Part shown: positions 1 to 64,000 of the stretch, piece after piece | Numbering within the stretch: the first letter of the stretch is position 1 | How the letters are laid out: every line of letters starts with the position of its first letter | The notes under the pieces: model-generated | What the model was told of the DNA's origin: nothing | Seen by the model: the letters and a program-made list of their open reading frames with translations, nothing else | The model's database searches: none | Assembly: GCF_001646665.1 (NCBI RefSeq) | Contig: NZ_LWBU01000017.1 | Span: 1 to 64,000 of the forward strand | Direction of reading: 5' to 3' | Source: Streptomyces noursei | GTDB lineage: Bacteria; Actinomycetota; Actinomycetes; Streptomycetales; Streptomycetaceae | Length of the DNA: 64,000 bases | Program-made: the position numbers and the translations under genes

Positions 1-373
1 CCGCGGGGGCGCCCGCCGATGCCGGGGCCGCGCGGGCCGTGGAGGCCTGCCCCGTTCGGCGAGGGCCCGCCCGGGGCGGGGGGGGCGGGGGCCGGGGGGG
101 TTCCGGCCGGGGGGGGGGGCGTTCCGCCGTCCGGCTCCGGCGGGGGGGCGGGGGGGGGTGCCGGGTCCGGGGGGGGGGGGTGCTCGGCCTCCCGCTGCGC
201 TCGTCTTCCGCCCGAGCCCCCCCCGCCTCCGGCCCCGCCACCCTCACGCGCACGTGTGCCCCGGGGCCTCGACCCGCCCGCGGAAGGGGGACGCGCAGTG
301 GGGGGTGTTCCGGGCGTAAGACGACCGAGCTTGCGAGGGAGAGCCCGGGGCACCCGCCACGGAGCGGACCCCA
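1..373. other. G-tract-rich region without a convincing gene
   Basis: No frame here has a recognisable product, and the long frame crossing it continues antisense through purU. The plus strand carries very long guanine runs: 78-85, 94-100, 109-119, 150-158 and 169-180 are uninterrupted G, so G-quadruplex formation on this strand is plausible. Homopolymers of this length are also where sequencing errors accumulate, so a damaged reading frame cannot be excluded. The 3' end of a gene outside the window may lie here. Confidence 0.4.
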
Positions 374-502
374 ACGGCAACCGGCACCGGGCGGGCGACC
401 CCGAACACGGCAACGCCCCGGGCGCGGAGCCCACGGCAACCGGCACCGGGCGGGCGACCCCGAGCACGGCAACGCCCGGGGCGCGGAGCCCACGGCAACC
501 GG
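374..502. repeat. 59-bp tandem repeat, 2.2 copies
   Basis: Each unit starts with ACGGCAACCGG. Copies begin at 374, 433 and 492, an exact 59-bp period, with only two substitutions between the two full copies and the third copy truncated after about 11 bases. The array stops 14 bases before the purU stop codon, so it lies in the purU 3' flank. Function unknown; it would be prone to copy-number change. Confidence 0.85.
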
Positions 503-516
503 CCGCGAACCGCCCC

Positions 517-1368
517 CTACGCGAAGACGACCGTGCGGCGGCCGTTGAGGAGGATGCGGCGCTCCGCGTGCCACTTCACCGCACGGGCCAGCGCCTGGCA
601 CTCGACGTCACGGCCGATCGCGACCAGCTGCTCCGGGGTGACCTCGTGGCCGACCCGCTCGACCTCCTGCTCGATGATCGGGCCCTCGTCGAGGTCGGCC
701 GTCACGTAGTGGGCCGTCGCGCCGATCAGCTTCACGCCCCGCGCGTGTGCCTGGTGGTAGGGCTTGGCGCCCTTGAAGCTGGGGAGGAACGAGTGGTGGA
801 TGTTGATGATCCGGCCGCTGAGCTGCTTGCACAGGTCGTCCGACAGGACCTGCATGTAGCGTGCGAGGACGACCAGTTCGACGTTCTCCGCGCGGACCAG
901 CTCCAGCAGCCGGGCCTCGGCCTGCGACTTGGTGTCCTTGGTGACCGGAATGTGGTGGAACGGGATGTCGTACGAGGCGACCAGTTCGGCGAAGTCGGTG
1001 TGGTTGGAGACGACCGCCACGATGTCGACCGGCAGCGCGCCGATGCGCGTGCGGAACAGCAGGTCGTTGAGGCAGTGGCCGAACTTCGACACCATCAGCA
1101 CGACGCGCATGCGCTCGTCGGCCCGGTGGATCTGCCAGTCCATCTCGAAGGAGTCCCCGACGGCCGCGAAGCTCGCGCGCAGCTTGTCCACCGTGACCGG
1201 CGCCTCGGCCGAGAAGTGGACCCGCATGAAGAACAGGCCCGTGTCCCGGTCCCCGAACTGCTGACTGTCCTCGATGTTGCAGCCGGTGATGAAGAGGTAA
1301 CTCGAAACGGCGTGCACGATGCCCTGCTTGTCCGGGCAGGAGAGCGTGAGGACGTACTGGTCGGTCAT
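517..1368 (-). CDS. purU: formyltetrahydrofolate deformylase
   Basis: PurU hydrolyses 10-formyl-tetrahydrofolate to formate and tetrahydrofolate, balancing one-carbon pools. The 283-residue product has an N-terminal ACT-type domain (about residues 5-85) and a formyltransferase-fold catalytic domain. The catalytic Asn189 and His191 sit in NIHHSFLPSF, and Asp227 in the LDEGPII loop. I chose the internal ATG at 1368 rather than a GTG six codons upstream because the product then begins MTDQYVLTLSCPDKQG, as in the family. CATCCT lies six bases before this ATG, suggesting a leaderless transcript. Full length for the family. Confidence 0.95.
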   Translation of the reverse strand: MTDQYVLTLSCPDKQGIVHAVSSYLFITGCNIEDSQQFGDRDTGLFFMRVHFSAEAPVTVDKLRASFAAVGDSFEMDWQIHRADERMRVVLMVSKFGHCLNDLLFRTRIGALPVDIVAVVSNHTDFAELVASYDIPFHHIPVTKDTKSQAEARLLELVRAENVELVVLARYMQVLSDDLCKQLSGRIINIHHSFLPSFKGAKPYHQAHARGVKLIGATAHYVTADLDEGPIIEQEVERVGHEVTPEQLVAIGRDVECQALARAVKWHAERRILLNGRRTVVFA

Positions 1369-1414
1369 CCTGGCAGGATGCCACATCCGCGGGAGGCGGC
1401 AGGACGCCGGTCCG

Positions 1415-1909
1415 TCACGCGGACCGGGTCATGATCCGCAGGACGTCCAGCGAGCGCGGCGGCGCGTCCGGGTCCTCACCGTCGTTGACGGCGAGCCGTA
1501 CGTGGGCGTCGCGGGCCGCCCGCACCGCCTCCGGCCAGCCGTGGTGCCCCATGTAGGCGGAGACGGGCGCGTCCGGGCCGACCTGGTGCATGATCCGCAG
1601 CACCCGCAGCACCGCGACGTCGACCAGCGCGGCCTCGCCCGAGTCCCGGAATATGGTGCCGACGTACTTCTCGGCGGACCAGTTGTCCAGCCAGGTGTCC
1701 TCGACCAGCCGGTACACGGCGTCGGTGACGTCCCCGTACCCCTCCTGGCCCGTCAGCCAGCACTCCTGGTGGAAGACGGGGTCGGAGAGCATGTGCAGCG
1801 CCGAGCGCACGTTGGCGCGCCAGCGCCACCACGGCATGTCTGTGAGCGGCATGCCGCCCATGGTGGAGGAGCGACGGCCGCGACGGGAAGAGTTCACGGA
1901 AGCTGACAC
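1415..1909 (-). CDS. SCO4402-family hypothetical protein
   Basis: This 164-residue soluble protein has no signal peptide or membrane segment. Its Trp-rich region near residues 25-60 (MPWWRWRANVRSALHML) and overall composition match a family named after S. coelicolor SCO4402, whose function is unknown to me. It lies directly upstream of purU on the same strand with a 46-bp gap, so co-transcription is possible. The GTG at 1909 is preceded by TACGAT six bases upstream and no ribosome-binding site, so a leaderless mRNA starting at this codon is likely. An internal ATG at residue 17 is an alternative start. Confidence 0.8.
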   Translation of the reverse strand: MSASVNSSRRGRRSSTMGGMPLTDMPWWRWRANVRSALHMLSDPVFHQECWLTGQEGYGDVTDAVYRLVEDTWLDNWSAEKYVGTIFRDSGEAALVDVAVLRVLRIMHQVGPDAPVSAYMGHHGWPEAVRAARDAHVRLAVNDGEDPDAPPRSLDVLRIMTRSA

Positions 1910-2024
1910 GTTTCGATCGTACGTTCCCCCGTGCGCCCCGGAGACCGGCCCCCGTAATTCACCTCGACGTCACCCAGCGTTGAACCGTCCTCACATCCGC
2001 GTTACCCATGGGGCGGAATTGTGC

Positions 2025-3302
2025 ATGCCCATGACCGGTAATGGCAGGCGACGACCCTTCCCCACGTTCTCCCTCCTCAGGGCCACGGCGGTATTCGGCT
2101 CGGCCTGTCTCCTGGCCGGGTGCGGGGTCCTCCCCGGAGCCACGGGGGGCTCCGGGGAACCCCTCACCGTCATGACATGGGCGCCCGACAACACCCGTGC
2201 GACCAATATGCCCGGGATGCCCGCCATGGGGCAGGCGTACGCCCGCTGGATCAACGCCCGGGGCGGCATCAACGGCCGCGAGCTGCGGGTGCTCACCTGC
2301 AACGAGGGCAACGAGCCCATGGCCGCCGCCGCGTGCGCCCGGCGCGCGGTCCAGGAGGGCGCCGTCGCCGTCGTCGGCTCGTACAGCCAGAACAGCCGCG
2401 CCTTCATGCCTCCGCTGGAGGCCGCCGGCATCCCGTACATCGGCGGCTACGGGCTGACGGACGACGAGTTCAAGAGCCCGGTCTCCTACCCCGTCAACGG
2501 CGGCCAGGCCGCGCTGCTGGCCGGCAACGGCATCCAGCTCGCGGACGCGTGCGACCGCGTCTCGCTCGTCCGGCCCGACACCCTCACCGGCGCCGACCTG
2601 CCGCAGATCCTCAACACCGGCCTCGCGCAGGCGAACCACCGGACCGCCGTGGACATCCCGGCCGCCGACGACGCCGGCGAGTACACCCAGGAGGCCCGGC
2701 TGGCCCGCGCCCGGGCCGGCGAGAAGGGCGGCTGCGTCACCGCCGCGCTCGGCGAGTACACCGCCAACTTCTTCGACTCCTTCCGCCGGCTCCCGTCCGA
2801 CGGGCGGGACGTCAAGGTCTCCTCCGTCCTCGGCAGCGTCGACCAGCCGCTGATCGACCGCACCGGCGGCGTGAACGGCCCCTTCGAGGGGGCGTACCTC
2901 ACCGGCTGGTACCCGGACGCGGGCGACCCGCGCTGGGAGCCGATGAAGCAGGTGCTGCGCGAGCACGCCTTCGCCGACAACCGGATCGACCCGGCCGACA
3001 CCGGCGTGCAGACGACCTGGATCGCCTACACCGTCCTGACGGCGGCCGTCGAATCGCTCGGTGACGAGGAGGTCACGCCGGGCCTGATCGGCCGCGCGCT
3101 CGACCGGGGGGTGCAGGTGGACACCGGCGGCCTCACCCCGCCCCTGCGCTGGCGCTACGAGGACATGCTCGGCACGCCGAGCGCCCCGAGGTCCGTCAAC
3201 CACGACGTGACGTTCCAAGTGGTGCGCAAGGGGCGGCTGGTGGCGCAGAAGGAGGGCTTCGTGGACGTCGGCCCGACCCTCCGCAAGGCAGCCGCCCACT
3301 AG
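2025..3302 (+). CDS. ABC transporter substrate-binding lipoprotein (branched-chain amino acid type)
   Basis: A 425-residue predicted lipoprotein: a basic N-terminus, hydrophobic core and lipobox LLAGC near residues 25-30 place the acylated Cys just before the mature domain. The rest looks like a Leu/Ile/Val-binding periplasmic fold (Peripla_BP_6), for example WINARGGINGRELRVL and VAVVGSYSQNSRAFMPPLE. No permease or ATPase genes lie nearby, so it is an orphan binding protein that could serve a remote transporter or act as a sensor. Starts at 2025 and 2031 are both possible; neither has a strong ribosome-binding site. Confidence 0.85.
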   Translation: MPMTGNGRRRPFPTFSLLRATAVFGSACLLAGCGVLPGATGGSGEPLTVMTWAPDNTRATNMPGMPAMGQAYARWINARGGINGRELRVLTCNEGNEPMAAAACARRAVQEGAVAVVGSYSQNSRAFMPPLEAAGIPYIGGYGLTDDEFKSPVSYPVNGGQAALLAGNGIQLADACDRVSLVRPDTLTGADLPQILNTGLAQANHRTAVDIPAADDAGEYTQEARLARARAGEKGGCVTAALGEYTANFFDSFRRLPSDGRDVKVSSVLGSVDQPLIDRTGGVNGPFEGAYLTGWYPDAGDPRWEPMKQVLREHAFADNRIDPADTGVQTTWIAYTVLTAAVESLGDEEVTPGLIGRALDRGVQVDTGGLTPPLRWRYEDMLGTPSAPRSVNHDVTFQVVRKGRLVAQKEGFVDVGPTLRKAAAH

Positions 3303-3322
3303 GCGGGAGCGGGGCCGCTACG

Positions 3323-3340
3323 TCCGGGGCGCGCCCCGGA
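3323..3340. terminator. bidirectional hairpin between convergent genes
   Basis: TCCGGGGCGCGCCCCGGA is a perfect 18-bp palindrome lying between the convergent ends at 3302 and 3344. There is no U-tract, which is usual for Streptomyces terminators. Confidence 0.6.
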
Positions 3341-3343
3341 GGA

Positions 3344-4729
3344 TCACAGCTGGGCCGGCTGGCGCGGGGTCAGACCGTAGGTGCCCGCGATGCCGTTCCA
3401 GAGCTGCGACGCCTCCTTCTTCGCGGCCGTCGCCTCGCCGCTCGCCCGGTTGCCCTCGGCGAACTCGCCCGTGCTGCGCGCCTTGCCGCCCTTGCAGCCC
3501 TTCTTGCCCTTGACCTCGACGGCCCAGGCCGCGTAGTGGTCGTCGGCCGAGGCGGACGCCTGCCACGCCTTCGTCAGCGCGGCGCTCAGCTCCGTGTGGG
3601 ACGGCAGCTTGTCGAGGGACAGGCCCTGGAGGCGGGTCACCAGGTCGCGGCGCTGGCCGGCGGCGCCGCGCAGGTCCGTGGCGGCCTGGTCGAGGCCCTG
3701 GCACTTCTTGATGTTCTCGACGGACCGGATCACCGTGTCGCGGCTGTTGTTGCTGTCGGCGAGCAGCTTGTCGAGCGCCTCCGCCTGCGTCCGGGCCGGG
3801 TCCGGGGCGGCCTGCGAGGGGTTCCCACCGCCGGGGGTCGGCGAGCTGGCGGCGGCGACGCCGGCCTTGTCGGCCCGGCCCTTCTGGTCGTCCTCGCCCC
3901 CGCTGAGCAGGGCGCCCGCGCCCAGCCCGAGGACCGCGCACCCGACGACGACGGCGGCGATCAGCGGCACCTTCGACGACCGGCGCGGCACCGGCTCCTG
4001 GTAGGCGTCCTGGTACTGCTGCGCGGCCTGAGGGGCCTGCGGCGCCTGGGGCCCGCGGTGCGGCTGCTGGGCCTGCGTGTGCGGCGGCTGGGCGGCGACC
4101 GGCGGCATGTGCTGCGTGGCGGCGGCGTCGTCGCGGAACAGGCTGTCGAACTCCGCCGGGGGCCGGCGGTCGCCCGGCGCCCCGGGACGGATCCCGAAGG
4201 GCGCGGCCGACGGCTGCGGCGGCACGGGCGGGAGGTACTGCGTGGCGTCCCCATCCTGGGCGGCGGCCGACCGGGTGCCGAGGAACTGCGTCGACTCGGC
4301 CGGGCTCTCCGCCGGTCCGGGCGCCGGCATGGGCATCGGCCCGGCGCCCGGTGCGGCGACGGGCGGGAGGTACTGGGTCGCGTCCGCGTCACCGCCGCCC
4401 GCGGGGACCTCGGGCGGCAGCGGCTGGGCCGCGGTCCCGTAGGTCTGGCCCTGCGGGTACTGCTGCTGCGGCGCCTGCGGCGGGTACGGCTGCTGGGGCT
4501 GCTGGTACGCCCCGGGCTGCTGGGGGTCGTACCCGCCCGGCTGCTGCGGCGGCACGGACTGCTGCTGCCCGTCCGGCGGGCCCCAGGGGCCGCCCCACGG
4601 CCGGCCGCCGGCCGGCTGGGAACCTGCCGCGCCCCAGGCCTCGCCGCCCTCGGCGGGCAGCACGACACCCTCGTGCGCGGGCCGCGCCGCGGGAAGGTGC
4701 GGCTCCTGGCCCTGTCCGCTCTGCGTCAC
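3344..4729 (-). CDS. Pro/Gln-rich single-pass membrane protein with TQYLPPV-type motifs
   Basis: The 461-residue product has a disordered N-terminal half rich in Pro, Gln, Ala and Gly, one membrane helix at about 253-276 preceded by basic residues (PRRSSK), and an Ala/Lys-rich extracellular C-terminal half. Four short motifs repeat in the cytoplasmic part: DATQYLPPV (116-124), ESTQFLGTR (145-153), DATQYLPPV (161-169) and AATQHMPPV (203-211). Evenly spaced Thr-Gln motifs in a disordered tail suggest docking or phosphorylation sites; that is inference. The GTG at 4729 has AGGAG seven bases upstream, which decides this start over one 26 codons earlier. No enzymatic domain seen. Confidence 0.8.
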   Translation of the reverse strand: MTQSGQGQEPHLPAARPAHEGVVLPAEGGEAWGAAGSQPAGGRPWGGPWGPPDGQQQSVPPQQPGGYDPQQPGAYQQPQQPYPPQAPQQQYPQGQTYGTAAQPLPPEVPAGGGDADATQYLPPVAAPGAGPMPMPAPGPAESPAESTQFLGTRSAAAQDGDATQYLPPVPPQPSAAPFGIRPGAPGDRRPPAEFDSLFRDDAAATQHMPPVAAQPPHTQAQQPHRGPQAPQAPQAAQQYQDAYQEPVPRRSSKVPLIAAVVVGCAVLGLGAGALLSGGEDDQKGRADKAGVAAASSPTPGGGNPSQAAPDPARTQAEALDKLLADSNNSRDTVIRSVENIKKCQGLDQAATDLRGAAGQRRDLVTRLQGLSLDKLPSHTELSAALTKAWQASASADDHYAAWAVEVKGKKGCKGGKARSTGEFAEGNRASGEATAAKKEASQLWNGIAGTYGLTPRQPAQL

Positions 4730-4870
4730 CGGGACTCCTACGTGTGAACCTGTAAACCTACGGAAGCGTCGGCTCACGCTACCGGGTGACGAGGAGCCCG
4801 CGCACACGTGTGTGGCGGCAGTAACAAGAACCTCCCTCGCGACGCTGATGAGACGGGCCGCGCACCGGAT

Positions 4871-6253
4871 TCAGGCGGCCTGGAGCTCCAGCCGGGCCCC
4901 GAACTCCCGCACGGCGGGCTCGTCCGCGTACGGCTCCAGGCGCTGCTGGAGGTCGTCCAGGTACTCCGCGCCCCTCGACGACCGCAGCGAGCCCAGCAGT
5001 TCGGCCGCGCGGGTGCCCGTGTGACAGGCGGCCTCCACCTCCCGCTGCTGGACCTGTGCCGTGGCCAGCAGAACCAGACCGATCGCCCGCCGCCGCGCCC
5101 GCGTCGCCGGGTGCCCGTCCAGCGCCTCGGTCGCCGCCCGCGCGGCGTCCTCCGGCCGGCCCAGGTCCCGGTAGCAGTGCGCCAGTTCGTCCGCCAGGTA
5201 CGCCCGGTCGAAGTGGGCGATCCACGCCGGGTCGTCGCCCGACTCCGGGTCGACGCGGTCCATCGCGGTCACCGCCCGCGCCGCCACCTCCTGGCACGTG
5301 CGCAGATCACCGAGCAGGGCGTGCCCGCGCGCCTCGGCCGCCAGGAACATCGCCTCCGCCCGCGGCGGGACGTGCCCCCGCGCCCCCTCCTGCGCCGCCC
5401 GCGCCAGCTGCGCGATCTCGCGCGGGTTGCCGAGCTGGGCCGCCAAGTGGCTCATGGACGCGGCCAGTACGTACCCGCCGTAGCCGCGGTCCCCGGCGGC
5501 CTGCGCCAGCCGCAGGGCCTGGATGTAGTACCGCTGCGCCAGGCCGGGCTGCCCCGTGTCCACCGCCATGTACCCGGCCAGCTCCGTCAGCCGGGCCACG
5601 GCGGCGAAGAGCCGGCGGCCGACGTTGTCCCGGTACGAGCCGGAGAGCAGCCCCGACACCACGCTGTTCAGGTAGTGCACCACCACGGGCCGCACGTGCC
5701 CGCTGCCGAACCGGTGGTCCAGGTCGACCAGCGCCGCCGTCATCGCCCGTACGGCCTCGACGTCCGCCATCCCGACCCGCGACCCCGCCTGCCGGGCGAC
5801 CTGCGGGTCGGCGGCCGTGATCAGCCAGTCCCTGCTGGGTTCGACCAGCGCGGAGGCGGCCACCGTCGAACCGGAGAGGAAGTCCCGCCGGCCCACGTCG
5901 CTGCGCCACAGCTCGCAGACCTGCTCGATGGCGCCGAGCACGGTCGGCGAGAACTGGAGACCCACGCCGGAGGCCAGGTTCTTGCCGTTGGCCATGCCGA
6001 TCTCGTCGATCGTGACGGTCCGCCCCAGCTTGCGGCCGAGGGCCTCGGCGATGATCCCCGGCGCCCGGCCGCGCGGTTGCTGGCCGCGCAGCCAGCGGGC
6101 GACCGAGGTCTTGTCGTACCGGAGGTCGAGTCCGCGCTCCTGCCCGACCATGTTCACCCGGCGGGCGAGCCCGGCGTTCGAGCATCCTGCTTCCTGGATG
6201 AGAGCCTGCAGCCGTTCGTTCGGCTGACGGGCGACGAGCGGCCTCGCTGCCAT
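4871..6253 (-). CDS. HTH/TPR transcriptional regulator (NsdA-like)
   Basis: This 460-residue protein has an N-terminal helix-turn-helix-like region (about 8-60; LARRVNMVGQERGLDLRYDK and SVARWLRGQQPRG) followed by repeated helical hairpins of tetratricopeptide type to the C-terminus (for example GQPGLAQRYYIQALRLAQ). This architecture matches the NsdA/SARP-associated regulators that repress differentiation or antibiotic synthesis in Streptomyces; assignment to nsdA itself is not possible here. AGGGGG precedes the ATG by about six bases. An inverted repeat 20 bp upstream of the start codon suggests autoregulation. Confidence 0.75.
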   Translation of the reverse strand: MAARPLVARQPNERLQALIQEAGCSNAGLARRVNMVGQERGLDLRYDKTSVARWLRGQQPRGRAPGIIAEALGRKLGRTVTIDEIGMANGKNLASGVGLQFSPTVLGAIEQVCELWRSDVGRRDFLSGSTVAASALVEPSRDWLITAADPQVARQAGSRVGMADVEAVRAMTAALVDLDHRFGSGHVRPVVVHYLNSVVSGLLSGSYRDNVGRRLFAAVARLTELAGYMAVDTGQPGLAQRYYIQALRLAQAAGDRGYGGYVLAASMSHLAAQLGNPREIAQLARAAQEGARGHVPPRAEAMFLAAEARGHALLGDLRTCQEVAARAVTAMDRVDPESGDDPAWIAHFDRAYLADELAHCYRDLGRPEDAARAATEALDGHPATRARRRAIGLVLLATAQVQQREVEAACHTGTRAAELLGSLRSSRGAEYLDDLQQRLEPYADEPAVREFGARLELQAA

Positions 6254-6626
6254 GACTACCCCCTGTTGCCGCGGTGATCAGTCCCGCTGATCACTGCCCG
6301 GCTGATATGCGGAGAATGCAGAAGTTGACCTGCGAATACTGACGAAACCGATGAAGAGCGCGGCTGAGCACGCTCCGTGACCGAGGTACGCGGACGGGAC
6401 CGGACCGGGCCGTCACCCCCCATGTGCCGACGTGGACCGACAGGTCGTGCGATGGCGTGAGATCGCCACATCCCCACCTCCCCGACTGTGGCTACCCGGG
6501 CTCCGCTCCCGGCGCTCACGCGCGCCCCCGTCCATGCATCCATGCGCCCCGAATGCGGAATCGATGCTCCTCGGCCTCCCTTCCCGCGCCCCGTAACCCC
6601 GGATCGGGCCGGTAGTTGAGCTGTCC
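6254..6626. other. divergent intergenic region
   Basis: The 373-bp gap between the HTH/TPR regulator and the Prim-Pol gene holds an inverted repeat at 6274-6294 and a comparatively AT-rich stretch at 6300-6355 likely to contain the minus-strand promoter. No additional gene is supported. Confidence 0.5.
6274..6294. promoter_or_regulatory. 7-7-7 inverted repeat upstream of HTH/TPR regulator
   Basis: GTGATCA, seven bases, TGATCAC: perfect arms at 6274-6280 and 6288-6294. It begins 20 bp before the regulator's start codon, in its 5' leader or promoter, which is the expected position for an autoregulatory operator. The binding protein is inferred, not shown. Confidence 0.5.
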
Positions 6627-7304
6627 GTGGAAGAGACCATCGGAGTCACGGAAGCCGCACAGATCCCCAAGCAGCGAGGCGAGCAGCTGCTGGACAGCGC
6701 CGTGCGGTACGCGGAAGAGCGGCACTGGGACGTGTTCCCCGGCACCTGGCTGGAGGCGGTCGACGGCACGGAGCGGTGCTCGTGCGGCGACACCGCCTGC
6801 CCCTCCCCGGGGGCGCACCCCGCGCGCCCGGACTGGGCGACGCAGGCCACCGGCAGCGCCGTGGTGGCGCGCCGGCTGTGGGGCAAGCAGCCCCGGGCGT
6901 CGATCCTGCTGCCCACGGGCCGCACGTTCGACGCGCTGGACGTCCCGGAGTCGGCGGGCTTCCTGGCGCTGGCGCGGATGGAGCGGATGGACCTGACGCT
7001 CGGCCCGGTCACCTGCACCCCGGACCGCCGGATGATGTTCTTCGTGCTGCCGGGTGCCGCCGCCAAGGTGCCGGACCTGGTGCGCAAGCTGGGCTGGTCG
7101 CCGACCGGCATCGACCTGGTGGCCCGGGGCGAGGGGCTGTACGTGGCGGCGCCGCCGACCCGGGTGGGCGGGCACGGCGCGGTGCAGTGGGCGCGCCGCC
7201 CCACACCGGCGAACCGCTGGCTCCCGGACGTCGAGGAGCTGATCTGCCCGCTGGCGTACGCGTGCGCCCGGGAGGCCGCCGATGCCCGGTCCCGGCAGGG
7301 CTGA
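6627..7304 (+). CDS. bifunctional DNA primase/polymerase (Prim-Pol) domain protein
   Basis: A 225-residue protein resembling the archaeo-eukaryotic Prim-Pol family (PF09250) that is common as stand-alone genes in Streptomyces. Visible hallmarks are the Cys/His segment CSCGDTACPSPGAHP near residues 50-65, a following PDWATQATG block, and RRMMFFVLPG. The acidic catalytic pair typical of active primases is not obvious, so the protein may be a degenerate, non-catalytic member. It is followed after 94 bp by an ABC exporter pair on the same strand. The GTG start at 6627 lacks a clear ribosome-binding site; the product could start later. Confidence 0.75.
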   Translation: MEETIGVTEAAQIPKQRGEQLLDSAVRYAEERHWDVFPGTWLEAVDGTERCSCGDTACPSPGAHPARPDWATQATGSAVVARRLWGKQPRASILLPTGRTFDALDVPESAGFLALARMERMDLTLGPVTCTPDRRMMFFVLPGAAAKVPDLVRKLGWSPTGIDLVARGEGLYVAAPPTRVGGHGAVQWARRPTPANRWLPDVEELICPLAYACAREAADARSRQG

Positions 7305-7398
7305 CCGTCGTTGACTGCCGGTTTCCGGCCCCTGTGCTCGTCCCGGCCCGTACGTACGCTGGCTCTCGTACGCACGGGGACCAGGGGAGGCAGTGACC

Positions 7399-8190
7399 AT
7401 GCCGGAGCAGGTGACGGAGGGTCCCGCGGCCGCGGTGCGGGTCGAGGGGTTGTGGAAGCGGTTCGGTGAGCAGGTCGCGGTCGCCGGGGTCGATCTGGTG
7501 CTGCCGGCGGGCCGGTTCGTGGGGCTGGTGGGTCCGAACGGGGCGGGCAAGACGACGACCCTGTCGATGGTGACGGGGCTGCTCCGCCCCGACGGGGGCC
7601 GGGTCGAGGTGGTGGGGCACGACGTGTGGCGCGATCCGGCCGCGGTGAAGGCGCGGATCGGGGTGCTGCCGGAGGGGCTGCGGCTGTTCGAGCGGCTGTC
7701 GGGCCGGGAACTCCTGGCGTACACGGGGCGGTTGCGGGGGCTGCCGGGGGACGAGGTCGACAAGCGGGCGGCCCAGTTGCTGGACGTGCTGGACCTGGCG
7801 GGCGCGCGGGACAAGCTGGTGGTGGACTACTCGACCGGGATGCGCAAGAAGATCGGGCTCGCCGCCGCGCTGCTGCACAATCCCGAGGTCCTCTTCCTCG
7901 ACGAGCCGTTCGAGGGGGTGGACCCGGTGTCGGCGCAGACGATCCGCGGGGTCCTGGAGCGCTACACGGGTTCGGGCGCGACGGTGGTGTTCTCCAGTCA
8001 TGTGATGGAGCTGGTGGAGTCGCTGTGCGACTGGGTCGCGGTGATGGCGGCGGGCCGGATCAGGGCGCAGGGCACGCTGGCCGACGTGCGGGGCGGGGCC
8101 GGGTCGTTGCAGGAGGCGTTCCTGGAGCTGGTGGGCGCGGTGGGCCGTGACACGGGTGAGTCGCTGGACTGGCTGGGCGGTGCCCGGTGA
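7399..8190 (+). CDS. ABC transporter ATP-binding protein
   Basis: The 263-residue cytoplasmic ATPase contains Walker A (GPNGAGKTT), a signature-like segment (DYSTGMRKKIGLAAALL), Walker B (VLFLDEPFEGVD) and the switch His (FSSHVMELVE). It would power the permease encoded immediately downstream, with which it overlaps by four bases (GTGA). I start at the ATG at 7399 because GGGGAGG lies eight bases upstream; a GTG at 7393 would be too close to it. The substrate is unknown; the family includes Na+, antibiotic and lipid exporters. Confidence 0.9.
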   Translation: MPEQVTEGPAAAVRVEGLWKRFGEQVAVAGVDLVLPAGRFVGLVGPNGAGKTTTLSMVTGLLRPDGGRVEVVGHDVWRDPAAVKARIGVLPEGLRLFERLSGRELLAYTGRLRGLPGDEVDKRAAQLLDVLDLAGARDKLVVDYSTGMRKKIGLAAALLHNPEVLFLDEPFEGVDPVSAQTIRGVLERYTGSGATVVFSSHVMELVESLCDWVAVMAAGRIRAQGTLADVRGGAGSLQEAFLELVGAVGRDTGESLDWLGGAR

Positions 8191-9764
8191 CGCTGACGGG
8201 GGTCTTCGTCCGGCTCAAGCTGTCGCTGCTGCGCAACGGTCTGCGGCAGTCCGCGGGCCGCACGGCGGCGTACGTCGTCTCCGCCGTGCTGGCGGTGCTG
8301 TGCGGGGCGGGTCTGGTGCTGGCGCTGGTGGTGCTGCGGGGCAGCGAACACGCGGCCACGGTCGCGGTGTTGCTGACGGGGCTGCTGGCAGTGGCGTGGG
8401 CGGTGATGCCGCTGTTCTTCCCCAGCGGGGACGAGACGCTGGATCCGACGCGGCTGGTGATGCTGCCGCTGCAACCGGGGCCGTTGGTGCGGGCGTTGCT
8501 GGTGTCGTCGTTGGTGGGGTTCGGGCCGCTGTTCACGCTGTGCCTGGCGGTCGGGTCGGCGGTGGCGCTGTCGCGCGGCGCGTTCGCCGCGGTGGTGGCG
8601 GTGGTGGCGGTGCCGCTGGTGCTGCTGGTGTGCGTGGCGCTGGCGCGGGCGGTCGCGGCGGGGAACGTCCGGTTGCTGACGTCCCGCAGGGGCCGGGACC
8701 TCGCGGTGCTGAGCGGGCTGGTGATCGCGGTGGGCATCCAGTTCGTCAACTTCGGCGTGCAGCGCCTCGGCCGGGCGGGCGGCCTGTCGGCGCTGGACCC
8801 GGCGGCCGAGGTGGTGCGGTGGGTTCCGCCAGCGTCGGCGGTCGCGGCGGTCGGCTCGGCGGGCGAGGGACGGTACGGGGAGGCCGCGGCGGGGTTGCTG
8901 CTGTCGGCGGCGGCGCTGGGGGCGCTGCTGTACGCCTGGCGGCGCAGCCTGGTGAAGCTGATGACGGCGCCGGACGGCTCCACCCTGGCGGCGGCCTCGC
9001 GCCCGTCGCGGGCCGGCTCGCCGGGGTGGCGGTGGCCCGAGGGGCGGGCCGGCACGGTGGTGGGGCGGAGCCTGCGGTACGTGGTGCGGGACCCCAAGAC
9101 CAAGGCGGCGTGGGTGACGTCGCTGGCGATCGGCCTGATCGTGCCGCTGTTCAACGCCTTGCAGGGCACGGGGTCGGTGTACTTGGCGTGCTTCTCGGCG
9201 GGGATGCTCGGCATTTTGATGTACAACCAGTTCGGCCAGGACGCCTCGGCGTTCTGGATGGTCGCGCTGACGATCTCCTCGGCGCGGGACGCCTACGCGG
9301 AGCTGCGGGCGCGGGCCCTGGCCCTGACCGTGATCACCCTGCCGTTCGTGGTGCTGGTGACCGGGGTGACGGCGGCGGTGCTGGGCGACTGGTGGGCCCT
9401 GCCGGGGGCGCTGGGGCTGTCGTTCGGGGTGCTGGGCGCGATGCTCGGTACGGGCGCGGTGGCGTCGTCCCTGTTCCCGTACTCGATCCCGCAGGACAGC
9501 GGGTTCAAGAACGTGGCGCCGGGCCAGGCGGGGCTGGCGTGGATCTCCCTCACGGGCGGGATGGTCGCGGCGGCGCTGCTGTGCGCCCCGCTGGTCGCCC
9601 TCACGGTGTGGCTGGACGCGACGACGGGCCCGGCGGGGCGCCTGCTGCTGCTGGTCCTGGGGGCCGGCTGGGGCACGCTGCTGACCTGGGCGGGGCTCCG
9701 GCTGGCCGCGCCGCGCACGGCGGACCGGCTCCCGGAGATCCTGGCGGCGGTCAGCAGGGGCTGA
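8187..9764 (+). CDS. ABC transporter permease
   Basis: A 525-residue integral membrane protein with many hydrophobic helices (first at about residues 30-55, a cluster at 70-160, and C-terminal helices at about 370-510). It is translationally coupled to the ATPase gene by a GTGA overlap, so the two form a two-component exporter. Its 3' end overlaps the convergent hydrolase gene by 14 bp. No substrate-specific motif recognised. Confidence 0.88.
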   Translation: MTLTGVFVRLKLSLLRNGLRQSAGRTAAYVVSAVLAVLCGAGLVLALVVLRGSEHAATVAVLLTGLLAVAWAVMPLFFPSGDETLDPTRLVMLPLQPGPLVRALLVSSLVGFGPLFTLCLAVGSAVALSRGAFAAVVAVVAVPLVLLVCVALARAVAAGNVRLLTSRRGRDLAVLSGLVIAVGIQFVNFGVQRLGRAGGLSALDPAAEVVRWVPPASAVAAVGSAGEGRYGEAAAGLLLSAAALGALLYAWRRSLVKLMTAPDGSTLAAASRPSRAGSPGWRWPEGRAGTVVGRSLRYVVRDPKTKAAWVTSLAIGLIVPLFNALQGTGSVYLACFSAGMLGILMYNQFGQDASAFWMVALTISSARDAYAELRARALALTVITLPFVVLVTGVTAAVLGDWWALPGALGLSFGVLGAMLGTGAVASSLFPYSIPQDSGFKNVAPGQAGLAWISLTGGMVAAALLCAPLVALTVWLDATTGPAGRLLLLVLGAGWGTLLTWAGLRLAAPRTADRLPEILAAVSRG

Positions 9765-10617
9765 CGTCCTCCAGGAACGGGGCGAGGGCGGCGCGCCAGC
9801 CCTCCGGCTGGTCGTAGTGGACGAGGTGGCCGGCGTCCGGAACCTCCGCGTACCGCCCCTGGGGGAGGACGCGGACCATCTCCTGGGCCTCCGCGCGCCC
9901 CAGTTCGCCGTCGAGCCCGCGGACGACGAGTGTGGGGCAGCGGACCTGGGCGAGGGAGTCCCAGTGGGCGTCGAACACCCACGTCTCGCGGGAGGTGAGC
10001 ATCTGGCGCCGGGAGAACAGGGGGCGCCACCCGTCGGGCCCCTCGGCCATGACCTCGGCGAAGAACGCGCCGCGTGCCGGGTTGGGGCGCTCCACCCGGG
10101 GGTCGTCCTCGCCGAACCACTTCCGTACGTCGGCGAGGGTGGCGAACGGCAGCGGCCAGGAGCGGAACCAGCTCTCCCACTCGCGCTGCGACGCGGCGCC
10201 CAGGGCGGAGGCCCGCATGTCGCTGATGACGAGGGCCTTCACGAGGTCGGGGCGCTCGGCGGCGAGCTGCCAGGCCGTCAGGGCGCCCATGGAGTGGCCG
10301 ATCAGCACGGCCGGGGCGAGCCCGAGCTGTTCGACCGCGGCGGCGGCGTCGGCGACGTACGCCTCGCGGGTGAAGGGGCCTTCGGCGGGCTTGTCGCTCC
10401 GCCCGTGCCCGCGCTGGTCCAGCGCGACGGCCCGGTGCCGCTCGGAGAGCCAGCGGGCGGTCGGCGCCCAGTGGGAGGCGCGGCCCATCAGCCCGTGCAG
10501 GAGGAGCACCCCGGGTGCCTGGTCGGCGTCGGCGGACCGGCCCTTGGGCGGGTCGGTGAACTCCCAGGCGGCGAGGCGTAAGCCGTCGGCTCCGGTCAGG
10601 TCGATGCGTCGCACCAT
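9751..10617 (-). CDS. alpha/beta hydrolase
   Basis: The 288-residue product has the alpha/beta hydrolase signature: oxyanion loop LLLHGLMGRASHW, nucleophile elbow GHSMG with Ser109, an acidic residue after LVVRGLDGELG and a C-terminal His in PDAGHLVHY. It is most likely a soluble esterase or C-C bond hydrolase of the haloperoxidase/proline iminopeptidase-like group; the substrate cannot be read from sequence. An ATG at 10617 and a GTG at 10629 are both possible starts. Confidence 0.88.
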   Translation of the reverse strand: MVRRIDLTGADGLRLAAWEFTDPPKGRSADADQAPGVLLLHGLMGRASHWAPTARWLSERHRAVALDQRGHGRSDKPAEGPFTREAYVADAAAAVEQLGLAPAVLIGHSMGALTAWQLAAERPDLVKALVISDMRASALGAASQREWESWFRSWPLPFATLADVRKWFGEDDPRVERPNPARGAFFAEVMAEGPDGWRPLFSRRQMLTSRETWVFDAHWDSLAQVRCPTLVVRGLDGELGRAEAQEMVRVLPQGRYAEVPDAGHLVHYDQPEGWRAALAPFLEDVSPC

Positions 10618-11198
10618 GTGTCCTGACACCCCCTTCTGTCACGTGCGCGAGCCAGACTATCGAACCTGCATTCGAAAAAGCGGCTCCCGCCCGCAACACC
10701 GCTCGTTCGAGTGACCCGGCTCAAGGATTGACGGCCGTCGCCGAGGGGAGATCTTCATCGGGAGGCGGGCCGCTCGGGGAAAACGGTCCGAAGGGGACGA
10801 CCCTGAGAGCTCGGGGCTCCGGGTCAGCACAGGGGAGGTCGGGCCCCGGCGTCGCAAGGCGCCGGGGCTCTCGCCCTGTCCGGGACGTCCAGGCGGGCGC
10901 ATCACCTGCTCCCTCCCCGCTCAGGTCATATGCCTGAGCCAAGACTGGCACGGGAGCCGCCCGAGCGCTGCCGTTCGCCCGAAAGCGCGTTCCGAACACC
11001 CCGGCCCGCAGGGGCCCGTGCCCCCGGCGGGCCGGTGCGGGGCCCTCTTCGCGGGGGCCGTCCGGCCCCTGGTCCGTGCACGCGGGCAGCCCGGACCGCC
11101 GGGGCGCCCGCCGCCGGGGCGGGCCGGGGCGGAAGTGCCGCGGCCTGACGCGACCGGGCAGCCCGACCGGCCGCGGCCCGCCGGGGCCGGGGCGACGC
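10618..11198. other. 581-bp intergenic region with hairpins
   Basis: No frame in this gap has coding character that I trust. It contains a 9-bp stem with an 8-base loop at 10843-10868 and a short dyad TCAGG-N7-CCTGA around 10921-10937. The second half is GC-rich, repetitive and probably the dmdR1 3' flank. A small RNA is possible but unproven. Confidence 0.4.
10843..10868. other. 9-bp GC stem-loop
   Basis: GCCCCGGCG pairs perfectly with CGCCGGGGC around the loop TCGCAAGG. Because it lies 226 bp upstream of the hydrolase start and 330 bp downstream of dmdR1, it could be a dmdR1-side terminator or part of an untranslated RNA. Confidence 0.4.
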
Positions 11199-11891
11199 TC
11201 AGCGCTTGGCGACGAAGACGTGCGACGCGACGTCCGCGCCCAGCTCCGCGGCCTCGCCGCTGCTGCCGACCAGCACCCCGCCCGCCGACGCCGTGACGCT
11301 CACGACCGAACCGGGCTGCACTCCCGCGCGGCGCAGGGTGTACATCAGCTGCGCGTCGGTCTGGATGGGCTCGCCGATGCGGCGCACCACGACGGTCTTG
11401 CCCTCCGGGCCCGCGTCCAGCTCGGCCAGCGACACCATGCCCTCGTCCAGGAACGCCTCGGTCTCCGCCTCCTCGCCCAGCTCCTCGAGGCCCGGGATCG
11501 GGTTGCCGTACGGGGACTCCGTGGGGTGCCGCAGCAGCTCCAGCACACGGCGCTCCACCGCCTCGCTCATCACGTGCTCCCAGCGGCACGCCTCGGCGTG
11601 GACCTGCTCCCACTCCAGGCCGATCACGTCGACCAGCAGACACTCGGCCAGCCGGTGCTTGCGCATCACGCGCGTGGCCAGGCGGCGTCCCTCGTCGGTC
11701 AGCTCCAGGTGCCGGTCGCCCGCGACGGTCACCAGACCGTCCCGCTCCATCCGGGCGACCGTCTGGCTGACGGTCGGCCCGCTCTGGTCCAGCCGCTCGG
11801 CGATGCGGGCGCGCATGGGCACCACACCTTCCTCTTCGAGCTCGAGGATGGTGCGGAGATACATCTCCGTGGTGTCGATCAGTCCGGACAT
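11199..11891 (-). CDS. dmdR1: iron-dependent transcriptional repressor, DtxR/IdeR family
   Basis: DmdR1/IdeR-type proteins bind Fe2+ and repress siderophore and iron-uptake genes. The 230-residue product has an N-terminal winged helix (about 1-70), a dimerisation/metal domain and a C-terminal SH3-like domain. Metal ligands fall at the DtxR numbering: Met10, Cys102, Glu105 and His106 for one site, and His79, Glu83 and His98 for the other, so iron sensing should be intact. GAGGGG lies six bases before the ATG. It is divergent from a SIS-domain gene. A long open frame lies antisense across the whole gene, as described for dmdR1/adm of S. coelicolor. Confidence 0.93.
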   Translation of the reverse strand: MSGLIDTTEMYLRTILELEEEGVVPMRARIAERLDQSGPTVSQTVARMERDGLVTVAGDRHLELTDEGRRLATRVMRKHRLAECLLVDVIGLEWEQVHAEACRWEHVMSEAVERRVLELLRHPTESPYGNPIPGLEELGEEAETEAFLDEGMVSLAELDAGPEGKTVVVRRIGEPIQTDAQLMYTLRRAGVQPGSVVSVTASAGGVLVGSSGEAAELGADVASHVFVAKR

Positions 11892-12012
11892 ACGTGCCCC
11901 TCGAAAGATTCGTGCGCTGGCCCTGACTCAATTCTTGCGCATCGCGCCGACAACCGTGCCGCCCCGTGGAGATGCCGGTATTGACAGAGCAATGGTCCAG
12001 ACCGCAACGTGA
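11206..12012 (+). other. antisense open frame across dmdR1 (possible adm counterpart)
   Basis: An open frame of 268 codons from a TTG at 11206 runs opposite almost all of dmdR1 and into its promoter; a second antisense frame (11076-11984) is also open. As I recall, an antiparallel gene named adm that overlaps dmdR1 was reported to affect siderophore and antibiotic production in S. coelicolor. Open antisense frames are common at this GC content, so coding is unproven and I assign no start with confidence. Confidence 0.25.
11981..12010 (+). promoter_or_regulatory. candidate promoter of SIS-domain gene
   Basis: TTGACA (11981-11986) and CAACGT (12005-12010) are separated by 18 bp, a good -35 with a weaker -10. 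Transcription would start about 27 bp before the ATG at 12044. No DmdR1-type iron box (TTAGGTTAGGC-like) was seen here. Confidence 0.4.
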
Positions 12013-12043
12013 TGCGCGACACGGAGAGAAGGGGCCTGACGCC

Positions 12044-12811
12044 ATGCCTGACACCAGTGGCGGGAGCAAGACGGCCGGGCGGTTCTTCGACGCCGCGATC
12101 GGCCTGCTCCAGCGCGTACGGGACGAGGAGGCGCCGAGCGTCGCCGCCGCGGGCGAGGTCCTCGCCGACGCGGTCGCCGGGGGCGGCCGGCTGTTCGCCT
12201 TCGGTGCGGGCCACTCGTCGCTGGCCGCGCAGGACGTGGTCTACCGGGCCGGCGGGCTGGCGCTGGTGAACCTGCTCGCCGTGCCGGGGGTCGTCGGCGT
12301 CGACGTCATGCCCGCGACGCTGGGTTCCGCCCTGGAGCGGGTGGACGGCCTGGCCGGCGCGGTCCTGGACTCCTCGCCCGCCCGGGCGGGTGACGTGCTG
12401 ATCGTCGTCTCGCTGTCCGGCCGCAACGCCCTGCCCGTCGAGATGGCGATGAACGCCCGCGCGCTGGGCCTGAAGGTCATCGGCGTGACCTCGGTGGCGT
12501 ACGCGCGCGAGACGAAGTCCCGGCACTCGTCGGGCACCTTCCTCATGGACCACTGCGACGTCGTGCTGGACTCCAAGATCGCCGTGGGGGACGCCGAGCT
12601 GACCTGCGAGGGTGTCGAGGCCCCGTTCGCCCCCGCGTCGACCGTGGTGACGAGCGCCCTGATGCAGGCGACGATGGCGGCGGCCACCGAGGCCCTGGTG
12701 GCGCGCGGCATCGAGCCGCCGCTGCTCCGTTCGGGCAACGTCGACGGCGGCCACGAGTGGAACGGCCGGGTGATGAGCGACTACGCGGACCGCATCTTCT
12801 TCCGCCACTAG
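12044..12811 (+). CDS. SIS-domain protein (UPF0309 family)
   Basis: The 255-residue protein contains a phosphosugar-binding SIS domain: the LFAFGAGHSSLAAQDV loop (about 52-67) and the VVSLSGRNALPVEMA segment bind phosphorylated sugars in relatives. UPF0309 members lack a defined reaction and are thought to act on sugar phosphates or sense them. The ATG at 12044 follows GAGAAGGGG by ten bases. It is divergent from dmdR1, a pairing I remember from other Streptomyces, but no functional link to iron is evident. Confidence 0.87.
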   Translation: MPDTSGGSKTAGRFFDAAIGLLQRVRDEEAPSVAAAGEVLADAVAGGGRLFAFGAGHSSLAAQDVVYRAGGLALVNLLAVPGVVGVDVMPATLGSALERVDGLAGAVLDSSPARAGDVLIVVSLSGRNALPVEMAMNARALGLKVIGVTSVAYARETKSRHSSGTFLMDHCDVVLDSKIAVGDAELTCEGVEAPFAPASTVVTSALMQATMAAATEALVARGIEPPLLRSGNVDGGHEWNGRVMSDYADRIFFRH

Positions 12812-12932
12812 GGAGTGTCCGCAAAGTATCGGCGTCCGCCCGGGGGGCGGGGGCCGCGGTGGGCGTACGGGGCGACGGGGGCCGGGCGGAACCGTGCGGA
12901 CACGGGCCGAGCACCGTCCGGCCGGGCCGGCG

Positions 12933-14264
12933 TCACTCGCGGGCCGCCCCCGCCAGGTCCACCGCGGCCGCCACGCGCGCCGCGACGCTCTCCGCGTACA
13001 CCGCGTCCGGGCGCTCGAAGGCGGGGCGGTTGCCGGAGCGGAGGAAGGTCAGCACGCCCAGCGTCCTGCCGCGGCTGCGGAGCACCGTGCACAGGGCGTG
13101 GGCCGCCTCCCGGGGCCACTGACGCTCCGCCGCCCACGCCTCCGTCGAGGCGCCGGTGCTCGCGCTCGCGCTCGCCCGTACGGAACCGATGCGGTCCACC
13201 GCCTGGAGGGCGGGGTGGCCCGCCCCGTACCGGACCGGGATGCCCGCACCGGCCGGGCGGGCCATCGGGCCGGGCGCGCCGGCCGGGGAGGCCGCCGCCC
13301 GCACGAGGCGGTCGCCCTCGGCCAGGTCGACCAGGGCGTGGTCGGCGAAACCGGCCAGGGCGAAGTCCAGGTGGACGGCGGCCGCCTCCAGGGGGTCCTC
13401 GCACTCCGCGGCCGCGTAGCCCGCCCGGTGCAGCTGGCTGGTGCGGAACCGCAGCCGGTCGGCCTCCTGCTCCGCCAGTTTCGCGTCCGTGACGTCCTGG
13501 AACAGCCAGCCGATGCCCAGCGGCACCGGTTCCTCGGCGAGCGGTGACGCCAGCCGCAGGAAACCGCTGCGCCAGCAGCGCCGCCGCTCCCCCTCCGGCG
13601 TCCTGAGCGTCACCCACAGCTCGACGAGCGCACGCGGCGCGCCCTCGGCCAGTACGTGGTGTAGCGCGCCCTCCAGTTCCTCCACGCCCTGCACGACCAG
13701 CTCCCCGAGCGGCCGTCCGAGCAGGGACATCCGGGAGGCGCCGAGCGCCCGGGCGGCGTGGGCGTTGACCACGGTGGGGCGCAGGTCCACGTCGACCAGG
13801 ACGACGCCCCAGGAGGCGTCGTCGAAGAGGGCCTCGCTGAGGGCGATCGACCGCTCCAGGTCGATCTGGGCGTGCACCTCGCTGAAGGCGCAGTACACCC
13901 CGGCCGGTCCGCCGTCCGCGCCGCGCACGCCGGCCGACTGGGTGCGCACCAGCACCCGGCCGCCGTCCTTGCGGAGCAGGGCGAACTCGTGCACCTGCCG
14001 GCCGGGCGCGTCCATGACGGCCATCAGCCGCCGGTGCACGTCGTCGGCGTCCGCGCTGCGCACGGCCCACCCGGCGAACCCGCTGCGTCCCACGGCCTCC
14101 TCGGCGCTCCACCCGAGGATCCGCTCGGCCTCGCGGTTCCAGTGGGTGACCACCCCGTCGGCGTCGAACGCGCACAGCGCGGCGTCCATCCCGTCGAGCA
14201 GCGCGGCGAGCAGGTCCGCCCCCGGCCCCAGGGCCCTCGCGGTCTCGCTCCTGGACGCACTCAT
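12933..14264 (-). CDS. PAS/GAF sensory protein without a recognisable output domain
   Basis: This 443-residue cytoplasmic protein has at least two PAS-like domains (about 20-140, FDADGVVTHWNREAERILGW; and about 145-270, LFDDASWGVVLVDVDLRPTV) and a C-terminal GAF-like region (about 290-440). No histidine kinase, SpoIIE phosphatase, GGDEF or DNA-binding motif follows, so it may signal through partner proteins. The start at 14264 gives MSASRSETARAL; in-frame upstream codons at 14300 and 14318 are alternatives. Confidence 0.72.
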   Translation of the reverse strand: MSASRSETARALGPGADLLAALLDGMDAALCAFDADGVVTHWNREAERILGWSAEEAVGRSGFAGWAVRSADADDVHRRLMAVMDAPGRQVHEFALLRKDGGRVLVRTQSAGVRGADGGPAGVYCAFSEVHAQIDLERSIALSEALFDDASWGVVLVDVDLRPTVVNAHAARALGASRMSLLGRPLGELVVQGVEELEGALHHVLAEGAPRALVELWVTLRTPEGERRRCWRSGFLRLASPLAEEPVPLGIGWLFQDVTDAKLAEQEADRLRFRTSQLHRAGYAAAECEDPLEAAAVHLDFALAGFADHALVDLAEGDRLVRAAASPAGAPGPMARPAGAGIPVRYGAGHPALQAVDRIGSVRASASASTGASTEAWAAERQWPREAAHALCTVLRSRGRTLGVLTFLRSGNRPAFERPDAVYAESVAARVAAAVDLAGAARE

Positions 14265-14423
14265 CCCGGCACCCCCTGCAGGACGTGTACTCACGTGCAT
14301 GTGCACGCCACCGGCCATTCAACTGGAACGTGACCCAGAGCACAGCCGGTTCCCGGAAATCACCCGGTGCGAAAAAAGCGGTTGTGGGGCGCGGGCGGGG
14401 TTCCTAGGGTGTGGAGCACACGA

Positions 14424-14439
14424 AGAAAGGAGGTGATCC
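14424..14439 (+). promoter_or_regulatory. 16-base perfect complement of the 16S rRNA 3' end
   Basis: AGAAAGGAGGTGATCC is exactly complementary to the last 16 bases of Streptomyces 16S rRNA (GGATCACCTCCTTTCT). Its GGAGG core ends 10 bases before a GTG codon. A Shine-Dalgarno sequence this long is far beyond what efficient initiation needs and would hold or stall the 30S subunit. Confidence 0.7.
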
Positions 14440-14443
14440 GGAA

Positions 14444-14482
14444 GTGGTTTCTTTTCGGATGCGTGAGGTGACTGCGGGCTGA
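14444..14482 (+). CDS. putative 12-residue leader peptide
   Basis: GTG at 14444 opens a frame encoding MVSFRMREVTAG and a TGA at 14480. It is placed behind an extreme ribosome-binding site and is followed within 30 bp by stable hairpins, the layout of a leader peptide or ribosome-sensing element. I recall a similar sequence in other Streptomyces but cannot name a function. The nearest downstream gene on this strand is the small membrane protein at 14768. Confidence 0.4.
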   Translation: MVSFRMREVTAG

Positions 14483-14510
14483 GGCCTGTTGTCGCACTCT
14501 GTGCAATGTC

Positions 14511-14612
14511 GGCAGGCCTCCTGCCGCAATCCCAAGCAGTCACCGACCCGCGGGTTCGCCGGCACATCCGGCCGGCCTCTCCGTCAGGAGAGCCAGAGCC
14601 CGCGGGTTTCTG
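14511..14612 (+). other. hairpin-rich leader or small RNA region
   Basis: Two compact stems are visible: GGCAGG-CCT-CCTGCC at 14511-14525 and CTCTCC-GTCA-GGAGAG at 14577-14592. The palindrome CCCGCGGG occurs twice (about 14547 and 14598) and the copies could pair with each other. With the strong ribosome-binding site upstream, this looks like a structured RNA element rather than coding sequence. Confidence 0.4.
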
Positions 14613-14767
14613 CTTGCCCGGACCGGACGGCGGCGCGCCCCCGGCGCGAGCCGGAACCGGAACGGGCTCCGGACCGGGCTCCGGGACGGCTCTGAGTACG
14701 TACACGCGTACGAGGGTGAGTACCGGCGCCGATGCCCCGGCCGCCGCCCGCCGCGCACGATGGCCGC

Positions 14768-15184
14768 ATGAACGCCACCGACCCGACCGCGACCGGAACC
14801 ACGGCGACCGGCACGGCCGCGACCGCACCGGCGGCCGACGGCGGCCCCGGCGCCCTCGCCCCCGCCACCGCCCCCGGCGGCGACCCCTTCGCGCCGAGCA
14901 CCGGGGCCGTGCGGGTCTTCGCGGGGACCGGGCTGGTGCTGCTGGTGGGCGCCTTCCTGGTGACCGTGGTCCTGATGCTGCGGCAGTCCTTCGCGGGCGA
15001 CGGCGCGCCCGGCCCCCTCAAGGAGCTGGCGATGTGGTCCCTGAGCCTGTCCGGGCTGGTGGGACTGTGGGCGATGTGCCTGCCCGGCGACGCGGTGGGC
15101 CACCGGGTCCGGCGCGGGGCGGTGTTCGTCCAGTACGCGCTGATGGCCGGCGGTCCGCTGCTGGCGGCCTTCGACCCCTCGTAG
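14768..15184 (+). CDS. small integral membrane protein
   Basis: The 138-residue product starts with a Thr/Ala/Gly/Pro-rich low-complexity segment (1-45) followed by about three hydrophobic helices (about 48-70, 84-104 and 115-135). No family recognised. It ends four bases before the convergent pdxH stop codon. CACGAT lies six bases before the ATG, so the transcript may be leaderless, or the gene may be read from the structured leader upstream. Confidence 0.6.
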   Translation: MNATDPTATGTTATGTAATAPAADGGPGALAPATAPGGDPFAPSTGAVRVFAGTGLVLLVGAFLVTVVLMLRQSFAGDGAPGPLKELAMWSLSLSGLVGLWAMCLPGDAVGHRVRRGAVFVQYALMAGGPLLAAFDPS

Positions 15185-15187
15185 CGC

Positions 15188-15856
15188 CTACGGTGCCAGC
15201 CGCTCGACCCGCCACGCCCCGCCCTCGCGCACGTACCGCAGCCGGTCGTGGAGGCGGTTCTCGTGGCCCTGCCAGAACTCGACCGTCCCGGGCACGACCC
15301 GGAACCCGCCCCAGTGCGGCGGGACGGGCACCTGCTCGTCCTCCGGGTAGCGGGCCGCGAGGTCCTCGTACCGGGCGAGCAGCTCGGCCCGCGAGGCGAT
15401 CACCGAGGACTGCTCGCTCGCCCAGGCACCGAGCTGGGAGCCGTGCGGCCGGGTGCGGAAGTAGGCGGCCGTCTCGTCCCGGCCGACCCGGCTCGCGGTG
15501 CCCGTGACGAGCACCTGACGGGCGACGGGGTGCCAGGGGAAGAGGAGCGAGACGTGCGGGTTGGTCTCCAGCTCCATGCCCTTGCGGGAGTCGTAGTTGG
15601 TGAAGAAGACGAAGCCCCGCCCGTCGTAGTGCTTCAGCAGCACCGTCCGCGAGGAGGGCCGGCCGTCGGGCGTGGCGGTCGAGACGACCATGGCGTTCGG
15701 TTCGACGATCGCGTCGCTGTCGGCTGCCTGCGCGAACCAGCGTGCGAACTGTTCCATCGGATCGGCCGCGAGGTCCGCCTCCACGAACTCGGCGGTGCGG
15801 TACTGCTCGCGCATGTCGGCGGGATCGAGAGCTGCTGGATCGAGAGCGTCTGTCAC
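15188..15856 (-). CDS. pdxH: pyridoxamine 5'-phosphate oxidase
   Basis: PdxH is the FMN-dependent oxidase that converts pyridoxine or pyridoxamine 5'-phosphate to pyridoxal 5'-phosphate. The 222-residue product has the split-barrel FMN fold with [20 protein letters not shown], the SRKG segment that binds FMN and substrate, and the C-terminal signature [14 protein letters not shown]. Length is typical for the family. The GTG start at 15856 follows AGGAT by seven bases. An inverted-repeat element begins 17 bp upstream of the start. Confidence 0.96.
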
Positions 15857-15872
15857 AGGGCCATCCTGCCGT

Positions 15873-16069
15873 AGGGGGCATCTTGCGGATCAGGCCGGGC
15901 TCGCGTGCCCCGTCACGCGCATCTGCAGCGTTGTCGTCGGTCGCCGACGTCCCCCGTAGCCCCTTCGGGCACGGGAGGTGCCCCCACCGCGTCGGCTCCC
16001 TCCTCCGCCTTGCATCTGCACGCATCGGACCCCGCTCCCTGATCCGGCCTGATCCGCAAGACGCCCCCT
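15873..16069. repeat. 197-bp element with 25-bp terminal inverted repeats (MITE-like)
   Basis: Arms 15873-15897 and 16045-16069 are inverted copies matching at 24 of 25 positions (core TCTTGCGGATCAGGCCG). The interior contains further dyads such as CGTCGGTCGCCGACG and GGCACGGGAGGTGCC and no open frame. The whole unit can fold into a long imperfect hairpin. It lies between the divergent pdxH and citrate synthase-like genes and so may carry or disrupt their promoters. Similar sequences seem familiar from other Streptomyces intergenic regions, but I could not check copy number. Confidence 0.65.
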
Positions 16070-16292
16070 GGCACCCGAGTCTGCCCGGCACCGCGTGCCA
16101 CTAATCTCCCTGACCGGTTCGGCGCAGTGTGCCGGATGTCACGCTTCCCCGCATCGGGTGAACCCGACAGACTCTTGGGCTGGGTCACTGTTCCCTCCCT
16201 ACGACGGTGAGGATGACCACCAGCCTTACGGGGCATCACCGCACCACCGGAAGACACCCCGACCTGTCGCACACCTCACGAGGAGCCGCCTG

Positions 16293-17393
16293 ATGTCCGA
16301 CTTCGTACCCGGACTCGAAGGAGTCGTCGCGTTCGAGACGGAGATCGCCGAACCGGACAAGGAGGGCGGCGCGCTCCGGTACCGCGGCGTCGACATCGAG
16401 GACCTGGTGGGCCAGGTCTCCTTCGGCAACGTCTGGGGCCTGCTGGTCGACGGGGCGTTCAACCCCGGCCTGCCGCCCGCCGAGCCGTTCCCGATCCCGG
16501 TGCACTCCGGTGACATCCGCGTCGACGTCCAGTCCGCGCTCGCCATGCTCGCCCCCGTGTGGGGCCTGAAACCGCTCCTCGACATCGACGTGGAGGAGGC
16601 CCGCCACGACCTGGCGCGGGCCGCCGTCATGGCGCTGTCGTACGTCGCCCAGTCGGCCCGCGGGCAGGGCCTGCCGATGGTGCCGCAGAGCGAGATCGAC
16701 AAGGCCGAGTCGGTCGTCGAGCGGTTCATGATCCGCTGGCGCGGCGAGCCCGACCCCAAGCACGTCAAGGCCGTCGACGCGTACTGGACGTCCGCCGCCG
16801 AGCACGGCATGAACGCCTCCACCTTCACCGCCCGCGTCATCGCCTCGACCGGCGCGGACGTGGCCGCGGCCCTGTCCGGTGCCGTCGGCGCCATGTCGGG
16901 CCCGCTGCACGGCGGCGCGCCGTCCCGCGTCCTCGGCATGATCGAGGAGATCGAGCGCACCGGGGACGCCGGCGCCTACGTCCGCCAGGCCCTCGACAAG
17001 GGCGAGCGCCTGATGGGATTCGGCCACCGCGTCTACCGCGCCGAGGACCCGCGCGCCCGGGTGCTGCGCCGCACCGCCAAGGAGCTGGGCGCGCCCCGCT
17101 TCGAGGTGGCCGAGGCGCTGGAGAAGGCCGCCCTGGAGGAGCTGCACAACCGCCGCCCGGACCGGGTCCTGGCGACGAACGTGGAGTTCTGGGCGGCGAT
17201 CATGCTGGACTTCGCGGAGGTCCCGGCGCACATGTTCACGTCGATGTTCACCTGCGCCCGGACGGCCGGCTGGTCGGCCCACATCCTGGAGCAGAAGCGC
17301 ACCGGCCGCCTGGTGCGCCCCTCGGCGCGCTACGTGGGCCCGGGCCCGCGCAGCCCCCGGGAGATCGCCGGGTACGAGGACATCGCCGGCTGA
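16293..17393 (+). CDS. citrate synthase-like protein (citrate synthase 2 type)
   Basis: The 366-residue protein belongs to the citrate synthase fold and would condense an acyl-CoA (acetyl- or propionyl-CoA) with oxaloacetate. Active-site positions are visible: His206 in GPLHGGAPS, and His245 with Asp252 in GFGHRVYRAEDPRA. The sequence is shorter than the main TCA-cycle enzyme and resembles the second citrate synthase paralogue of actinobacteria, so 2-methylcitrate synthase or a special-function isozyme is possible. AGGAG lies seven bases before the ATG. A perfect palindromic terminator follows. Confidence 0.88.
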   Translation: MSDFVPGLEGVVAFETEIAEPDKEGGALRYRGVDIEDLVGQVSFGNVWGLLVDGAFNPGLPPAEPFPIPVHSGDIRVDVQSALAMLAPVWGLKPLLDIDVEEARHDLARAAVMALSYVAQSARGQGLPMVPQSEIDKAESVVERFMIRWRGEPDPKHVKAVDAYWTSAAEHGMNASTFTARVIASTGADVAAALSGAVGAMSGPLHGGAPSRVLGMIEEIERTGDAGAYVRQALDKGERLMGFGHRVYRAEDPRARVLRRTAKELGAPRFEVAEALEKAALEELHNRRPDRVLATNVEFWAAIMLDFAEVPAHMFTSMFTCARTAGWSAHILEQKRTGRLVRPSARYVGPGPRSPREIAGYEDIAG

Positions 17394-17404
17394 GACGGGA
17401 CACC

Positions 17405-17440
17405 GACGGCGCCGCACCCCGCGCGGGGTGCGGCGCCGTC
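17405..17440. terminator. 36-bp palindromic bidirectional terminator
   Basis: A 16-bp perfect stem (GACGGCGCCGCACCCC and its complement) around GCGC lies between the convergent citrate synthase-like and TetR genes. It should stop transcripts from both sides. Confidence 0.8.
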
Positions 17441-17463
17441 GCCGTGGTGGGTGCGGCGGCCGG

Positions 17464-18054
17464 TCAGCCGAGCGCCTCGTCCAGCAGGGCCGCCCACTGG
17501 GCCACCACCCGCTCGCGGCGCGCCGTGTCGTCGGTGAGGAGGTTGGCCAGGCCCAGGCCGCGCGCCATGTCGAGCAGGCCCTGGACCGTCTCGCGGACAC
17601 CGGGCCGGGACTCGTCCGCGCCCAGCAGCTCGACGGCGATGCGGTGCGTCTCGCGCCCGACCCGGGCCTCCAGCTCGGTGACCCGGGGGCGCAGCTGCTC
17701 CTCGTCGGAGGCGGCCACCCACAGGTGCAGCGCCGCCCGGAACAGGGGGCCGGTGTAGAGGCCGACCAGGGCGGCGACGACGGCGGCGCGGTCCTGGCCG
17801 GGCAGGGCGCGCAGCGCCTGGGAGCGCTCCTCGGCGACGTACTCGACCGCCGCCGTGAACAGGTCCTCGCGCGTCGGGAAGTGGTGCTGCGCCGCGCCCC
17901 GGGAGACCCCGGCGCGTTCGGCGACGACGGAGACGGTCGAGCCCGCCCAGCCGTGTTCGGCGAGGCAGGCGACCGCCGCCGCGAGGAGCCGCTGCCGGGT
18001 GGCCCTGCTGCGGTCCTGCTTCGGCTCCTTGGCGGCCGTCGTCACACCACCCAT
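17464..18054 (-). CDS. TetR-family regulator of the acyl-CoA operon
   Basis: The 196-residue protein has a TetR N-terminal helix-turn-helix (about 18-65; VAERAGVSRGAAQHHFPTRE) and an all-helical ligand domain. It is the last gene of an eight-gene minus-strand operon and overlaps the crotonase gene by 13 bp, so it is made with the enzymes it probably controls. The likely operator is the 18-bp palindrome at 27545-27562 near the operon's first gene. The inducer is presumably a pathway acyl-CoA (inference). Confidence 0.88.
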   Translation of the reverse strand: MGGVTTAAKEPKQDRSRATRQRLLAAAVACLAEHGWAGSTVSVVAERAGVSRGAAQHHFPTREDLFTAAVEYVAEERSQALRALPGQDRAAVVAALVGLYTGPLFRAALHLWVAASDEEQLRPRVTELEARVGRETHRIAVELLGADESRPGVRETVQGLLDMARGLGLANLLTDDTARRERVVAQWAALLDEALG

Positions 18055-18779
18055 GCGGGGTCCCGTCGTTCGAGGAAGGCGGTCATCCCCTCGCGTGCCT
18101 CCGCCGAGGCGAAGAGCGAGGCCGAGCGCTGCACGAAGTCCTCCGCGTCGCGCTCGAAGGTCTCCAGCACCCTAGCCGTGACCAGCCTCTTGGCCTCCGC
18201 CAGCCCCTGCGGCGACGCCCGGCGCAGCCCGTCCAGGACGGGGGCGAGCGCCTCGTCCACGTCGTCCCCGACCACGGTGACCAGCCCGATCCGGGCCGCC
18301 TCGGCCGCGTCGAACCGCTCCCCGGTCAGGTAGTAGCGGGCGGCGGCGCGGGCGTCGAGGCGGGGCAGCAGGGTCAGGGAGATCACCGAGGGCGCCACCC
18401 CGATCCGCACCTCCGTCAGGGCGAAGTCCACGTCGGCCGCCGCCGCGACGATGTCGCACGCCCCGAGGACGCCCAGCCCGCCGGCCCGTACGTGGCCGGT
18501 GACCCGGGCCACCACGGGCTTGGGCAGCTCCACGATGGCCCGCAGCAGGGCCACGAACGTGTACGGGCTGGGCGGCGCCTTCAGGTCGGCGCCCGCGCTG
18601 AACGTGGCTCCGGCGTGGGTGAGCACCACCGCCCGTACCGCGGGGTCCTTGCCGCAGTCCTCCAGTGCCCGCGCCAGCTCGCCGACGAGCCGCGCCGACA
18701 GGGCGTTGCGGTTCTCCGGTGAGTCCAGCGTCAGGGTGGTGATGCCCCGCTCGTGCGCGGTGGTGACGAGACTCGTCAT
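18042..18779 (-). CDS. enoyl-CoA hydratase/isomerase family protein
   Basis: The 245-residue crotonase-fold protein should hydrate or isomerise an enoyl-CoA. The oxyanion-hole segments HAGATFSAGADLK and GHVRAGGLG are present, and the second catalytic Glu is retained in FALTEVRIG. The first one, normally in a GGGxELA context, is replaced by Gly (AGGLGVLGACD), so classic two-Glu hydration chemistry may be altered. The ATG at 18779 overlaps the ligase stop (ATGA), showing translational coupling. Confidence 0.87.
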   Translation of the reverse strand: MTSLVTTAHERGITTLTLDSPENRNALSARLVGELARALEDCGKDPAVRAVVLTHAGATFSAGADLKAPPSPYTFVALLRAIVELPKPVVARVTGHVRAGGLGVLGACDIVAAAADVDFALTEVRIGVAPSVISLTLLPRLDARAAARYYLTGERFDAAEAARIGLVTVVGDDVDEALAPVLDGLRRASPQGLAEAKRLVTARVLETFERDAEDFVQRSASLFASAEAREGMTAFLERRDPAWVV

Positions 18780-20353
18780 GCGCCTTCCCGCTCCCTCAGT
18801 TCGCGCCGGAGGATCTTTCCCGACGCCGCCCTCGGCACGCCGTCGATGAACTCGACGCGCCGGATCTTCTTGTACGGGGCGACCTTCCCCGCCACGAAGG
18901 CGATGATGTCGTCGCCGCTCAGGTGGTTCGCCCCCGGCTGCCGGACGACGTACGCCTTGGGGACCTCGTTGCCGTCCCGGTCGTACACACCGATGACGGC
19001 CGCGTCCGCGACCGCCTCGTGGCTGAGCAGCAGCGCCTCCAGTTCGGCCGGGGCGACCTGGAAGCCCTTGTATTTGATCAGTTCCTTGACCCGGTCGACG
19101 ACGAACAGCCATCCGTCCTCGTCCACGCGTCCGACGTCCCCGGTGTGCACCCAGCCGTCGGGGTCGATCATCGCGGCGGTGGCGTCGGGGCGGCCCAGGT
19201 AGCCCTTCATGACCTGCGGGCCCCTGATGGCGATCTCGCCCTCCTCGCCGGGCGCGGCGTCCTTGGCCGGGTCGTCCAGGGACAGCAGCCGCATCTCGGT
19301 GTTGGGCAGCAGCCTGCCCACGGTGCCGGGCGGGGCGTCGGTGGCGTCCAGGGGGACGACGTGCGTGCCGGGGGACAGTTCGGTCATGCCGTACGCCTGG
19401 CGCACCGGCGGCAGGCCGAGGCGGGCGGAGCAGGCCTCGGCGAGGCGGGCGTCCAGCGGGGCGGCGGCGCTGACGACGTACTCCAGGCAGGACAGGTCGT
19501 ACCGCTCGACCGCCGGGTGCTTGGCGAGGGCCAGGACGATCGGCGGGGCGACGTACAGGGCGTTGATGCGGTGCTTCTCGACGGCCGAGAGGAACTGGTC
19601 GATCTCGAAGCGGGGCAGGACGACGACGGTGGCGCCCTGCCGGAGGGGGGCGTTCATCAGGGCGGTCAATCCGTAGATGTGGAAGAACGGAAGCACCGCC
19701 AGGACGCGGTCGCCGGGGCCCATGGGGATGGTCGGCTCCAGCTGCGCCAGGTTGGTGGCGATGGAGCGGTGGGTGAGCATGACGCCCTTGGGGACGCCGG
19801 TGGTGCCGGACGAGTAGGGCAGGGCGGCGACGTCCTCGTCCGGGTCGATGGTGACGGCCGGTTCGGGGGCGGTGGAGCCGAGCATGTCCAGGACGGACCG
19901 GTGGCCCGGTGCCTCGTCGCAGACGAAGATCTCGGCGACGCCGCCCGCCAGCTCGGCCGCCCGCCGCGCGGTGGCGAGGAGCGGCGAGACGGTGACGATC
20001 CAGCGGGCGGAGGAGTCCCGCAGCTGCTTGGCGAACTCCTCCGGGGTGGCCAGGGGGTGGACGGTGGTGACGGCCGCCCCGGCGCGTGTCGCGCCGTAGA
20101 AGACGACCGGGTAGGCGACCGTGTTGGGGCTGTGCAGGGCGAGGACGTCGCCCTTGCCGACCCCGGCCTCCGCGAGCGCGGCGGCGACCCGCCGGTGGTA
20201 GGTGTCGAGCTGCCCGTAGGTGAGGGTCAGGTCGCCCGCCCCGTCGACGAGGGCGGTCCCGTCGGTGTGCGCGGCGGCCGACCGGGCCAGGACCGCTTCG
20301 TGGATGGGGAGGGAAACGGCGGGGACGTCCGCGTACGCGCTGTGGAACACCAT
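18776..20353 (-). CDS. AMP-dependent acyl-CoA ligase (4-coumarate-CoA ligase-like)
   Basis: A 525-residue ANL-superfamily ligase that activates a carboxylic acid with ATP and joins it to CoA. Key motifs are visible: P-loop YSSGTTGVPKGVMLTH, the A8-type hinge DGWVHTGDVG, VDRVKELIKYKGFQV, and the C-terminal catalytic Lys in PRAASGKILRREL. It resembles plant-type 4-coumarate and medium-chain ligases; the neighbouring carboxylase, AtuA-like and dehydrogenase genes suggest a branched or terpenoid acid as substrate. AGGAG lies five bases before the ATG at 20353. Confidence 0.9.
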   Translation of the reverse strand: MVFHSAYADVPAVSLPIHEAVLARSAAAHTDGTALVDGAGDLTLTYGQLDTYHRRVAAALAEAGVGKGDVLALHSPNTVAYPVVFYGATRAGAAVTTVHPLATPEEFAKQLRDSSARWIVTVSPLLATARRAAELAGGVAEIFVCDEAPGHRSVLDMLGSTAPEPAVTIDPDEDVAALPYSSGTTGVPKGVMLTHRSIATNLAQLEPTIPMGPGDRVLAVLPFFHIYGLTALMNAPLRQGATVVVLPRFEIDQFLSAVEKHRINALYVAPPIVLALAKHPAVERYDLSCLEYVVSAAAPLDARLAEACSARLGLPPVRQAYGMTELSPGTHVVPLDATDAPPGTVGRLLPNTEMRLLSLDDPAKDAAPGEEGEIAIRGPQVMKGYLGRPDATAAMIDPDGWVHTGDVGRVDEDGWLFVVDRVKELIKYKGFQVAPAELEALLLSHEAVADAAVIGVYDRDGNEVPKAYVVRQPGANHLSGDDIIAFVAGKVAPYKKIRRVEFIDGVPRAASGKILRRELREREGA

Positions 20354-20387
20354 CACGGCTCCTGTCGGTACGGCTCCGGCACTGGGG

Positions 20388-21521
20388 TCAGTACGACTTG
20401 GGCAGGCCCAGGGTCTGGTGGGACACGTAGTTCAGAATCATTTCCCGGCTTACCGGAGCGATGCGTGCCACTCGTGACGCGGTGATGAGCGAGGCGAGGC
20501 CGAACTCGCGGGTGAGGCCGTTGCCGCCGAGGGTGTGCACGGACCGGTCGACCGCGGCGACGCACGCCTCCGCCGCCGCGTACTTGGCCATGTTGGCGGC
20601 CTCACCGGCGCCGATGTCGTCGCCCGCGTCGTAGAGGCGGGCGGCCTTCTGCATCATCAGGCGGGCCAGTTCGAGTTCGATGTGGCTCTGGGCGAGCGGG
20701 TGGGCGACGGCCTGGTGGGCGCCGATGGGCGTCTTCCAGACCTGGCGTTCCCCGGCGTACGCGACGGCCCGCGCGAGGGCGTGGCGGCCCATGCCGACGG
20801 CGAACGCGGCGGTCATGATGCGCTCGGGGTTGAGCCCGGCGAACAGCTGGAGCAGTCCGGCGTCCTCCTCCCCCACCAGCGCGTCGCCGGGGAGGCGCAC
20901 GTCGTCGAGGGTCAGCTCGAACTGCTTCTCGTGGGCGTCCAGTTCCATGTCGATCCGCCGGCGCCCGAAGCCGGGGGTGTCGCGCGGGACGACGAACAGG
21001 CAGGGCTTGAGCTTCCCCGTACGGGCGTCCTCGGTGCGGCCGACGACGAGGGTGGCGTCGGCGATGTCGACGCCGGAGATGAACACCTTGCGGCCGGTGA
21101 GGACCCAGTCGTCGCCGTCGCGGCGGGCGGTGGTGGTGATCCGGTGCGAGTTGGAGCCCGCGTCGGGCTCGGTGATGCCGAACGCCATGGTGCGGGTGCC
21201 GTCGGCGAGTCCCGGCAGCCAGCGGGCCTTCTGCTCGCGGGTGCCGAACCGGGCGATGACGGTGCCGCAGATGGCGGGCGAGACGACCATCATCAGCAGT
21301 GGGCAGCCGGCCGCGCCCAGTTCCTCCAGGACGATGGAGAGTTCGGCCATGCCGCCGCCTCCGCCGCCGTACTCCTCCGGCAGGTTCACCCCGAGGTAGC
21401 CGAGCTTGCCGGCCTCCGCCCAGAGCGCCTCGCGGTCGTGGGCGCGTCCGTGGCGCTGCCCGAGGGCGGCGACGGCGGCGCGCAGGGCGCGGTGCTCCTC
21501 GGTCTCGACGACGGTGCTCAT
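20388..21521 (-). CDS. acyl-CoA dehydrogenase
   Basis: The 377-residue flavoprotein introduces the alpha-beta double bond in an acyl-CoA. Features of the family include FGITEPDAGSNSHRI (substrate and FAD contacts), a central beta domain with GRKVFISGVDIADATL, and the C-terminal helical domain with HTLGGNGLTREFGLASL. In the citronellyl/geranyl or leucine pathways an enzyme of this type precedes the biotin carboxylase step. The start overlaps the stop of the carboxylase alpha gene (ATGA). Confidence 0.92.
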   Translation of the reverse strand: MSTVVETEEHRALRAAVAALGQRHGRAHDREALWAEAGKLGYLGVNLPEEYGGGGGGMAELSIVLEELGAAGCPLLMMVVSPAICGTVIARFGTREQKARWLPGLADGTRTMAFGITEPDAGSNSHRITTTARRDGDDWVLTGRKVFISGVDIADATLVVGRTEDARTGKLKPCLFVVPRDTPGFGRRRIDMELDAHEKQFELTLDDVRLPGDALVGEEDAGLLQLFAGLNPERIMTAAFAVGMGRHALARAVAYAGERQVWKTPIGAHQAVAHPLAQSHIELELARLMMQKAARLYDAGDDIGAGEAANMAKYAAAEACVAAVDRSVHTLGGNGLTREFGLASLITASRVARIAPVSREMILNYVSHQTLGLPKSY

Positions 21522-23416
21522 AGGTCGGTCTCCTTCTCCGGTGCGTCCTGGACGACGGCGAGCAGGGTGCCGACCTCGACCTGGTGGCCGGGGGCGGCGT
21601 GGAGCGCGGTGAGCGTGCCGGAGGCGGGAGCGGTGACGCGGTGCTCCATCTTCATGGCCTCCAGCCACAGGAGCGGCTGGCCGGCCTCGACGCGGGCGCC
21701 GACCGCGAGGTCGGCGACCCGGACGACGGTGCCGGGCATGGGCGCGAGCAGCGAGCCGGGCGCGGTGCGTGCGGCCGGGTCGGTGAACCGGGGGTGGGTG
21801 GTCAGCCGGTGGCCGTCGACGTGGACGACGCCGTCGACGTGGGCGGCCACCTCGAAGGACCGGACGACACCGTCCACGTCGAGGCGCACGCGTGCGGGCG
21901 AGACGGCCACCACGCGCGCGTGCGGGTGCGATTCGACGGTGAACCCGCCGTCCCTGGTGTGCCGGTAGCGCACCTCGTGGTCGCCGTACCGGGCGGTCAG
22001 CGGCTGCGACGGTACGTTGCGGAAGGCGCCGAAGCGGCCGGTGCGGCCGGACGCGGCGGCGAGGGCGGCGGCGACGGCCGCGAGGTCCTCGCCGGGGGCG
22101 GGGGCGGTCAGCGCGGGCAGGTTCCGGTCGTAGAAGCCGGTGTCGGGCCGCCCCGCCGTGAAGTCGGGGTGCCGCAGCGACGCGAGGAGCAGGTCCCGGT
22201 TGGTGACCGGCCCGTGCACCCGGGTCCGCGCGAGGGCGTGCGCGAGCCGGCGGACGGCCTCGTCGCGGGTGGGCGCGTGGGCGATCACCTTGGCGAGCAT
22301 GGCGTCGTAGTGGACGCCGACCGTGTCGCCGGCGGCGTACCCGGTGTCGACCCGCAGCCCGTCGCCCCGGGGGACGTCCAGCGCGTGCAGGACGCCGGTC
22401 TGGGGTGCCCAGTCGCGGGCGGGGTCCTCGGCGTAGAGCCGGACCTCCACGGCGTGCCCCTCGGGGGCGGGCGGCTCCGGCGGCAGTGCGGCGCCCTCGG
22501 CGATCCGGAGCTGGTGGGCGACCAGGTCGAGGCCGAAGACCGCCTCGGTGACGGGGTGTTCGACCTGGAGGCGGGTGTTCATCTCCAGGAAGTACGCCCG
22601 GTCGCCGGTGACCAGGAACTCGACGGTGCCGGCGCCGGTGTAGCCGACCGCCTTCGCGGCCGCGACCGCCGAGGCGCGGAGGGTCTCCAGCAGGGCGGGG
22701 CCGAGGCCGGGCGCCGGTGCCTCCTCGACGACCTTCTGGTGCCGGCGCTGGAGCGAGCAGTCGCGGGTGCCGAGCGTCCACACCGTGCCGTGCGCGTCGG
22801 CGAGGACCTGCACCTCGACGTGCCGGCCGCGTTCGACGTACGGCTCGGCGAACACCTCGCCGTCCCCGAACGCCGACCGGGCCTCGGCGGCGGCCGCAGC
22901 CAGTTCGCCGGGGAGGGCGGCCAGGTCCCGGACGACCCGCATGCCCCGGCCGCCGCCGCCCGCCGCGGCCTTGAGCAGGAGCGGGAGGTCCGCGTCCGTG
23001 GCCTTCGCCGGGTCGACGGGGTCCAGCAGGGGCACGCCGGCCGCCGCCATCAGCTCCTTGGCGCGCGTCTTGGACGCCATCGCCGCGATGGCGTCCGGCG
23101 GCGGGCCGATCCACGTCAGGCCCGCGTCGAGGACGGCCCGCGCGAAGTCCGCGTTCTCCGACAGGAACCCGTACCCGGGGTGCACCGCGTCGGCGCCCGC
23201 CGCGAGCGCGGCCGCCACGACCAGATCGCCGCGCAGGTACGTGTCGGAGGGCGCCGCCCCCGGCAGCCGTACCGCCGCGTCGGCCTCGCGGACGTGCAGC
23301 GCGTCCGCGTCGGGGTCGGCGTACACCGCCACCGTGTCGATGCCGAGCGAGCGGCACGTGCGGAAGACGCGGCAGGCGATCTCGGCCCGGTTGGCGACAA
23401 GGACAGAAGAGATCAT
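21518..23416 (-). CDS. acyl-CoA carboxylase alpha subunit (biotin carboxylase plus BCCP)
   Basis: The 632-residue subunit carries an N-terminal biotin carboxylase (MISSVLVANRAEIACRVFR, Gly-rich ATP-grasp loop AAAGGGGRGMRVV near residue 160) and a C-terminal biotin carboxyl carrier domain with the biotinylated Lys in WLEAMKMEHRV near residue 590. It resembles 3-methylcrotonyl-CoA or geranyl-CoA carboxylase alpha chains. It pairs with the beta subunit encoded just upstream (10-bp gap). Substrate preference cannot be decided from sequence alone. Confidence 0.93.
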   Translation of the reverse strand: MISSVLVANRAEIACRVFRTCRSLGIDTVAVYADPDADALHVREADAAVRLPGAAPSDTYLRGDLVVAAALAAGADAVHPGYGFLSENADFARAVLDAGLTWIGPPPDAIAAMASKTRAKELMAAAGVPLLDPVDPAKATDADLPLLLKAAAGGGGRGMRVVRDLAALPGELAAAAAEARSAFGDGEVFAEPYVERGRHVEVQVLADAHGTVWTLGTRDCSLQRRHQKVVEEAPAPGLGPALLETLRASAVAAAKAVGYTGAGTVEFLVTGDRAYFLEMNTRLQVEHPVTEAVFGLDLVAHQLRIAEGAALPPEPPAPEGHAVEVRLYAEDPARDWAPQTGVLHALDVPRGDGLRVDTGYAAGDTVGVHYDAMLAKVIAHAPTRDEAVRRLAHALARTRVHGPVTNRDLLLASLRHPDFTAGRPDTGFYDRNLPALTAPAPGEDLAAVAAALAAASGRTGRFGAFRNVPSQPLTARYGDHEVRYRHTRDGGFTVESHPHARVVAVSPARVRLDVDGVVRSFEVAAHVDGVVHVDGHRLTTHPRFTDPAARTAPGSLLAPMPGTVVRVADLAVGARVEAGQPLLWLEAMKMEHRVTAPASGTLTALHAAPGHQVEVGTLLAVVQDAPEKETDL

Positions 23417-23426
23417 GGAGTGGTCC

Positions 23427-25025
23427 TCACATCCGGAAGACGCCGAAGCCGCCTCGCGCGCCTTCGACCGGGGCGGTGTGGATCGCCGACAGGCACAGGC
23501 CGAGGACGGTGCGGGTGTCGCGCGGGTCGATGACGCCGTCGTCGTAGAGCCGTCCCGAGAGGAACATCGGCAGGGACTCGGACTCGATCTGCTGCTCCAC
23601 CATGGCGCGCAGCGCCGCGTCGCCCTCGTCGTCGTAGGGCCGGCCCTTGGCGGCCGCGGAGGCGCGGGCGACGATCGACAGGACGCCGGCGAGCTGCTGC
23701 GGGCCCATGACGGCGGACTTGGCGCTGGGCCAGGCGAAGAGGAAGCGGGGGTCGTAGGCGCGCCCGCACATGCCGTAGTGCCCGGCGCCGTACGACGCGC
23801 CCATGAGGACCGACAGGTGCGGGACCTTCGAGTTGCTCACCGCGTTGATCATCATCGCGCCGTGCTTGATGATCCCGCCCTGCTCGTACTCCTTGCCGAC
23901 CATGTAGCCGGTGGTGTTGTGGAGGAACACCAGGGGGATGTCGCGCTGGTTCGCCAACTGGATGAACTGCGCCGCCTTCTGGGACTCGGCGGAGAACAGG
24001 ACCCCCTGGGCGTTGGCGAGTATCCCGACCGGATAGCCGTGCAGGGACGCCCATCCGGTGGTGAGGGAGGGCCCGTACAGCGGCTTGAACTCGTCGAAGT
24101 CGGAGCCGTCGACGATCCGGGCGATGACCTCGCGCGGGTCGAAGGGGATCTTCAGGTCGCCGGGGACGATGCCGAGCAGCTCGTCCGGGTCGTACTTCGG
24201 GGGCTCGGCCGGGGCCGGGTCGGGGTGCGCCTTGCGGTGGTTGAGGCGGGCGACGATCCGGCGGGCCCGGTGGATCGCGTCGGCCTCGTCGACGGCGTAG
24301 TGGTCGGCGAGCCCCGACACGCGCGCGTGCATCTCGGCGCCGCCGAGTGACTCGTCGTCGCTCTCCTCGCCGGTGGCCATCCTGACCAGCGGCGGGCCGC
24401 CGAGGAAGACCTTCGACCGCTCCTTGATCATCACGGTGTGGTCGGACATCCCGGGCACGTAGGCGCCCCCCGCCGTCGAGTTGCCGAACACGACGGCGAT
24501 GGTGGGGATCCCGGCGGCGGACAGGCGGGTGAGGTCACGGAACAGCGCCCCGCCGGGGATGAAGATCTCCTTCTGGGACGGCAGGTCGGCGCCGCCGGAC
24601 TCCACGAGGCTGATGCAGGGCAGCCGGTTGGCGTACGCGATCTCGTTGGCGCGCAGCGCCTTCCTCAGCGTCCAGGGGTTGGACGCGCCGCCGCGCACGG
24701 TCGGGTCGTTGGCGGTGATCAGGCACTCGACGCCCTCGACGACCCCGATGCCGGTGACGATCGACGCGCCCACCGGGTAGTCGCTGCCCCAGGCGGCGAG
24801 CGGGGACAGTTCCAGGAACGGGGAGTCGGGGTCGAGGAGCAGTTCGATGCGTTCGCGGGCGAGGAGCTTGCCGCGCTTCCGGTGCCGCTCGACGTACTTC
24901 TCGCCGCCGCCGGCGAGGGCCTTGGCGTGCTCGGCGTCCAGCTCGGCGAGCTTGGCGAGCATGGCCTCGCGGTGGGCGGCGTACTCGGGCCCGCGCGGGT
25001 CGAGGGCGGTGGGGAGGACGGTCAC
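23427..25025 (-). CDS. acyl-CoA carboxylase beta subunit (carboxyltransferase)
   Basis: The 532-residue subunit has the two crotonase-like halves of carboxyltransferases, with oxyanion-forming Gly-Gly or Gly-Ala segments (for example VVFGNSTAGGAYVPGMSD and GASYGAGHYGMCGRAYDPR). It transfers CO2 from biotin to the gamma or alpha carbon of an enoyl- or acyl-CoA. Sequence blocks such as HNTTGYMVGKEYEQGGIIKHG are typical of methylcrotonyl/geranyl-CoA carboxylases. The GTG start overlaps the AtuA-like stop codon by four bases. Confidence 0.93.
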   Translation of the reverse strand: MTVLPTALDPRGPEYAAHREAMLAKLAELDAEHAKALAGGGEKYVERHRKRGKLLARERIELLLDPDSPFLELSPLAAWGSDYPVGASIVTGIGVVEGVECLITANDPTVRGGASNPWTLRKALRANEIAYANRLPCISLVESGGADLPSQKEIFIPGGALFRDLTRLSAAGIPTIAVVFGNSTAGGAYVPGMSDHTVMIKERSKVFLGGPPLVRMATGEESDDESLGGAEMHARVSGLADHYAVDEADAIHRARRIVARLNHRKAHPDPAPAEPPKYDPDELLGIVPGDLKIPFDPREVIARIVDGSDFDEFKPLYGPSLTTGWASLHGYPVGILANAQGVLFSAESQKAAQFIQLANQRDIPLVFLHNTTGYMVGKEYEQGGIIKHGAMMINAVSNSKVPHLSVLMGASYGAGHYGMCGRAYDPRFLFAWPSAKSAVMGPQQLAGVLSIVARASAAAKGRPYDDEGDAALRAMVEQQIESESLPMFLSGRLYDDGVIDPRDTRTVLGLCLSAIHTAPVEGARGGFGVFRM

Positions 25026-26698
25026 AGCAGGGCCTCCGGTATGTCGAGGTGGCGGGCGCGCAGCCATTCGCCCAGCGCCTTGGCCTGGGGGTCGAACCGG
25101 GCCTGGGCGGCGACGCCCTCGCCGAGGAGCCCGGTGACGGTGAAGTTGAGCGCGCGCAGGTTCGGCAGGACGTGCCGGTGCACGGGCAGGCCGTCCGTCT
25201 CGGGGAGCAGTGCGCGCAGCCGGTCGGCGGTCAGGGCGTGCGCGAGCCAGCGCCACGCCGCGTCGGTGGGCGCCCACACCCCGATGTTGGCGTCGCCGCC
25301 CTTGTCGCCGCTGCGCGCCCCGGCGACGAGCCCGAGCGGGGCGCGGCGGACGGGGCCGTCCGGGAGGGGGTCCGGGAGGGGCGGTCGCGGGACGGGGTCC
25401 AGGGGGCGGGTGCGCACCGGTGGCGGGACCACCAGGCGCTCACCGTCCGGCAGGACCGCGGTGTGCGTGACGGTGCCGGGGTCGACGTACACCGCCTCGA
25501 ACACCCCGTAGGGCGCGCCCTTGCCCGGCGGGGCCGTGACGTGGAAGCCGGGGTAGCTGCCGAGGGCCAGTTCGACGGCGGCGCCGCTCACGGCGCGGCC
25601 CACGGCGTCGGGGTCGGCGTCCCGGACGACCAGCCGCAGCAGGGCGCTGGCCGTCTCCTCGGTGCCGGCGTCCGGCCGGTCGGTGCGGGCCAGCTCCCAC
25701 CGCACCTCGGCGGGCCTCACCGTGAGGGCGTCCTCCAGCTGCTCGCGGACCAGCCGTGCCTTGGCCTCGACGTCCAGGCCCGTCAGCACGAACACGACCT
25801 CGTTGCGCCAGCCGCCGAGCCGGGTCAGCCCGGCCTTCAGCGTCGGGGGCGGCTCCTCGCCCCGCACGCCCGAGATCCGCACCCGGTCGGGGCCGTCCGG
25901 GTCCAGGCGGACGGTGTCGAGCCGGGCGGTGACGTCGGGGCCCGCGTACCGCGCGCCGGCCGTCTCGTAGAGCAGCTGGGCGGTGACCGTCCCGGTGTCG
26001 ACGACCCCGCCCGTGCCGTCGTGCTTGGTGATGACGGCCGACCCGTCCTCGTGCAGTTCGGCGACCGGGAAGCCGGGCCGCCGCACGTCGTGCCGCGTGA
26101 AGAAGGCGTAGTTGCCGCCCGTCGCCTGCGTACCGCACTCCAGGACGTGCCCGGCGACGACGGCGCCCGCCAGCCGGTCGTACTCCTCCGGCCCCCAGCC
26201 GAACCACCAGGCCGCCGGCCCGCTGACCAGGGCCGCGTCCGTGACCCGCCCGGTGACCACCACGTCCGCGCCGGCGCGCAGGCACGCCGTGATGCCTGCG
26301 CCGCCCAGGTAGGCGTTGGCCGTCAGGGCCCCGTCCGGCACGGGCAGCTGGTCGCCCTCGACGTGGGCGACGCGCACGCCGGGGAGGCCGAGCCGCCGCG
26401 CGAGGGCGCGCAGCGCGTCGGCGAGCCCGGCCGGGTTGAGGCCGCCGGCGTTGGTCACGATCCGTACGCCGCGGTCGTGGGCGAGCCCGAGGCCCTCCTC
26501 CATCTGGCGCAGGAAGGTCCTGGAGTAGCCGAGTCCGGGGTCCTTCAGCCGGTCGCGGCCCAGGATGAGCATGGTCAGTTCGGCGAGGTGGTCGGCGGTG
26601 AGGACGTCGAGGCCGCCGCCGGTGAGCATCTCGCGCACGGCGTCGAAGCGGTCGCCGTAGAAGCCGGACGCGTTGCCGATCCGCAGGGGCCGCCTCAC
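25022..26698 (-). CDS. AtuA-like acyclic terpene utilisation protein
   Basis: This 558-residue protein matches the AtuA family (PF07287 type; [20 protein letters not shown] at the N-terminus, [19 protein letters not shown], and a C-terminal domain with [16 protein letters not shown]). AtuA is required for citronellol and geraniol catabolism in Pseudomonas, but its reaction is unresolved; some relatives are annotated as DUF1446. Its presence beside a biotin carboxylase, dehydrogenase and ligase argues for a terpenoid or branched-acid substrate. The GTG start overlaps the previous gene by four bases. Confidence 0.85.
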
Positions 26699-27483
26699 GC
26701 CGCCGCCCGGGGGGCGCGGCCGGGGCCGGCGGGCCCGGCGAAGGCCTGGGCGAGGGTGAGCCACCGTTCGGCGTCGGCGCCCTCGGCCCGTACGGCGACG
26801 TCGTCGCGGTGGGCGCGCTGGGTGACCAGGAGGCAGAAGTCGAGTGCGGGTCCGGTGATCCGCTGGGCGGCGTCCTCGGGGCCGTAGGTCCACAGGCCGG
26901 TCCCGTCGGGTGGGGTCAGCTCCACGCGGAAGGGTTCGGCGGGCGGGGTGAGTCCGCGCACCGCGTAGGCGTAGTCGCGGGCGCGGACGCCGATCCAGGC
27001 GACGTGGCGGAGGCGGGCGGTCGGGCGGCGTACGGCTCCGAGGGCGTCGGCGACGTCCTGGCCGTGGGCCCAGGTCTCCATCAGCCGGGCGGTCGCCATG
27101 GAGGCGGCGCTCATGGGCGGCCCGTACCAGGGGAAGCGGGCGCCCGCGGGGGCTGCGGCCAGGGCGGCGTGGAGGCGGGCGCGGCCGTCGCGCCAGCGGG
27201 CGAGGAGGGCGTCGGGCGGCGCGGCGGCGCCCGCCTCCGCACCGTCGTCGACGAAGGTGCCGGGCGCCTCGAGGGCCTCCCCCACGTGGGCGGTGAACCG
27301 GTCGGCGTCCGTGACGGCGAGCAGGGCCGCGTCGTCGGTCCAGGCAAGGTGGGCGATCTGGTGGGCGACGGTCCACCGGGGCGCGGGGGTGGGGGCGGCC
27401 CAGCCGTCCGGTTCCAGCGCCGCGACCAGCCGGTCCAGTTCCTCGCTTTCGTCGCGCAGATCATCCAGCAGGGCATCGGACAC
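26695..27483 (-). CDS. TIGR03084-type metal-binding (DinB/mycothiol-like fold) protein
   Basis: The 262-residue protein has an N-terminal DinB-like four-helix domain with the His-rich segment [14 protein letters not shown] near residues 40-55, a second [15 protein letters not shown] segment with the third metal-ligand His, and a C-terminal small domain. Members of this family resemble mycothiol-dependent maleylpyruvate isomerases and are regularly found in AtuA operons; the reaction is unknown. It is the first gene of the operon. The GTG at 27483 follows GGAGGG by eight bases. Confidence 0.82.
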
Positions 27484-27544
27484 GGTGCGCTCCCTCCGGG
27501 ACACGGCAGTGCGTGCCCCGGAGCATGGCAGCGCCCCGAGAAAC

Positions 27545-27562
27545 AAGCAAGCATGCTTGCTT
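27545..27562. promoter_or_regulatory. 18-bp perfect palindrome, probable TetR operator of the acyl-CoA operon
   Basis: AAGCAAGCATGCTTGCTT reads the same on both strands. It sits 62 bp upstream of the first operon gene and touches the stop codon of the EamA gene. This form is typical for operators of TetR regulators of fatty-acid and terpene catabolism, and the operon's last gene encodes a TetR protein. Confidence 0.7.
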
Positions 27563-28503
27563 TACTTTTTCGCCACCTGTGACCGCACGGCCCCCATGCT
27601 GGCCGCGATGACCAGCGCGATCGCCAACGCGTCGGTGACGGAAAGGGCTTGATGCAGGACGAGGAACCCGGCGGTCGCCGCGATCGCGGGCTCCAGGCTC
27701 ATGAGGACGGCGAAGGTCGGCGCGGGCAGCCGGCGCAGGGCGAGCAGTTCGAGGGTGTACGGCAGGACCGACGACATCAGCGCCACGGCGAGGCCCAGCC
27801 CGACCGTCGAGGGCACCAGCAGCTTGGCGCCGGCCTCGGCGACGCCCAGCGGCACGGTCAGCACCGCGCCGAACGCCATCGCGAGTGCCAGCCCGTCAGC
27901 CTGCGGGAACCGCCGCCCGGTACGGGCGCTGAAGACGATGTACGCCGCCCACATCGCGCCCGCCGCGAGGGCGAACGCCGCGCCCACCGGATCGAGCCGG
28001 TCGAACCCGCCGCCGCTCAGCAGCAGCACGCCGGCCAGCGCCAGTCCGGCCCACACGAGGCTGACCAGCCGCCGGGAGGCGATCACCGACAGGACGAGGG
28101 GGCCGAGCACCTCCAGGGTGACGGCGGCGCCCAGCGGGATGCGGTCGGCGGCCTGGTAGAAGAGGACGTTCATGCCCGCCATGGCGGCGCCGAACGCGAG
28201 GACCGTCCCCCAGTCCGCCCGGCCGTACCCGCGCACCCTGGGGCGGCACACCGCCAGCAGCACCACGGCGGCGAGCACCAGCCGCAGGGTGACCACCCCG
28301 AGCGCCCCGGCGCGCGGCATCAGCAGCACGGCGACGGCGGACCCGAACTGGACGGACAGCCCGCCGGCCACCACCAGCGCGACCGGTCCGGGGGCGGGCC
28401 GGCGCCGGCCGCCGCCCGACGGGTGCGCGGCGGCCGCCTCGGGCAGCGTGACGGCCGAGGCACCCGCGCCGCGGACGGCGGAATCCGTACGGGCGTCGTT
28501 CAC
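27562..28503 (-). CDS. EamA/DMT-family transporter
   Basis: The 313-residue protein has ten predicted membrane helices in two homologous halves (about 40-170 and 175-305), the pattern of the drug/metabolite transporter EamA (RhtA-like) group. Such proteins export amino acids or metabolites. The first 38 residues are a polar, low-complexity extension. It lies upstream of the acyl-CoA operon but has its own region ahead of it, and the palindromic operator at its 3' end separates the two units. GAGGG lies about seven bases before the GTG start. Confidence 0.87.
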   Translation of the reverse strand: MNDARTDSAVRGAGASAVTLPEAAAAHPSGGGRRRPAPGPVALVVAGGLSVQFGSAVAVLLMPRAGALGVVTLRLVLAAVVLLAVCRPRVRGYGRADWGTVLAFGAAMAGMNVLFYQAADRIPLGAAVTLEVLGPLVLSVIASRRLVSLVWAGLALAGVLLLSGGGFDRLDPVGAAFALAAGAMWAAYIVFSARTGRRFPQADGLALAMAFGAVLTVPLGVAEAGAKLLVPSTVGLGLAVALMSSVLPYTLELLALRRLPAPTFAVLMSLEPAIAATAGFLVLHQALSVTDALAIALVIAASMGAVRSQVAKK

Positions 28504-28837
28504 TCCGTGACCCTCATGACTTCCTCTCGAACCAGGTGCCCCTCATTGCACTCGCGGTACAACATACTGCACCACAGGGAGCGGAACCCACCCTTCCACC
28601 GTACGGGCGCCCCGGCGCCGCGAGGCCCGGCCGCCGGTCGGGCGCCGGGCGGGCGCCGGGACTGCGCGGACGCGCCCCCATATGCCGCATCGAGCACCGT
28701 CCGTCCTGTGATGATGCGTCGGCTTGCCGTGCGGGGCGGCAGCGGACAATCGGAATGATCACGCGGGTAAGCGCGTGCGGGTAACGTTCACCAGCGCGGA
28801 CCGGGACCGCGACGTGATCCACCACTCACCGTCGACG
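28504..28837. other. intergenic region upstream of EamA gene
   Basis: The region contains the EamA promoter, probably in the less GC-rich segment at 28545-28580, and the left copy of a 30-bp direct repeat (28649-28678). No open frame is convincing. The right part, from about 28760, merges into the transposase remnant. Confidence 0.5.
28649..28678. repeat. left copy of 30-bp direct repeat bounding a 1.1-kb scar
   Basis: This 30-mer (GCGGGCGCCGGGAC, two variable bases, CGCGGACGCGCCCC) recurs at 29768-29797 in the same orientation with 28 of 30 identities. The two copies flank the transposase remnant and the orphan HTH gene. Confidence 0.7.
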
Positions 28838-29102
28838 GTTTCGACTCCCTCCACCCCAAGCACAAGGGCGGCCTGCCGTTTCGGCCCGGAGCCTGGCCAA
28901 GCCGGCCGACTTCCCGGACCGCACCCGGTCGAGAAGCGCATCGCGATCGCCTGCGACAACCACTCCCCCCACCTGACGACGAAGCGGTGCCAGCGCTTCG
29001 GGACCCGGGCGGCGGCCAACAGGGCTGGAGATCGGCTGCACCCCCACCAACAGCTCCTGGCTCAACCGCATCGAGGCCCGGTTCACCGCCGTGCGCACCT
29101 GA
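28838..29102 (+). pseudogene. remnant of an IS630-type transposase
   Basis: Translated pieces match the typical IS630-like transposase in order: FDSLHPKHKGG early, RIAIACDNHSPHLTTKRCQR in the catalytic core (the DN is the second acidic position), then after a frameshift TPTNSSWLNRIEARFTAVRT close to the normal C-terminal part with its catalytic Glu. Most of the middle is deleted and at least one frameshift separates the last two pieces. It cannot encode an active enzyme. No terminal inverted repeats were recognised. Confidence 0.75.
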
Positions 29103-29104
29103 TG

Positions 29105-29635
29105 CTAGGAACGGTCGAGGGCGTGTTCTTTGAGAAAAGCGCCCGCATGGGCCGCTGCTTCTTCCGCGGTCGCGTACCGCGGCCCATCGGTGGCCGTGGC
29201 GGATGCTCCGTCAGCGCCCACGCCTGTCCACCCCCAGCCACCGGAAGGCGCCTGCACCAGTTCGGCAGTCCCCCCGAAGAGCGCGAGCGTGCTCCTGCCC
29301 GCTGTCGCGGGTGCTGAGCGGCGGACGGCGTCGGGCCATTTCTTACGGGCACCCTGCCGGGTGATGCCCCAGACAGCCCCCATCTGCTCGTAACTGGCGC
29401 CATAGGAGCCGGCGGTTGCTGCCGCCCGCGCGGTCAACCGCCTGACCTGGGCATCCATCACCTTCCAAGCGGCCAGGACGGACAGTGCCACTTCGACGGG
29501 ATCCGCTTCCCACATACGGTCCGCGGGCAGCCCGGTCTTTCGGGAGCGAATCGCCGAGGCCAGCGGATTCAAGGCGTCGTACAGCGCCTTGTCGAGTTCG
29601 GCCTGCTCTTCCGGGGTGATCTCAGAGACCATCAT
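29105..29635 (-). CDS. orphan helix-turn-helix protein
   Basis: A 176-residue soluble protein with a helix-turn-helix-like segment at about 80-104 (ASYEQMGAVWGITRQGARKK), preceded by a helical region at 8-75. The C-terminal part is Gly/Ala-rich with an amphipathic helix. It is probably a small DNA-binding protein; I do not know its family. TATAGT lies six bases before the ATG, which predicts a leaderless transcript. It sits between the transposase remnant and the right direct repeat, within less GC-rich DNA, so horizontal arrival is plausible. Confidence 0.65.
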   Translation of the reverse strand: MMVSEITPEEQAELDKALYDALNPLASAIRSRKTGLPADRMWEADPVEVALSVLAAWKVMDAQVRRLTARAAATAGSYGASYEQMGAVWGITRQGARKKWPDAVRRSAPATAGRSTLALFGGTAELVQAPSGGWGWTGVGADGASATATDGPRYATAEEAAAHAGAFLKEHALDRS

Positions 29636-29641
29636 ATGGCA

Positions 29642-29665
29642 ACTATAGTTTCCGAACTGCCCATA
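29642..29665 (-). promoter_or_regulatory. promoter of orphan HTH gene, leaderless type
   Basis: On the minus strand TATAGT occupies 29642-29647, six bases before the start codon, with TTTCCA about 18 bp further upstream as a possible -35. AACTATAGTT at 29641-29650 is a perfect 10-bp dyad over the -10 box and could be an operator. Confidence 0.5.
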
Positions 29666-29767
29666 TGGAAACCAAAGTTTGCAGACTGTCCCGCTCGCAA
29701 CCCGGCCGCATCGGCGAGACAGGCCCTCCAGCGGGGTCGGCACCATTGAGGGCGAACGTTGCCTGAT

Positions 29768-29797
29768 GCGGGCGCCGGGACGTCGCGGACGCGCCCC
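29768..29797. repeat. right copy of 30-bp direct repeat
   Basis: This matches 28649-28678 at 28 of 30 positions. Its last base is the first base of the reversed TAG stop codon of the FAD/FeS oxidoreductase, so the repeat abuts that gene's 3' end. Confidence 0.7.
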
Positions 29798-32592
29798 TAG
29801 GAATCCAGCCCCTCGGCCAGCACCTCCGCCAGGTGCCGGGCGCGCACCCCCGCCAGCTGGTCGAGCTGGGTGCGGCAGGAGTAGCCGTCCGCCAGGACGC
29901 CGGTGCCGGGGAGGGCCGCGCGGACGGCCGGGAGGAGCTGGTCCTCGGCGCAGGCGACGGACACCTCGTAGTGGCCGCGCGTGAAGCCGAAGTCGCCGGC
30001 CAGGCCGCAGCAGCCGCCGGCGAGGTCGCCGGTGAGCCCGGCGCGGGCGCGCAGGCGGCGGTCGGCCGCGTCGCCGAGGACGGCGTGCTGGTGGCAGTGC
30101 GTCTGCCCGGTGACCGCCCGGTCCAGGCGCGGGGGCCGCCAGTGGGGCGCGTACTCCTCCAGCGCCTCGGCGAAGGTCCGCACCGAGCCGGCCAGCCGGC
30201 GGGCGCGGGGGTCGTCGGCCAGCAGCTCGGGCAGGTCGGACCGGAGGGCGGCGGCGCAGCTCGGTTCGAGGACGACCACGGGCGTGCCCAGGGCGGGCTC
30301 CATGGTGTCGAGGGTGCGGCGCAGGACGGTCCGGGCCCGGTCGAGCTGGCCGGTGGAGACGTACGTGAGGCCGCAGCACACCCGGCCGGGCGGCAGGGCC
30401 GGGCGGAGCCCCGCCGCCTCCAGGACGGTGACGGCCGCGCGGCCCACGGACGGGCTCAGGTGGTCGGTGAACGTGTCGGGCCACACGAGCAGGTCGCCCG
30501 CCCCAGCGCCCCGGCGGGCGAACCAGGCGCGGAAGGTCTGCGGCGCCAGCCGCGGCAGGTCCCGTTCCGGGGCGACGCCCGCCGCCCGCTTGGCCAGGGC
30601 GGCGAGCGGGCGCACCCGCGCGGCGGCGTTGAGGGCCGGGGCGAACGGGGTCGCGAGGCGCAGCCACTGCGGCAGGCGGCCCATCGCGTAGTGGGCGGCC
30701 GGGCGGGGGCGCCCCGCGTAGTGGTGGTGCAGGAACTCCGCCTTGTACGTCGCCATGTCGACCCCGACCGGGCAGTCGCTGCGGCAGCCCCTGCACGACA
30801 GGCACAGGTCCAGCGCTTCCCGCACCTCCGCCGACCGCCACCCGTCGGTCACCACCTCGCCCGCGAGCATCTCGTGCAGCAGCCGGGCGCGCCCGCGCGT
30901 GGAGTGCCGCTCCTCGCCGGTCGCGCGGAAGGACGGGCACATCACGCCGGGGCCCTGGTTCGGCCCGTCCACCCGGCACTTGGCGACGCCGACGCAGCGC
31001 CGTACGGCGGTGGCGAAGTCCCCGCCGTCGTGCGGGTAGCCGAACGCAGCCTCCACGCGCTCGCGCGGCAGGACGGCGAAGCGGAGGTTCTCGTCGAGGC
31101 GGGCGGGCCGGGCGAGCATGCCCGGGTTCATGCCGCCGTCCGGGTCCCACAGGTCCTTGAACCGGCCGAAGAGGGCGACCAGTTCGTCCCCGTACATCCT
31201 CGGCAGCAGTTCGGCGCGGGCCTGTCCGTCGCCGTGCTCGCCGGAGAGCGAGCCGCCGTGGGCGACGACGAGGCCGGCGACCTCCTCGGAGAACCGCCGG
31301 AAGCGCCGTACGCCCTCCGGAGTGACCAGGTCGAAGTCGATACGGACGTGGATGCAGCCGTCCCCGAAGTGGCCGTAGGGCGTGCCGTGCAGCCCGTGGG
31401 CGGCGAGCAGGGCGCGGAAGTCACGGAGGTACGCGCCGAGACGGGCGGGCGGCACCGCGCAGTCCTCCCAGCCCGGCCACGCCTCGTCGCCCCCGGCGGT
31501 GCGCGTCGCCGTCCCGGCGGCGTCCTCGCGCACCCGCCACAGGGCGCGCCGGGCGGCCGGGTCGGTGACGACGGTGCCGTCCAGGGCGTCGGCGGTGCGC
31601 AGGAGCCGGGCCGCGTGCGCGGCCGCCTCGCCGGGCGTCGCGCCGCCGGTCTCGGCGAAGAGCCAGGCACCGCCCCGGGGCAGCACGGCGCGGGCGGCCG
31701 GGTCGCGGACCAGGTCCTCGGCCATGCCCTCGACGGTGAGGGGGCGGTGCGGGAGGAGGCCGGGCGCCGCCTCGGCGGCCGCGCTCTCGTCGGCGTACCC
31801 GAGGACGGCGAGGGCGCGGGCGGGCGGCGACTCGACGAGCCGTACCGTCGCCTCGGTCAGCACCCCGAGGGTGCCCTCGCTGCCGCAGAACGCGCGGGCC
31901 AGGTCGGTGCCGCGCTCGGGGAGGAGGGCGTCCAGGGCGTAGCCGGAGATGCGGCGGGGGAGGCCCGGCGGGAAGCCGGTGCGGATCGCCGCCAGGTGGT
32001 CGTGGACCAGCCGGGCGAGGCCGTCCGGCGCGCCCTGCCCGCCCGGTCCGAGGCGCAGTTCGGCGCCGCCGTACGTCACGACCGACAGCTCGTGCACGTT
32101 GTCGGCGGTGGTGCCCCAGGCGACCGAGTGCGCCCCGCACGCGTTGTTGCCGATCATGCCGCCGAGGGTGCAGCGGCTGTGGGTGGACGGGTCGGGGCCG
32201 AAGGTCAGTCCGTACGGGCGGGCCGCGTCGCGCAGCCGGTCCAGCACCGCGCCGGGCCGGACGACGGCCGTCCGTGCCTCGGGGTCGATCGAGACGATGT
32301 CCCGCATGTGGCGGGTGAAGTCGAGCACGACGCCGGTGCCGGTGGCCTGCCCGGCGATGGAGGTGCCCGCCCCGCGCGGCACGACCGGCACGCCGTGCTC
32401 GCGGCACACGGCCAGCGCGGCGGCCACGTCCGCCGCGTCGCGCGGGGCCACCACGCCGACGGGGACGCGGCGGTAGTTGGACGCGTCCATGGTGTGCAGG
32501 GCGCGGGCCGCCGCGCCGAAGTCCACGTCGCCGCGCACGGCGTCCCGCAGCGCCCGTGCGACGGCCGCCGTCTCCCGTAGCTGATCGCCCAT
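29797..32592 (-). CDS. FAD-linked oxidoreductase with 4Fe-4S and CCG domains (D-lactate/glycolate dehydrogenase-like)
   Basis: The 931-residue protein fuses an N-terminal FAD-binding (PCMH) domain (PRGAGTSIAGQA and GGMIGNNACGAHS), an FAD-oxidase C domain, a 4Fe-4S region with Cys clusters (CVGVAKC, then CLSCRGCRSDCPVG) and a C-terminal heterodisulfide-reductase-like part with two CCG motifs (CCGLTY and CCGLAGDFG). This fusion is typical of respiratory D-lactate or 2-hydroxyacid dehydrogenases that pass electrons to the quinone pool at the membrane. The donor acid is not certain. The ATG at 32592 gives MGDQLRETAAV. Confidence 0.9.
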   Translation of the reverse strand: MGDQLRETAAVARALRDAVRGDVDFGAAARALHTMDASNYRRVPVGVVAPRDAADVAAALAVCREHGVPVVPRGAGTSIAGQATGTGVVLDFTRHMRDIVSIDPEARTAVVRPGAVLDRLRDAARPYGLTFGPDPSTHSRCTLGGMIGNNACGAHSVAWGTTADNVHELSVVTYGGAELRLGPGGQGAPDGLARLVHDHLAAIRTGFPPGLPRRISGYALDALLPERGTDLARAFCGSEGTLGVLTEATVRLVESPPARALAVLGYADESAAAEAAPGLLPHRPLTVEGMAEDLVRDPAARAVLPRGGAWLFAETGGATPGEAAAHAARLLRTADALDGTVVTDPAARRALWRVREDAAGTATRTAGGDEAWPGWEDCAVPPARLGAYLRDFRALLAAHGLHGTPYGHFGDGCIHVRIDFDLVTPEGVRRFRRFSEEVAGLVVAHGGSLSGEHGDGQARAELLPRMYGDELVALFGRFKDLWDPDGGMNPGMLARPARLDENLRFAVLPRERVEAAFGYPHDGGDFATAVRRCVGVAKCRVDGPNQGPGVMCPSFRATGEERHSTRGRARLLHEMLAGEVVTDGWRSAEVREALDLCLSCRGCRSDCPVGVDMATYKAEFLHHHYAGRPRPAAHYAMGRLPQWLRLATPFAPALNAAARVRPLAALAKRAAGVAPERDLPRLAPQTFRAWFARRGAGAGDLLVWPDTFTDHLSPSVGRAAVTVLEAAGLRPALPPGRVCCGLTYVSTGQLDRARTVLRRTLDTMEPALGTPVVVLEPSCAAALRSDLPELLADDPRARRLAGSVRTFAEALEEYAPHWRPPRLDRAVTGQTHCHQHAVLGDAADRRLRARAGLTGDLAGGCCGLAGDFGFTRGHYEVSVACAEDQLLPAVRAALPGTGVLADGYSCRTQLDQLAGVRARHLAEVLAEGLDS

Positions 32593-32708
32593 GGGGCCAG
32601 GATGCCCTCCGCGGGGCCGGCCCGGGGCCGGGGACTCGGCGGGCACGCGGTGGGCGCGCTCGCGGCGGGCGCCGAGCGGGCACGCGGTGGGCGTTCGGCG
32701 GGCCCGGG

Positions 32709-32772
32709 GCGTGCACGGGGCGGGCGTCGGGCGTGCACGGGGCGGGCGCCGGGCGTGCACGGGGCGGGCGCC
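32709..32772. repeat. 22-bp tandem repeat, three copies, each with GTGCAC
   Basis: Units start at 32709, 32731 and 32753 with the sequence GCGTGCACGGGGCGGGCG plus four variable bases; the third copy is two bases short. Each unit includes the palindrome GTGCAC. The 22-bp period places the sites on the same helix face, so cooperative protein binding upstream of the oxidoreductase start is possible. Confidence 0.75.
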
Positions 32773-32842
32773 CACCCTCGGCCGGCTGCCGGTCCGTGTA
32801 AGAAAGCACACGGGTACTTCCCAAAGTGATCGTCAATTCTCT

Positions 32843-32871
32843 TATAGTGACCGGGAATTGTTCGGGAATTG
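32843..32871 (+). promoter_or_regulatory. candidate conservon promoter with direct repeat
   Basis: TATAGT (32843-32848) is a near-consensus -10 with no clear -35. Just downstream, CGGGAATTG occurs at 32852-32860 and 32863-32871, 11 bp apart, in the likely start-site region; this may be a regulator site. The start codon of cvnA is 62 bp beyond the -10. Confidence 0.4.
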
Positions 32872-32909
32872 ACGGCTCCAGATGCCCCCACGCCCAGAGG
32901 ACTGACGAT

Positions 32910-34514
32910 TTGCGCCCCTCCCTCCGGCCGGCCGCGCCGACCCTGCTGATCTCGGCGGCCGTCACCGGCCTCCTGTGCGCGGGAGCGGTGGCCGTCGCGC
33001 CCGCCTCCGTGCGGGCCCCGCTCGCGTGGGGCTCGGCGGTGGCCGCCGTGCTGCTGACCGCCGCGCTCACCACCGCCGCGTACGCCCTCGACACGGCGCG
33101 CCGGCTGCGCGACCGGAACGCCGCGCTCACCACCGAGGCCGCCCGCCGCGCCGCCGACACCGCCCGGACGCTCGCCGAGGCCCGCGCGGAGGCAGCACGC
33201 GCCAGGACGGACGCCGACCGGGCCGTCGCCGAGGCCCGCGCCACCGCCGCCCGCGCCGTCGCGGAGGCCCGCGCGGAGGCCGACCGGGCCGTCGCCGAGG
33301 CGCGCGCCGAGGCGGAGCGGACCGTCGCCGGGACCCGCGACGAGGCCGAGCGGGCCGTCGCGGAGGCCCGCGCGGAGGCGGCCCGCGCCCGCGCCGACGC
33401 GGCGCGCAGCGAGACCAACCGGGCCGCCGCCGTGGCCGCCTGCGCCAACGCGGCCGGCCGCATGCAGGCGCTGGCCACGAGCATGCTCGCCGACCTCCGC
33501 GAGATGGAGCACCGGCACGCCGACGAGGACGTGCTCACCGACCTCCTCCACCTCGACCACCGCACCGCCCAGGCGGGCCGCCTCGCCGACTCCGTCGCCG
33601 TCCTCACCGGCGCCCGCTCGGGCCGCCGCTGGGCCAGGCCGATCGTGGTGGAGTCCATCCTGCGCGGCGCGATGGGCCGCATCGGCGGCTACCAGCGCGT
33701 GCGGCTCCACACCACCAGCGACGCCGCGATCGCCGGCCACGCCGCCGAGGGTGTCATGCACGCCCTGGCCGAACTCCTCGACAACGCGGCGAACTTCTCG
33801 CCGCCCACCGCCGAGGTGCACGTGTACGTCGAGGAGGTCCCGGCCGGTCTGGTGATCACCGTCGAGGACAGCGGCCTGGTCATGAGCGACGTCCAGCTGC
33901 GCCGCGCCGAGCGGGCCGTCGACCCCGCCGAGGGCACCGACCTGACCGGCCTGTCGGGCACGCGCCTCGGCCTCGCCGTCGTCGGGCGGCTCGCCCGCAA
34001 GCACGGCCTGACCGTCTCGTTCCGCCCGTCGGCCCGTGGCGGCACCGGCGCGCTGATGATGGTCCCGCACGAGCTGATCGCCCGTACCCGCCCCGAGGCC
34101 CTGCCCGCGCGCCGCGACGCCCTCGAAGCCCCGGCCCGCGAGGACCGCCCCGAGGACCGCGAGCCCCACACGGCCCAGCACCGCCCCGAGGGCCGCGAGC
34201 CGGACGAGGACCCGTCGCCCGCGCAGGCCCCCGGCGCCGCCACCACCCCCGGTGACGACGGCCCGTTCCGCGAGCCCCACGAGGTCCACGAGCGCCCCGC
34301 GTCCCCCTTCGCCGGCCAGGACGGCACCGGCGCGCGCCCACCCGGCGCCCTGCCCAAGCGCCGCCGGGGCCAGACCCTGGCCGCCGCCCACCCCGAAGGC
34401 ACCCCCACCACCCCCGCCGAGCCCGCGGACCCCGCCTCGCGGACCCGGTCGGCGTCCCGTTTCAGCAGCTTCCGCCAAGCGGTACGCACCACCACGGAAG
34501 GCACCCCCCGATGA
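32910..34514 (+). CDS. cvnA: conservon sensor protein CvnA (histidine-kinase-like ATPase)
   Basis: The 534-residue membrane sensor has two N-terminal hydrophobic helices (about 10-30 and 38-60), a long charged coiled coil (about 60-170), an HATPase domain with the N-box ELLDNAANFSPP (about 290-400) and a disordered, Pro/Glu-rich tail. The coiled coil includes six consecutive 11-residue repeats (103-168; DRAVAEARAEA type). CvnA proteins work with CvnB-D as a membrane G-protein-like complex; no phosphorylatable His is evident. I chose the TTG at 32910, nine bases after AGAGG. It overlaps cvnB by four bases. Confidence 0.9.
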   Translation: MRPSLRPAAPTLLISAAVTGLLCAGAVAVAPASVRAPLAWGSAVAAVLLTAALTTAAYALDTARRLRDRNAALTTEAARRAADTARTLAEARAEAARARTDADRAVAEARATAARAVAEARAEADRAVAEARAEAERTVAGTRDEAERAVAEARAEAARARADAARSETNRAAAVAACANAAGRMQALATSMLADLREMEHRHADEDVLTDLLHLDHRTAQAGRLADSVAVLTGARSGRRWARPIVVESILRGAMGRIGGYQRVRLHTTSDAAIAGHAAEGVMHALAELLDNAANFSPPTAEVHVYVEEVPAGLVITVEDSGLVMSDVQLRRAERAVDPAEGTDLTGLSGTRLGLAVVGRLARKHGLTVSFRPSARGGTGALMMVPHELIARTRPEALPARRDALEAPAREDRPEDREPHTAQHRPEGREPDEDPSPAQAPGAATTPGDDGPFREPHEVHERPASPFAGQDGTGARPPGALPKRRRGQTLAAAHPEGTPTTPAEPADPASRTRSASRFSSFRQAVRTTTEGTPR

Positions 34515-34918
34515 CCACCGGTACCACCACCGACGAGAAGCTCAACTGGCTGCTGGAGAACCTCCTCCAGCGCACGCCGGGAGCCCGCCACGCGCTCGTG
34601 CTGTCCCGCGACGGCCTCAAGCTCTGCCGCACGCCGGAGCTCTCGGTCGACCAGGCCGATCAGCTGGCCGCCATAGCCGCCGGCATCCAGAGCCTGTCCC
34701 ACGGGGCCTCCATGGAGTTCGGCGACGGGACCGGCGGCGTACGGTCGGCAATGGCGGAGTTCTACGGCGGCGTGCTGCTCATCGTCGAAGCGGGCGAGGG
34801 AGCGCACCTCGCGGTGGTCGCCGCCGAGGACTCCGACGTCGGCCTGGTCGGCCACAACATGAGCGAGCTCGTCGAGCAGCTGGGCGAGCACCTGCACGCC
34901 GAGCCCCGCACCTCGTGA
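34511..34918 (+). CDS. cvnB: conservon protein CvnB (Roadblock/LC7 domain)
   Basis: A 135-residue roadblock/LC7 protein (LNWLLENLLQRTPGARHALVLSRDGL at the N-terminus, shown here only as recognisable in two parts: LNWLLENLLQ and ARHALVLSRDGL). In myxobacterial and Streptomyces systems such proteins act as GTPase-activating or scaffold partners of the CvnD GTPase. It is joined by ATGA-type and GTGA overlaps to cvnA and cvnC, so stoichiometric production is expected. Confidence 0.92.
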   Translation: MTTGTTTDEKLNWLLENLLQRTPGARHALVLSRDGLKLCRTPELSVDQADQLAAIAAGIQSLSHGASMEFGDGTGGVRSAMAEFYGGVLLIVEAGEGAHLAVVAAEDSDVGLVGHNMSELVEQLGEHLHAEPRTS

Positions 34919-35292
34919 GTCCGGCGAGCCACAGGGACGAGTCCCCGGACCGGCTGTACACCCTCACCGGTGGCCGCACCCGCTCCGCCCCGGACGCGCC
35001 GTTCGACCTGGTGACCCTGGTGGTGGCGGAGTCGGACCCGGCGCCCGGCATGCAGTCCGAGCACGCCGCGATCCTGCGCCTGTGCCGCCGCCCCACGGCG
35101 GTCGTCGAGGTGGCGGCCGAACTGGCGCTGCCCGTCGGCATCGTGCGGATCCTCCTCGCCGACCTGCTCGGCACGGGCCGGATCAGCGCCCGCCACCCCC
35201 GTACGAGCGGACCGGCCGACCCGTCCGGCTCGTACAGCCTCCCCGACCCCGACATCCTGGAGCAGGTGCTCGTTGGACTCCGCAATCTCTGA
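34915..35292 (+). CDS. cvnC: conservon protein CvnC (DUF742)
   Basis: The 125-residue DUF742 protein has the family's LYTLTGGRTRSAP start and a winged-helix-like core (HAAILRLCRRPTAVVEVAAE and LALPVGIVRILLADLL). Its role in the complex is unknown but it is always encoded between CvnB and CvnD. The GTG start overlaps the cvnB stop; the end overlaps cvnD by 20 bp. Confidence 0.92.
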   Translation: MSPASHRDESPDRLYTLTGGRTRSAPDAPFDLVTLVVAESDPAPGMQSEHAAILRLCRRPTAVVEVAAELALPVGIVRILLADLLGTGRISARHPRTSGPADPSGSYSLPDPDILEQVLVGLRNL

Positions 35293-35872
35293 ACGGACAC
35301 CGCTCACCAGCACCGCCGACAACGGTCTGAAGATCGTCATCGTCGGCGGTTTCGGTGTCGGCAAGACGACCCTCGTCCGCTCGGTCAGCGAGATACGTCC
35401 CCTCAACACCGAGGAGACCATGACCCGTGCGGGCGAGGCCGTCGACGACGTCGCCCAGGTCCACACCAAGACGTCGACCACCGTCGCCTTCGACTTCGGC
35501 CGCATCACGCTCGACGCGCACAACGTCCTGTACCTCTTCGGCGCCCCCGGCCAGGAACGCTTCTGGTTCCTGTGGGACCGCCTCTTCGCCGGCACCCTCG
35601 GCGCGGTCGTCCTCGTGGACACCCGCCGCCTCGCCGACTCCTGGTACGCGATCGACCGCCTGGAGCACCACGGCATGCCGTTCATCGTCGCCTGCAACGA
35701 CTTCGGCGGCCCGGCCCACACGGAACAGGAGATCCGCGAGGCGCTCGACCTCGCCGACCACGTACCGCTGGTCGAGTGCGACGCCCGCGACCGCTCGTCC
35801 AGCAAGTACGTCCTGATCACCCTCGTCACCCACCTCCAACGCCTGCACGCCCTCCGGGAGACCAGAACATGA
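35273..35872 (+). CDS. cvnD: conservon GTPase CvnD
   Basis: A 199-residue small GTPase: P-loop GGFGVGKTT (25-33), switch II FGAPGQERF and the guanine-specificity segment VACNDF. It would cycle between GTP and GDP states under control of CvnA/CvnB at the membrane. The start is a TTG at 35273 inside the end of cvnC, preceded by GGAGCAGG. Its stop overlaps the P450 ATG by four bases, so G-protein and P450 are co-translated. Confidence 0.92.
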   Translation: MDSAISERTPLTSTADNGLKIVIVGGFGVGKTTLVRSVSEIRPLNTEETMTRAGEAVDDVAQVHTKTSTTVAFDFGRITLDAHNVLYLFGAPGQERFWFLWDRLFAGTLGAVVLVDTRRLADSWYAIDRLEHHGMPFIVACNDFGGPAHTEQEIREALDLADHVPLVECDARDRSSSKYVLITLVTHLQRLHALRETRT

Positions 35873-37086
35873 CCGCCCCCGTGCCCCTGTCCGGGCCCCG
35901 GTTCCAGACCGAACCCGCCCAGCTGTACCGGGAGATGCGGCGCGAGCACGGAGCCGTCGCCCCGGTCCTCCTCGACGGCGACGTCCCGGCCTGGCTGGTG
36001 CTCGACTACCGCGAACTGCACCAGGTCACCGGCGACCCGGTGCTGTTCAGCCGCGACTCCGACCTGTGGAACCAGTGGGACCGCATCCCCGACGACTGGC
36101 CGCTGCTGCCCATGATCGGCCGCAAGCAGCCGTCGATCCTCTACACGGTCGGCGAACGCCACCGCCAGCGCGCCGGCATGATCGCGACGGCGCTCGAATC
36201 GGTCGACCCCTTCACCCTGCGCCGGTACGCCGAGGGCTTCGCGGACGGGCTGATCGACGCGTTCTGCGGCAAGGGCGAGGCGGAGCTGATCTCCCAGTAC
36301 GCCATGCTGCTGCCGGTCCGGGTGCTGGTGAAGATCTACGGCGTGCCCGACGAACAGGGCCCCGGGCTGGTCACCGCGCTCAACGACATGATCGACGGCC
36401 GGGAGCGGGCGCTGGACGGCCAGCGGCACCTGGCCGAGGCGGTGTTCGGCCTCCTCGCCGCCAAGCGGGCCGAGCCCGGCGACGACGTGGCCTCCCGCAT
36501 GCTGGCCGACCCGTCGGGGTTCACCGTCGAGGAGATGGCGCAGGACCTGATGGTCATGATGGCGGCCGGGCACCAGCCGACGGCCGACTGGATCGGCAAC
36601 TCGCTGCGCCTGATGCTGACCGACGACCGGTTCGCGGCGTCCCTCTCGGGCGGCCGGCACTCCGTCGCCGAGGCCATGAACGAGGTGCTGTGGGCCGACA
36701 CCCCGACCCAGAACGTGGCCGGCCGGTGGGCGTCGCGCGACACCCACCTGGGCGGGCGGCACATCAAGGCGGGTGACCTGCTGCTGCTCGGCCTGGCGGC
36801 CGCCAACGCCGACCCGCAGGTCCACATCGACAACGCGGCCCTCACCGGCGGCAACAGCGCCCACTTCTCCTTCGGCCACGGGGAGCACCGCTGCCCGTTC
36901 CCCGCCCAGGAGATCGCCGAGGTCATCGCCCGGACCGGGATCGAGGTGCTGCTGGACCGGCTGCCCGACCTGGACCTGGCGACCGGGGCCGCCGCGCTGA
37001 CCAGGCGCCCGTCGCCCTGGCTGCGCGGCCTCACCGACCTGCCCGTGACCTTCACCCCGACCCCCGCCCTCGGAGGCACCCCGTGA
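35869..37086 (+). CDS. conservon cytochrome P450, CYP157-like, without ExxR
   Basis: The 405-residue protein has the P450 fold with heme-ligand Cys342 in FSFGHGEHRCPFP and an I-helix motif AGHQPT (233-238). The K-helix motif that is Glu-x-x-Arg in nearly all P450s reads E272-V-L-W275 here. As I recall, the Streptomyces CYP157 family was reported to lack ExxR and to have a Trp at this position, and CYP157 genes sit in conservons next to CYP154 genes, as here. Catalytic substrate unknown; a regulatory or redox-signalling role is possible. Confidence 0.88.
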   Translation: MTAPVPLSGPRFQTEPAQLYREMRREHGAVAPVLLDGDVPAWLVLDYRELHQVTGDPVLFSRDSDLWNQWDRIPDDWPLLPMIGRKQPSILYTVGERHRQRAGMIATALESVDPFTLRRYAEGFADGLIDAFCGKGEAELISQYAMLLPVRVLVKIYGVPDEQGPGLVTALNDMIDGRERALDGQRHLAEAVFGLLAAKRAEPGDDVASRMLADPSGFTVEEMAQDLMVMMAAGHQPTADWIGNSLRLMLTDDRFAASLSGGRHSVAEAMNEVLWADTPTQNVAGRWASRDTHLGGRHIKAGDLLLLGLAAANADPQVHIDNAALTGGNSAHFSFGHGEHRCPFPAQEIAEVIARTGIEVLLDRLPDLDLATGAAALTRRPSPWLRGLTDLPVTFTPTPALGGTP

Positions 37087-38369
37087 TCCCCGTGAACCCC
37101 GCAGCGGAACCCCTCCCCGCCGGCCCCGCGCCCGCCGGCCCCGCGCCCCTCGACCCCATCCCGCTCGACCCCTTCGTCACCGACCTCGACGGCGAGAGCG
37201 CGGCCCTGCGCGCGGCCGGACCGCTCGCCCGGGTCGTCCTGCCGGGCGGGGTGCCGGTGTGGGCGGTGACGCGCCACGCCGAGGCGCGGGCGCTGCTCAC
37301 CGACAAGCGGCTGGTGAAGGACATCGGGGTGTGGGGCGCCTGGCGGCGCGGCGAGATACCGCCGGACTGGCCGCTGATCGGCCTGGCCAACCCCGGCCGG
37401 TCCATGCTGACCGTGGACGGCGAGGACCACCGCAGGATGCGGGCCCTGGTGGCGCAGGCCCTCACCCCGCGCCGGGTGGAGCTGATGCGGGACCGGATCA
37501 CCGAGCTGACCGAGGGCCTGCTGGACGGGCTGGCCGCGTACGGGCCGGAGGAGACGGTCGACCTCAAGGCCGCGTTCGCCTACCCGCTCCCGATGTACGT
37601 GATCAGCGACCTGATGGGCATCGACCCGGCGGACCACCCGCGCCTGAAGGTGCTGTTCGACCGGTTCTTCTCCACCCAGACGCCGCCGGAGGAGGTCGTG
37701 GCGACCCTGGGGGAACTGGCGGAGATGATGGGGAAGGTGGTGGCCGCCCGCCGCGCGGAGCCCGGCGACGACCTCACCAGCGCGCTGATCGCCGCCTCCG
37801 AGGACGGCGACCACCTCACCGACGAGGAGATCGTCTCCACCCTCCAGCTGATGGTGGCGGCCGGACACGAGACCACGATCTCGCTGATCGTCAACGCCGT
37901 CGTCAACCTGTCCGCCCACCCCGGACAGCTCGCCCTCGTCCGTTCCGGTGAGGCGGGCTGGGACGCCGTCGTCGAGGAGACCCTGCGGTTCTCCACCCCC
38001 ACCTCCCACGTCCTGATCCGGTTCGCGACGGAGGACGTCGAGGTCGCCGGCCGGACGCTGCCCGCAGGGGACGCGCTGATCGTGTCGTACGGGGCGATCG
38101 GCCGCGACGAGGAGCAGCACGGCCCGACGGCCGGCGTCTTCGACATCACCCGCTCCCCCAACCGGCACATCTCCTTCGGGCACGGGCCGCACGTCTGCCC
38201 GGGGGCGGCGCTCTCCCGGCTGGAGGCGGGGGTCGCCCTGCCGGCGCTGTACGCGCGCTTCCCCTCCCTCACCCTCGCGGTGCCCGCCGCCGAACTGCGC
38301 CACAAGCCGGTGGTCACGCAGAACGACCTCTTCGAACTGCCCGTCCGGCTGGGTCCGGCCCGCCGCTGA
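37083..38369 (+). CDS. cytochrome P450 (CYP154-like)
   Basis: The 428-residue P450 has all hallmarks: I-helix AGHETT (260-265), K-helix E299-T-L-R302, and heme-ligand Cys372 in SFGHGPHVCPGAAL. A 30-residue Pro/Ala-rich N-terminal extension precedes the fold. It follows the CYP157-like gene with a GTGA overlap, and P450s of the CYP154 family occupy this place in other conservons. Substrates of CYP154s include steroids and flavonoids in vitro; the physiological one is unknown. No ferredoxin gene is adjacent. Confidence 0.9.
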   Translation: MIPVNPAAEPLPAGPAPAGPAPLDPIPLDPFVTDLDGESAALRAAGPLARVVLPGGVPVWAVTRHAEARALLTDKRLVKDIGVWGAWRRGEIPPDWPLIGLANPGRSMLTVDGEDHRRMRALVAQALTPRRVELMRDRITELTEGLLDGLAAYGPEETVDLKAAFAYPLPMYVISDLMGIDPADHPRLKVLFDRFFSTQTPPEEVVATLGELAEMMGKVVAARRAEPGDDLTSALIAASEDGDHLTDEEIVSTLQLMVAAGHETTISLIVNAVVNLSAHPGQLALVRSGEAGWDAVVEETLRFSTPTSHVLIRFATEDVEVAGRTLPAGDALIVSYGAIGRDEEQHGPTAGVFDITRSPNRHISFGHGPHVCPGAALSRLEAGVALPALYARFPSLTLAVPAAELRHKPVVTQNDLFELPVRLGPARR

Positions 38370-38422
38370 ACCTGCCGATCTGTGTCTCATCGGACGGACA
38401 CGGTCCTCGACCGTGTCCGTGA

Positions 38423-39559
<1,137 letters not shown>

Positions 39560-39576
39560 TCAGCGGTACGCCAGTG

Positions 39577-39609
39577 AAGGGCCCCGTCCCCCCGAGGGAC
39601 GGGGCCCTT
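39577..39609. terminator. hairpin terminator after serC
   Basis: AAGGGCCCCGTCC and its exact complement GGACGGGGCCCTT form a 13-bp stem 18 bp after the serC stop codon, with a short loop. Confidence 0.8.
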
Positions 39610-39796
39610 CCGCGTGCGGCCCGGTCGGGTGAGGGACGCGGCCCTTCCGCCTGCGGCCGATAACCGCTCTATCCGCCGCCGCCGCGGGTCCCTACCATCC
39701 GTAGCACCCCGGAGGCACTGCCCCCGGATGTGGTTGACATGTGCACAACATCCACGGTTGGACCCCCCACTTCGACCGGCAACCGATCGGAGATCC

Positions 39797-40456
39797 ATGT
39801 CCAGAAGACCCCGAGCCCTGCTCGCCGGAGCGGCGCTCTCCACGGCCGTGGCGACGACCGTCCTCGCACCCACCCCCGCCTCGGCGGGCATCGTCGCCCC
39901 GCCCGACAAGATCGTCATCGAGATCGCGACCGTCAACGGTTCCGGTTGCCCCCAGGGCACGGCCGCCGTCGCCGTGGCCCCGGACAACACCGCCTTCACC
40001 GTGACGTACAGCGACTACCTCGCCCAGGTGGGCGTGGGCGCGAAGCCGACCGACTTCCGCAAGAACTGCCAGCTCAACCTGATCGTCCACGTCCCCGGCG
40101 GCTTCACCTACGCCGTCGCCAGCGCCGACTACCGGGGCTACGCCAAGCTGGAGCGGGGCGCCACCGCCGTACAGAAGGCGTCCTACTACTTCCAGGGCTC
40201 CCCCGACACGGCCCAGGCCAGCCACCCCTACCAGGGCCCGTACGACAACAACTGGCAGGCCACCGACCAGACCGACTGGGGGCAGCTGGTCTGGGCGCCC
40301 TGCGGCGCCAAGCGGAACTTCAACATCAACACCGAACTGCGGGTCAGCGCGGGCACCTCCGACCCCACGAAGACCAACAGCTTCATCGCCATGGACTCCA
40401 CGGACGGGGACATCAAGACGGTCTACCGCCTGGCATGGAAGGAGTGCCCGAAGTAG
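39797..40456 (+). CDS. secreted DUF4360-domain protein
   Basis: The 219-residue protein has a clear Sec signal peptide (MSRRPRALLAGAALSTAVAT, cleavage after ASA near residue 30) and a mature DUF4360 domain containing two Cys pairs (NGSGCPQGTAAVAVAP and FRKNCQLNLIVHVPGGF). The domain is a small secreted beta-sandwich found across actinobacteria and fungi; its role is unknown. A convergent hairpin terminator lies at its end. Confidence 0.87.
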   Translation: MSRRPRALLAGAALSTAVATTVLAPTPASAGIVAPPDKIVIEIATVNGSGCPQGTAAVAVAPDNTAFTVTYSDYLAQVGVGAKPTDFRKNCQLNLIVHVPGGFTYAVASADYRGYAKLERGATAVQKASYYFQGSPDTAQASHPYQGPYDNNWQATDQTDWGQLVWAPCGAKRNFNINTELRVSAGTSDPTKTNSFIAMDSTDGDIKTVYRLAWKECPK

Positions 40457-40470
40457 ACCCCCGGTGACCG

Positions 40471-40501
40471 GGTGGGCCCGCGCCCCCTCCGCGGGCCCAC
40501 C
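40471..40501. terminator. hairpin between convergent genes
   Basis: GGTGGGCCCGCG (40471-40482) pairs perfectly with CGCGGGCCCACC (40490-40501) around a 7-base loop, between the DUF4360 gene and the ABC permease gene. Confidence 0.78.
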
Positions 40502-40514
40502 CTCCGGCCGGGTG

Positions 40515-41345
40515 CTACCGGCTCAGCCGCTGGAAGCGCCGTACCGCCAGGGGCAGGAACACCGCGGTGATCACCACGGGCCACACCACGGCCATCAGGA
40601 CGGCGTGCTGCTCGACCCAGCTGCCGCCCCCGGCCCCGGGGTTGCCGAACAGCTCGCGGGTCGCCGCCGCGGTGGAGGAGATGGGGTTCCAGGCGGCGAC
40701 GGCGCCCAGCCAGTCGGGCATCGTGCCCGGCTGGACGAACACGCTGGAGATCATGGTGAGCGGGAAGGCCACCGCGAACAGCCCGCCGGCCGCCTCCGGG
40801 TCCGGGACCAGCAGCCCCAGCCAGATGCCGACCCAGGTCAGGCAGTAGCGCAGCAGGAGCAGCAGGCCGAAGGCCGCCACGGTGCCGAGGAACCCGCCGT
40901 CCGAGCGCCAGCCCATCACGAACGCCGTCGCCGCCAGGATGGTCAGCTCGGCGCAGGCGATGATCACGTCGGTGGCTCCGCGGCCGGTGACCACCGCGGA
41001 CGGCGCCATGGGCATCGAGCGGAACCGGTCGATGACGCCCTTGTTGGCGTCGGTGACCACGGCGGTCGCGGTGTTGATGAACCCGAAGGCCATCGTCATC
41101 ACGAACATGCCCGGCATCAGGAAGTCGCGGTAGTCGGCCGCCCCGCCGCCGCCCGGCGGCTTCATCGCGCCGCCGAACACGTACCCGTACAGCAGGACCG
41201 ACAGGATCGGGAAGCCGAGCTGCCAGGCGATGTAGACGGGCTTGCGGCGGTAGTGGGTGAGCTGCCGGCGCACGATGTTCCCGCAGTCGGCGAGCGCCCA
41301 GTACAGCCGGCCGCGCCCGGCGACGGGCTGGAGGGTGCTGGTCAT
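40515..41345 (-). CDS. ABC-2 type exporter permease (DrrB-like)
   Basis: A 276-residue membrane protein with six helices and the ABC-2 permease signature in the loop [19 protein letters not shown]. It belongs to the daunorubicin-resistance DrrB type of drug or lipid exporters. The ATG overlaps the stop codon of the ATPase gene (ATGA), making one two-gene unit that a divergent TetR regulator probably controls. Confidence 0.92.
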
Positions 41346-42310
41346 ACGGCCACCGCCTCCTTCTCCTCCTCGGTCGCGTGACCGGTCAGGCGCAGGAACA
41401 CGTCGTCGAGGCTCGGCCTGCGCAGCCCGATGTCCTCGACCTGGACGCCCTCGTCCTGGAGGGTCCGGGCCACCTCGGTGAGCGCCGTGACCCGGTCGGC
41501 GACCGGCGCGTGGACGCGCCGCGCCTCCTCGACCACGCGCGGCTCGCCGCTGCACACCCGGGCCACGGCCCTGGCGACGTGCGCGAGGTCGGCCGGGTCG
41601 GCGGCGACGACCTCGATGCGGTCGCCCCCGACCCGGTCCTTCAGCGCCTCGGGGGTGTCGTCGGCGATGGCGCGGCCCCGGTCGATCACGGTGACGCGGG
41701 AGGCCAGCTTGTCGGCCTCCTCCAGGTACTGCGTGGTGAGCAGGACGGTGGTGCCGCTCGCGACCAGGTCGCGCACCGCGTCCCACACCTCGCCCCGGCC
41801 GCGCGGGTCGAGGCCGGTCGTCGGCTCGTCGAGGAACAGCACGCGCGGGGCGAGGATCATCGAGGCGGCGAGGTCCAGGCGGCGCCGCATGCCGCCGCTG
41901 TACCCCTCGACGCCCTTGTCGGCGGCCTCCGTCAGCCCGAACCGCTCCAGCAGCTCGGCGGCGCGGGCGCGGGCCCCGCGCCCGCCGAGGTGGAACAGCC
42001 GGCCGAACATCTCCAGGTTCTGCCGGCCGGTCAGGATCTCGTCCACCGCCGCGTACTGGCCGGTGAGGCCGATCAGGGCGCGCACGCGGCGGGGGTCGCG
42101 GGCCACGTCGACGCCGGCGACCTCGGCGCGGCCGCCGTCGAGCCGGCGCAGCGTGGCCAGCACGCGCACGGCGGTGGTCTTGCCCGCCCCGTTGGGGCCG
42201 AGGAGGCCGTGGACGGTGCCGGGCCGCACCGCCAGGTCGAATCCGTCGAGCGCGCGTTTCTCCCCGTACCGCTTCTCCAGGCCCTCGGCCCGTACCGCCC
42301 AGTCGTCCAT
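41342..42310 (-). CDS. ABC exporter ATP-binding protein (DrrA-like)
   Basis: The 322-residue ATPase has Walker A ([12 protein letters not shown]), signature [12 protein letters not shown], Walker B ([12 protein letters not shown]) and a C-terminal DrrA-specific domain of about 80 residues ([20 protein letters not shown]). It energises the DrrB-like permease. GGGGAGGG precedes the ATG at 42310 by about four bases. The promoter region carries two operator-like repeats shared with the divergent TetR gene, so induction by the exported compound is likely. Confidence 0.92.
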
Positions 42311-42329
42311 GACGCCCTCCCCTGAAACC

Positions 42330-42365
42330 GAGTACACCGTACTCACCGGAGCGTACACCGTACCC
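42330..42365. promoter_or_regulatory. tandem operators for the TetR repressor
   Basis: GAGTACACCGTACTC (42330-42344) is a perfect inverted repeat (GAGTAC-N3-GTACTC), and GCGTACACCGTACCC (42351-42365) is a related, imperfect copy. Their centres are 21 bp apart, two helical turns, in the divergent promoter of the exporter and TetR genes. Confidence 0.7.
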
Positions 42366-42395
42366 AGTTCTCGTCCAGTGATTTACGCTGACGCC

Positions 42396-43160
42396 ATGAC
42401 CAGGGACAGCACGACGGCGACGAGCGGCAGCGGTGACATCGTCCGCAGCCTGGACCTGCTCTGGGGCACCGGCGAGGCCCCCTCCCGGGGCCCACGGCGC
42501 GGCCTGACCGTCGACCGGATCGTCGCCGCCGCCGTGGAGGTCGCCGACGCGGAGGGACTCGACGCCGTCTCGATGCGGCGGCTCTCCGCCGACCTGGGCG
42601 TCGGGACGATGTCGCTGTACCGGTACGTCCCCGGCAAGGCCGAACTGCTGGACCTGATGCTCGACCGCGTACGGGGCCTGATGCTCGACCCCCGGCCGTC
42701 CGCGCCCTGCGACTGGCGGGCCGCCGTCGACGCGCTGGCCCGCGCCGAACTGGACCTCCACCGCCGCCACCCCTGGCTGCTCAAGGTCAACCAGACCCGC
42801 ACCGTGCTGGGCCCCAGCGCCCTGCGCGGCCTGGAGCACGCCCTGCTGGGCCTGAAGGGCATGGGCCTGACCGACCCGGAACTCATCTCCGTGATCATCG
42901 CCGTCCAGAGCTTCGTCTCCGGCATCGCGCGCATGGAGGCCGAGGCGGTCGAGGCGGCCAGGGAGACCGGGGTCAGCGACGAGGAGTTCTGGACCCGGCA
43001 GGAGCCCTACCTCGACCGCGCGATGCGCACCGGCGACTACCCCCTGACGGCCGCGCTCTCCCCGGACGCCTTCTCCGCCGACTTCGACCACTTCGCGTTC
43101 GGTCTGCGGGCCCTGCTGGGCGGCTTCGAGACGATGGTGGCCGAAGCGGCCGGGCGGTAA
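42396..43160 (+). CDS. TetR-family regulator of the DrrAB-like exporter
   Basis: The 254-residue regulator has a TetR helix-turn-helix (about 40-85; [20 protein letters not shown]) and a C-terminal TetR_C domain. It is divergent from the exporter genes across an 85-bp region with two operator-like repeats, the classic arrangement for a local drug-responsive repressor. TACGCT lies six bases before the ATG, so the mRNA is probably leaderless. Confidence 0.9.
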
Positions 43161-43350
43161 CGGCGGGCGGTACGGCCGGAGACCCGCGGCACGACGACGG
43201 CGGCCTGCCGGCCTGCCTGTCCGCGGTGACGGCGACGGCGACGGGCGCGGGGTGCGATGTTCGGGCGGCGCTCATACGGGGGGTTCGCGCGGCCCGTCAT
43301 CCGTACGACAGCAGCCACCCGGCACGACGCACGACCACGAGGGGGAAGTC

Positions 43351-43848
43351 ATGATCAGCGACACCCGCACGTCCGCCCGGGCCGACCGGCGGACGCGCCC
43401 GCGCAGGCCGTTGACCGCGGTCCTGGCCACGGCGCTGATGGCCGGCGCACTGGGGTTCCTCAGCCCCGCACCGGCCGCGCACGCGGCGGCGTCCGACTGC
43501 GAGGGCGGGCGCAACGGCTTCGTCGACATCTCCGACGAGGCGTACGACATGCAGGCCCGCGCCGTCACGCTGTGGGGCGAGGGCATCAACATCAGCGTGC
43601 AGTACGGCAACATCAACGGCGTCCAGCGCGGCTGGGCCCGCATCGCCGGTGACGTCCAGGCGGGCAACTCGGTGTGGCTGGACTGGTCGAGGGACGGCGG
43701 CCGTACCTGGCTGCAGTGCGGGCCCTTCACCTCCCGCAACGGCGAGAACAAGACCAGTGCCGCGCAGCGCACCAGCACCGATGCGAACTGGAAGTTCCGG
43801 GCCTGCGGCTCCACCCGCACCGGCATCCACTGCACCGACTGGTGGTGA
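43351..43848 (+). CDS. small secreted protein
   Basis: A 165-residue protein with a twin-Arg-like basic N-terminus and a signal peptide (about 1-48, ending PAAHAAA), then a compact mature domain of about 117 residues with four Cys (SDCEGG, LQCGPF, RACGS, IHCTDWW). It probably forms two disulfides. GAGGGGGA lies about six bases before the ATG. I do not recognise a family; possibly a spore-surface or inhibitor-like protein. Confidence 0.75.
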   Translation: MISDTRTSARADRRTRPRRPLTAVLATALMAGALGFLSPAPAAHAAASDCEGGRNGFVDISDEAYDMQARAVTLWGEGINISVQYGNINGVQRGWARIAGDVQAGNSVWLDWSRDGGRTWLQCGPFTSRNGENKTSAAQRTSTDANWKFRACGSTRTGIHCTDWW

Positions 43849-43864
43849 CCGGGCGCCCCACCGT

Positions 43865-43915
43865 CCCGGCCCTCCGACGCCCGCCGGCCATCCGGGTGCG
43901 GGCGGGAGGGCCGGG
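43865..43915. terminator. long hairpin between convergent genes
   Basis: CCCGGCCCTCC and CGCCCGC on the left pair with GCGGGC and GGGAGGGCCGGG on the right, giving an extended, nearly continuous stem 16 bp after the secreted-protein gene and 70 bp before the phzF stop codon. Confidence 0.6.
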
Positions 43916-43926
43916 TGGCATCCCGG

Positions 43927-43996
43927 CGATCAGCCCTGCGCGATCAGCCCCGCGCGGTCAGTTCTGCGCGATCAGCCCTGCGCGGTCAGTTCTGCG
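43927..43996. repeat. 14-bp tandem array, five units, running into phzF
   Basis: Units CGATCAGCCCTGCG, a one-base variant, CGGTCAGTTCTGCG, then the first and third types again cover 43927-43996 without gaps. The order A-A'-B-A-B suggests a 28-bp duplication of a 14-bp repeat. The last unit contains the phzF stop codon, so contraction or expansion would alter its C-terminus. Confidence 0.85.
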
Positions 43997-44846
43997 CGAT
44001 CGGTACGGCCCGTCCCGTGACCCGGACCCGGTCGTCCTCCGGGGACACACCGAGCAGCAGGTCGCTCGGCCGGCCCATGTCCTCGCCCTGGCGGATCGCG
44101 ATCGTCGCCGGCCGGGCCACCAGGCCCAGCGCCCGGAGGTAGCCGCCCAGCGCCGCCGCGGCCGCCCCGGTGGCGGGATCCTCCACGACACCGCCGACCG
44201 GGAAGGGATTGCGGGCGTGGAACCGCTCCGGCGCCTCGCGCCACACCAGGTTCACCGTGGTCCACCCGTGCTCCCGCATCACCGCGGCCAGGGCGTCGAA
44301 GTCGTACGCCAGGTCCGCCAGGCGCTCCCGCGAGGCGGCGGCCAGCACCAGGTGGTCGTTGCCCCCGAACGCGACGTGCGGCGGAAGATCCGGGTCGAGG
44401 TCGGCGGCGGACCAGCGCAGCGCGCCCAGCGCGGCGTCCAGCGCGGCGCTCCCGGCCGGCCCGCTGCGGGTGGGGACACTGGTGAGCGTGGCCAGGACCG
44501 CGCCCGTGCCGTCCTCGGCCGTGGCCACCGGGATCTCGCCCACGGGGGTGTCGAGCAGCAGATCGCCCACCCCGAGCCGCTCGGCGAGCGCGACGGCGAG
44601 CGCGATCGTGGCGTGGCCGCAGAAGGCCACCTCCGCCAGCGGGCTGAAGTAGCGGACCCCGAACCTCCGCGCGGCGTCGTCGCGGCTCGTGACGAACGCG
44701 GTCTCCGAGTACCCGAGGGCGGCGGCGACCGCGAGCATCTCCGCCTCGCCGAGCCCGCCGGCGTCGAGGACGAGGCCGGCGGGGTTGCCGCCGCCGGGGT
44801 CACTGGTGAAGGCGGCGTAGCGCAGGGGAACTCCGGTGCTGGTCAT
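43986..44846 (-). CDS. PhzF-family isomerase-like protein
   Basis: The 286-residue protein has the two-domain PhzF/diaminopimelate-epimerase fold (LRYAAFTSDPGGGNPAGLV at the start, SETAFVTS with the catalytic Glu, and FCGHATIALA). In phenazine producers PhzF isomerises a cyclohexadiene; most Streptomyces homologues, like this one, lack other phenazine genes and have unknown substrates. It is divergent from a LysR regulator that probably controls it. The extreme C-terminus (AVPIAQN) is encoded within a tandem repeat. Confidence 0.88.
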   Translation of the reverse strand: MTSTGVPLRYAAFTSDPGGGNPAGLVLDAGGLGEAEMLAVAAALGYSETAFVTSRDDAARRFGVRYFSPLAEVAFCGHATIALAVALAERLGVGDLLLDTPVGEIPVATAEDGTGAVLATLTSVPTRSGPAGSAALDAALGALRWSAADLDPDLPPHVAFGGNDHLVLAAASRERLADLAYDFDALAAVMREHGWTTVNLVWREAPERFHARNPFPVGGVVEDPATGAAAAALGGYLRALGLVARPATIAIRQGEDMGRPSDLLLGVSPEDDRVRVTGRAVPIAQN

Positions 44847-44904
44847 GCGTCCATGCTGACGCCCGCAGAGGTATCGCGTCCAACGATGCTTTTCGATGAC
44901 CCCC

Positions 44905-44919
44905 ATGCGGAAAACGCAT
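44905..44919. promoter_or_regulatory. LysR-type inverted repeat
   Basis: ATGCG-N5-CGCAT (ATGCGGAAAACGCAT) is a perfect interrupted dyad of LysR-box form in the 84-bp divergent region between phzF and lysR, overlapping the lysR -10 box TAGCCT at 44919-44924. Confidence 0.6.
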
Positions 44920-44930
44920 AGCCTGTCGGT

Positions 44931-45818
44931 GTGGACACCCGGCTGCTGCACACCTTCACCGTCCTCGCCCGCACCGGCAGCTTCACCGCCGCCGCGGCCG
45001 AACTGCACGTCGCGCAGTCCACGGTGACCGTGCAGATCCGCGCCCTGGAGCGGGAGCTCGGCGTCCCGCTCTTCGACCGCCTCCCCACCGGCGCGCTGCT
45101 CACCGACGCGGGGCGGCGCCTGCTGGAGGAGGCCGGGAACGTCCTCGACGCGGTGGCGAGGCTGCGGGCCGCGGCGCGCCCCGACGGCGCCGTGCGGGGA
45201 CAGGTCGCCGTGGGCACCCCCGAGTCGCTGTGCTCCACCCGGCTGCCGGGCGTCCTGACCGCCCTGCGCGCCCGGCACCCCGAGGTCGACGTCCACCTCC
45301 ACGCCGCCGGCACCGCGCAGTGCGTCGAGGGTTTGCGGTCCGGCCGCCTCGACGTGGCGCTGCTGCTGGAGGACGGGGCCGACTTCCCTGACGTCATGTC
45401 CGAACCGATCGCCCACGAACCCCTGGCCCTCCTGTGCGCCGCGAACCACGCGCTGGCCTCGCGGACGCGCCCGGCGTCGTGGGAGGACCTGGCGGCGGAG
45501 AACTTCTTCCTGCTGGAGCAGGGCTGTTCCTACAGCGACGAGCTGGAGCGGCGGCTGCTCGCCGTTCCCGGGGCCCGGCCCCGGCTCACCCGGTTCGGGA
45601 GCGTCGACGCGGCCCGCAACTGCGTCGCCGCCGGCCTGGGTCTCGCCCTGCTGCCGCTCACGACGGTGGAGGACCAGCTGCGGCAGGGGCGCCTGGCACG
45701 GGTGCCCGGTCCGCGCTTCCCCGACGTCCCGCTGCGGCTCGCCCGCCACCGCCGGCGGTGGGTCGCCCCGGCCGCGGAGGCGTTCGCGCGCGAGGCGGTA
45801 CGGCACTTCACCGGCTGA
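44931..45818 (+). CDS. LysR-family transcriptional regulator
   Basis: A 295-residue LysR protein with the N-terminal winged helix (TGSFTAAAAELHVAQSTVTV, 15-35) and a LysR substrate-binding domain (about 90-290). It is divergent from the phzF-like gene, a classic LysR arrangement, with an interrupted dyad in between. TAGCCT lies six bases before the GTG and there is no ribosome-binding site, so the transcript is probably leaderless. Confidence 0.92.
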   Translation: MDTRLLHTFTVLARTGSFTAAAAELHVAQSTVTVQIRALERELGVPLFDRLPTGALLTDAGRRLLEEAGNVLDAVARLRAAARPDGAVRGQVAVGTPESLCSTRLPGVLTALRARHPEVDVHLHAAGTAQCVEGLRSGRLDVALLLEDGADFPDVMSEPIAHEPLALLCAANHALASRTRPASWEDLAAENFFLLEQGCSYSDELERRLLAVPGARPRLTRFGSVDAARNCVAAGLGLALLPLTTVEDQLRQGRLARVPGPRFPDVPLRLARHRRRWVAPAAEAFAREAVRHFTG

Positions 45819-45890
45819 CGCCCCGCCCCGTCGAGGACCACCCGGCCCCGCGCGGCCATCCCGCCGCGCCCGCCGCCCTTCCGCCGTGCG

Positions 45891-46886
45891 TCAGCCCCGC
45901 CGCCGCGCCCGCCGCCACAGCAGGGCCAGCCCGGCGGCGCCCGCCAGCACCAGCGCGCCCGTCGTGGCGTTCCCCCCGCCGCCCTCGGCCGCGCCCTCGC
46001 GGCCCTCCGCCCCCGGCGTCGCACCGCTCGTGCCCGGGGCGGAGGAACCCCCGCCGCTCGGCACCGGGCGCGCCCCCTCCACGGGCACCCGCACGACCTC
46101 GCTGCCCGCGCCCTCCGAGCCGTACATCAGCGCCGAACCGTCCGCCGTGTACGTCACCGACTCCGACTGGCGCATGATCGGCGCGTTCAGCCGCTTCTCG
46201 GCGCCGGGCCGTCCGTCCTTCCACGCGTACGCCCGCGCGCTGAAGTAGCCGCGCAGCACCAGCTCGTCGCCGTCCGGCGAGAACGCCCCGTCCGTGACCC
46301 ACGGCACCTCGCCGATCCGCCGGAACACGTTCGGGCCGCCCGTGCTCAGCCGGGCCGGGCCTTCGTACAGGCCCCCGCCGTCCTCGTTCTTCGACGCGAT
46401 GTAGACCCGCCCCGTCGTGGGGTGGACCATGAGCGCCTCGGCGTTCCTCGGCCCGTCGGCGTAGGTGACCGTGTACTGGGTGGCGTCGACGGTCTGGTCC
46501 CGCAGCCGCTCAGGCTCCGGGAAGCGGTAGATCCACACGTGCTGCCAGGACCCGTCAAGGTTGTCGCCGATGTCCCCCACGTACACCGCCCCGTCCGCGC
46601 CGACCGAGATGGCCTCCATGTCGCGCGGCGTACCGACCCCGCGCAGCGTGACGGTGGCGACGGTCTTCCCCGTCCGGGAGTCCACCGCGAACACCCGGGG
46701 CTGGTCCTGGTCGTTGTGCGTCCAGTAGATCCCGGGGTGGGCGCGGCTCGCGGCGAGGCCGCTGGACTCGGTGATCCGGGGGTCCTCGACGGTGAACCCG
46801 TCGTCCTCACCCGCCGCCGCGGCGGGGGCCGCGGACAGCACCACCGCGGCGACGGCCGCTCCCAGGGTCGTACGCAACGAACGCAT
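45891..46886 (-). CDS. secreted, C-terminally anchored beta-propeller protein
   Basis: The 331-residue protein begins with a signal peptide (MRSLRTTLGAAVAAVVLSAA, cut near AAAA) and contains repeated beta-propeller blades (for example GVGTPRDMEAISVGADGAVY and EALMVHPTTGRVYIASK). A Ser/Gly/Pro-rich linker leads to a C-terminal membrane helix followed by RRARRRG, a surface anchor topology. It is probably an extracytoplasmic binding or signalling protein. Upstream ATG codons at 46901 and 46916 exist, but only the one at 46886 gives a standard signal peptide. Confidence 0.8.
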   Translation of the reverse strand: MRSLRTTLGAAVAAVVLSAAPAAAAGEDDGFTVEDPRITESSGLAASRAHPGIYWTHNDQDQPRVFAVDSRTGKTVATVTLRGVGTPRDMEAISVGADGAVYVGDIGDNLDGSWQHVWIYRFPEPERLRDQTVDATQYTVTYADGPRNAEALMVHPTTGRVYIASKNEDGGGLYEGPARLSTGGPNVFRRIGEVPWVTDGAFSPDGDELVLRGYFSARAYAWKDGRPGAEKRLNAPIMRQSESVTYTADGSALMYGSEGAGSEVVRVPVEGARPVPSGGGSSAPGTSGATPGAEGREGAAEGGGGNATTGALVLAGAAGLALLWRRARRRG

Positions 46887-46945
46887 GCCACCAGTGTCCA
46901 TGGTCACATCGCACACCTGAGCCCCGGTCGGCGATGATGACCCCC

Positions 46946-47626
46946 ATGCGTTTCATGTTCGTCGGCGACTCCATGACCATCGGACGCGCCGGCGACTACA
47001 CCTGGCGCTACCGCATGTGGCAGCACCTCGAAGCGACCGCCGCCGGCTCCTACGAGATCGTCGGCCCGCGCACGGAGCTGTACGAGGCGACCGCCGACGC
47101 CCCCGTGTCCCACGCGTACGCCGACCCCACCTTCCCGGCGGACGCCCGCAGGCACCTGGCCGGCTGGGGTGAGGGCTGGCTGCACATGGCGCCGCTGATC
47201 GGCGGGGCGGTCGCAGAGACGCAGGCGGACGTGCTCCTGGTGTCCCTGGGGCTGATAGACCTCGGCTTCTACACCAACAGCGACCAGACGTCCGAGAACG
47301 TCCACGCCTTCGCCGCCGCGGCCCGCGCCGCGAACCCGCGTGTCCGGGCCGTCCTGCTCCCCGTGATCCCCAACGTGCGCGCCCAGTACGACGCCCCCTT
47401 CGCCGCCGAGTGCGCCCGCTTCAACGAGCTGCTCGCCAAGGCCGTGGCCGACCTCGACGAGCCGGGCTCCCCCCTGCTGCTGGCCTCGGTGCCGGAGTCG
47501 TACGACATCGCCACCGACACCTACGACGGCACGCACCCCGGCCCCTCCGGCGAGCACAAGCTCGCGGCCGCCTTCGCGACGGCGATGCACCAGGCATGGG
47601 GTCTGGGCGGGCCGTACGCCCCGTAG
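46946..47626 (+). CDS. SGNH/GDSL hydrolase
   Basis: The 226-residue enzyme is an SGNH-fold esterase or lipase with the nucleophile Ser9 in FVGDSMTIG and the catalytic Asp-His pair in DGTHPGPSGE near the C-terminus. No signal peptide is evident, so it probably acts in the cytoplasm. GATGAT lies seven bases before the ATG at 46946; a start at 46934 is also possible. Confidence 0.88.
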   Translation: MRFMFVGDSMTIGRAGDYTWRYRMWQHLEATAAGSYEIVGPRTELYEATADAPVSHAYADPTFPADARRHLAGWGEGWLHMAPLIGGAVAETQADVLLVSLGLIDLGFYTNSDQTSENVHAFAAAARAANPRVRAVLLPVIPNVRAQYDAPFAAECARFNELLAKAVADLDEPGSPLLLASVPESYDIATDTYDGTHPGPSGEHKLAAAFATAMHQAWGLGGPYAP

Positions 47627-47653
47627 CCGGCGCCGACCGGGGCCGGACCGCCC

Positions 47654-48064
47654 TCACCGCACCGCACGGCCGACCATCTCGTGCAGCAGACCCGGCTCCA
47701 CGAACGGCACGTCCGCCGTGGGCCGCGACCTCCAGTCCAGCGGCCACGTCAGCCCGTGGAGCGCCGGGATCCCCACGAACGCGGCACTCCGACCGCTCCG
47801 GCTCAGCGCCCGCGCCCCGGCCGGCCACGCGTACCCGGCCGCCGTCCGCGGCGGCAGCAGGAAGTACACGTTCCGCTCCCCCGCCAGCTCCCGGACGATC
47901 GGCCCGGCCTCGAAGTGGGTGAACTCCATGAGCATGTAGGCCACTTCCTCACCGAGAAGCCCCCTGATGCGTACGGCGTCGAAGTGGATGCCCGCGTGCC
48001 GCAGGGCGTGCCCGGATGCGGGGATCCAGGACGTATCCCCATGGGGTGAGTTGCACGGATTCAT
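47654..48064 (-). CDS. short protein resembling a C-terminal Prim-Pol segment
   Basis: A 136-residue protein whose central part (NVYFLLPPRTAAGYAWPAG) recalls the substrate-side half of stand-alone Prim-Pol proteins such as the one at 6627-7304, which has MMFFVLPGAAA at the matching place. The Cys cluster and catalytic region are missing. It is divergent from an XRE regulator and DUF397 gene, so it may be a third component of that module. The family assignment is inference. Confidence 0.55.
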   Translation of the reverse strand: MNPCNSPHGDTSWIPASGHALRHAGIHFDAVRIRGLLGEEVAYMLMEFTHFEAGPIVRELAGERNVYFLLPPRTAAGYAWPAGARALSRSGRSAAFVGIPALHGLTWPLDWRSRPTADVPFVEPGLLHEMVGRAVR

Positions 48065-48146
48065 GCGGCCAGCTTCGCGGTCCGGTCCTACCGTGACCAG
48101 CACCACAGGGCGTCTGTGCGGGACTGTGCACCCAGGGAGGACGGGC

Positions 48147-48968
48147 GTGAACATCGGCAGCAACGGCACTCCGGGCGCCGCGAAGGCGTTCGGCAGGCTC
48201 CTCCGCTTCCACCGCGAGCGGGCGAAGGTCTCCCAGGAGGCGCTGGGCCGGGAGACCGGTTACTCCAAGTCCCAGGTGGCCATGATCGAACGCGGCGAGC
48301 GAAGGCCGAGGGGCAACTTCGTGGAGCTGGCGGACGAGTTGCTGGGTGCACAGGGTGCACTGCTGGAGGTCGCGAAGGAGCTGAAGGCGAGCGGGGTGGC
48401 CGCTTGGCTGGAGGACTACCTAGCAGAGGAGGCCAGGGCAGCCGAGGTTCACAAGTATGAGACGCATGTGATTCCGGGGTTGCTCCAGAACGAGTCATAC
48501 GCTCGCGCGGTGTTCCGCTGCGCCAGCCCACCTCTGGACGAGGACGAAATCGAAGCATCGGTCCGTGCGAGGCTGGCCCGCCAACAGGTGTTCCAGCGCA
48601 AGCCCCGCCCGCCGCTCATCAGCTTCGTTCTCGAAATGGCGGCACTCACCCGCCCCATCGGTGGGCCACAGGTGCTCAAGTCCAACCTGCTGCACATCTT
48701 GGAGGTCGGACGTCTACGCAACGTCGAAGTTCAGGTGATGCCGGGCGACCGGCATAGTCACGCCGGGTTGGATGGCCCCTTCATCCTGCTCGAAACGGCC
48801 CAGAGACGAAGTCAGCTCGTCTACGTCGAAGGTCAGGGCGGCCGGTATTTCCTCAGCGAACAGCCGGACGTAGGCGATGTGTTCGGACGGTATGGCATTC
48901 TGCGAGCGCAAGCCCTCAACCCCGAAGACTCGGCCAAACTCATCGAACAGGTGGCACGAGAGCTATGA
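48147..48968 (+). CDS. XRE-family regulator with DUF5753 domain
   Basis: The 273-residue protein has an N-terminal helix-turn-helix (about 10-70; LGRETGYSKSQVAMIERGER) and the DUF5753 ligand-like domain (about 95-265). It is a Streptomyces-specific regulator class (WhiJ/AbaA-like) that is almost always paired with a small DUF397 protein, as it is here through an ATGA overlap. Such pairs behave like toxin-antitoxin or developmental switches in S. coelicolor. GGGAGG precedes the GTG start. Confidence 0.92.
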   Translation: MNIGSNGTPGAAKAFGRLLRFHRERAKVSQEALGRETGYSKSQVAMIERGERRPRGNFVELADELLGAQGALLEVAKELKASGVAAWLEDYLAEEARAAEVHKYETHVIPGLLQNESYARAVFRCASPPLDEDEIEASVRARLARQQVFQRKPRPPLISFVLEMAALTRPIGGPQVLKSNLLHILEVGRLRNVEVQVMPGDRHSHAGLDGPFILLETAQRRSQLVYVEGQGGRYFLSEQPDVGDVFGRYGILRAQALNPEDSAKLIEQVAREL

Positions 48969-49231
48969 GTACCAACCTCGACTGGTTCAAGAGCAGCTAC
49001 AGCGGCAGTCAGCAGGGCGAATGTGTCGAGGTCGCCTTCGTCTGGACGAAGTCCACCTACAGCGGTGACCAGGGCGGCGCTTGCCTCGAAGTGGCAACCT
49101 TCCCCCACACCGTCCACGTCCGTGACTCCAAGGACGTGACCCGCCCCGCCCTGGACCTCTCCCCCTCCGCCTGGTCAGCCTTCCTTGTGGAAGACCACCT
49201 CCGGGTGCTCGGCGGTCGGGCCGTCGAGTAG
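48965..49231 (+). CDS. DUF397 protein with two tandem half-domains
   Basis: This 88-residue protein contains two copies of the DUF397 N-terminal motif: WFKSSYSGSQQGECVEVAF (7-25) and WTKSTYSGDQGGACLEVATF (27-46), followed by the usual VHVRDSKD ending. Typical DUF397 proteins have one such motif, so an internal duplication has occurred. It should bind and control the XRE partner encoded just upstream. Its 3' end overlaps the convergent hydrolase gene by 57 bp. Confidence 0.9.
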   Translation: MSTNLDWFKSSYSGSQQGECVEVAFVWTKSTYSGDQGGACLEVATFPHTVHVRDSKDVTRPALDLSPSAWSAFLVEDHLRVLGGRAVE

Positions 49232-50344
49232 CTTCCGGTCGACGCCCTTCAGGTGCAGGTCGAAGAAGGCCGTCACGTACGCGCGCGTGATCTCCTGCGA
49301 CCGCTTGCCCTTCAGGGGCTCCTCCGGGGGCAGCAGGCCGAGCTGGTCACCGAGGACGGGCACGTCGGTGAACGTGAAGTGTTCCGCTCCGGTGACGTTG
49401 ATCCAGCGCTTCCAGCCGTCCAGGAGCGGCCAGTCACGCACCCACGAGCGGTCGTCGTCGCCCGTGCCGAGCAGCATGAACGGGCGGCCGCTAAGGCCGG
49501 TCGCGGGGATGGGCTCCATGAAGGACCCGTCCATGTTGGCCCCGGCGCGGACCCGGGCGTCGCCCGCCATGGTCGTCGCGGCGGAGGCGCCGCCGATGGA
49601 GTGGCCGGCCATGCCGATCCGCTCCCGGTCGATCACGCGGGCGTGCCGCCAGGCGGGGCGCTTGTCGGCAATGAGCCGGTCGAGGAGGAAGGACACGTCC
49701 TTCGCCCGGCCCTGGGGCACCACCCCGTACCCGCCCGGCTTGATCTTGTCGCAGGCGACGCAGGTCAGGAGCCGCCCGCCGGGGAAGGCGGTGCCGACCG
49801 ACTCGTAGGCGTGGTCGACGGCGGCGACGACGTACCCCTGGCTCGCCAGCTCCTCGGCGAGCAGGGTCAGGGTGGAGCGGTTGACGGTGAACCCGGGCGA
49901 CAGCACCACGAGCGGGAACTTCCCGCGTACGGGGGCGGCGGCGGGACGGGCGTGGGTTCGGGTGCCGCTGAGCGTCGCGGCGGACACCGCGTCGGTCAGT
50001 TCGCGGTCGTCGATGAAGGCCTGGGCCTCGCCCTTGGTCATGTACGGGGCCGTCCGGCCACCGCCGGGCCGGGCCGGGTAGTACATCGACACCATCAGCT
50101 CGCGCGCCCGGGCCTCCGGGACCCAGGGGTCGGGGCGGCTGGGGTCGACGAGGTGCAGGGTGTCGCGGCCGACGGCGAACGCGCCAGTTGGGGCGGGCAG
50201 TTCGAGGCGTACGCGGGTGCGTTCGGCGGCCTCGGTGGCCGGAGACGCCGGTGTGGCCGGGACGGCGGAGGCGACGCCCGTACCGAGGAGGGCGAGGGAC
50301 AGACCGAGCATTGCGGCGGCAGCGCCGCGGGGCAGTCGATTCAT
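49175..50344 (-). CDS. secreted alpha/beta hydrolase (lipase or PAF-acetylhydrolase-like)
   Basis: The 389-residue protein has a signal peptide (MNRLPRGAAAAMLGLSLALL, cut near ASA) and an alpha/beta hydrolase domain with the nucleophile elbow GHSIGG, an acidic residue in LLGTGDDDRSW and the catalytic His in GAEHFTFTD. The order of motifs fits platelet-activating-factor acetylhydrolase/cutinase-like lipases. Probably an extracellular lipid esterase. Confidence 0.87.
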   Translation of the reverse strand: MNRLPRGAAAAMLGLSLALLGTGVASAVPATPASPATEAAERTRVRLELPAPTGAFAVGRDTLHLVDPSRPDPWVPEARARELMVSMYYPARPGGGRTAPYMTKGEAQAFIDDRELTDAVSAATLSGTRTHARPAAAPVRGKFPLVVLSPGFTVNRSTLTLLAEELASQGYVVAAVDHAYESVGTAFPGGRLLTCVACDKIKPGGYGVVPQGRAKDVSFLLDRLIADKRPAWRHARVIDRERIGMAGHSIGGASAATTMAGDARVRAGANMDGSFMEPIPATGLSGRPFMLLGTGDDDRSWVRDWPLLDGWKRWINVTGAEHFTFTDVPVLGDQLGLLPPEEPLKGKRSQEITRAYVTAFFDLHLKGVDRKLLDGPTAEHPEVVFHKEG

Positions 50345-50490
50345 ACCGCCGAGGCTAGGCAGCGGGCCCCTGCCGGGTCGTCCGTCCACGGCTTGAACGG
50401 GGTCCGACTCCAGGTCTACGGCCGTATCCGACCGGGGGCCGACGCGTTCGCGCGGCCCCCGGTCGGGCGATCACCCCTGTGCAGGGGGCG

Positions 50491-52014
50491 TCACAGCTTC
50501 GGGCATGCCGCCTGCGTGACCTTGCCGGCCTTGGCCGCACTCGTCGGGATGTCCAGCGTCAGGCACTTCCCCGTCCACTGGTTCACGAAGTAGAAGGCGG
50601 CCGGGCCGCCTTGCTGCTTCGCCGGAATGACGTTCCACAGCTGGCTGCCCGAGAACCACCGGGTCTCGCAGGGCCACCAGAACAACTGGGTGTCGTTGCC
50701 GGGCGGGGTGCCGTTGTTGTAGGGCACGGTCAGGCAGGAGCCGTTCCCGGCCTTGATCCAGAAGAAGTTCTTGCCGTCGTACGACGGCGGGGTGGCGGAC
50801 CACTGGTGGCTGCTGGGCGCCGGGGTGGCGCAGTTGCGCTGGGTGACCAGGCCGCCCTGCCCGTCCTCGAACTCGTCGCCGCGCACCATGCACCGGTTGG
50901 TGGCGATCGTGCTGACGTACTGCTTGCTGGGGCTGACGGTCCAGAGCGCCTGGTGCGGGTCGATGATGACGGCGTTGCGGTTCAGTCCGTCGACCACCGA
51001 CAGCGGGGTGACACCGGGTGTGTCGCTGTGCTGGTGGAAGTTCACGGCGACGTAGTTCGGTTCGCGCCTGGCGACGTCCCGGCAGTCCTTCTCGACGCGG
51101 TTCTTGAGGCTCTGCCCGTTGTCGCCGTGTGACTTGCTCTCAGGGTTGAGCACGCTGGAGTCGAACTGGTTGATGGTGAACAGCGGAGTCAGGTTCGTCC
51201 CCATCATCTTCGCGAGGTCCAGGCTGTTGCCGTTGCGCGACACGCACCCGCTCGGCCTGTTGCCGTCGTAGTCGTAAGTCGTCTCCACCGTGCGCTTCCA
51301 GGTGTACATGAGGCGCCCGTATTCGACTCCCGCGTCCTTGGTCGACGTGACGGGTACGTCGAAGTCCCACTTGTCCTGGAAGATGACCAGCCGCTCGTTG
51401 CGGGCGACCATGTTGCGCACGCGCGGCCAGTTGCTCTTGTCGATGTTGAAGCCCTGTTCCGAAGGCTGGAACAGCAGATCGGTCGCGTTCTTCTCCTCCA
51501 GCACCTGGGCGATGGCCTCGGTCAGCGTCTCCTGGCTCGCGTAGTTCTCCAGGAAGATGGTCACGACCTCCTGCGGGTTCTTCTTCAGGAAGTCCACGAC
51601 CCGTGCGAACTCTGTCTTGAAAGGGCTGTAGCAGGCGATGGCGGAGTGACAGAGCATCACCCCCCTCACCGGTGCCGGATGGCCCTGCACCTTGTAGTGG
51701 GTGTCGAACATCAAGCCGCGCACCCCGTCGTCGAGCTGCTCGACGACGCTGCGCGACTGGTTCCGCGGCGGGAGCGCACCGATGTAGGCGTAGGAATTGT
51801 GCGTCGTCAGCCACGACCACTGGTCCAGCCGGGCGTCCCCGTACTTGCTCGCCGCCGCCGCGGGCGCCGGGGCGGGCAGCATCCCGGCCAGGAACAGCAG
51901 CGAGAGGACCGGAAGGGCCAGGAGGCGCAGCAGTCGGTGGCGGTGGGCGGGGCCCGGTCGCGGGACCGGGCCCCTGGCGTCTGCCGTCACGGCGCGGGCG
52001 CTTCGTGTACGCAT
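50491..52014 (-). CDS. secreted PI-PLC X-domain protein with ricin-like C-terminal domain
   Basis: The 507-residue protein has a Sec signal peptide (about 25-55, AAAA cut), a phosphatidylinositol-specific phospholipase C-like X domain with the first catalytic His in LTTHNSYAYIG and a second in VMLCHSAIACYS, and a C-terminal beta-trefoil-like half with QxW-type repeats (SSHQWSATPP and GSQLWNVIPA). It would cleave glycerophosphoinositol-type lipids or anchors outside the cell. A large STAND regulator is divergently encoded. Confidence 0.85.
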   Translation of the reverse strand: MRTRSARAVTADARGPVPRPGPAHRHRLLRLLALPVLSLLFLAGMLPAPAPAAAASKYGDARLDQWSWLTTHNSYAYIGALPPRNQSRSVVEQLDDGVRGLMFDTHYKVQGHPAPVRGVMLCHSAIACYSPFKTEFARVVDFLKKNPQEVVTIFLENYASQETLTEAIAQVLEEKNATDLLFQPSEQGFNIDKSNWPRVRNMVARNERLVIFQDKWDFDVPVTSTKDAGVEYGRLMYTWKRTVETTYDYDGNRPSGCVSRNGNSLDLAKMMGTNLTPLFTINQFDSSVLNPESKSHGDNGQSLKNRVEKDCRDVARREPNYVAVNFHQHSDTPGVTPLSVVDGLNRNAVIIDPHQALWTVSPSKQYVSTIATNRCMVRGDEFEDGQGGLVTQRNCATPAPSSHQWSATPPSYDGKNFFWIKAGNGSCLTVPYNNGTPPGNDTQLFWWPCETRWFSGSQLWNVIPAKQQGGPAAFYFVNQWTGKCLTLDIPTSAAKAGKVTQAACPKL

Positions 52015-52180
52015 GTCGTGTTCCGTCTCCCCCACGTGAGGTCGGCCGCCGGGCGCGGAAGGGCGTGGCGCCGGTGACCGGTGGTCGGTGTTGGTGGTCG
52101 GGGAGCGCGGATCGGTCGGTCGGCCCCCCGGGTCGCCCCCAGCCAACACCGGTGGATATGGGGTGGACCATGAGGTTCTC

Positions 52181-52214
52181 CCGGCAGAAGTACCGTCTTG
52201 CATACTTCTGCCGG
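52181..52214. promoter_or_regulatory. 34-bp inverted repeat between PLC and STAND regulator genes
   Basis: CCGGCAGAAGTA (52181-52192) and TACTTCTGCCGG (52203-52214) are perfect 12-bp inverted arms around a 10-bp spacer, 50 bp upstream of the regulator start and 167 bp upstream of the PLC start. This is a strong candidate operator for the divergent pair. Confidence 0.65.
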
Positions 52215-52264
52215 TGGGCCCGTCCGTCCGGACGGACCACGCCGACCCGGGGGGGTACGCAGGC

Positions 52265-54637
52265 ATGGACACCGGTACGCCGGTCACGGACGGGTTCGGC
52301 GAGCGGCTGCGCGCCCTGCGCTCGGCCGCCGGGCTCAGCCAGGAGGCCCTGGCGCACGCGGCGGGGGTGAGCGTCCGGGCGTTGTCGGACCTGGAGCGCG
52401 GCCGGTCACGGGGTCCGCAGCGTCGCACCGTGGAGGCGCTGGCCGCCGCGCTCGGGCTGGATGCCGCGGGCGCACGGGAGTTGGAGCGGGCCGCCAGTCT
52501 CGGCCGGCCGCGGCCCCGCCCCGCGCGGGCCGGCGCGGCCGGCACCGAAGCCACCGGCACGGACAGCGGGCCGGCCCCGTTCCACACGCTCGCGCTCCCC
52601 CGCGACCTGCACGACTTCACCGCCCGCGGTCCCGCCCTGGCCCGGCTGCGGGCGCTGGCCGAGCGGCTGGATGCCGCCCACCCGCCGGTCGCGGTGGTGT
52701 CCGGACAGCCGGGCCTGGGCAAGACCGCCTTCGCCGTGCACGCCGCGCACACCCTCACGCCGTACTTCCCTGACGGGCAGTTCGCCGTCGACCTGCGCGG
52801 CATGGACCCGCGGCCGACCCCTCCGCGCGACGCGTGCGCCCGGCTGCTGCACGCCCTGGGGGTCGCCGCCGGTGCCGTGCCCGCCGCCACCGACGACCGC
52901 TGCGGCCTGCTGCGTTCCGTACTGCGCGACCGGCGTGTGCTGCTCCTTCTCGACAACGCCGCCGACGAGGCCCAGGTCCGGCCCCTGCTGCCCGGCCACG
53001 GTCCGTCGCTCACCCTCGTCACCAGCCGCAGCAGCCTGGCGGGCCTCGAATCGGTGCACCGCGTCGACCTGGCGCTGCTGCGCCGCGAGGAGGCGGTGGA
53101 ACTGCTCGGCCGGATCGTCGGCCCGGAGCGGGTACGGGAGGAGGCGCAGGCGGCCCGCGACCTGGCGCACCTGTGCGGGCACCTCCCCCTGGCCGTACGG
53201 ATCGCGGGGCAGCGCCTGGCCTCCCGGCCGGCCGAACGCATCGGCAAGCTCGTCACCCAGCTCGCGGCGTACGGGAGTCGCCTGGACGGGCTGGAGGCGG
53301 GCTCGCTGCGGGTCAGGACCGCGTTCGCCCTCTCGTACCGGCAGCTGGACCCGCCGAGCCGTACCGTCTTCCGCCGGGCCTCGCTCGCCGCCGGCCCCGA
53401 CTTCGGCCCCGAGACCGCGGCGCTGCTCGCGGGGCTGCCGGTCCGCCGGACGGCCCGGTGCCTGGAGGCCCTCACCGGCGCGGGACTGCTCCAGCCCCAC
53501 CCGGCCGCCGACCGGTACCGCTTCCACGACCTCCTCGCCCTGTTCGCCGCCGAACAACTGGCGGAGGAGGACGATCCGGCCGACATCGCCGCCGCGGAGG
53601 ACCGGACCGCCCGGTGGATGCTCCGCCGGGCCACCGCCGCCGCGCTGCGCTTCGACGCCGACCACCGGGGCGTGCCCGACGACGATCCGGACCCGGGCAC
53701 CGCGCCCCGCGACAACGAGGCGGCCCACGGCTGGCTGGAGGCCGAACGGGCCCAGTGGCTGGCCGCCCTGGGGCGGGTGCAGGCGGCCGGCCGGCACCAG
53801 GAGGTCGTCGACGCGGCCGAGGCGATGCACTGGTTCTCCGACCGCACCCTGCAGTGGGAGCTGTGGGCGGAGGTCTTCCGGCGGGCCGTCGACTCCGCCC
53901 GCGCGCTGGGCAGCAGGCGTGACGAGGCGGTCCACCTCAACTACCTGGCGTGGGCCTACAACCAGTGCGTCTTCGACCCCGCCGCCGCCCTGCCGACCGC
54001 GGAGGCCGCGTTGGAAGCGGCGCGCGAGGTGGGGGACCAGCTCCAGGTCGGCTGGGCGCTGGGCTACGCGGCGGGAGCGCTGAACCGCCTGGGACGGGCC
54101 GACGAAGCCATCGCCCGGCTCCAGGAGTCCGCCGCCCACCTGGCCGGCCAGAGCTGCGCGCAGAGCCGCCTCGCCGAACTCAGCGCCCTCAACGCGCTCG
54201 GTCAGCAACTGCGCCAGGTCGGCCGCGCCGCGGAGGCCCTGGTCATCCACCGGCGCAGCGAGACCATCTGCCGGGCGGGCGTACCGGGGAAGCCGCAGGA
54301 GCTGATCGGCCTGTACCTGGCCGCGACCCGCCAGCACATCGGCAACGACCTGGCGGCCCTGCACCGGTGGAGCGAGGCCGAGGGCCCGCTGCGCCACGCG
54401 CTGGCCCACTTCGAGTCGGCGCGGATGCCCGCCTGGAGCGAGCCGTCCCGGCTGGACCTCGGCATCACCCTCCGCCACCTCGCCCGGTACCCGGAGGCGC
54501 GCGAAACCCTGACCGCCGCGCGCGAGGGCCTGGTCCGCCTGAACAACCCGCGCCAGCTGGAGGCCGCCGCCGAACTCCGCGCCCTGGAGAACGATCTGGC
54601 TACCGGACCTGCCTTGGGGCGGCCGGAGAGCCGGTAG
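52265..54637 (+). CDS. STAND regulator: XRE HTH, NB-ARC NTPase and TPR
   Basis: The 790-residue protein combines an N-terminal XRE helix-turn-helix (about 10-65; LAHAAGVSVRALSDLERGRS), an NB-ARC-type NTPase with P-loop SGQPGLGKTAFA and Walker B VLLLLDNAADEAQV, and C-terminal TPR helices. This is a ligand- and ATP-controlled transcription factor of the signal-transduction ATPase class. It faces the secreted PLC gene across a long inverted repeat and probably regulates it or itself. Confidence 0.9.
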   Translation: MDTGTPVTDGFGERLRALRSAAGLSQEALAHAAGVSVRALSDLERGRSRGPQRRTVEALAAALGLDAAGARELERAASLGRPRPRPARAGAAGTEATGTDSGPAPFHTLALPRDLHDFTARGPALARLRALAERLDAAHPPVAVVSGQPGLGKTAFAVHAAHTLTPYFPDGQFAVDLRGMDPRPTPPRDACARLLHALGVAAGAVPAATDDRCGLLRSVLRDRRVLLLLDNAADEAQVRPLLPGHGPSLTLVTSRSSLAGLESVHRVDLALLRREEAVELLGRIVGPERVREEAQAARDLAHLCGHLPLAVRIAGQRLASRPAERIGKLVTQLAAYGSRLDGLEAGSLRVRTAFALSYRQLDPPSRTVFRRASLAAGPDFGPETAALLAGLPVRRTARCLEALTGAGLLQPHPAADRYRFHDLLALFAAEQLAEEDDPADIAAAEDRTARWMLRRATAAALRFDADHRGVPDDDPDPGTAPRDNEAAHGWLEAERAQWLAALGRVQAAGRHQEVVDAAEAMHWFSDRTLQWELWAEVFRRAVDSARALGSRRDEAVHLNYLAWAYNQCVFDPAAALPTAEAALEAAREVGDQLQVGWALGYAAGALNRLGRADEAIARLQESAAHLAGQSCAQSRLAELSALNALGQQLRQVGRAAEALVIHRRSETICRAGVPGKPQELIGLYLAATRQHIGNDLAALHRWSEAEGPLRHALAHFESARMPAWSEPSRLDLGITLRHLARYPEARETLTAAREGLVRLNNPRQLEAAAELRALENDLATGPALGRPESR

Positions 54638-54727
54638 CGCGGCCACCGGACCGGCGGCCCGCCCCGACGCCCGCGTGAGGCGGTCGGCGGACGCCGACAG
54701 GGGCCGCCGAGCGGGACGGCAAGGGCG

Positions 54728-54758
54728 TTGACCTCAATCGCGGTCGAGGTCCTAGCGT
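54728..54758 (+). promoter_or_regulatory. MerR-type promoter with 19-bp spacer
   Basis: TTGACC (54728-54733) and TAGCGT (54753-54758) are separated by 19 bp, and the spacer holds the dyad GACCTC-N10-GAGGTC. This over-long spacer with a central dyad is the hallmark of promoters activated by MerR-family regulators. The start codon lies seven bases after the -10, so the mRNA is leaderless. Confidence 0.65.
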
Positions 54759-54765
54759 CTGCCCC

Positions 54766-55245
54766 ATGACAACGACACCCACCGTCCCCGCCCCTGCCGA
54801 CCCCGCCGTCACCGAGGCCGAACTCGCCTCCCAGCCGATCGGCTACTGGAGCGGGGTCGTGCACAAGGCCGTCATCACCCACATCCGCGACGCCATGGCC
54901 CGCGTCGACCTCACCCAGCCCATGTGGTGGACCCTCAACCGGGTCGACGCCGGCGGCCACGTCACCCGCGAGGTGGTCGCCACCGGGCTCGCCGGCGTCG
55001 CGGACACCCCGTACGACGGCTCCCGCGCCGTCGACCACCTGCTCCACCGGGGCTGGCTGCGCCTGGACGGCGACGAGGGCCTGCACCTCACCGACGAGGG
55101 CCGCGCCGCCAAGGCCCGCATCAAGGAGCTGGTCACCGGCATCCGGGCGCGGATCCATGACGGCATCACCGACGAGGAGTACGTCGCCGCCCTGAAGGTG
55201 CTGCGCCGCATGGCCGACAACGTGGCGGCGGCTACGCCCGCGTGA
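54766..55245 (+). CDS. MarR-like winged-helix regulator
   Basis: The 159-residue protein has a MarR-type winged helix (about 40-110; VTREVVATGLAGVADTPYDG, then LLHRGWLRLDGDEGLHLTDEG) with helical flanks. It is expressed from a MerR-type promoter and overlaps the convergent carboxymuconolactone decarboxylase gene by 14 bp. No ribosome-binding site precedes the ATG, in line with a leaderless transcript. Confidence 0.8.
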   Translation: MTTTPTVPAPADPAVTEAELASQPIGYWSGVVHKAVITHIRDAMARVDLTQPMWWTLNRVDAGGHVTREVVATGLAGVADTPYDGSRAVDHLLHRGWLRLDGDEGLHLTDEGRAAKARIKELVTGIRARIHDGITDEEYVAALKVLRRMADNVAAATPA

Positions 55246-55738
55246 GGCGGTTGGCGAACGTCGACATGGTGTACGTGCCGATGCCCATGACCACCTCCAG
55301 GGCGTTGCGTTCGGTGTAGCCGTGGGCGAGGAAGGCGGCCAGGTCCTCGTCGGCGACCTCGCCCGTCGTGGCGTACACGGCCTCGACGAACCGCCGCACC
55401 GCCTCCAGGCGTTCGTCGGGCAGCGGGGTGCCCGCGCGGAGGGCGGTGACGACGGCGGGGGCCGCGCCCAGGGCGCGGAGCTTGCGGGTGTGTAGGTCCA
55501 CGCAGACCTGGCAGCCGTTGCGGGTGGCGACGGTCATGACGACCGTCTCGCGGGCCACCGGGTCCAGGGTGGTGCGGTCGAACAGGGCGGTGAGGGTCAG
55601 GAAGCCCTCCAGCAGTTCGGGTGAGGCCGCCATCCGGGCGACGGCCGGTGGGATGTGGCCGCCCATGCGGTGGGCGACGGCCTCCATGACCGGGCGGGCG
55701 GCGGGCGGGGCGGTCTCCAGGGTGTGGTCGGTGAACAC
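55232..55738 (-). CDS. carboxymuconolactone decarboxylase/AhpD-like protein
   Basis: A 168-residue all-helical CMD-family protein with the redox motif C76-x-x-C79 and His83 (GCQVCVDLH), which in AhpD acts as peroxidase. A function in thiol-dependent peroxide reduction is more likely than decarboxylation because both Cys are present. The GTG at 55738 follows AGGAG by five to six bases. It is divergent from a MarR regulator that probably controls it. Confidence 0.88.
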   Translation of the reverse strand: MFTDHTLETAPPAARPVMEAVAHRMGGHIPPAVARMAASPELLEGFLTLTALFDRTTLDPVARETVVMTVATRNGCQVCVDLHTRKLRALGAAPAVVTALRAGTPLPDERLEAVRRFVEAVYATTGEVADEDLAAFLAHGYTERNALEVVMGIGTYTMSTFANRLTRA

Positions 55739-55751
55739 GGCCGCTCCTAAG

Positions 55752-56270
55752 ATGGACAACATGGTTGACGACAAGAAGGTAAACCAGGTTGTCGATCCGG
55801 GCAAGGGGGATGTCCGGGGCTACGAGCTGCCCCTGCTCCTCTTCGCGGGCTTCCGCACCCTCATCGACCGGCTCCACGCCGAACTCGCCCGGCAGGGCCA
55901 CCCCGACGTGCGCCCCGCGCACGGGTTCGCCATGCAGGCCGTCGGCGTCGGCGGGGCGACCGCCAGCGAGGTGGGGCGGCGGCTGGGCGTGTCCAAGCAG
56001 GCGGCCGGCAAGACGGTCGACCGGCTCGTCGCCCTCGGGTACGCCGAGCGCGCCGACGACCCCACCGACGCCCGCCGCAAACTCGTCCGCCTCACCCCGC
56101 GCGGCCTGGACGCCCTCACCCGCTCGGCCGCGATCTTCGACGACCTGCGCGCGGACTGGGCCCACACCCTCGGACCGGAACGCGTCCGGGACATGGAGGA
56201 CGCCCTGCGCGCCGTCGTCCCCACCGACGCCTTCCGTCTCGACGCGGCGGGATGGCTGGGCGGGACGTGA
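55752..56270 (+). CDS. MarR-family regulator
   Basis: The 172-residue regulator has a MarR winged helix (about 68-120; ASEVGRRLGVSKQAAGKTVD, LVALGYAERADDPTDARRK). It lies 13 bp from the start of the divergent CMD/AhpD-like gene, so both promoters overlap. Start at 55752 (MDNMVDDKK) or 55761 cannot be decided. Together with the MarR-like gene at 54766 it brackets the CMD gene. Confidence 0.87.
   Translation: MDNMVDDKKVNQVVDPGKGDVRGYELPLLLFAGFRTLIDRLHAELARQGHPDVRPAHGFAMQAVGVGGATASEVGRRLGVSKQAAGKTVDRLVALGYAERADDPTDARRKLVRLTPRGLDALTRSAAIFDDLRADWAHTLGPERVRDMEDALRAVVPTDAFRLDAAGWLGGT
55757..55767. promoter_or_regulatory. short dyad at the MarR/CMD divergent start
   Basis: CAAC-ATG-GTTG (55757-55767) is an 11-bp dyad over the MarR start codon; AACC-A-GGTT follows at 55782-55790. 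MarR proteins often bind such sites to block their own start; weak evidence only. Confidence 0.35.
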
Positions 56271-56376
56271 TCCGCCCGCTCGGCCAGTTGTCGCCACCGG
56301 CGTGTCGCCCCTGGCGTACGTATCGTTGAGATGCGCGGCTGCATGCGATCACGCGGCAGCGGGGAGGAGCGCCACG

Positions 56377-56970
56377 ATGACCGTCGTAGAGAGCGACAGG
56401 ATCGACATGGCCGAGAGCGACCCTGAGTGGACCCTCGACGAGATGTTCGAGGCCATCGAGCGGATGCCCCTCTTCGAGGGATACAAGGCCGAGATCGTCG
56501 AGGGGGTCGTCGTCATGTCGCCGCACCGGCACGTCCACGCGCGGATCATGCGCCTGATCATGCGAGCCCTCGAGGACGAGTTCGGCATGGACGCACTGGT
56601 GTCGTTCGACGAGCGCATCGACTTCCCCGGCCACTTGAACGGCTTCTGCCCGGACGTGGTGAAGCTGCGCGACACCGCCGAGCAGACCTCCAGGGGACTG
56701 TGGCGGTACCAGGACGTCGAGTTCGTCGCGGAGGTCGTCTCCCGGTCGACCGGCATGAACGACTACGGGCCGAAGAAGACCGCGTACGCCGCCGCCGAGG
56801 TGGCCGTCTACCTCATCGCCGACCCCTACCAGGGCAGGTGCCACGTGTACACCCGCCCCAAGGAGGACGACTACGCCATGGAGACGACCGTCGCCTTCGG
56901 CGAGCCCATCGACCTCACGGACACCCCCCTCGGACTCGTCCTCGACACCGCCGGCTTCCCCCGCGACTGA
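56377..56970 (+). CDS. Uma2-family endonuclease (DUF820)
   Basis: A 197-residue protein of the Uma2 group with a PD-(D/E)xK nuclease-like fold: Glu in KAEIVEGVVVMSP, Asp in GFCPDVVKLRD, and the E-x-V motif with Ser in FVAEVVSRSTG, then Lys residues in GPKKTAYA. Uma2 genes are highly multiplied in Streptomyces and cyanobacteria; a role in DNA processing or defence is presumed but unproven. GGGGAGGAG precedes the ATG. Confidence 0.9.
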   Translation: MTVVESDRIDMAESDPEWTLDEMFEAIERMPLFEGYKAEIVEGVVVMSPHRHVHARIMRLIMRALEDEFGMDALVSFDERIDFPGHLNGFCPDVVKLRDTAEQTSRGLWRYQDVEFVAEVVSRSTGMNDYGPKKTAYAAAEVAVYLIADPYQGRCHVYTRPKEDDYAMETTVAFGEPIDLTDTPLGLVLDTAGFPRD

Positions 56971-57037
56971 CGCACGACCGCGCCGCGCCCGGTGCCCCCT
57001 TGCTTCGAGCGCGCTCCAAGGCGTTGGCTGTACGACC

Positions 57038-58024
57038 ATGAAGTACACGCAGCTCGGACGCACCGGACTCAAGGTCAGCCGACTCGTCCTCGGCACGATG
57101 AACTTCGGGCCCCAGACCGACGAAGCCGGCAGTCACGCCATCATGAACGCCGCGATCGACGCGGGCATCAACTTCTTCGACACCGCCAACGTCTACGGCT
57201 GGGGTGAGAACAAGGGCCGCACGGAGGAGATCATCGGCTCCTGGTTCGCCCGGGGCGGTGACCGGGACAAGGTCGTGCTCGCCACCAAGGTGTACGGGAA
57301 CATGGCCGCCGAAGGGCCGGTCTGGCCCAACCACGACAAGCTCTCCGCCGTGAACATCAGGCGGGCCGTCGAAGCCAGCCTCAAGCGGCTGAACACCGAC
57401 TACATCGACCTCTACCAGTTCCACCACATCGACCGGCACACGCCGTTCGAGGAGATCTGGCAGGCCGTCGACGTCCTCATCCAGCAGGGCAAGATCCTGT
57501 ACGCGGGGTCGTCGAACTTCCCCGGCTACAAGATCGCCCAGGCCAACGAGACCGCCGCCCGGCGCGGGATGGTCGGGCTCGTCAGCGAGCAGTGCCTCTA
57601 CAACCTGGCCGAGCGCCGCGCCGAGATGGAGGTCATCCCCGCCGCTCAGGACTACGGCCTGGGCGTCATCCCCTGGTCGCCGCTGCACGGCGGGCTGCTC
57701 GGCGGCGTGCTCAGGAAGGAGGCGAAGGGCGGCCGCCGCACCAGCGGCCGATCGGCCGACGCGCTCGCCAACACCGACGTACGCCTCCAGATCCAGGCGT
57801 ACGAGGACCTCCTCGACAAGCACGGGCTGGAGCCGGGCGAGGCGGCCCTGGCCTGGCTGCTGACCCGGCCGGGGGTGACGGGGCCGATCGTCGGGCCGCG
57901 CACCGCGGAGCAGCTCGACTCCGCGCTGCGGGCGGTGGAGCTGGAACTGTCGGACGAGGTCCTGAAGGAACTGGACGCGATCTTCCCGGGCACGGGGCCG
58001 TCCCCGGAGGCCTTCGCCTGGTGA
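57038..58024 (+). CDS. aldo/keto reductase
   Basis: The 328-residue NADPH-dependent oxidoreductase has the (beta/alpha)8 family tetrad: Asp48 and Tyr53 (FFDTANVYG), Lys84 (LATKVYG) and His129/His130 (LYQFHHID). It probably reduces carbonyls of unknown identity. Sequence blocks such as AGSSNFPGYKIAQANE place it near the potassium-channel beta subunit/YghZ-like group. Confidence 0.93.
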   Translation: MKYTQLGRTGLKVSRLVLGTMNFGPQTDEAGSHAIMNAAIDAGINFFDTANVYGWGENKGRTEEIIGSWFARGGDRDKVVLATKVYGNMAAEGPVWPNHDKLSAVNIRRAVEASLKRLNTDYIDLYQFHHIDRHTPFEEIWQAVDVLIQQGKILYAGSSNFPGYKIAQANETAARRGMVGLVSEQCLYNLAERRAEMEVIPAAQDYGLGVIPWSPLHGGLLGGVLRKEAKGGRRTSGRSADALANTDVRLQIQAYEDLLDKHGLEPGEAALAWLLTRPGVTGPIVGPRTAEQLDSALRAVELELSDEVLKELDAIFPGTGPSPEAFAW

Positions 58025-58054
58025 CGGGCGTCACCGCACGGCCGCGGCTCGGCG

Positions 58055-58141
58055 TCAGCCGAGCGCGGCCGCCACGGCGACGATCACGAACATCAGCACG
58101 AGCACACCGGCCATGATCCGGTTACGGGTCTTCGGGTCCAC
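58055..58141 (-). CDS. 28-residue single-helix membrane peptide
   Basis: GTG at 58141 opens VDPKTRNRIMAGVLVLMFVI and six to eight more hydrophobic residues, ending at TGA 58055. The layout is a charged N-terminus followed by one membrane helix, as in small regulatory membrane peptides. It lies 9 bp after the thpR stop on the same strand, so it may be translated from the thpR mRNA. A GGAG is present but very close to the start. Confidence 0.45.
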   Translation of the reverse strand: MDPKTRNRIMAGVLVLMFVIVAVAAALG

Positions 58142-58150
58142 GCTCCGAGG

Positions 58151-58723
58151 TTAGCTGGCCCCTCCGAGCGGCCAGGACCCGGCCGTCTCGTAGCGCGGGC
58201 CCCGGCCCGCGGCGCCACCGCCCGGCAGGTTGCTGCGCACCAGCGTCAGCGCGTCCACCTCCCAGCGGGAGCCCTCGAACTCGCGCAGCCGCTCCACGAA
58301 GGGGCGCAGGTCCACCGCGTCCGTGCGGCCGCGGGCCACCGTCAGGTGGGCCTGGTACCGGCGGTGCTCGTCCATCGGGACGCCCGAGCGGCGGGCGGCC
58401 GCGTCCGCGCGGTCGGCGAGCAGCCGCATCTCGTCCAGCCCGCCCGCCGCACCGGCCCACAGGACGCGCCGGCCGAACCGGCCGCCGCCGTGCAGGCGCA
58501 GCGGGAAGGGCGCGGTGCGGTGGGCGGCGCGGGCGAGCCGGGTGCGCAGCTCCGGCAGCAGCGCCTCGTCCACCTCCCCCATGAACGCCAGCGTGAAGTG
58601 CCAGCCGGGACGTCCCGTCCAGCGCAGGTCACCGGCGCCCGGGAGGGCGCGCAACAGGTCCACTTCGGCGGCGAGTTCCTCTACGGCCGCGCTGCTCGGC
58701 AGCACGGCGGCGAAAAGCCTCAT
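58151..58723 (-). CDS. thpR: RNA 2',3'-cyclic phosphodiesterase (2'-5' RNA ligase family)
   Basis: The 190-residue 2H phosphoesterase has both catalytic HxTx motifs: His42 in HFTLAFMG and His126 in AHLTVARG, about 84 residues apart as in ThpR/LigT. It opens 2',3'-cyclic phosphates at RNA ends. CAGACT lies six bases before the ATG, suggesting a leaderless mRNA, opposite to the divergent GNAT gene. Confidence 0.92.
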   Translation of the reverse strand: MRLFAAVLPSSAAVEELAAEVDLLRALPGAGDLRWTGRPGWHFTLAFMGEVDEALLPELRTRLARAAHRTAPFPLRLHGGGRFGRRVLWAGAAGGLDEMRLLADRADAAARRSGVPMDEHRRYQAHLTVARGRTDAVDLRPFVERLREFEGSRWEVDALTLVRSNLPGGGAAGRGPRYETAGSWPLGGAS

Positions 58724-58764
58724 ACCGCGAGTCTGGCATGATCCACGCGCCGTATCCTCGGCCG

Positions 58765-59274
58765 ATGGACAAGGTGGAGATCAGGAGGGGCACGGCGGAC
58801 GACGTCCCCGCGATACTCGCCGTGCTGGACAGCGCGGTGGTCTGGCTGAACGAGCGGGGGATCACCGACCAGTGGGGCACCGAGCCGTGGTCGTCGAGGC
58901 CGCGGGCCGTGCGGCGCGTGCGGGAGACCGTCACGGACGGCTCGCCGTGGATCGCCGAGGTCGGGGGCGTACCGGCGGGGACGCTGACGCTGACGCCGTA
59001 CCCGGGGCCCGATGTGGCGCCCGCCGCCGAGCCGGAGCTGTACGTGCGCTTCCTGGCGACCGACGGCCGCTTCCACGGGCGGGGCGTGGGCGGCGCGCTG
59101 CTGGCGCACGCGGTGGAGGAGACCCGGCGGCAGGGCGTCTCGCTGCTGCGGGTCGACTGCTTCGCCGGGGGCGGCGGGCGGCTCGTGGACTACTACGTGC
59201 GCAACGGCTTCACGCCGACCGAGACGTTCACGGTCGGCGACTGGCCGGGGCAGGTGCTGGAGCGCCGGGTGTGA
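58765..59274 (+). CDS. GNAT-family N-acetyltransferase
   Basis: A 169-residue GNAT protein with the acetyl-CoA pyrophosphate-binding motif RFHGRGVGGALLAHAVEE and a typical C-terminal YYVRNGFTPTETF. It transfers an acetyl group to an unknown amine. TATCCT lies six bases before the ATG with no ribosome-binding site. Confidence 0.92.
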   Translation: MDKVEIRRGTADDVPAILAVLDSAVVWLNERGITDQWGTEPWSSRPRAVRRVRETVTDGSPWIAEVGGVPAGTLTLTPYPGPDVAPAAEPELYVRFLATDGRFHGRGVGGALLAHAVEETRRQGVSLLRVDCFAGGGGRLVDYYVRNGFTPTETFTVGDWPGQVLERRV

Positions 59275-59275
59275 C

Positions 59276-59293
59276 GCCGGGGCCGGCCCCGGC
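59276..59293. terminator. 18-bp palindrome between convergent genes
   Basis: GCCGGGGCCGGCCCCGGC is a perfect palindrome immediately after the GNAT stop codon and before the convergent MFS gene. Confidence 0.5.
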
Positions 59294-59373
59294 CGCCCCC
59301 GGCCCTGCCCTGCCCTGCCTGGGCACGGGGCGCCCCGGGCCCCGCACGGCCGACCGGGCGGGGGCCGGGCGGT

Positions 59374-60711
59374 CTACGCGGCCGTGGCCAGCCGCTCGCG
59401 CGGGACGAACCGCACGTGCGGGTGGCGGCCGTGCATCTCGACCTTCAGGCGCAGCCCGCCCACGCGGGCCAGCACCAGACCGATCACCACGGCGGCGGCC
59501 AGCGACACGGCACCGCCCGTGGCGAAGCCGGCGCGGGCGCCGTACGTGTCGGTGATCCAGCCCAGCAGCGGCGCGCCCACCGGCGTACCGCCGACGAAGA
59601 CCATCATGTAGAGGCTCATCACCCGGCCCCGCATGACCGGGTCGGTGGCGAGCTGGACCGAGGAGTTGGCGGTGACGTTGACCGTCAGGCCGAACATGCC
59701 GATCGGGACCAGCAGCAGCGCGAAGAGCCAGAAGGACGGCGAGAACGCGGCGGCGATCTCCAGGACGCCGAACGCGACCGCGCCGCCGACGAGCAGCCGC
59801 AGGCGCGAGGTCCCGCGCCGGGCGGCGAGCAGGGCGCCGATGAGGGAGCCGACGGCCATCAGGGTGTTGAGGAAGCCGTACGTGCCCGCACCGGCGTGGA
59901 AGACGTCGTCGGAGAAGGCGGTCAACCAGATCGGGAAGTTGAAGCCGAAGGTGCCGACGAAGCCCACGAGGGCGATCGGCCAGATCAGCTCGGGGCGGCC
60001 GGCGACGTACCGCAGTCCTTCGCGCAGCTGCCCCTTGCCGCGCGGGGCCCGCTCCACCTGGTGCAGCTCGGCGGTGCGCATGAGCATCAGCGAGGCGAGC
60101 GGGGCGAGGAAGGACAGGCCGTTGACGAGGAAGGCGTAGCCGCTGCCGACCGACGCGATCAGCGCGCCCGCGACGGCGGGGCCGACGAGGCGGGCCGACT
60201 GGAAGTTGGCCGAGTTCAGGCTGACGGCGTTGCGGACCTGCGCGGGGCCGACCAGCTCGGAGTAGAACGACTGGCGGGCCGGGTTGTCGACCACGGTGAC
60301 CAGGCCGAGCAGGAGCGCGATCAGGTAGACGTGCCAGACCTGGACGTGTCCGGAGAGGGTCAGGACGGCGAGGGCGAGACCGCACAGGCCGAGCGCGCCC
60401 TGGCTGATCATCAGCAGGTTGCGCTTGGGGTAGCGGTCGGCGATGACCCCGCCGTACAGGCCGAGGAGCAGCATCGGCAGGAACTGCAGCGCCGTCGTGA
60501 TGCCGACGGCGGCGGCGGAGCCCGTGAGGCTGAGGACCAGCCAGTCCTGGGTGATGCGGGCCATCCATGTGCCGGTGTTGGAGACGATGGCACCGGTGAA
60601 GAACAGCCGGTAGTTGCGGACCTTGAGCGAGGAGAAGGTCCCGTTGCGGGGTGTCTTGCGGTCGTCGGGGTTGTGTGCGGGTGCGGAGAGTACTCCGGGT
60701 CCCGAACTCAA
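59374..60711 (-). CDS. MFS transporter (MFS_3/enterobactin-exporter-like)
   Basis: The 445-residue protein has about 12 membrane helices and the MFS motif GGVIADRYPKRNLLM after helix 2. Its N-terminal block FSSLKVRNYRLFFTG is typical of the MFS_3 (EntS-like) exporters. A MarR gene directly upstream on the same strand probably controls it. The TTG start at 60711 follows AAGGAGG by nine bases. Confidence 0.92.
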   Translation of the reverse strand: MSSGPGVLSAPAHNPDDRKTPRNGTFSSLKVRNYRLFFTGAIVSNTGTWMARITQDWLVLSLTGSAAAVGITTALQFLPMLLLGLYGGVIADRYPKRNLLMISQGALGLCGLALAVLTLSGHVQVWHVYLIALLLGLVTVVDNPARQSFYSELVGPAQVRNAVSLNSANFQSARLVGPAVAGALIASVGSGYAFLVNGLSFLAPLASLMLMRTAELHQVERAPRGKGQLREGLRYVAGRPELIWPIALVGFVGTFGFNFPIWLTAFSDDVFHAGAGTYGFLNTLMAVGSLIGALLAARRGTSRLRLLVGGAVAFGVLEIAAAFSPSFWLFALLLVPIGMFGLTVNVTANSSVQLATDPVMRGRVMSLYMMVFVGGTPVGAPLLGWITDTYGARAGFATGGAVSLAAAVVIGLVLARVGGLRLKVEMHGRHPHVRFVPRERLATAA

Positions 60712-60738
60712 AAGAGGTCGCCTCCTTGGTGCGTCGGT

Positions 60739-61182
60739 CTACAGGTGCGCGAGCTTCTCCAGCACGGGAGCGGCGGCACGCAGCTTCGCCCACTCGTCCT
60801 CGTCCAGACCCTCGGCGAGGGTGGCCAGCCAGGCGTTCCGCTTGCGGCGGGACTCCTCGAGCATGGCCTCGGCCGTCTCGGTCTGGCTGACGACCTTCTG
60901 CCGGCGGTCCTCGGGGTGCGGCTCCAGCCGGACCAGCCCCTTGGCCTCCAGCAGCGCCACGATGCGTGTCATCGACGGCGGCTGCACGTGCTCCTTGCGG
61001 GCCAGCTCACCGGGGGTGGCGGAACCGCAGCGGGCGAGGGTGCCGAGCACCGACATCTCGGTGGGGCTCAGCGATTCGTCGACGCGCTGGTGCTTCAGGC
61101 GTCGGCCCAGCCGCATGACGGCGGAGCGCAAGGCGTTCACGGCGGCTGCGTCAGCGGGGTCGCCGTGGGAGAGGTCAGGCAT
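60739..61182 (-). CDS. MarR-family regulator of the MFS exporter
   Basis: The 147-residue MarR protein has the winged helix (about 45-95; TPGELARKEHVQPPSMTRIV and EPHPEDRRQKVV). It is the first gene of a two-gene unit with the MFS exporter. TACGCT lies six bases before the ATG and overlaps a 9-bp inverted repeat, so leaderless transcription with autorepression is likely. Confidence 0.9.
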   Translation of the reverse strand: MPDLSHGDPADAAAVNALRSAVMRLGRRLKHQRVDESLSPTEMSVLGTLARCGSATPGELARKEHVQPPSMTRIVALLEAKGLVRLEPHPEDRRQKVVSQTETAEAMLEESRRKRNAWLATLAEGLDEDEWAKLRAAAPVLEKLAHL

Positions 61183-61216
61183 GTATTTAGCGTAACTCAT
61201 TACCCTGGCTAAATAC
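61183..61216. promoter_or_regulatory. operator candidate of the MarR-MFS unit
   Basis: GTATTTAGC (61183-61191) and GCTAAATAC (61208-61216) are perfect inverted 9-bp arms with a 16-bp spacer. The left arm overlaps the -10 region and touches the MarR start codon, an ideal position for autorepression. Confidence 0.6.
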
Positions 61217-61312
61217 CACCCGGTGGGCGGTGAGTGGTACGTGTCACCCGTACGAGTGAGACAAGGCCGGAAAGCGACGCGGCGGGCCGGGCGGGACGGC
61301 GACTCTGGCGCC

Positions 61313-61510
61313 ATGGGATCGACCGTGCTCAGCCTGCGGATAGACGGAGAGCTGCTCGACCGGGTCCGGCGCCACGCGGCCCGCAGCGGCATGAGCGTCC
61401 AGGACTACGTGGTCCGGACGCTCGTCCGCGACGACTTCGACGAACGCCTCGAAACGGCCGTCGACCGGACCAACCGCTTCTACGACCCCCACGGCCCCCA
61501 CGGCACCTGA
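61313..61510 (+). CDS. small ribbon-helix-helix-like protein
   Basis: The 65-residue protein reads VLSLRIDGELLDRVRRHAAR then SGMSVQDYVVRTLVRDD, the strand-helix-helix pattern of Arc/MetJ-type DNA-binding proteins. Such proteins act as dimeric repressors or antitoxins; no toxin gene adjoins it. The C-terminal 15 residues are polar. Confidence 0.7.
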   Translation: MGSTVLSLRIDGELLDRVRRHAARSGMSVQDYVVRTLVRDDFDERLETAVDRTNRFYDPHGPHGT

Positions 61511-61572
61511 CCGCGTACGACCGCGTACGGCCCCGTACGCCCGTGCGGGCGACGGACCACGGCCGGGTACGC

Positions 61573-61615
61573 GGACGGCCCGGCGCCGCGCGGGGAGCAC
61601 GGGGCCGGGCCGTCC
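61573..61615. terminator. 12-bp stem hairpin between convergent genes
   Basis: GGACGGCCCGGC (61573-61584) and GCCGGGCCGTCC (61604-61615) pair perfectly between the RHH gene and the NCS2 permease gene. Confidence 0.7.
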
Positions 61616-61632
61616 GGTGGCGGGGCGCGGCG

Positions 61633-63090
61633 TCAGGTGAGACCGAGCGCCGGCATGGCGTAGTAGAAGGCGAACACCGCCGAGACGACGTACATCGCCG
61701 CCGGGACCTCGCGGCCGCGACCGGCCGCCAGGCGCAGGACGCTGAAGGCGATGAAGCCGATACCGATGCCGTTGGTGATGGAGTACGTGAACGGCATCAT
61801 CACCATCGCCAGGAACGCGGGCACCGCGATCGTGAAGTCGCTCCAGTCGATGTCCTTCACCGACCCGGCCAGGATGAGGAAGCCCACCGCCAGCAGCGCG
61901 GGCGTGGCCGCCTGGGACGGCACCATCGTGGCGAGCGGGGTCAGGAAGAGCGCCACCGAGAAGAGCGCGCCGGTGACGACGGACGCCAGACCGGTGCGCG
62001 CGCCCTCGCCGACGCCCGCCGTGGACTCCACGAAGCAGGTGGTGGCCGAGGACGAGGTGGCGCCGCCGGAGGCGACGGCCAGGCCGTCGACGAGGAGCAC
62101 CTTGTTGATGCCGGGGAAGTTGCCGTCCTTGTCCATCAGCTTGGCCTCGTCACCGACGCCGAGGATGGTGCCCATCGCGTCGAAGAAGCAGGACAGCAGC
62201 ACGGTGAAGACGAACAGGGAGCCGGTCAGCAGGCCGACCTTCTCGAAGCCGCCGAACAGGCTGACCTCTCCGACGAGCCCGAAGTCGGGAGTGGCGACCG
62301 GGTTGCCGGGCCACTCCGGCGTGGTCAGGCCCCAGGACGGGATGGTCGCCACCGCGTTGATGACCATGGCGACGATCGTCATGACGACGATCGAGATGAG
62401 GATCGCGCCCGGCACCTTGCGGATGATCAGCGCCAGCGTCAGCAGCGTTCCCAGGACGAAGACCAGGACCGGCCAGCCGCCGAGGTGACCGTCGGCGCCG
62501 AGCTGGAGCGGCACGGTGGTGTGGGCGGCGTCGGGGATGCGGGAGACGAAGCCGGAGTCGACGAGGCCGATCAGCATGATGAACAGGCCGATGCCGATGG
62601 CGATGCCCTTGCGCAGCCCGACGGGCACGGCGTTCATCACCCGCTCGCGCAGGCCCGTCGCCACCAGCAGCATCACCACGACACCGGCGAGCACGACCAT
62701 GCCCATGGCGTCCGCCCACGACATGCGGGGCGCGAGCTGGAGGGCGACGACCGTGTTGACGCCGAGCCCGGCCGCCAGCGCGATCGGCACGTTGCCGATG
62801 ACGCCCATCAGCAGCGTGGAGAACGCGGCCGTCAGCACGGTCGCGGTGACGAGCTGGCCGCTGTCGAGCTGGTGCCCGTACATGTCCTTGGCGCTGCCCA
62901 GGATGATCGGGTTGAGCACGATGATGTAGGCCATCGCGAAGAAGGTCGCGAATCCGCCGCGTACCTCCCTGGCGACCGTGGAGCCGCGCTCCGAGATCTT
63001 GAAGAAGCGGTCCAGACGGCCGTGGGTCGGCTGCTGGGGGGACGGCGGCGTGGCGCCGGCGTCCGTCAGCGTGGTGGCCGAGGAGGGCAT
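61633..63090 (-). CDS. NCS2-family purine permease (AzgA-like)
   Basis: The 485-residue permease has about 13-14 membrane helices and the AzgA subgroup marks (VRGGFATFFAMAYIIVLNPI and CFVESTAGVGEGARTGLASV, with the substrate-site Glu). It takes up hypoxanthine, guanine or adenine with protons. The ATG at 63090 follows GGAG-like purines weakly. No purine riboswitch was recognised upstream. Confidence 0.93.
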   Translation of the reverse strand: MPSSATTLTDAGATPPSPQQPTHGRLDRFFKISERGSTVAREVRGGFATFFAMAYIIVLNPIILGSAKDMYGHQLDSGQLVTATVLTAAFSTLLMGVIGNVPIALAAGLGVNTVVALQLAPRMSWADAMGMVVLAGVVVMLLVATGLRERVMNAVPVGLRKGIAIGIGLFIMLIGLVDSGFVSRIPDAAHTTVPLQLGADGHLGGWPVLVFVLGTLLTLALIIRKVPGAILISIVVMTIVAMVINAVATIPSWGLTTPEWPGNPVATPDFGLVGEVSLFGGFEKVGLLTGSLFVFTVLLSCFFDAMGTILGVGDEAKLMDKDGNFPGINKVLLVDGLAVASGGATSSSATTCFVESTAGVGEGARTGLASVVTGALFSVALFLTPLATMVPSQAATPALLAVGFLILAGSVKDIDWSDFTIAVPAFLAMVMMPFTYSITNGIGIGFIAFSVLRLAAGRGREVPAAMYVVSAVFAFYYAMPALGLT

Positions 63091-63280
63091 GCGAAACCTC
63101 AGGGTGCGGGGGTGGGGTGGGGGCCGGACCGGTCTTTTTTGGTCATTCACACTAAAGAAACCGGTCAGACACAAGCCGTTTCAGTATGAACGCATCATGC
63201 GAAGATCGGTATCTCCGCGCGTAGAGCCATGCCCCGCAAGGGCCCCGGGCCGCGCCCGGAGCCCCGCCTACACTGTGCGC

Positions 63281-63553
63281 ATGGCGAAGTGGACCCCCAA
63301 GCACGAGGCACCCGAGCCCCTGGAGGGGCCCGTCGTCGCCACCATCACCGGCGGCACGATCCTCTGGTTCGTCCTCTTCCTGGTGCAGGTCCCCTTCTAC
63401 GGCTGGTTCGCCGACCGCGACCTCACGTGGTGGGTGTGGACCTGCCTCGCCGGCGCCGGGCTCGGCCTCATCGGCATCTGGTACGTCCGCCGGCGCGACG
63501 CCGCCCTCAAGCGGGCGGCGGCCTCCCCGCCCCCGCACGGCGACACCGCCTGA
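63281..63553 (+). CDS. DUF2530 membrane protein
   Basis: A 90-residue protein with two membrane helices (about 20-42 and 48-67) and basic ends, matching the DUF2530 family of actinobacteria. Function unknown. TACACT lies six bases before the ATG with no ribosome-binding site, so the mRNA is probably leaderless. Confidence 0.85.
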
Positions 63554-63743
63554 CGCACGCGGCACCGCCCGGCCGCCCGCCCGCGGCACCGCCCGGCCGG
63601 CACAGCGGCAGTGGACCACGGCAACGACGGCGACAGCGTCCCGGCGTACGCGTACGGCCACGGGACGATTCGCGTCGTACCGGGGACGGATCTTCCGGCC
63701 GCTCACGATGTGCGGGCGCCCGGACGGCCGTACCGTCGAAAAC

Positions 63744-64000
63744 ATGACGCAGCGGGCGAAGATCGACACCGACGGCTCCGAGAAACCCGGCGGGCCCACC
63801 ATCGACGCCGGGGCCGAACTCGACCCCGTCCACCCGCAACGGCCACCCGTCCACCACCGGCCCGCCGGACTGACGGCCGCCGAGGTGGCCGAACGGGTCG
63901 CGCGGGGCGAGGTCAACGACGTACCCGTCCGCAGCTCCCGCTCCACCACCGACATCGTCCGCGGCAACGTCTTCACCCGCTTCAACGCGATCATCGGCGT
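63744..64000 (+). CDS. cation-translocating P-type ATPase, N-terminal part
   Basis: The first 85 residues of a gene that continues past the window. After a disordered start, [20 protein letters not shown] and [14 protein letters not shown] match the N-terminus of actinobacterial HAD-type cation P-type ATPases. TACCGT lies seven bases before the ATG, suggesting a leaderless mRNA. The transported ion cannot be inferred from this part. Confidence 0.75.

Follow-up and report, generated by a model that had tools for sequence, protein, structure and literature searches.

We propose that the RNA encoded at positions 14418-14615 (+ strand) of the window, the whole 64,000-nt stretch of Streptomyces noursei DNA analysed here, is a stand-alone switch of the RF02471 family that would be refolded by a ribosome crossing a 12-codon frame near its 5' end. 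This reading leans on a folding model, and we put its probability at roughly 0.55. Using cmscan, the small RNA model RF02471 (Ms_IGR-5) was matched over its full length (model positions 1-184 of 184) with 78.3 bits against a gathering score of 45, and this was the sole match in the assembly. The score over the whole model, together with the actinobacterial distribution, assigns the RNA to RF02471. Conservation of the block beyond this strain, left as a question by the first-pass annotation, proved extensive: of the 121 genomes examined for the genus, 120 carry RF02471 (S. noursei included), as do 192 of the 296 sampled for the class; for the phylum, 57 of 296 had a match at E ≤ 0.001, and 26 of those exceeded the cut-off. 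All of these counts are lower bounds, because stricter filters applied in searches of more than 40 genomes. A module identical to that of S. noursei is present in other Streptomyces records, such as L257. RF02471 was absent from 14 control genomes, and under strict filters no match was obtained in G008, G401, G128, G338, G370 and G381 (98-100% complete by estimate), where loss, divergence or a gap may be the cause. Neither a phage nor a plasmid origin is supported, as no match was found at E ≤ 1e-5 among 50,697 phage and 72,556 plasmid records, and a tRNA or tmRNA was rejected because ARAGORN called 0 genes in the window. In a literature search that covered mostly sources outside subscription journals, we found no function, reading frame or pseudoknot described for RF02471.

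The feature that first drew attention to this locus is a run of sixteen bases said to match the complement of the 16S rRNA 3' end exactly, followed by a GTG, a 12-codon frame and hairpins. The sequence bears out each of these elements. The 16-mer (AGAAAGGAGGTGATCC, 14424-14439, + strand), which holds the Shine-Dalgarno core, is the complement of the whole tail of the strain's own 16S gene; this gene lies on the reverse strand and its tail reads GGCTGGATCACCTCCTTTCT, the mature tail being taken to end at ...CCTTTCT. The frame occupies 14444-14482 and several hairpins come after it. The site had also been described as stronger than any normal Shine-Dalgarno sequence, and it is indeed unusual, since the next-best site in the window pairs at 12 of 16 positions in a run (G-U counted, both strands). 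A pattern search of the 7.64 Mb assembly placed AAAGGAGGTGATCC at two positions, the RNA locus and the 16S gene only, and the shorter AAAGGAGGTG at five, compared with four for a reversed control pattern. One of these five places precedes a gene that resembles, at its start, what we presume to be ribosomal protein S6. With up to 3 mismatches allowed, the 16-mer occurred at 2 places in the window versus 0.14 expected. No conserved long coding frame was seen to enclose the 16S match.

What is conserved across the family is wobble-tolerant pairing with 16S rRNA, not the perfect 16-mer. A perfect 16-nt Watson-Crick match was found at 3 of 93 Streptomyces loci and a match of at least 15 nt at 25 of 93. 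When G-U pairs were allowed, the complete 16-nt site paired with the 16S tail at 178 of 218 loci, and 207 of 218 had an unbroken run of at least 15 pairs; both counts cover 218 of the 221 loci and presuppose that every genome shares a single 16S tail. Of 292 genomes in the phylum sample, 127 yielded the exact 20-nt tail, and a miss may reflect either an unassembled rRNA gene or a different tail. In addition, position 14436 is A in S. noursei and in 14 of 92 aligned sequences, and 11 of these 14 mispair in helix P2 (below) yet fit the 16S tail. This pattern, together with the G-U-tolerant pairing counts, suggests that the long complement to 16S is likely under selection in its own right. Complete pairing at so many loci would also suit a decoy that holds 30S subunits by the free 16S tail and withholds them from other messages, the frame being a by-product. 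We consider this distinctly unlikely, as an in-frame start and stop would be superfluous for a decoy and yet are kept, and part of the 16S complement doubles as a strand of P2.

Instead, the exceptional ribosome-binding site likely serves the 12-codon frame (MVSFRMREVTAG), which runs from GTG at 14444-14446 to TGA at 14480-14482 on the + strand. To compare this frame across the family, 221 loci were read, of which 217 had a recognisable Shine-Dalgarno core, lying in every case no more than 34 nt from the predicted 5' end; these gave 193 distinct modules. Among the four loci that lacked the pattern, L178 and L181 have a slightly altered core and, on visual inspection, an ATG frame; L225 is truncated at a contig end; and L227 is false, being a second RF02471 match in one genome (27.8 bits) that lacks a Shine-Dalgarno core and appears fortuitous. 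In 191 of the 193 modules, a start codon was retained 6-11 nt downstream of GGAGGTG, with a frame reaching the same stop site. Frame length was 12 codons in 153 modules, and 10, 13, 14 and 15 codons in 2, 13, 20 and 3 modules, respectively. Both ends varied in their letters, with ATG (96), TTG (51), GTG (29), CTG (8), ATC (4), ATT (2) and ATA (1) as starts and TAG (148), TGA (27) and TAA (16) as stops. The distance from the Shine-Dalgarno core to the stop was spread over all three phases (113/41/39), and ATG, GTG or TTG stood at +6 to +11 in the frame of the stop in 177 of 193 modules, compared with 7 and 2 modules for the two alternative frames; with near-cognates included, these numbers became 192, 20 and 9. 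When the loops were shuffled, a canonical start fell in the frame of the stop in 23 modules on average and 37 at most. Furthermore, earlier stops were absent from the frame of the stop in 189 modules, and from the other two frames in 18 and 53. In L102 and L105, one base fewer ahead of the stop shifts the GAGGTG frame, and a ten-codon frame still closes. As for the two exceptions, L123 has lost the stop and the next codon serves as one, and L049 has ACG at the start position, as does L300. Start and stop vary in letters and remain in register, which indicates that their functions are what is kept. By these sequence features, the mini-frame shows every mark of translation.

At eight loci (L067, L083, L084, L088, L094, L095, L049 and L300), AUU, AUC, AUA or ACG takes the place of the start codon after the same strong site, and non-canonical starts thus appear to be tolerated there. 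Ribosome-protected reads cover the homologues in Mycobacterium abscessus and M. smegmatis, according to a mycobacterial study (PMC4974804). The same study also names tRNAs, riboswitches and other sRNAs with ribosome reads (PMC4974804); since other non-coding RNAs carry such reads, those on the homologues fit translation yet could be an artefact.

The first-pass annotation had looked to conservation of the peptide, and this was not found in codons 2-5. Across 1186 related pairs drawn from the 153 frames of twelve codons, close relatives differed 979, 998 and 864 times at the first, second and third codon positions of codons 2-5. This even spread, without third-position bias, gives no sign of selection on residues there. 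Codons 6-12 are more constant than codons 2-5 and the same bases form the helices; because they are held at least by RNA structure, their constancy says nothing on selection of the peptide. The RNA might nevertheless be a dual-function sRNA with the 12-residue peptide as its product, for which one can cite the retention of the frame in nearly all modules and the E and V that occupy positions 8 and 9 of all 153 twelve-codon frames. We consider this very unlikely: the frame ranges from 10 to 15 codons, the invariant residues coincide with helices P1 and P3, and residue conservation beyond the RNA constraint was not detected in codons 2-5. A functional peptide is therefore not supported, codons 2-5 being free to vary.

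We next describe the fold that shares its bases with the frame. The 189-nt stretch at 14424-14612 folds with -100.9 kcal/mol (z -5.18 against 200 shuffles). All strands lie on the + strand. P1 pairs CACG (14419-14422) with CGTG (14462-14465) in codons 7-8. In the minimum-energy fold, P2 has its 5' strand at 14436-14440, overlapping the anti-16S stretch, and its 3' strand within CGGATG (14456-14461, codons 5-6), and pair counts identify the latter as the 5' strand of a pseudoknot as well. The 3' strand of the pseudoknot, CATCCG (14565-14570), lies in the inner loop of the terminator domain. P3 joins GGTGACTGC (14467-14475, codons 8-11) to GCAGTCACC (14536-14544), and P5 (14545-14608) is a GC-rich, terminator-like stem with inner hairpins and arms at 14545-14557 and 14596-14608.

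Covariation was assessed with custom scripts for pair counts and strand shuffles on a MAFFT alignment of 92 of 147 sequences (less than 80% identity, 12-codon frame, match of 170-236 nt), from which L044 and L226 had been excluded beforehand. For P1, 96.1% of the cells were paired with 31 double-change cells (shuffle maximum 88.6%); for P3, 97.9% with 29 double-change cells, above all 500 strand shuffles (maximum 95.0%); for the pseudoknot, 88.9% with 42 double-change cells (maximum 84.1%); and for P5, 95.6% with 176 double-change cells in 91-92 sequences (maximum 82.8%), although the aligned sequences, like the close pairs above, are akin, so that the shuffle counts overstate independence. 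P2 was 96.2% paired with 3 double changes and did not exceed its shuffles (maximum 96.2%). Covariation, which the first-pass annotation had proposed to look for in the hairpins, is thus seen for P1, P3, P5 and the pseudoknot, and P2 has weak support. Since P2 and the pseudoknot use one common strand, they are mutually exclusive, and the weak support for P2 combined with this sharing leaves the resting fold uncertain.

Within the pseudoknot, the three inner pairs are nearly invariant and the two outermost are often unformed. One pair was CG in 87 and UA in 5 of the 92 sequences with zero mismatches; mispairs at the two outer pairs included, among the 92, CA (12), AA (7) and CC (6) for one position and TT (7), AC (7) and AA (5) for the other. 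In a partner-strand test, an exact 6-nt partner of the module's own pseudoknot strand was found in the 3' half of 88 of 193 modules, compared with 12.8 on average and 23 at most when strands were swapped. Of 16 modules with rare strands, among them the CGGATG of S. noursei, 13 had a 5-nt partner, and none was found in L104, L107 and L177. The Rfam consensus for RF02471 differs from this fold, in that it pairs the P3 5' strand locally, leaves the P3 3' strand unpaired and includes neither pseudoknot nor frame. In the literature searched, we did not find in print a conserved frame without a conserved peptide in this family, nor a pseudoknot formed with the coding strand.

To model how a ribosome might act on this fold, 88 of the 92 aligned sequences were folded with masked positions in a model without pseudoknots. 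The median probability that the P3 3' strand is unpaired was 0.09 for the free RNA and 0.03 when a 30S subunit occupied the start; it rose to 0.45 for a ribosome positioned at the stop and to 0.54 when both were present. For the S. noursei RNA, the corresponding values were 0.07, 0.10, 0.45 and 0.55. For P5, a ribosome at the stop made no difference to the prediction (0.24 and 0.24). In this model, therefore, the switch is predicted to be thrown when the ribosome completes the frame and not when it binds. In the mechanism that we propose, the anti-16S site would load ribosomes very efficiently, and transit through the mini-frame would open the pseudoknot together with P1 and P3. On reaching the stop codon, the ribosome would expose the P3 3' strand at 14536-14544 and free the terminator loop. 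Selection would act on translation itself, and the switched RNA may inform a partner in trans about initiation or ribosome capacity; presumably the freed 3' half would deliver this output by base pairing or by binding a protein.

A rival account is that translation is protective, with a loaded ribosome shielding the 5' end and the 3' half acting as an ordinary base-pairing sRNA. The closeness of the Shine-Dalgarno core to the predicted 5' end (217 of 221 loci) and the unconserved codons 2-5 are both consistent with it. However, protection needs neither a fixed structural stop site nor codons placed inside P1, P3 and the pseudoknot, and we regard this account as rather unlikely. We therefore favour the ribosome-gated switch, and the ribosome-sensing part of the first-pass proposal becomes the best reading of the locus, as we infer it; the other part, attenuation of the gene at 14768, did not hold.

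The gene at 14768-15184 lies on the same strand and begins 153 nt past the RNA, an arrangement that would suit a cis leader attenuating this gene, proposed earlier to encode a membrane protein. When its protein was compared with the 1.5-kb flanks of 36 Streptomyces loci (tblastn, E ≤ 1e-5), it was found beside the RNA at one of them, that of S. noursei itself, and had no match at the 35 others. By Pfam names, pdxH lies downstream of the RNA at 30 of the 36 loci, and on the opposite strand at 29 of 36; other families have different and variously oriented neighbours, as judged from a rough gene call. No conserved co-directional downstream gene was thus found, and a conserved role as a leader of the 14768 gene was rejected. 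In S. avermitilis, moreover, the homologue is classed as an sRNA unit (PMC8780764), and we judge the cis leader to be extremely improbable. The 14768-15184 protein has no Pfam family, and its gene is perhaps a local insertion between the RNA and pdxH.

The alternative that the first-pass annotation had offered, a stand-alone RNA, fared better. A relative in S. avermitilis is among 139 sRNA transcription units with a mapped start and end (PMC8780764), the sRNA label there being set by a distance of at least 500 bp to the next gene (PMC8780764), and the S. lividans homologue SLIV_16488 is marked as detected by RNA-seq (PMC8079986). The separate sRNA unit of S. avermitilis and the S. lividans transcript make a stand-alone RNA the better reading. 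The ends of the S. noursei RNA are predicted near 14418 and 14610, and a -10-like hexamer, TAGGGT (14405-14410, + strand), lies 7 nt upstream of the predicted 5' end. Of the 193 distinct modules, 192 were counted, and in 170 of these the pattern TAnnnT ended 5-12 nt upstream of the 5' end (169 of them at 6-7 nt); a control placed 40 nt farther upstream at an equal offset gave 0 of 192. Strict scans found neither a sigma-70 consensus promoter nor a terminator at the locus, the latter probably missed due to a poor T-tail.

Similar layouts were also found outside Actinobacteria. A pattern scan of genomes returned at least 118 stretches, many from Actinomycetota, and among the matches listed at least 31 loci had an alphaproteobacterial form. 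Titles were available for 23 of these listed loci: 21 name genera or families that we take to belong to the order Rhodobacterales, and 2 name only Alphaproteobacteria or Proteobacteria. All 30 readable alphaproteobacterial loci among the matches listed have a GTG frame of exactly 18 codons, closed by TAG (13), TGA (10) or TAA (7), with a well conserved first part and variable last codons. Near full-length anti-16S sites, the 18-codon frame and a terminator-like stem were observed at L241:3660-3872, L233, L290 and further alphaproteobacterial loci. Among the 31 listed loci, arfB begins on the same strand no more than 300 nt from the site at 18 and 0.7-1.1 kb away at 4 more; it was not found at 9, 2 of which have at most 115 nt of downstream sequence. 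Two of the encoded proteins scored 188.2 and 179.3 bits against NCBIfam NF006718 (alternative ribosome rescue factor ArfB). The Rhodobacterales RNA is therefore a candidate ribosome-sensing leader of the ribosome-rescue gene arfB. With the L241 protein as query, no arfB match was found at E ≤ 1e-6 in the available flanks of the actinobacterial RNA, and a link to ArfB was rejected there. A pattern-scan match at L310 appears, by eye, to be a chance match within coding sequence. On the minus strand of L279:1371-1549, from a MAG labelled Deltaproteobacteria, we observed a similar layout with P3-like complementarity (GGTGACTGAG and CTCAGTTCACC); it scored 24.5 bits against RF02471, below the cut-off, and the contig is possibly misassigned.

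The Caulobacter sRNA CC2171 (RF01867) resembles RF02471 in its consensus 5' end, which reads GAAAGGAGGUGAUCCAG and then GUG. Its body differs from that of the S. noursei RNA, and membership was rejected because the window scored 20.3 bits against a cut-off of 75; the one Rhodobacterales locus that was scored reached 32.5 bits against the same cut-off. The actinobacterial and Rhodobacterales RNAs may be homologous or convergent. It is conceivable, though rather unlikely in our estimation, that RF02471, CC2171 and the RNA preceding arfB in Rhodobacterales form one ancient cross-phylum class that gauges translation capacity by its own translation, combining a full-length anti-16S site with a mini-frame that does not matter as peptide and with a fold that ribosome transit switches, and giving a report in trans in actinobacteria and control of ArfB in cis in Rhodobacterales. 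The arfB association would tie such RNAs to ribosome rescue.

If the switch reading is right, RF02471, near-universal in the genus (120 of 121 genomes) and for which we found no published function, gains a testable logic. It would be a gene selected for being translated and not for its peptide, and a natural reporter of ribosome availability. Its AUG near-cognates behind one extreme Shine-Dalgarno site would form a start-codon series ready for studies of initiation. Leader-peptide attenuators, such as the erm and amino-acid operon leaders, share with it a short frame set in alternative hairpins; it differs from them in that the neighbouring 14768 gene is not conserved beside the RNA and codons 2-5 of the peptide are unconserved. 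The dual-function sRNAs SgrS and SR1, as described in PMC11133741, differ from it in that peptide conservation was not found here in codons 2-5, and resemble it in that they are likewise sRNAs that carry a reading frame.
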